A DNA stretch of 12,345 nucleotides from Chloroflexota bacterium (GTDB lineage: Bacteria; Chloroflexota; Dehalococcoidia; Tepidiformales; Tepidiformaceae): positions 1 through 12,345 of the forward strand of contig JANXYE010000044.1 in assembly GCA_025350285.1 (NCBI GenBank), written 5' to 3'. The notes below the pieces were generated by a model, which saw only the letters and a list, made by a program, of their open reading frames with translations, ran no database searches and was not told where the DNA came from. Each line of letters starts with the position of its first letter. Position 1 is the first letter of the stretch. Shown in pieces: positions 1 to 12,345 of this stretch. Made by a program: the position numbers and the translations under genes.

Positions 1-516
1 GACGTCGAAATCAAGGTGGACGTGAATCAACTCCCCACCGTACACGACGCACTTCGCCTCGCCCGCGCGCTCGAACGCTACGAACTCTCGTGGTTCGAAG
101 ACCCAACACACTTCCAGGATTTCGCCGGGCAGGCGCGCATCGCCGACGCCCTCGATACCCCAGTCTGCTCCGGGGAGTACCACTATGGGCTCGCCCCGTT
201 TCGACAGCTACTGGAGTCGCGGGCCGTGGACATCGTGATGCCGGACCTCTTCCGCGTGGGCGGCTTCACCCAGTTCCTGAAGGTCGCCCACCTGGCGGAG
301 GCGTTCAACCTGCCAGTTGCCAGCCACCTGGCGACGGAGTTGTTCGTCCACGCGATGGCGGCCATCCCGAACGGCCTGACGACGGAACACGTCGCCTGGA
401 CGAACTCTCTCTTTAAGGAAGTTCCGCGGATCGAACCGGGCGGCTGGCTGGCAATCCCCGACGGGCCAGGCCTCGGGCTCGAATTCGATGACGACCGAAT
501 CGCGAAGATGGCCTGA
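1..516 (+). CDS. Enolase-superfamily enzyme (mandelate racemase/muconate lactonizing type), C-terminal part
   Basis: The gene enters the window already open; 171 residues of the C-terminal barrel remain and it ends at TGA 514-516. The three expected Mg2+ ligands of the superfamily are visible: D7 in VDVNQ (window numbering), E33 in WFEDP and E59 in CSGEYHYG. Further on, D82 in MPDLFRVGG and H109 in VASHLA match the Asp-His dyad of the mandelate racemase subgroup, which abstracts a proton alpha to a carboxylate. Family members are racemases or sugar-acid dehydratases acting in the cytoplasm; the substrate cannot be read from this fragment because the N-terminal capping domain is outside the window. 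The P450 gene follows 48 bp later on the same strand, so the two may be co-transcribed. Family assignment is firm, exact reaction open. Confidence 0.9.
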   Translation, partial: DVEIKVDVNQLPTVHDALRLARALERYELSWFEDPTHFQDFAGQARIADALDTPVCSGEYHYGLAPFRQLLESRAVDIVMPDLFRVGGFTQFLKVAHLAEAFNLPVASHLATELFVHAMAAIPNGLTTEHVAWTNSLFKEVPRIEPGGWLAIPDGPGLGLEFDDDRIAKMA

Positions 517-564
517 CCCGCCTGGCAACCCGGTATAGTGGCGTGGGCGAAGGGGAAGCCAGCC

Positions 565-1791
565 GTGCAGATAGACCTCGGTTCCGAAGCGTCCTTACGA
601 GACCCGGCGGGCTATTTTGCCGCTGCCCGAGAGGGGGGCGATATCCAGTGGAGCGACCTGCACCGCGCCTGGCTCGTGCTCTCCCATGCCGAGGTCGAGG
701 CTGGTTTTCGCGACGGCACAACGCTCTCTTCCGACCGAACCGGGCCGCTGCAAAGGGTAGCCGCCAGCCGTTCAGCCGCGTTCGAGCGCGTCGTAGAGCT
801 GCTCAGCGGCTGGATGAACTTCCGCGACCCACCGTTCCATACCCGCCTGCGCGAGCCGGTACGTTCGGTCTTCACGCCGCGCGCTATCTCGGCCCTGGAG
901 CCGGAGATCCGCTCGATCGTGGCGGGAACGCTGGACCGCTTCGATGGTGACGTCGTGGACCTTAGCCAGGCGTTCGCCAAGCCGATCCCGGCGCTGGTCA
1001 TCGCGGCCATGCTCGGCGTCGAGGGCGAAGAGCGCCACCGCCTCCAACGGTGGTCGGATGACCTCTCGTCGATCGTGTTCGCCATCACGCCGGGCGAAGT
1101 GGACGAAGCACCTATTCTCACCGCGACGGAGGAGTTCAGCGACTTCTTTTCAGGCCTTATCGAACGCGAGCGTGCCCACCCGTCGCGAAGCCTGCTTTCG
1201 GCGATCATTGCGGTGGACGACAGTGACCTGACTCACCTGGAACTGATCGGCGCCTGCACATTACTGCTCTTTGCCGGGCACGAAACGACGACCACGCTTC
1301 TCATCAACGCGCTGGGGCTGTTACTGGAACGCCCGCAACTCGCCGCCTGGCTGCGGGACCATCCTGAGGCCGACGCGACCGCCGTCGATGAGTTCCTGCG
1401 CGTCGTGGGCCCGGCTCGCACGATGGTGCGCAAGGTCGCGGCGGACCACGAACGCGGCGGCCAGCAACTGCGCCGGGGCCAAAACGTCTTTCTCTCGATA
1501 GCCGCCGCCAACCACGATCCGGCCGTGTTTGAACGCCCGGCGGAAATCGACCTCGAACGAGACCCGAACCCGCACTTCGGCTTCGGCTGGGGATTGCACT
1601 TCTGCCTCGGAGCCACGCTCGGACGCCTCGAAGCGCGGATCGCCTTGCGCGCGCTGCTGGAACGCTTCCCCGCGTTGGCGGCCGAAGGGCCCGTCTCGCC
1701 ACCACGGGCGAGCGCCCTGGGCTTCGGCCGGCGACCGCTGCTTGCCCGGCTTGGTCAGGAAGCCAGGTCCCAACGAGACACGGCTTCCTGA
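565..1791 (+). CDS. Cytochrome P450
   Basis: A soluble bacterial P450 monooxygenase of 408 residues, the normal length for the class. The I-helix oxygen-activation motif is A237-G-H-E-T241, the K-helix ExxR motif is E276-F-L-R279, and the heme-binding loop FGWGLHFCLG runs 340-349 with the proximal thiolate C347. There is no membrane anchor. I chose GTG 565 because AGGGG at 551-555 lies nine bases upstream; an in-frame GTG at 538 would add nine residues but has a poor ribosome site. P450s hydroxylate or epoxidise hydrophobic substrates with electrons from a ferredoxin and reductase; neither partner is encoded in this window. The preceding enolase-superfamily gene suggests a shared pathway. The stop codon lies inside a 13-bp inverted repeat. 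The family is certain, the substrate unknown. Confidence 0.96.
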   Translation: MQIDLGSEASLRDPAGYFAAAREGGDIQWSDLHRAWLVLSHAEVEAGFRDGTTLSSDRTGPLQRVAASRSAAFERVVELLSGWMNFRDPPFHTRLREPVRSVFTPRAISALEPEIRSIVAGTLDRFDGDVVDLSQAFAKPIPALVIAAMLGVEGEERHRLQRWSDDLSSIVFAITPGEVDEAPILTATEEFSDFFSGLIERERAHPSRSLLSAIIAVDDSDLTHLELIGACTLLLFAGHETTTTLLINALGLLLERPQLAAWLRDHPEADATAVDEFLRVVGPARTMVRKVAADHERGGQQLRRGQNVFLSIAAANHDPAVFERPAEIDLERDPNPHFGFGWGLHFCLGATLGRLEARIALRALLERFPALAAEGPVSPPRASALGFGRRPLLARLGQEARSQRDTAS

Positions 1792-1794
1792 CCA
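1752..1794. terminator. Inverted repeat over the P450 stop codon, probable bidirectional terminator
   Basis: TGGTCAGGAAGCC at 1752-1764 and GGCTTCCTGACCA at 1782-1794 are perfect reverse complements (13-bp stem, 17-nt loop). The right arm contains the P450 TGA stop. It stands between two convergent genes (next stop at 1807), where a shared terminator is expected. No clear T-tract follows on either strand, so it may act as a Rho-independent site only weakly, or as an mRNA 3'-end stabiliser. Confidence 0.65.
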
Positions 1795-1806
1795 CCGTGC
1801 GCTGGG

Positions 1807-2043
1807 CTAATCGCCGTCCTCGTCAACGCATCCAGCAGCGGCCTCGGCGGCATCGTCAGCGGCCTCCTTGGCCGGATCTTCGACGGCGCCATCCGCTTCC
1901 TCGCCGTCATCCTGGCATTGCCCCGAGCCGTTCCCGCCAGCGTACACCCGACTGACCGTGACGCCGGCCACGCTGAGCAAGCCGAGCGTGAGGGCAACGG
2001 CCCCGATCAGCATCCAATTGTGGACCAACCGTGTGAGTGACAT
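1807..2043 (-). CDS. Small membrane-anchored acidic protein, unknown function
   Basis: A 78-residue protein that I do not recognise. It has a short N-terminus with a basic residue, one hydrophobic helix at about residues 10-32 (uncleaved anchor or signal peptide), a short Gly-rich stretch, and then an Ala/Asp/Glu-rich tail to the end with two cysteines. The tail would lie outside the membrane and is strongly negative, so it could bind cations or a basic partner; this is a guess from composition. The gene is supported by a strong ribosome site, GAGGAGG (2050-2056 on the minus strand), six bases before ATG 2043. It follows the sensor kinase gene by 80 bp on the same strand and may be the third member of that operon. 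It is convergent with the P450 gene. Confidence 0.75.
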   Translation of the reverse strand: MSLTRLVHNWMLIGAVALTLGLLSVAGVTVSRVYAGGNGSGQCQDDGEEADGAVEDPAKEAADDAAEAAAGCVDEDGD

Positions 2044-2053
2044 ACCAATCCTC

Positions 2054-2072
2054 CTCGCCCCAGTGGGGCGAG
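2054..2072 (-). promoter_or_regulatory. Perfect 8-bp hairpin touching the Shine-Dalgarno of the small membrane gene
   Basis: CTCGCCCC (2054-2061) and GGGGCGAG (2065-2072) pair perfectly around a 3-nt loop. On the minus strand the hairpin's 3' arm ends in GAG, which is also the first three bases of the GAGGAGG ribosome site (2050-2056) of the 78-residue gene. It also lies 52 bp downstream of the sensor kinase stop codon. It could terminate or attenuate the kinase transcript, or limit ribosome access to the small gene. There is no T-tract, so a translational or mRNA-stability role is at least as likely as termination. Confidence 0.55.
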
Positions 2073-2123
2073 TCCGATGATGGCGGCCGTAGCTTAGCGG
2101 AAGATGAGCCTGCCCGCCCCGGA

Positions 2124-3491
2124 TCAGGGCTGGCCGAGCCGTGGCAGGACGACTCGCACGGTTGTACCCCGCGCGACCTCCGGCAGGTCCACAGCCCCAC
2201 CGTGCAACTGGACGATCGACTCGACGATCGCGAGCCCGAGGCCGCTTCCCGGGCGCCCGCCAGCATAGGCGCCACGTTGGAAGCGGCGGAACACTGCCCC
2301 TCGCACGGCCGCCCGGATGCCGGGGCCGTCATCGGCGAACGTGAGGATGACGTGCCGGCCGCGCTCCTCAAGGCGCACATCGACCTCAACGTCGTCGCCG
2401 CCGTGAACGAACGCGTTCTCCAGAATGTTCGCAATCACCCTTACGAGGAGTTCAGCGTCGCCCGACACGCATGCCCCCGCCTCCGCCGCGTCGTAGCGGA
2501 GCCGCGCGCGGGGATGGTCGGCGGCAAATCCCTCGGCGACCGCAGAAACGAGGTCCGCGAGGTCCACTGCCGCGAATTCGATTGCCTGTGCACCCGAATC
2601 CATACGCGACAGGAGGAGCAACTGGCGCACCAGCCTTGAGAGGCTCTTTGACTGGGCGAGCGCGTCTTCAAGCGTCGTGCGATACACCTCGTCCTGCCGA
2701 GGCCGCGAAAGGGTCACATCGAGCGCCGTTTCCAGGGCGGCCAGCGGCGTGCGCAGTTCGTGCGAGGCATCGGCGATGAAACGCCGTTCTCGCTCAATCC
2801 CAGCGGCCAGCCGATCGAGCATCGCGTTGAAGGTGACGGCCAATTCACCCACCTCATCGCTGGCGGTGGCTCCTTCAATGCGACGGTCGAGTTGCCCCGA
2901 ACTGATGGTGCGGGCGGTCCGCGTAATCTCGCGGATCGGGCGGAGGGCGCGGCGGGCGATTTCGAACGATGCGCCCGCGAGCCCCACCACGGTGACCGCC
3001 ACGGCAATGCCCAGCGTCGTGCGCAGTTGTGCCAGCGGTTCCGTGACCGGCTCCCGGAGGATACCCACGACGACGGTCGCACCGCCGGACGTGCGGCCCG
3101 CGGCCACGCGCAGCTCTTCCCGCCCGTACCTTACGGAACTCAGCGCGTCTCCTTCCGCGGCGGCCCGCGCGACAAGCGCGCGCTCATCAACCGTGGCTGC
3201 GACTCCCGGGCTCAGATCCTGGAGCACTTCGCCGCCCGCTCCGTATACTCGCAAGACCGGCGCGTCTTCGTTCGGCTGCTGAACCGCGGGCAACCGCCCC
3301 GCCCCGTCGAGAAGCCCGCGGCGTGTCTCAAGCTGCGCCCGCACCGTGTCGTCAAGGTTGTCTCTGAGGTCGGCCTCAAAGCGCAGGTAGACCGCCGTGG
3401 ACATGAGAATGAGCGCACCGGCGGAGACGGCCAGGATTGCCAACGCAATGCGCAGCCGGATCGGGAAGCTACGGAGCCGCGAGCGATGCAT
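2124..3491 (-). CDS. Two-component sensor histidine kinase (HAMP, HisKA, HATPase_c)
   Basis: A 455-residue membrane sensor kinase. A first transmembrane helix (about 13-35) and a second (about 158-178) enclose an extracytoplasmic sensor region of about 120 residues with no domain I recognise. A HAMP linker follows (about 179-232), then the dimerisation and phosphoacceptor motif DASHELRTPL with H244, the N box around N359 (NILENAFVHG), the G1 box DDGPGI (387-392) and the G2 box GSGLGL (415-420). All catalytic elements are present, so it should autophosphorylate H244 and pass phosphate to the adjacent regulator. The start ATG at 3491 lies 23 bp inside the regulator gene, implying translational coupling. 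The overall layout resembles the EnvZ/QseC/CusS-type class, but the signal sensed cannot be deduced. Confidence 0.96.
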   Translation of the reverse strand: MHRSRLRSFPIRLRIALAILAVSAGALILMSTAVYLRFEADLRDNLDDTVRAQLETRRGLLDGAGRLPAVQQPNEDAPVLRVYGAGGEVLQDLSPGVAATVDERALVARAAAEGDALSSVRYGREELRVAAGRTSGGATVVVGILREPVTEPLAQLRTTLGIAVAVTVVGLAGASFEIARRALRPIREITRTARTISSGQLDRRIEGATASDEVGELAVTFNAMLDRLAAGIERERRFIADASHELRTPLAALETALDVTLSRPRQDEVYRTTLEDALAQSKSLSRLVRQLLLLSRMDSGAQAIEFAAVDLADLVSAVAEGFAADHPRARLRYDAAEAGACVSGDAELLVRVIANILENAFVHGGDDVEVDVRLEERGRHVILTFADDGPGIRAAVRGAVFRRFQRGAYAGGRPGSGLGLAIVESIVQLHGGAVDLPEVARGTTVRVVLPRLGQP

Positions 3492-4152
3492 CGATCCGAT
3501 ACCCTACTCCGCGCACGGTCTGAATCACGCTGGAATCGAACGGAAAATCGACCTTCTTCCGTAGCCCGTGGATGAGCACCTCGATGAAGTTCGTTTCGCC
3601 GTCCAGTTCGAGGTCCCAGACGTGGTCGGCGATCATCGTCTTGCTTTGGACAGTCCCGGCGTTCCGCATGAGGTACTCCAGCAGGGCAAACTCTTTCGCG
3701 GTCAGGCGAATATCGATGCCAGCGCGCGTCGCCTGGTGGGCCGCCGGGTCCAACGTGAGGTCTGCCACGCGGAGCACCGGCGGGGCCCCGCCACCACGGC
3801 GCAGGAGAGCACGCACGCGGGCCAGCAGTTCGGCCAGTGCGAACGGCTTCACGAGGTAGTCCTCAGCGCCAGCGTCCAGACCGATGACCCGATCCTCCAC
3901 CGCGTCGCGGGCTGTGAGGAAGAGGACTGGCGCTCCGGGCAGGCCGCTGCCGCGCAAGCGCCTGCACACTTCCAGGCCGTCTATCCCCGGCATGGTGATG
4001 TCGAGGATGAGCGCGTCATACGGCACCACGCGAGCAAGGGCGAGGGCGTCTTCGCCGTTGTCCGCCACGTCGATGGCGTATCCGGCCTCCCGTAAGCCGA
4101 GCGCTACGTATGTGCGGATCGTGGGTTCGTCTTCGGCAAAGAGAATGCGCAT
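3469..4152 (-). CDS. OmpR/PhoB-type response regulator
   Basis: A 227-residue DNA-binding response regulator. The receiver domain (about 1-115) shows the acidic pocket E7-D8, phosphoacceptor D51 in LILDITMPG, switch T80 and K102-P103. The C-terminal winged helix has LTAKEFALLEYLM and the end motif VRGVGYRI typical of the OmpR family. Phosphorylation by the kinase downstream should promote dimer binding to promoter repeats. I start it at ATG 4152 (MRILFAEDEP), where the receiver fold begins; an in-frame TTG at 4212 would add 20 residues unlike the family. The gene is divergent from the CIRCE-controlled operon, with 139 bp between start codons. No convincing sigma-70 promoter of its own was found, so whether the CIRCE site also affects it is open. 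Confidence 0.96.
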   Translation of the reverse strand: MRILFAEDEPTIRTYVALGLREAGYAIDVADNGEDALALARVVPYDALILDITMPGIDGLEVCRRLRGSGLPGAPVLFLTARDAVEDRVIGLDAGAEDYLVKPFALAELLARVRALLRRGGGAPPVLRVADLTLDPAAHQATRAGIDIRLTAKEFALLEYLMRNAGTVQSKTMIADHVWDLELDGETNFIEVLIHGLRKKVDFPFDSSVIQTVRGVGYRIDASLAAP

Positions 4153-4227
4153 CCGATCCAAGTATGCGCCGCCGAACCTTAGCGGACCGTGAGTACCGGG
4201 CAGCGTACTCAAGACTCGCCTCTCTGG

Positions 4228-4254
4228 TTAGCACTCTTGACAGGCGAGTGCTAA
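4228..4254. promoter_or_regulatory. CIRCE operator (HrcA binding site)
   Basis: TTAGCACTC (4228-4236), nine bases, then GAGTGCTAA (4246-4254): an exact match to the CIRCE consensus with its canonical 9-bp spacer. CIRCE is bound by HrcA, the heat-shock repressor, which is itself kept active by GroEL; usual targets are groESL and dnaK operons. Here neither is downstream. The site overlaps the -35 element and spacer of the promoter facing the FmdB-type gene, the expected layout for repression. Confidence 0.95.
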
Positions 4255-4266
4255 GTTCGGGATCAT
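4237..4266 (+). promoter_or_regulatory. Predicted housekeeping-sigma promoter embedded in CIRCE
   Basis: A consensus -35 TTGACA (4237-4242) occupies the first six bases of the CIRCE spacer. After 18 bp there is GATCAT (4261-4266), a 4/6 match to the -10 consensus, so transcription would begin near 4273. A ribosome site GAGGAA (4282-4287) and ATG 4292 follow. HrcA on the operator would block polymerase at this promoter. The -35 is strong; the -10 is inferred from spacing. Confidence 0.7.
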
Positions 4267-4291
4267 AGCTCGACAAGCTGCGAGGAACCGG

Positions 4292-4705
4292 ATGCCCACC
4301 TACGACTACAGTTGCCCAAGGTGCAAGGCGATGTACGAACTGCGCGAAGGCTTCGACGCGCCCACGACGCAAACCTGCCAGGAGTGCGGCAAGGCGACCG
4401 CAAAGCGTGTCCTCACGGCCCCTCGTATCGTCTTCAAAGGCAGTGGCTGGTACGCGACCGACAGCCGCAGCAAGACAACGGCGATAGCGGATACCCCGTC
4501 CGAAGGCGGGTCGGACTCGAAGGCCGAAGGAAACGCCGAGACGAAATCCGGCGGGAAGCCGGAGACAAAGTCTGAATCGAAGCCCGCGAAGTCCGAGTCG
4601 AAGGGCGAATCGAAGTCCAGCGAGCCCAAGAGTTCGTCGGGCGAGTCAAAGTCCAGCGGGTCCAAGGGTTCGTCGGGCGACTCCCTCGCCTCCGCGGCTT
4701 CCTGA
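4292..4705 (+). CDS. FmdB-family zinc ribbon protein with Lys/Ser-rich tail
   Basis: A 137-residue protein whose first 45 or so residues are an FmdB-type (CxxC_CxxC_SSSS) zinc ribbon: MPTYDYSCPRC with C8 and C11, then CQEC with C29 and C32, followed by the usual RVLTAPRIVFKGSGWYATD segment. From about residue 65 to the end it is a low-complexity Ser/Lys/Glu/Gly tail, partly built of tandem repeats. FmdB proteins were named as putative regulators of formamidase and amidase genes, but most have no proven role. The ribosome site is GAGGAA four bases before ATG. It is the first gene after the CIRCE operator and promoter, so it is probably heat-inducible. dtd follows after 11 bp. Family call is firm; function is unknown. 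Confidence 0.92.
   Translation: MPTYDYSCPRCKAMYELREGFDAPTTQTCQECGKATAKRVLTAPRIVFKGSGWYATDSRSKTTAIADTPSEGGSDSKAEGNAETKSGGKPETKSESKPAKSESKGESKSSEPKSSSGESKSSGSKGSSGDSLASAAS
4615..4686 (+). repeat. Two tandem 36-bp coding repeats in the FmdB tail
   Basis: The stretch from 4615 is repeated with a 36-bp period from 4651, encoding SSEPKSSSGESK and then SSGSKGSSGDSL, with a few substitutions. The upstream tail holds shorter KSE/KPE/SK units of the same composition, suggesting growth by slippage or unequal exchange. Copy number could vary between strains. Confidence 0.7.
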
Positions 4706-4716
4706 GGCCGCGCCCC

Positions 4717-5190
4717 ATGAAGGCCGTTGTCCAGCGTGTGGCCTACTCGCAGGTGATTGTCGAAGGCGAGATCGTGGCCACGATAGACGACGGATTGCTC
4801 GTGTTGCTCGGAGTCGGTCCCGCGGATGACGCCACGATTGCCCGCCGCCTGGCGGCCAAAGTCGTCGGTCTGCGCGTGTTTTGCGTGAATTCCAAAAACA
4901 TGAACAGTTCGGTCATCGACATTGGCGGAGCAGTCCTCTGCGTGAGCCAGTTCACCCTCTTCGCGGACGTGCGGCGCGGCAACCGCCCGTCGTTCTCCGG
5001 CGCCGCCAATCCGGTGCTCGCGAGCGAACTCTACGAAGCGTTCTGCGCCGAGATTGCCGCACGCGGAGTCCCGTGCGAACGCGGAGTCTTCGGGGCGGAC
5101 ATGGAGGTCGAGTTACTGAACAATGGGCCGGTCACCCTCCTCCTCGATACCGCCGACTGGGAACGGCCACGGCGGGCGCCCGCGACTTGA
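4717..5190 (+). CDS. dtd: D-aminoacyl-tRNA deacylase
   Basis: A 157-residue protein matching DTD, which hydrolyses D-amino acids (and glycine mischarged on tRNA-Ala) from tRNA and recycles the tRNA; it acts as a cytoplasmic homodimer. Both signature motifs are present: SQFTLFAD at 77-84 and NNGPVTLLLD with the Gly-cisPro element at 137-138 (GPVT 137-140) that is inserted into the partner's active site. The MNSSVIDIGG segment (62-71) also fits. The start ATG 4717 is preceded by GAGG (4704-4707), which overlaps the stop of the FmdB-type gene; the 11-bp gap indicates co-transcription from the CIRCE promoter. The C-terminus is about ten residues longer than usual and basic. Confidence 0.96.
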   Translation: MKAVVQRVAYSQVIVEGEIVATIDDGLLVLLGVGPADDATIARRLAAKVVGLRVFCVNSKNMNSSVIDIGGAVLCVSQFTLFADVRRGNRPSFSGAANPVLASELYEAFCAEIAARGVPCERGVFGADMEVELLNNGPVTLLLDTADWERPRRAPAT

Positions 5191-5256
5191 CCCAGAGCGG
5201 GACGGGCGGCAAGCCTTGAACCCACATCCCCGGCCAACGCCACCAAGGACGCCTCC

Positions 5257-6957
5257 ATGCGCATGAGTAAGCTGCTGTTCAAAACGCTGCGAGAGCTGCC
5301 CGCCGACGCCGAACTCCCGAGCCACCAGCTCCTCCTTCGCGCGGGCCTCGTGACGCAGCTGGCCGCCGGGACGTACTGTTTCGCTCCGCTCGGTTGGCGC
5401 GTCTTTCGCCGGCTCGAAAACATCATTCGCGAAGAGATGGACCGCAGCGGCGCCCAGGAAGTCCACCTCCCGGCCCTCCACCCGATCGAGCTGTGGGAAC
5501 AGAGCGGCCGGGCCGAGAGCATGGGCCATACCCTCTTCCGCCTTTCGGACCGCAAGGAGCGCGGCTTCGCCCTCGGGCCTACGCACGAGGAGGTCGTCAG
5601 CTTCCTCGCCTCCAAAACCATCCAGAGCTACCGCGACCTTCCTGTCACGCTCTACCAGATCCAGACGAAGTTCCGGGACGAGGCGCGCCCCCGCGGCGGC
5701 CTCGTCCGCCTGCGCGAGTTCACCATGAAGGACGCCTACAGCTTCGACACCGGCTGGGACACGCTGGACGCCTCGTACGATGCCGCCTTCAAAGCGTATG
5801 TCCGGATCTTCGAACGGGCGGGCGTGCCCGTGATCCCTGTGGCGGCCGATAGCGGCGCGATCGGCGGCAAGGATAGTCAGGAGTTCATCTTTCTCACGCC
5901 GAACGGCGAGGACGAGATCCTCCTCTGCCCCGGCTGCGGGTACGCCGCGAACGCCGAGAAGGCCGAGTTCCGCCGCAAACCGTTCATCGCGGCGGAAGCG
6001 AAGCCGCTTGAAAAGATAGCGACCCCCGGCCAGAAGACGATCGCCGACCTGGTGGCGGCCCTCGGCATCGACGCGCGCCAGACGAATAAAGCGGTCTTCT
6101 ACCGGGCGGACGGCCAGCCCGTGTTCGTGGCCATCCGCGGCGACCTCGATGTCAACGAGATCAAGCTCAAGAACACACTCAAGGCGAGCGACCTGGAGCC
6201 AATGAACGATGCCATGGTGCAGGCCGCCGGCCTCGTCCCCGGGTCCGCCTCGGCCGTTGGGCTCAGCGGTATGACGATCGTCGCCGACGAGAGCGTCGTC
6301 GAAGCGCCGAACCTGGTCGCGGGCGCGAACGAGCCCGATGCCCACTACGTGAACACGAACTACGGACGCGATTGGACGGCGACCGTCGTGGCGGACATCG
6401 CCCTCGCCCGCGCCGGCGAAGCGTGCGCGACCTGCGGGACAGCGCTCGAATCCCGCCGGGGCATGGAGATGGGCCACGTCTTCAAGCTCGGGACCATCTA
6501 CTCCGAATCGATGGGCGTGCACTACCTCAACGAACAGGGCGAGCAGAAACCGGCCGTGATGGGCTGCTACGGCATCGGCGTCGAGCGAATGATGGCGGCC
6601 GTGATTGAAGCGAACCACGACGCGAACGGCATCATCTGGCCGGCCGAGGTAACGCCGTACGACATACACATCGTTGGCTTGAATCTGGACCAGGAACCGG
6701 TGGCCGCGGCCCTCGCCGAAGTCGAGGCGCTCCTGGAAGCCGCCGGACTCTCGGTGCTCGTCGACGACCGGACCGACTCCGCCGGGATAAAGTTCAAGGA
6801 TGCGGACCTGCTGGGCATCCCCCAGCGCCTGACGGTCAGCCCGCGGGCGCTGGGCCAGGGCGGCGTCGAACTCCGTGCGCGGGCGAGCGGCGAAAGCGCG
6901 ATTGTGCCCCTGGCGGATCTCGTCGACCGGCTGCAAGTGAACCGAGGTTCGCGTTGA
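5257..6957 (+). CDS. proS: Prolyl-tRNA synthetase (bacterial type with INS editing domain)
   Basis: A 566-residue class II synthetase that charges tRNA-Pro with proline. The N-terminus MRMSKLLFKTL aligns with the usual start of bacterial ProRS, so ATG 5257 is chosen; AAGGA lies eight bases upstream. Motif 2 is seen at TKFRDEARPRGG (R140-D-E) and motif 3 at GIGVERMMAA (E443-R444). Between them is the INS editing domain (about 223-385), which removes mischarged alanine, with its conserved lysine K278 in TNKAVFYRA and a GLVPGSASAVGL loop in place of the more common GPVGL form. The anticodon-binding domain fills the last 100 residues. It lies 66 bp after dtd with no hairpin between, and is likely in the same unit. 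Confidence 0.98.
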   Translation: MRMSKLLFKTLRELPADAELPSHQLLLRAGLVTQLAAGTYCFAPLGWRVFRRLENIIREEMDRSGAQEVHLPALHPIELWEQSGRAESMGHTLFRLSDRKERGFALGPTHEEVVSFLASKTIQSYRDLPVTLYQIQTKFRDEARPRGGLVRLREFTMKDAYSFDTGWDTLDASYDAAFKAYVRIFERAGVPVIPVAADSGAIGGKDSQEFIFLTPNGEDEILLCPGCGYAANAEKAEFRRKPFIAAEAKPLEKIATPGQKTIADLVAALGIDARQTNKAVFYRADGQPVFVAIRGDLDVNEIKLKNTLKASDLEPMNDAMVQAAGLVPGSASAVGLSGMTIVADESVVEAPNLVAGANEPDAHYVNTNYGRDWTATVVADIALARAGEACATCGTALESRRGMEMGHVFKLGTIYSESMGVHYLNEQGEQKPAVMGCYGIGVERMMAAVIEANHDANGIIWPAEVTPYDIHIVGLNLDQEPVAAALAEVEALLEAAGLSVLVDDRTDSAGIKFKDADLLGIPQRLTVSPRALGQGGVELRARASGESAIVPLADLVDRLQVNRGSR

Positions 6958-6984
6958 ACCGCCCCGGCCAGTAGCCTCCCTGCG

Positions 6985-7359
6985 ATGGGATTGCTCGGCG
7001 ACCTCCTCGGAGCCGCACCCGGCTCGCTCCTGCTCGTTTCGCCGCCGGACACCGCGCTCGCGGAGGCCGCCGGCTTGAAGCCACGGCCTTCCATCGTCTC
7101 GGGAATGCGGACGGCGGAGCCCGCGGCGTGTATCGTCTGGTGGCCAGAGGCCGAGGATCTGACGGAGGTGGCCCTCGCCCGTCTGCGCTGGCTCCTGGAG
7201 AACTCGCGCGGGCTGGCATGGGTGATCATCGATCCCGCGGAGGGACTTCCCGCCGCGGCGCAGGTGACCGAACAACTGGCCTCCGCCGGGCTCACACCGG
7301 CGGAACAGAAATCGCTCGGCGGATCGCAAACCGCCCTGCGCATTGGAGGAGACAAATGA
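6985..7359 (+). CDS. DUF3052-like small protein
   Basis: A 124-residue cytoplasmic protein. Its pattern, a short beta-alpha start (LLLVSPPD), an AACIVWWPEAEDL segment, an ARLRWLLENSRGLAWVIID strand-helix region and a final QTALRI strand, recalls DUF3052 proteins, whose central part reads like a degenerate Rossmann-type domain; no catalytic residue stands out. The DUF call is by memory of the pattern and moderate. There is no clear Shine-Dalgarno before ATG 6985, only 27 bp after proS, so it probably depends on read-through or coupling. Its TGA overlaps the ATG of the next gene (ATGA), a strong sign of translational coupling with the DinB-like protein. Confidence 0.8.
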   Translation: MGLLGDLLGAAPGSLLLVSPPDTALAEAAGLKPRPSIVSGMRTAEPAACIVWWPEAEDLTEVALARLRWLLENSRGLAWVIIDPAEGLPAAAQVTEQLASAGLTPAEQKSLGGSQTALRIGGDK

Positions 7360-7886
7360 ACCGCATCGAAATCGAAAGCGCCCTGAACAAGGACCGCGCC
7401 TGGCTCATCGAGACCTACGCGGAGATGTCCGAAGAGGAGTTGCTCAAGCCCGCCACCCCGAGCGAGCACGACAAGGCCACGATGTGGAACGCCAAGGATC
7501 ACCTGGTCCACCTGGCCCTCATCGAGTTCAACTTCGCGAAGATGATTCGGCGCCACCTGGAAGGGGATCCGAACCCGGTCGCCCTGCGGACCGACGCCTC
7601 CGGCCGGGAACGCCCGATGGAAGAGATCATGGCGGGCGTCCACGCCTGGACCGAGGACTGGATGCTGAAGCAGCAGGGCAAGTCGCTGAACGAATGCATC
7701 CAGGTTGGGCAGGAGGCCCGCGCGGAGAGCTTCAAGCTCCTCGGCGAGCTGAGCGACGCCCAACTGGCGGAAAAGCTCCCCGGAGCGCCATGGGCCGATG
7801 GCACAATCGGCGGCGTCATTTCGGCCAATGCCGGACACGGGCGCATGCACTACCAGTGGGTGAAGGATGGCTGGGCGGCGCGCTAG
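7356..7886 (+). CDS. DinB/DfsB-like four-helix bundle protein
   Basis: A 176-residue protein beginning MNRIEIESALNKDRAWLIETY. It fits the DinB-like (YfiT/DfsB) superfamily: a four-helix bundle binding a divalent metal with one His from helix two and an HxxxH pair from the last helix. Here the candidates are H49 or H52 (KDHLVHLALIE) and H161 with H165 (GHGRMHYQW). Many members use the metal for thiol-transfer chemistry with bacillithiol or mycothiol, and others are stress proteins of unknown function. GGAGGA precedes ATG 7356, which overlaps the stop of the DUF3052-like gene. A longer reading in this frame from 7128 has no support. It is the last gene before a strong hairpin at 7900. Confidence 0.88.
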   Translation: MNRIEIESALNKDRAWLIETYAEMSEEELLKPATPSEHDKATMWNAKDHLVHLALIEFNFAKMIRRHLEGDPNPVALRTDASGRERPMEEIMAGVHAWTEDWMLKQQGKSLNECIQVGQEARAESFKLLGELSDAQLAEKLPGAPWADGTIGGVISANAGHGRMHYQWVKDGWAAR

Positions 7887-7899
7887 CCTCATTCCCCGA

Positions 7900-7929
7900 C
7901 CCCTTCCCCAGGCGCCGCGGGAGAAGGGG
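7900..7929 (+). terminator. Strong GC hairpin ending the central operon
   Basis: CCCCTTC (7900-7906) pairs with GAAGGGG (7923-7929), extended inward by CCC/GGG (7907-7909 with 7919-7921) past one bulged A. It starts 13 bp after the DinB-like stop and marks the likely end of the operon begun at the CIRCE site. There is no T-tract. The sequence has the look of a repetitive extragenic palindrome and may recur elsewhere in the genome. The rest of the 7887-8047 gap shows only a 10-bp GC palindrome at 8020-8029 and no clear promoter. Confidence 0.6.
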
Positions 7930-8047
7930 CCCTTCCTAGAGAGCGTCCGCAATGGCCGCGGAAGGTCCGCCGTTTCGGCAACGCCTGGCGGATGGCAGAA
8001 TACGAACAGATACATGTCGCCGGCGCCGGTGCGTCGTGGAGGGGTCA

Positions 8048-8281
8048 ATGCCGGGAACCGCGAAATGCGTGCGCTGCTACACCGGGCTCACGGAAGCGCC
8101 CTACCTCATGGCTGGCCGCGCCTTTTGCTGCCAGAGCTGTTCGGTGGGCTCCGCTTGCGAACACCAGGGCGTGCATCGCGCCGCGAATGTCCGCCGTTAC
8201 GACACGATGTTCGACCGCTTCCGCCAGGCCGCAACCGAGGCGACGCCCTATGAGCCCAGACGACGGGGGAACCTGCTGTGA
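8048..8281 (+). CDS. Small cysteine-rich putative zinc-binding protein
   Basis: A 77-residue protein of unknown function. A CVRC pair (C7, C10) is followed by AFCCQSC (C27, C28, C31), C37, and H39 and H43. This CxxC-x16-CCxxC arrangement with a following Gly/Cys/His run recalls a treble-clef or small bacterial metallothionein-like knuckle (compare the YCCEAC segment of SmtA), and it probably binds one zinc ion or more. The C-terminal half is basic and helical-looking (RRYDTMFDRFRQA). GGAGGGG four bases before ATG 8048 fixes the start. Its TGA overlaps the GTG start of the next gene by 4 bp (GTGA), so the two are translated together. The metal-binding reading is inferred from spacing only. Confidence 0.75.
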   Translation: MPGTAKCVRCYTGLTEAPYLMAGRAFCCQSCSVGSACEHQGVHRAANVRRYDTMFDRFRQAATEATPYEPRRRGNLL

Positions 8282-9123
8282 AGATCACGGACTTTCGGGT
8301 TGGCGACGCGTTGCCCGAACACCGGTCCTTCGCCCAAAACGGCGCGGCTCATTCGGAAAACAAGATCCACGATGACACCGTAGCCCGCCAGTATGGGTTC
8401 TCCGGCGGGCTCGTACCGGGCGTCACCGTGCACGCCTATATGACGCGCCCGCTGGTGACCGCCTTCGGCCGCGACTGGGTGGAGCGCGGGACCATTTCGA
8501 CGCGCTTCAACAAGCCCTTCTACGAGGGCGGCCTCGTGATCGCGCGAGCTTTCGTGACGGCCGTCTCGGAAAAGGGTATCGAGGCCGAACTCCAGGCGCT
8601 GAACGAACACGAAGACATCTGCGCGGTGGGTACAGCCTCGCTCCCGGCGGAAGCTCACGAAGCCCCGCCGCCCGGCGAGTTCCCTGAGGCTTCGCTTCCC
8701 GCCATGCGGCCGCCCGCGACCGCCTCCATCCTCGGCGAGATGAACGTCATGGGCTCGTTGACACAGACCTGGGATCCGGACCAAAACGAGGCGTTCCTCG
8801 ACGAAATCGAGGACGACCTTCCCTTGTGGCGCGGCCCGGAGGCTGTGCTGCACCCCGGCTACCTGATTCGGTTCGCCAACACCATTCTCGTGCGCAACGT
8901 CGAACTCGGGCCCTGGATCCACGTTTCCAGCGACGTAACCCACTTCCGCGCTATCCCCACCGGCGTGGGGTTCACGACGCGGGGACGGGTACTCGAGACA
9001 TTCGAACGCAAGGGCCACAAGTTCGCCGTGCTCGATGTGCTCGTCGCCACGGATTCTGGAGAACCAGCGATGCGTGCCCGTCATACCGCTATCTATGAGG
9101 TCCGCAAGCTGAGCAACGCCTGA
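8278..9123 (+). CDS. MaoC-like double-hotdog protein
   Basis: A 281-residue protein with two hotdog-fold halves. The N-terminal half has the hydratase-2-like segment SENKIHDDTVARQYGFSGGLVPG (written in pieces: SENKIHDDTVA, residues 26-36, then GFSGGLVPG). The C-terminal half (about 190-281) has LHPGYLIRFANTILV and a beta-sheet-rich ending. The classical (R)-specific enoyl-CoA hydratase motif needs Asp two residues before Asn (DxN) and His three after it; here N28 and H31 are kept but the Asp is replaced by S26. The protein may thus use E27, have altered chemistry, or only bind acyl-CoA. Hydratases of this type serve fatty acid or polyester metabolism. Start GTG 8278 overlaps the preceding gene; GGGGGA lies upstream. 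Confidence 0.88.
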   Translation: MKITDFRVGDALPEHRSFAQNGAAHSENKIHDDTVARQYGFSGGLVPGVTVHAYMTRPLVTAFGRDWVERGTISTRFNKPFYEGGLVIARAFVTAVSEKGIEAELQALNEHEDICAVGTASLPAEAHEAPPPGEFPEASLPAMRPPATASILGEMNVMGSLTQTWDPDQNEAFLDEIEDDLPLWRGPEAVLHPGYLIRFANTILVRNVELGPWIHVSSDVTHFRAIPTGVGFTTRGRVLETFERKGHKFAVLDVLVATDSGEPAMRARHTAIYEVRKLSNA

Positions 9124-9175
9124 CCGCCGTTCGTCACAGCCTTACATCACACTCACCCGCGAAGGAGGCGTCCCG

Positions 9176-9463
9176 ATGGCGCTCTACGAATATGTCTGCC
9201 GCACGTGCAAATCCAGCTTCACGAAACGCATGCCGATGACCGACGTCGTCCAGGAACTGCCGTGTACCACTTGCGGCAAGCCCGCGGGCAAGGCCATCGG
9301 CGGCTGGGCCTTCATCGGCAAAGCCGACGCCTCCCTTGGAGACGGCCCCGCGCCCTGGGACAGCGACGGTGACGGAGACGACGGCGGGGACGATTTTGGC
9401 GGCATGGGCGGCGATTTCGGTGGCCACGGCCATTCACACGGCCCGGGCGGCCATTCCCACTGA
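9176..9463 (+). CDS. FmdB-family zinc ribbon protein with Asp/Gly/His tail
   Basis: A 95-residue second FmdB-type protein. The zinc ribbon is MALYEYVCRTC (C8, C11) and PCTTC (C30, C33), followed by GKAIGGWAFIG as in the family. Its tail is different from the paralog at 4292: acidic Asp/Gly repeats (DSDGDGDDGGDD) and then a Gly/His run ending GHGHSHGPGGHSH, which looks suited to bind extra metal such as Ni, Zn or Cu. GAAGGAGG lies seven bases before ATG. It is 52 bp after the MaoC-like gene and may be in the same unit. The gene ends at a terminator-like hairpin facing a convergent lipoprotein gene. Function unknown. Confidence 0.92.
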   Translation: MALYEYVCRTCKSSFTKRMPMTDVVQELPCTTCGKPAGKAIGGWAFIGKADASLGDGPAPWDSDGDGDDGGDDFGGMGGDFGGHGHSHGPGGHSH

Positions 9464-9536
9464 GTCCAGGGTTCCCAGTTCTGCGTTCTGACTATGGAAT
9501 GCGGCACGCCGACGCCCTGGGCGAACAGCTAACACG

Positions 9537-9562
9537 GCCGGGGTGGCGTGCGTCACCCCGGC
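9537..9562. terminator. Probable bidirectional terminator between convergent genes
   Basis: GCCGGGGTG (9537-9545) and CACCCCGGC (9554-9562) form a perfect 9-bp stem with an 8-nt loop. It lies 73 bp after the FmdB-type stop and 30 bp after the lipoprotein stop on the other strand. On the minus strand the stem is followed by GTGTTAGCTGTT, moderately T-rich, so termination of the lipoprotein gene is the better supported role. Confidence 0.75.
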
Positions 9563-9592
9563 TCCGTATTCCAGGGGTGCTGTTGTTCGAGG

Positions 9593-10072
9593 TTACTGGC
9601 TGCCGAAGTTGAAGTCGGCGTCCTTGCAGTCCTGGTTCTTTGCGGCCACCGCGTCGAGCCGCGCGGACGCGGCGGGGGAGAGCTTCGGTGATTCGAAGTT
9701 GGCGAACTTGGTGGACTTGGCGCCGTTCTTCTTGACGTCAGCGACGGCCTCGTCCAGTTGCTTGACGGCGGCGTTGTGCGCGTCCTTGATATCGCTCGGC
9801 GGGCCAGCGTTCTTGAACGCCTTGGCGACGTTCTCCAGCGGCGCGACGAGCAGTTTGATGACGTCGTCCTCGCTCTTGGCCGTGGCCGCCTTAGAGGAGA
9901 TGTCGGCGAACGAAACGCCGAAGTCTTTGACGGCCTTGCACATGTTGGCCACGTACTTTTCGTCCGAACCGCCGCCACCCGGCGAGTCATCGCCACCGCA
10001 GGCCGCGGCGCCGAAGGAGAGCGCGAATGCACCGAGCGCGACGCCGGCGAGGGTTCGTTTGTTGAAACGCAT
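9593..10072 (-). CDS. Small exported lipoprotein, unknown function
   Basis: A 159-residue protein with a basic N-terminus (MRFNKRT), hydrophobic stretch and a relaxed lipobox GAAAC with acylated C25, followed by a Gly/Asp/Ser linker (GGDDSPGGGGSDE) typical of a mature lipoprotein start. The body is helix-rich and Ala/Lys/Asp-rich with two more cysteines (in NMCKAV and QDCKDA) that could form a disulfide outside the cytoplasm. I do not recognise a domain; the two-cysteine helical body resembles small extracytoplasmic binding lipoproteins in general style only. The ribosome site AGGGAGA lies five to six bases before ATG 10072. It is transcribed convergently to the second FmdB-type gene and follows the secreted lysozyme-like gene on the same strand, separated by a hairpin. 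Confidence 0.88.
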   Translation of the reverse strand: MRFNKRTLAGVALGAFALSFGAAACGGDDSPGGGGSDEKYVANMCKAVKDFGVSFADISSKAATAKSEDDVIKLLVAPLENVAKAFKNAGPPSDIKDAHNAAVKQLDEAVADVKKNGAKSTKFANFESPKLSPAASARLDAVAAKNQDCKDADFNFGSQ

Positions 10073-10105
10073 GGGTTCTCCCTTGTTCCCCGTGGATCTT
10101 AGTGC

Positions 10106-10127
10106 GCGGGCGGGGACCGGCGCCCGC
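10106..10127 (-). terminator. Possible terminator after the secreted lysozyme-like gene
   Basis: GCGGGCG (10106-10112) and CGCCCGC (10121-10127) pair perfectly around 8 nt, 57 bp beyond the stop of the lysozyme-like gene and upstream of the lipoprotein start. No T-tract follows on the minus strand, so it is a weak intrinsic-terminator candidate. On the minus strand TAAGAT comes shortly after it and could be a -10 element for the lipoprotein gene, but no good -35 was seen. Confidence 0.4.
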
Positions 10128-10184
10128 TAACCTTACGATAATTCGACGTTGGCCGGAGGGCCGCCCTGTGGGGTGTCCGGGGCA

Positions 10185-11849
10185 TCAGTTTGCGTCGGAG
10201 GCTGTGCCCGGCGCGACGACCTTGTAGGGGAGCGGATCGCCGCTGCTCATGGCGGTGATCTTGATTTGGACAGCCGTGCCAGAGCCAAACAGCGGCTCGA
10301 TCCAGACGCTGCCCTCCGTCGTCCCGGCGGGTACCCGCCCGGGAACCAGCGTAATGATCAGTTGACTCTGGTAGCCGAGTTGAAACAGCCGCGGGCGCGA
10401 CGGAGGGCCAGCGGTGGGAGACTGAGTGACCACCTGCACCTCGGCGCCGATAGCCACGCCGCCATCGAGCGTACGCGACGCGTCGTCGCCGGGATGGCGA
10501 ACCGCAATCCAGGCCGCCGATGTGCGCACGCGGAAGGGCAATATCCCCGTGCCTGTGTTCTTCACGGTGATCGTTGCGCTCTCCGCCGTCCCACCCGGCT
10601 GCACCGAGAAGGTCGCGGAGGTGGGGCCGGAGAACGTGAACACCGGGGCGCCAAGAAGCGCGGCGGCGATCGCTGGATCGACCGGCGGCGTGTTGTCCTT
10701 ATGGGTCACCACGGGAACAACTGGTGTTGGCGGAACCCTCGGAGTCGCGGTCGCCGTTGCTGTCGGCGTCGGGCTACCCGTCGGGGTTGGCGTGGCGCTG
10801 CCCGTTGGCGTGGGCGTTGGAGGGGGCGCCTGCGCCGGGGTATAGGCGGTGGGGAAGTCCATCTTCGAGCAGCCGCCTGCGAACCCGGCGTCCTCGCAAT
10901 CCGTGAAGTTCTTCGGGTCGAACGCGCTCGCGATTACCGGTTCGGCGAAGTTTGGCATGTTGAACAGCTGAGGCTGCCAGATCCGCGTCTTGGGCGTACC
11001 GCCCGGGGCGCCGACAGGGGCACGCTGTGGCGGATACTGCATACATCCGTAGACCCGCTCCTGGTACGTGAAGTCGGAGTATTTGAATTGCGCGCTAGCG
11101 CCGCCGCCGAAACTGGGCGCCGCCGGATCGTCGCAGTGGAAGAGGAACGGCCGGGTGGTGCCCCCACCGCGCAGGGGATCGCGCATCGGGTTCAGGGGGT
11201 GGTTGCTAAAGGCGAAGCCGTTGTAGCTCCAGATCGCGTAGTACCAGTCTTCCAGGGCCGAAGGGTCGCCCGTACCCGCGAGCGGCCGGTAGCGCGGCGC
11301 GCTGTTCCACTTGTCCGCGAGGATCCGCACCCCCTCCGCGATGTTGAAGAGGAAGTGCGTACCGATAGCCGCCTGGCGGGCCGTCGCCGTCCCGGTCGTG
11401 TTCGTCATCCCGGTGGTCACCTGACCCAACCCATAGCCGCAATCGAACGAAACGAGGACCGGCCCGACGCCGCCAAACGGCACGGACCCTGAGGCGTTGT
11501 TCCAGTTCGCTTCGATCCAGGCGATCGACTTGTAGACGCTGGGCGGGATTGGAGCGTTCGCGTCCGGGGCGGCGCTGCGCGCCAGCCGAGAGCCTTTCAG
11601 CAACCCCTGATAGCGCACATCAATGGTCTCGTTCGCGTTGAGGAGCGAATACGCGGACGTGATCGCTTTACCCGCCGTCGCCAGTTCGATAGCGCGGGCG
11701 TAGGTGACGGTGTAGTTCTCCGATTCGAACGTGTCGAAGTCGAAAGCGCCGGCGTCTCCACAGGCGCGCGCCGTCTCCGCGGGGGTCCGTGTCCAGAGAC
11801 TGGCGATAGCGAAACCGGCGAGGATCATGGAAGCAAGGAAGACTTTCAT
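10185..11849 (-). CDS. Secreted lysozyme-like (SLT-type) protein with Pro/Thr linker and Ig-like C-terminus
   Basis: A 554-residue exported protein. Residues 1-24 form a signal peptide or anchor (MKVFLASMILAGFAIASLW). About 50-235 matches the order of lysozyme-like transglycosylase motifs: candidate catalytic E113 in SIAWIEANW, GYGLGQVTTGM (138-148) in place of the GLMQ motif, and WSYNGFA (207-213) as the AYN motif. Cys at 137, 239, 269, 318 and 327 may form disulfides. A Pro/Thr/Ala/Ser linker (338-380) leads to a beta-rich Ig-like region (about 400-540). The likely role is cleavage or binding of peptidoglycan or another polymer outside the cell. Start ATG 11849 overlaps the TGA of the upstream gene (ATGA); an in-frame extension to 11960 would bury the signal peptide and is rejected. 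Activity is inferred. Confidence 0.85.
   Translation of the reverse strand: MKVFLASMILAGFAIASLWTRTPAETARACGDAGAFDFDTFESENYTVTYARAIELATAGKAITSAYSLLNANETIDVRYQGLLKGSRLARSAAPDANAPIPPSVYKSIAWIEANWNNASGSVPFGGVGPVLVSFDCGYGLGQVTTGMTNTTGTATARQAAIGTHFLFNIAEGVRILADKWNSAPRYRPLAGTGDPSALEDWYYAIWSYNGFAFSNHPLNPMRDPLRGGGTTRPFLFHCDDPAAPSFGGGASAQFKYSDFTYQERVYGCMQYPPQRAPVGAPGGTPKTRIWQPQLFNMPNFAEPVIASAFDPKNFTDCEDAGFAGGCSKMDFPTAYTPAQAPPPTPTPTGSATPTPTGSPTPTATATATPRVPPTPVVPVVTHKDNTPPVDPAIAAALLGAPVFTFSGPTSATFSVQPGGTAESATITVKNTGTGILPFRVRTSAAWIAVRHPGDDASRTLDGGVAIGAEVQVVTQSPTAGPPSRPRLFQLGYQSQLIITLVPGRVPAGTTEGSVWIEPLFGSGTAVQIKITAMSSGDPLPYKVVAPGTASDAN
10710..10838 (-). repeat. Low-complexity Pro/Thr/Ala linker-coding repeat
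   Basis: The DNA encoding residues 338-380 of the secreted lysozyme-like protein is built of short degenerate units such as PTPTPTGSA, PTPTGS and PTATATATP. Such linkers separate catalytic and binding domains of exported enzymes and are often glycosylated. The repeats are imperfect at the DNA level. Confidence 0.7.
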
Positions 11850-12345
11850 CGCTGCGTCCAGCCGAAGAAGCGGGATGCCCCGGGGATCGCCGCCTGGCCG
11901 TTCGCGCTCAACACGGCGAGTGACATCGTCCCGGCGTCCGCGTAGGAATCGCCGCTCCATGCCTGCACCGCGAGGACCTCGCCGCCGGGGGCGTAGTCGA
12001 GCGGGATCGTGAAGCCGCCTGTGGCCGACTGCGCAGCGATCCGTCCGGAGCCCGGGTCGTCGCCGAAAGTCGGTCCCGCGCCCCTGGGCGGCCAGGCGAC
12101 ACCCAGGTGCTGCCCGCCGTCGTCGGCGTACTGCGCGGCGGAGGCGGTAGCCGCGAGCGAAACGACCTTCTGCCGGTACTGGAGCCCATGCGAAACGTCC
12201 GTCTCGATGTAAGCAAGGGCCAAACCATCAGCGCTGAGCCGCCAATCGCGGCTCACGAATGGGCTGAGATCCGCGACCTTGGCGGCGGGCCGCCAGAGGG
12301 TTGAGCCGTCCGCGCCGATAGCCACGTAGAGCAATCGCCCGTCGG
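11846..12345 (-). CDS. Beta-propeller (TolB-like PD40) protein, C-terminal part
   Basis: The gene runs off the right edge of the window; 165 C-terminal residues and the TGA stop are present. The sequence is beta-strand rich, with propeller-blade phrases such as DGRLLYVAIGADGSTLW, LSADGLALAYIE and APGGEVLAVQAW, resembling TolB/PD40-type blades, in which a strand with (S/A)xDGxxLAY recurs. A TTG at 12334 is not a real start, because the reading frame stays open to the edge. The stop overlaps the ATG of the secreted lysozyme-like gene by 4 bp, so the two are translationally coupled and probably work in the same extracytoplasmic process. Whether it is secreted cannot be seen, since the N-terminus is missing. 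Confidence 0.8.
   Translation of the reverse strand, partial: DGRLLYVAIGADGSTLWRPAAKVADLSPFVSRDWRLSADGLALAYIETDVSHGLQYRQKVVSLAATASAAQYADDGGQHLGVAWPPRGAGPTFGDDPGSGRIAAQSATGGFTIPLDYAPGGEVLAVQAWSGDSYADAGTMSLAVLSANGQAAIPGASRFFGWTQR

Follow-up and report, generated by a model that had tools for sequence, protein, structure and literature searches.

In a 12,345-nucleotide stretch of DNA from a Chloroflexota bacterium (the window; contig C75 of a draft genome of 3.24 Mb and 82% completeness), we found an exact CIRCE operator overlapping the promoter of fmdB, a zinc-ribbon protein gene that is followed by dtd and proS. The site, the promoter it would cover, the gene order, their conservation among relatives and an hrcA gene in the same genome can all be read directly from sequence. 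Since CIRCE is conserved at orthologous loci and hrcA is present, HrcA likely controls an fmdB-dtd(-proS) operon in this lineage. What looks new is the coupling of CIRCE-fmdB to dtd, a gene pair found across the class, and to proS, which joins it in the window's family only. Dtd is usually regarded as a housekeeping enzyme, whereas here its gene lies inside a putatively CIRCE-controlled operon, and we know of no other dtd in such a setting.

Operator, promoter and genes of the locus

Table 1 Features of the locus and further CIRCE sites of the same genome
Feature	Position	Strand	Remarks
CIRCE operator (putative HrcA site)	4228-4254	palindromic, oriented with fmdB (+)	exact; arms 4228-4236 and 4246-4254
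-35 hexamer TTGACA	4237-4242	+	opens the 9-bp CIRCE spacer
-10 hexamer GATCAT	4261-4266	+	18 bp after the -35
fmdB	4292-4705	+	starts 37 bp after CIRCE; TIGR02605, PF09723
dtd, D-aminoacyl-tRNA deacylase	4717-5190	+	11 bp after fmdB; TIGR00256, PF02580
proS, proline-tRNA ligase with editing domain	5257-6957	+	66 bp after dtd; NF006625, TIGR00409, PF04073
124-aa ORF, family-less in Pfam	6985-7359	+	27 bp after proS; operon membership uncertain
DinB-superfamily gene	7356-7886	+	overlaps the 124-aa ORF; DinB_2, PF12867; operon membership uncertain
Response regulator, divergent	3469-4152	-	PF00072, PF00486; ATG start read by eye
Histidine kinase, after the response regulator	2124-3491	-	
CIRCE genome site			before hrcA; grpE and dnaK adjoin (these two read by eye)
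CIRCE genome site			before groEL (read by eye)
CIRCE genome site			before groES
CIRCE genome site, exact	contig C521 (L007), 2993-3019		between a dehydrogenase-like gene and the gene of a 91-aa Cys-containing protein

The operator reads TTAGCACTC-TTGACAGGC-GAGTGCTAA, an exact CIRCE (TTAGCACTC-N9-GAGTGCTAA). It is the single CIRCE match at up to three mismatches in the whole window, and none appeared in 200 shuffles of the sequence, which bears out an earlier reading made from the sequence alone (the sequence-only reading) that had reported an exact element with a TTGACA -35 in its spacer (Table 1). TTGACA-18-GATCAT is also the sole sigma-70-like site on either strand between 4100 and 8100, where 0.3 would be expected. 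HrcA bound at the operator would cover the -35 of fmdB. In the same interval, a simple scan found no plus-strand promoter-like site inside the operon besides the CIRCE promoter and no plus-strand terminator-like site; the hairpin proposed downstream of the DinB-like gene cannot be recognised as a terminator.

The promoter elements recur in the window's family. With one genome taken per genus (15 genera), the CIRCE arms are 96% identical pairwise compared with 28-29% for the flanks, and the spacer begins with TTGAC in 14 of the 15. In an alignment of 25 sites, the hexamer with an 18-bp spacing carries A2 in 23, A5 in 22 and T6 in 24, and matches TATAAT at a mean of 3.3 of six positions, against 1.0 to 2.5 at other spacings. 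Seven genomes of g12 keep CIRCE with TTGAC absent from its spacer.

Both the coordinates and the family matches agree with the gene order proposed before (fmdB at 37 bp, dtd 11 bp on, then proS). Dtd matches the equivalog model TIGR00256 over its full length with 161.1 bits (cut-off 101.5). From this gene order, the short gaps and the lack of an internal site, we infer that fmdB, dtd and proS may share one transcript. Further downstream, the DinB-like assignment holds through its PF12867 match. The 124-aa ORF had been called DUF3052-like; a Pfam search up to E 0.05 matched nothing, and we dropped that name. A second FmdB-type gene of the window (9176-9463) scores above the TIGR02605 cut-off and has no CIRCE nearby.

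Conservation among relatives

Our conservation test was anchored on dtd and covered 61 genomes (the window's own and 60 relatives), a CIRCE being counted at up to three mismatches of 18 within 250 bp before fmdB. We detected dtd in 56 of the 61 genomes, and 49 of these 56 loci, in many families, have an fmdB ahead of dtd in the same orientation (48 by script, with G027 added from separate inspection). CIRCE precedes fmdB at 35 of the 49. Among the checks that the sequence-only reading had named in advance were conservation of CIRCE at orthologous loci and an hrcA in the genome, and this count together with the single hrcA copy described below speaks for it on both.

The window's family (f1, 37 genomes) accounts for most of these sites: dtd is present in 35 genomes and fmdB upstream of it in 33, the other two dtd loci having no fmdB within 3.4 kb (G002) or being cut by a contig end (G004). 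CIRCE stands before fmdB at 32 of the 33 loci and is exact at 18. The one exception, G011 (L195), is a natural loss; it has fmdB-dtd-proS with no CIRCE (best 8 mismatches), and its groES has one. In the other families of the class, fmdB is upstream at 16 of 21 dtd loci (that of G045 is a piece cut by a contig end), with CIRCE at three (G041, G051 and G060, with 1, 0 and 3 mismatches, respectively) and without it at 13. ProS follows dtd at 34 of 35 family loci versus 0 of 21 others, some of which are covered by short stretches only. By these counts, fmdB and dtd are paired across the class, proS joins them as a trait of the family, and CIRCE, close to fixed within the family, occurs sporadically in other families.

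As a yardstick, CIRCE precedes groES at all 17 family loci tested and at 10 of 13 in other families (30 of 53 groES matches tested); within the family, the fmdB site is conserved about as well. FmdB paralogues unlinked to dtd served as a control: among the best 30 loci listed, 0 of 26 had CIRCE at up to three mismatches (best 7). These 26 are the 27 unlinked starts minus one dtd piece (L016), and L024 gave no start. Five dtd-linked FmdB genes in the control set, all from other families, lack CIRCE too (5 to 8 mismatches). We detected hrcA in 54 of the 61 genomes. Of the 35 genomes with a CIRCE-fmdB-dtd site, 31 have it; the four site-bearing genomes without a detected hrcA are incomplete drafts (72-85% completeness).

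The spacing between the two genes takes two forms in the family. At 13 loci, fmdB and dtd are direct neighbours, 3-17 bp apart; at the other 20, TetR-type sequence lies in between (for example, L217 2250-3497), and in G001 this insert is a single fusion gene that carries two TetR_N domains. At 18 of the 20 TetR loci, the frame before dtd ends no more than 13 bp from the dtd start or overlaps it; for the remaining two, the script took the first TetR frame only. The window's genome has no TetR gene between fmdB and dtd, and the best match to that TetR protein in its draft is a distant one (29% identity over 92 residues). The response regulator and histidine kinase found no match at the relatives' CIRCE loci and fall outside the conserved unit.

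CIRCE-linked fmdB genes in other phyla and the FmdB protein

In a species collection, a composite pattern that places an FmdB start 15-45 bp after a CIRCE core matched at least 118 contigs, mostly of Actinomycetota. Among the 118 matches listed, record titles assign 101 to Actinomycetota, eight to Chloroflexi or Dehalococcoidia, three to Eremiobacterota, and one each to Armatimonadota, Ignavibacteriales, Acidobacteriota and Rubrivirga, and two name none. The assignment of the Acidobacteriota and Rubrivirga contigs may be wrong, since the FmdB starts of both are almost the same as actinobacterial ones. The assignment of L148, L139, L104 and L190 (Rubrivirga, Acidobacteriota and Bifidobacterium breve) looks doubtful, their FmdB starts resembling those of other actinobacterial groups.

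Among the matches listed, dtd lies beside CIRCE-fmdB in seven of the eight Chloroflexi contigs; the eighth (L123) is apparently the G051 contig, whose end truncates dtd. L145 is apparently the G041 contig, and L191 has a ProS after dtd that is 67% identical to that of the window. None of the 110 non-Chloroflexi contigs listed, some of which end early, has dtd beside CIRCE-fmdB, from which it follows that fmdB does not need dtd. Actinomycetota loci such as L162 (Paraconexibacter), L160 (Glycomyces) and L106 (Ferrithrix) resemble the window in having CIRCE 12-42 bp before fmdB and in the FmdB motif and tail type, but differ in their neighbours, with no dtd found next to fmdB. By eye, five Actinomycetota contigs (L138, L140, L151, L159 and L172) show a phosphorylase-like start (GGSGFY or GGSGLY) after CIRCE-fmdB, which indicates that fmdB has other partners as well. 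A strict composite pattern, with no core mismatch and the operator at most about 42 bp from fmdB, found one of 400 genomes across the phylum, the window's own, with no sign in other classes; this pattern misses most family members. The gap between four of 61 genomes with a pattern of the composite type and 35 of 61 with the dtd-anchored test is one of method.

FmdB proteins are often annotated as being of unknown function. In the window, the zinc ribbon occupies residues 1-50, with cysteines C8, C11, C29 and C32 in CxxC pairs, and is followed by a long tail rich in Ser, Lys, Glu and Gly. A structure model built with 41 sequences is ordered over the first 50 residues, while the 87 residues from 51 to 137 lack secondary structure, with block mean pLDDT values of 51-63. 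Common to the CIRCE-linked FmdB proteins is a motif of the FKGSGFY type, and most of their tails are rich in Ser. Compared with the PDB in Foldseek, the model had no match at E <= 0.001 (best E 0.15, the zinc-ribbon domain of RbpA), and a PDB sequence search matched the low-complexity tail only (best E 0.71).

In mycobacteria, Ruc (Rv0991c) has been described as an FmdB-type chaperone that is HrcA-regulated and redox-controlled. Its known features, namely an FmdB zinc ribbon, a disordered Ser-rich tail and a CIRCE before the gene, recur in the window; the likeness is one of overall build, and the window's fmdB differs in having dtd next to it. Given that Ruc is an HrcA-regulated chaperone of this type, the window's fmdB is probably itself a chaperone-type gene. 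The sequence-only reading had presented the locus as one in which CIRCE controls these genes instead of a chaperone operon, a contrast that is doubtful in view of Ruc and of the wide distribution of CIRCE-fmdB. If the Ruc-like build is right, the contrast falls away and the coupling to dtd remains. The same applies to the new branch of the HrcA regulon that it had announced: CIRCE before fmdB is not in itself new, and its coupling to dtd and proS looks so.

Proposed control by HrcA and alternative explanations

The window's genome has one hrcA (PF01628, E 4.1e-41) and five CIRCE sites at up to three mismatches, the fmdB site and the four others in Table 1. In Bacillus subtilis, the repressor activity of HrcA depends on GroEL and is lost when unfolded protein occupies GroEL. 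The window's locus shares with the HrcA/CIRCE regulon of groES, groEL and hrcA-grpE-dnaK an identical operator placed on the promoter and an hrcA in the genome, and differs in its targets, fmdB, dtd and proS, which are not classical chaperone genes.

We consider it probable, with good confidence, that an fmdB-dtd(-proS) operon is transcribed from the CIRCE promoter under the control of HrcA and GroEL. At normal temperature, HrcA on 4228-4254 would cover the -35 of fmdB and block RNA polymerase. Once unfolded protein occupies GroEL, HrcA would lose its GroEL-dependent activity and leave CIRCE, in parallel with its release from groES, groEL and hrcA-grpE-dnaK of the same genome. The single transcript then induced would carry fmdB and dtd, probably proS and perhaps the two later genes. 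A Ruc-like FmdB with its disordered tail would keep hold of proteins that are unfolded or oxidised, and D-aminoacyl-tRNA would be cleared by Dtd.

The arrangement suggests that protein-folding stress may also raise translation quality control in this family. We lean, by a modest margin over even, towards the broader reading that the HrcA circuit has been widened in this direction, unfolded protein raising a Ruc-like chaperone, Dtd and, in one family, ProS. Of the link between heat shock and translation fidelity put forward earlier, HrcA control stands as likely; the fidelity part is read from gene order, and proS belongs to it in the window's family only. If the link is true, cells under heat would rescue proteins and also synthesise them with fewer errors. 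With a conserved HrcA operator upstream of a dtd operon, stress control of tRNA proofreading would become open to direct test, and FmdB proteins would join the heat-shock genes over several phyla.

The main rival, which we regard as unlikely, is that HrcA controls fmdB only, as an ordinary chaperone-type target, and that dtd and proS are passengers with a promoter of their own or no gain from induction. The 110 of the 118 listed contigs with CIRCE-fmdB and no dtd nearby would fit such a view, as would the 13 of 16 fmdB-dtd pairs without CIRCE in other families and the housekeeping nature of proS, whose expression is needed without heat. It leaves unaccounted for, however, that fmdB and dtd stay together at 49 of 56 dtd loci in many families, that the gaps before dtd are short or replaced by overlaps, and that the simple scan gave no plus-strand promoter-like site inside the operon; we continue to favour joint control of fmdB and dtd.

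That CIRCE instead controls the divergently oriented genes for the response regulator and histidine kinase is very improbable and was rejected: the element is a palindrome 75 bp away from the regulator's ATG, but both genes are unmatched at the relatives' CIRCE-bearing loci and the conserved -35 and -10 are directed at fmdB. Less probable still, and rejected as far as chance is concerned, is a chance palindrome or functionless relic. In favour of this view, not every CIRCE of this genome is old (the exact C521 site is absent at the relatives' 91-aa gene); against it, shuffling produced none, 32 of 33 family loci retain the fmdB site although the flanks have diverged, and 0 of 26 unlinked FmdB paralogues have one. 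At the relatives' 91-aa gene, the best match to CIRCE among 29 other loci has six mismatches, and the C521 site looks recent, unlike the fmdB site; the 91-aa protein itself is present in 23 of the 37 genomes searched, which all belong to the window's family.
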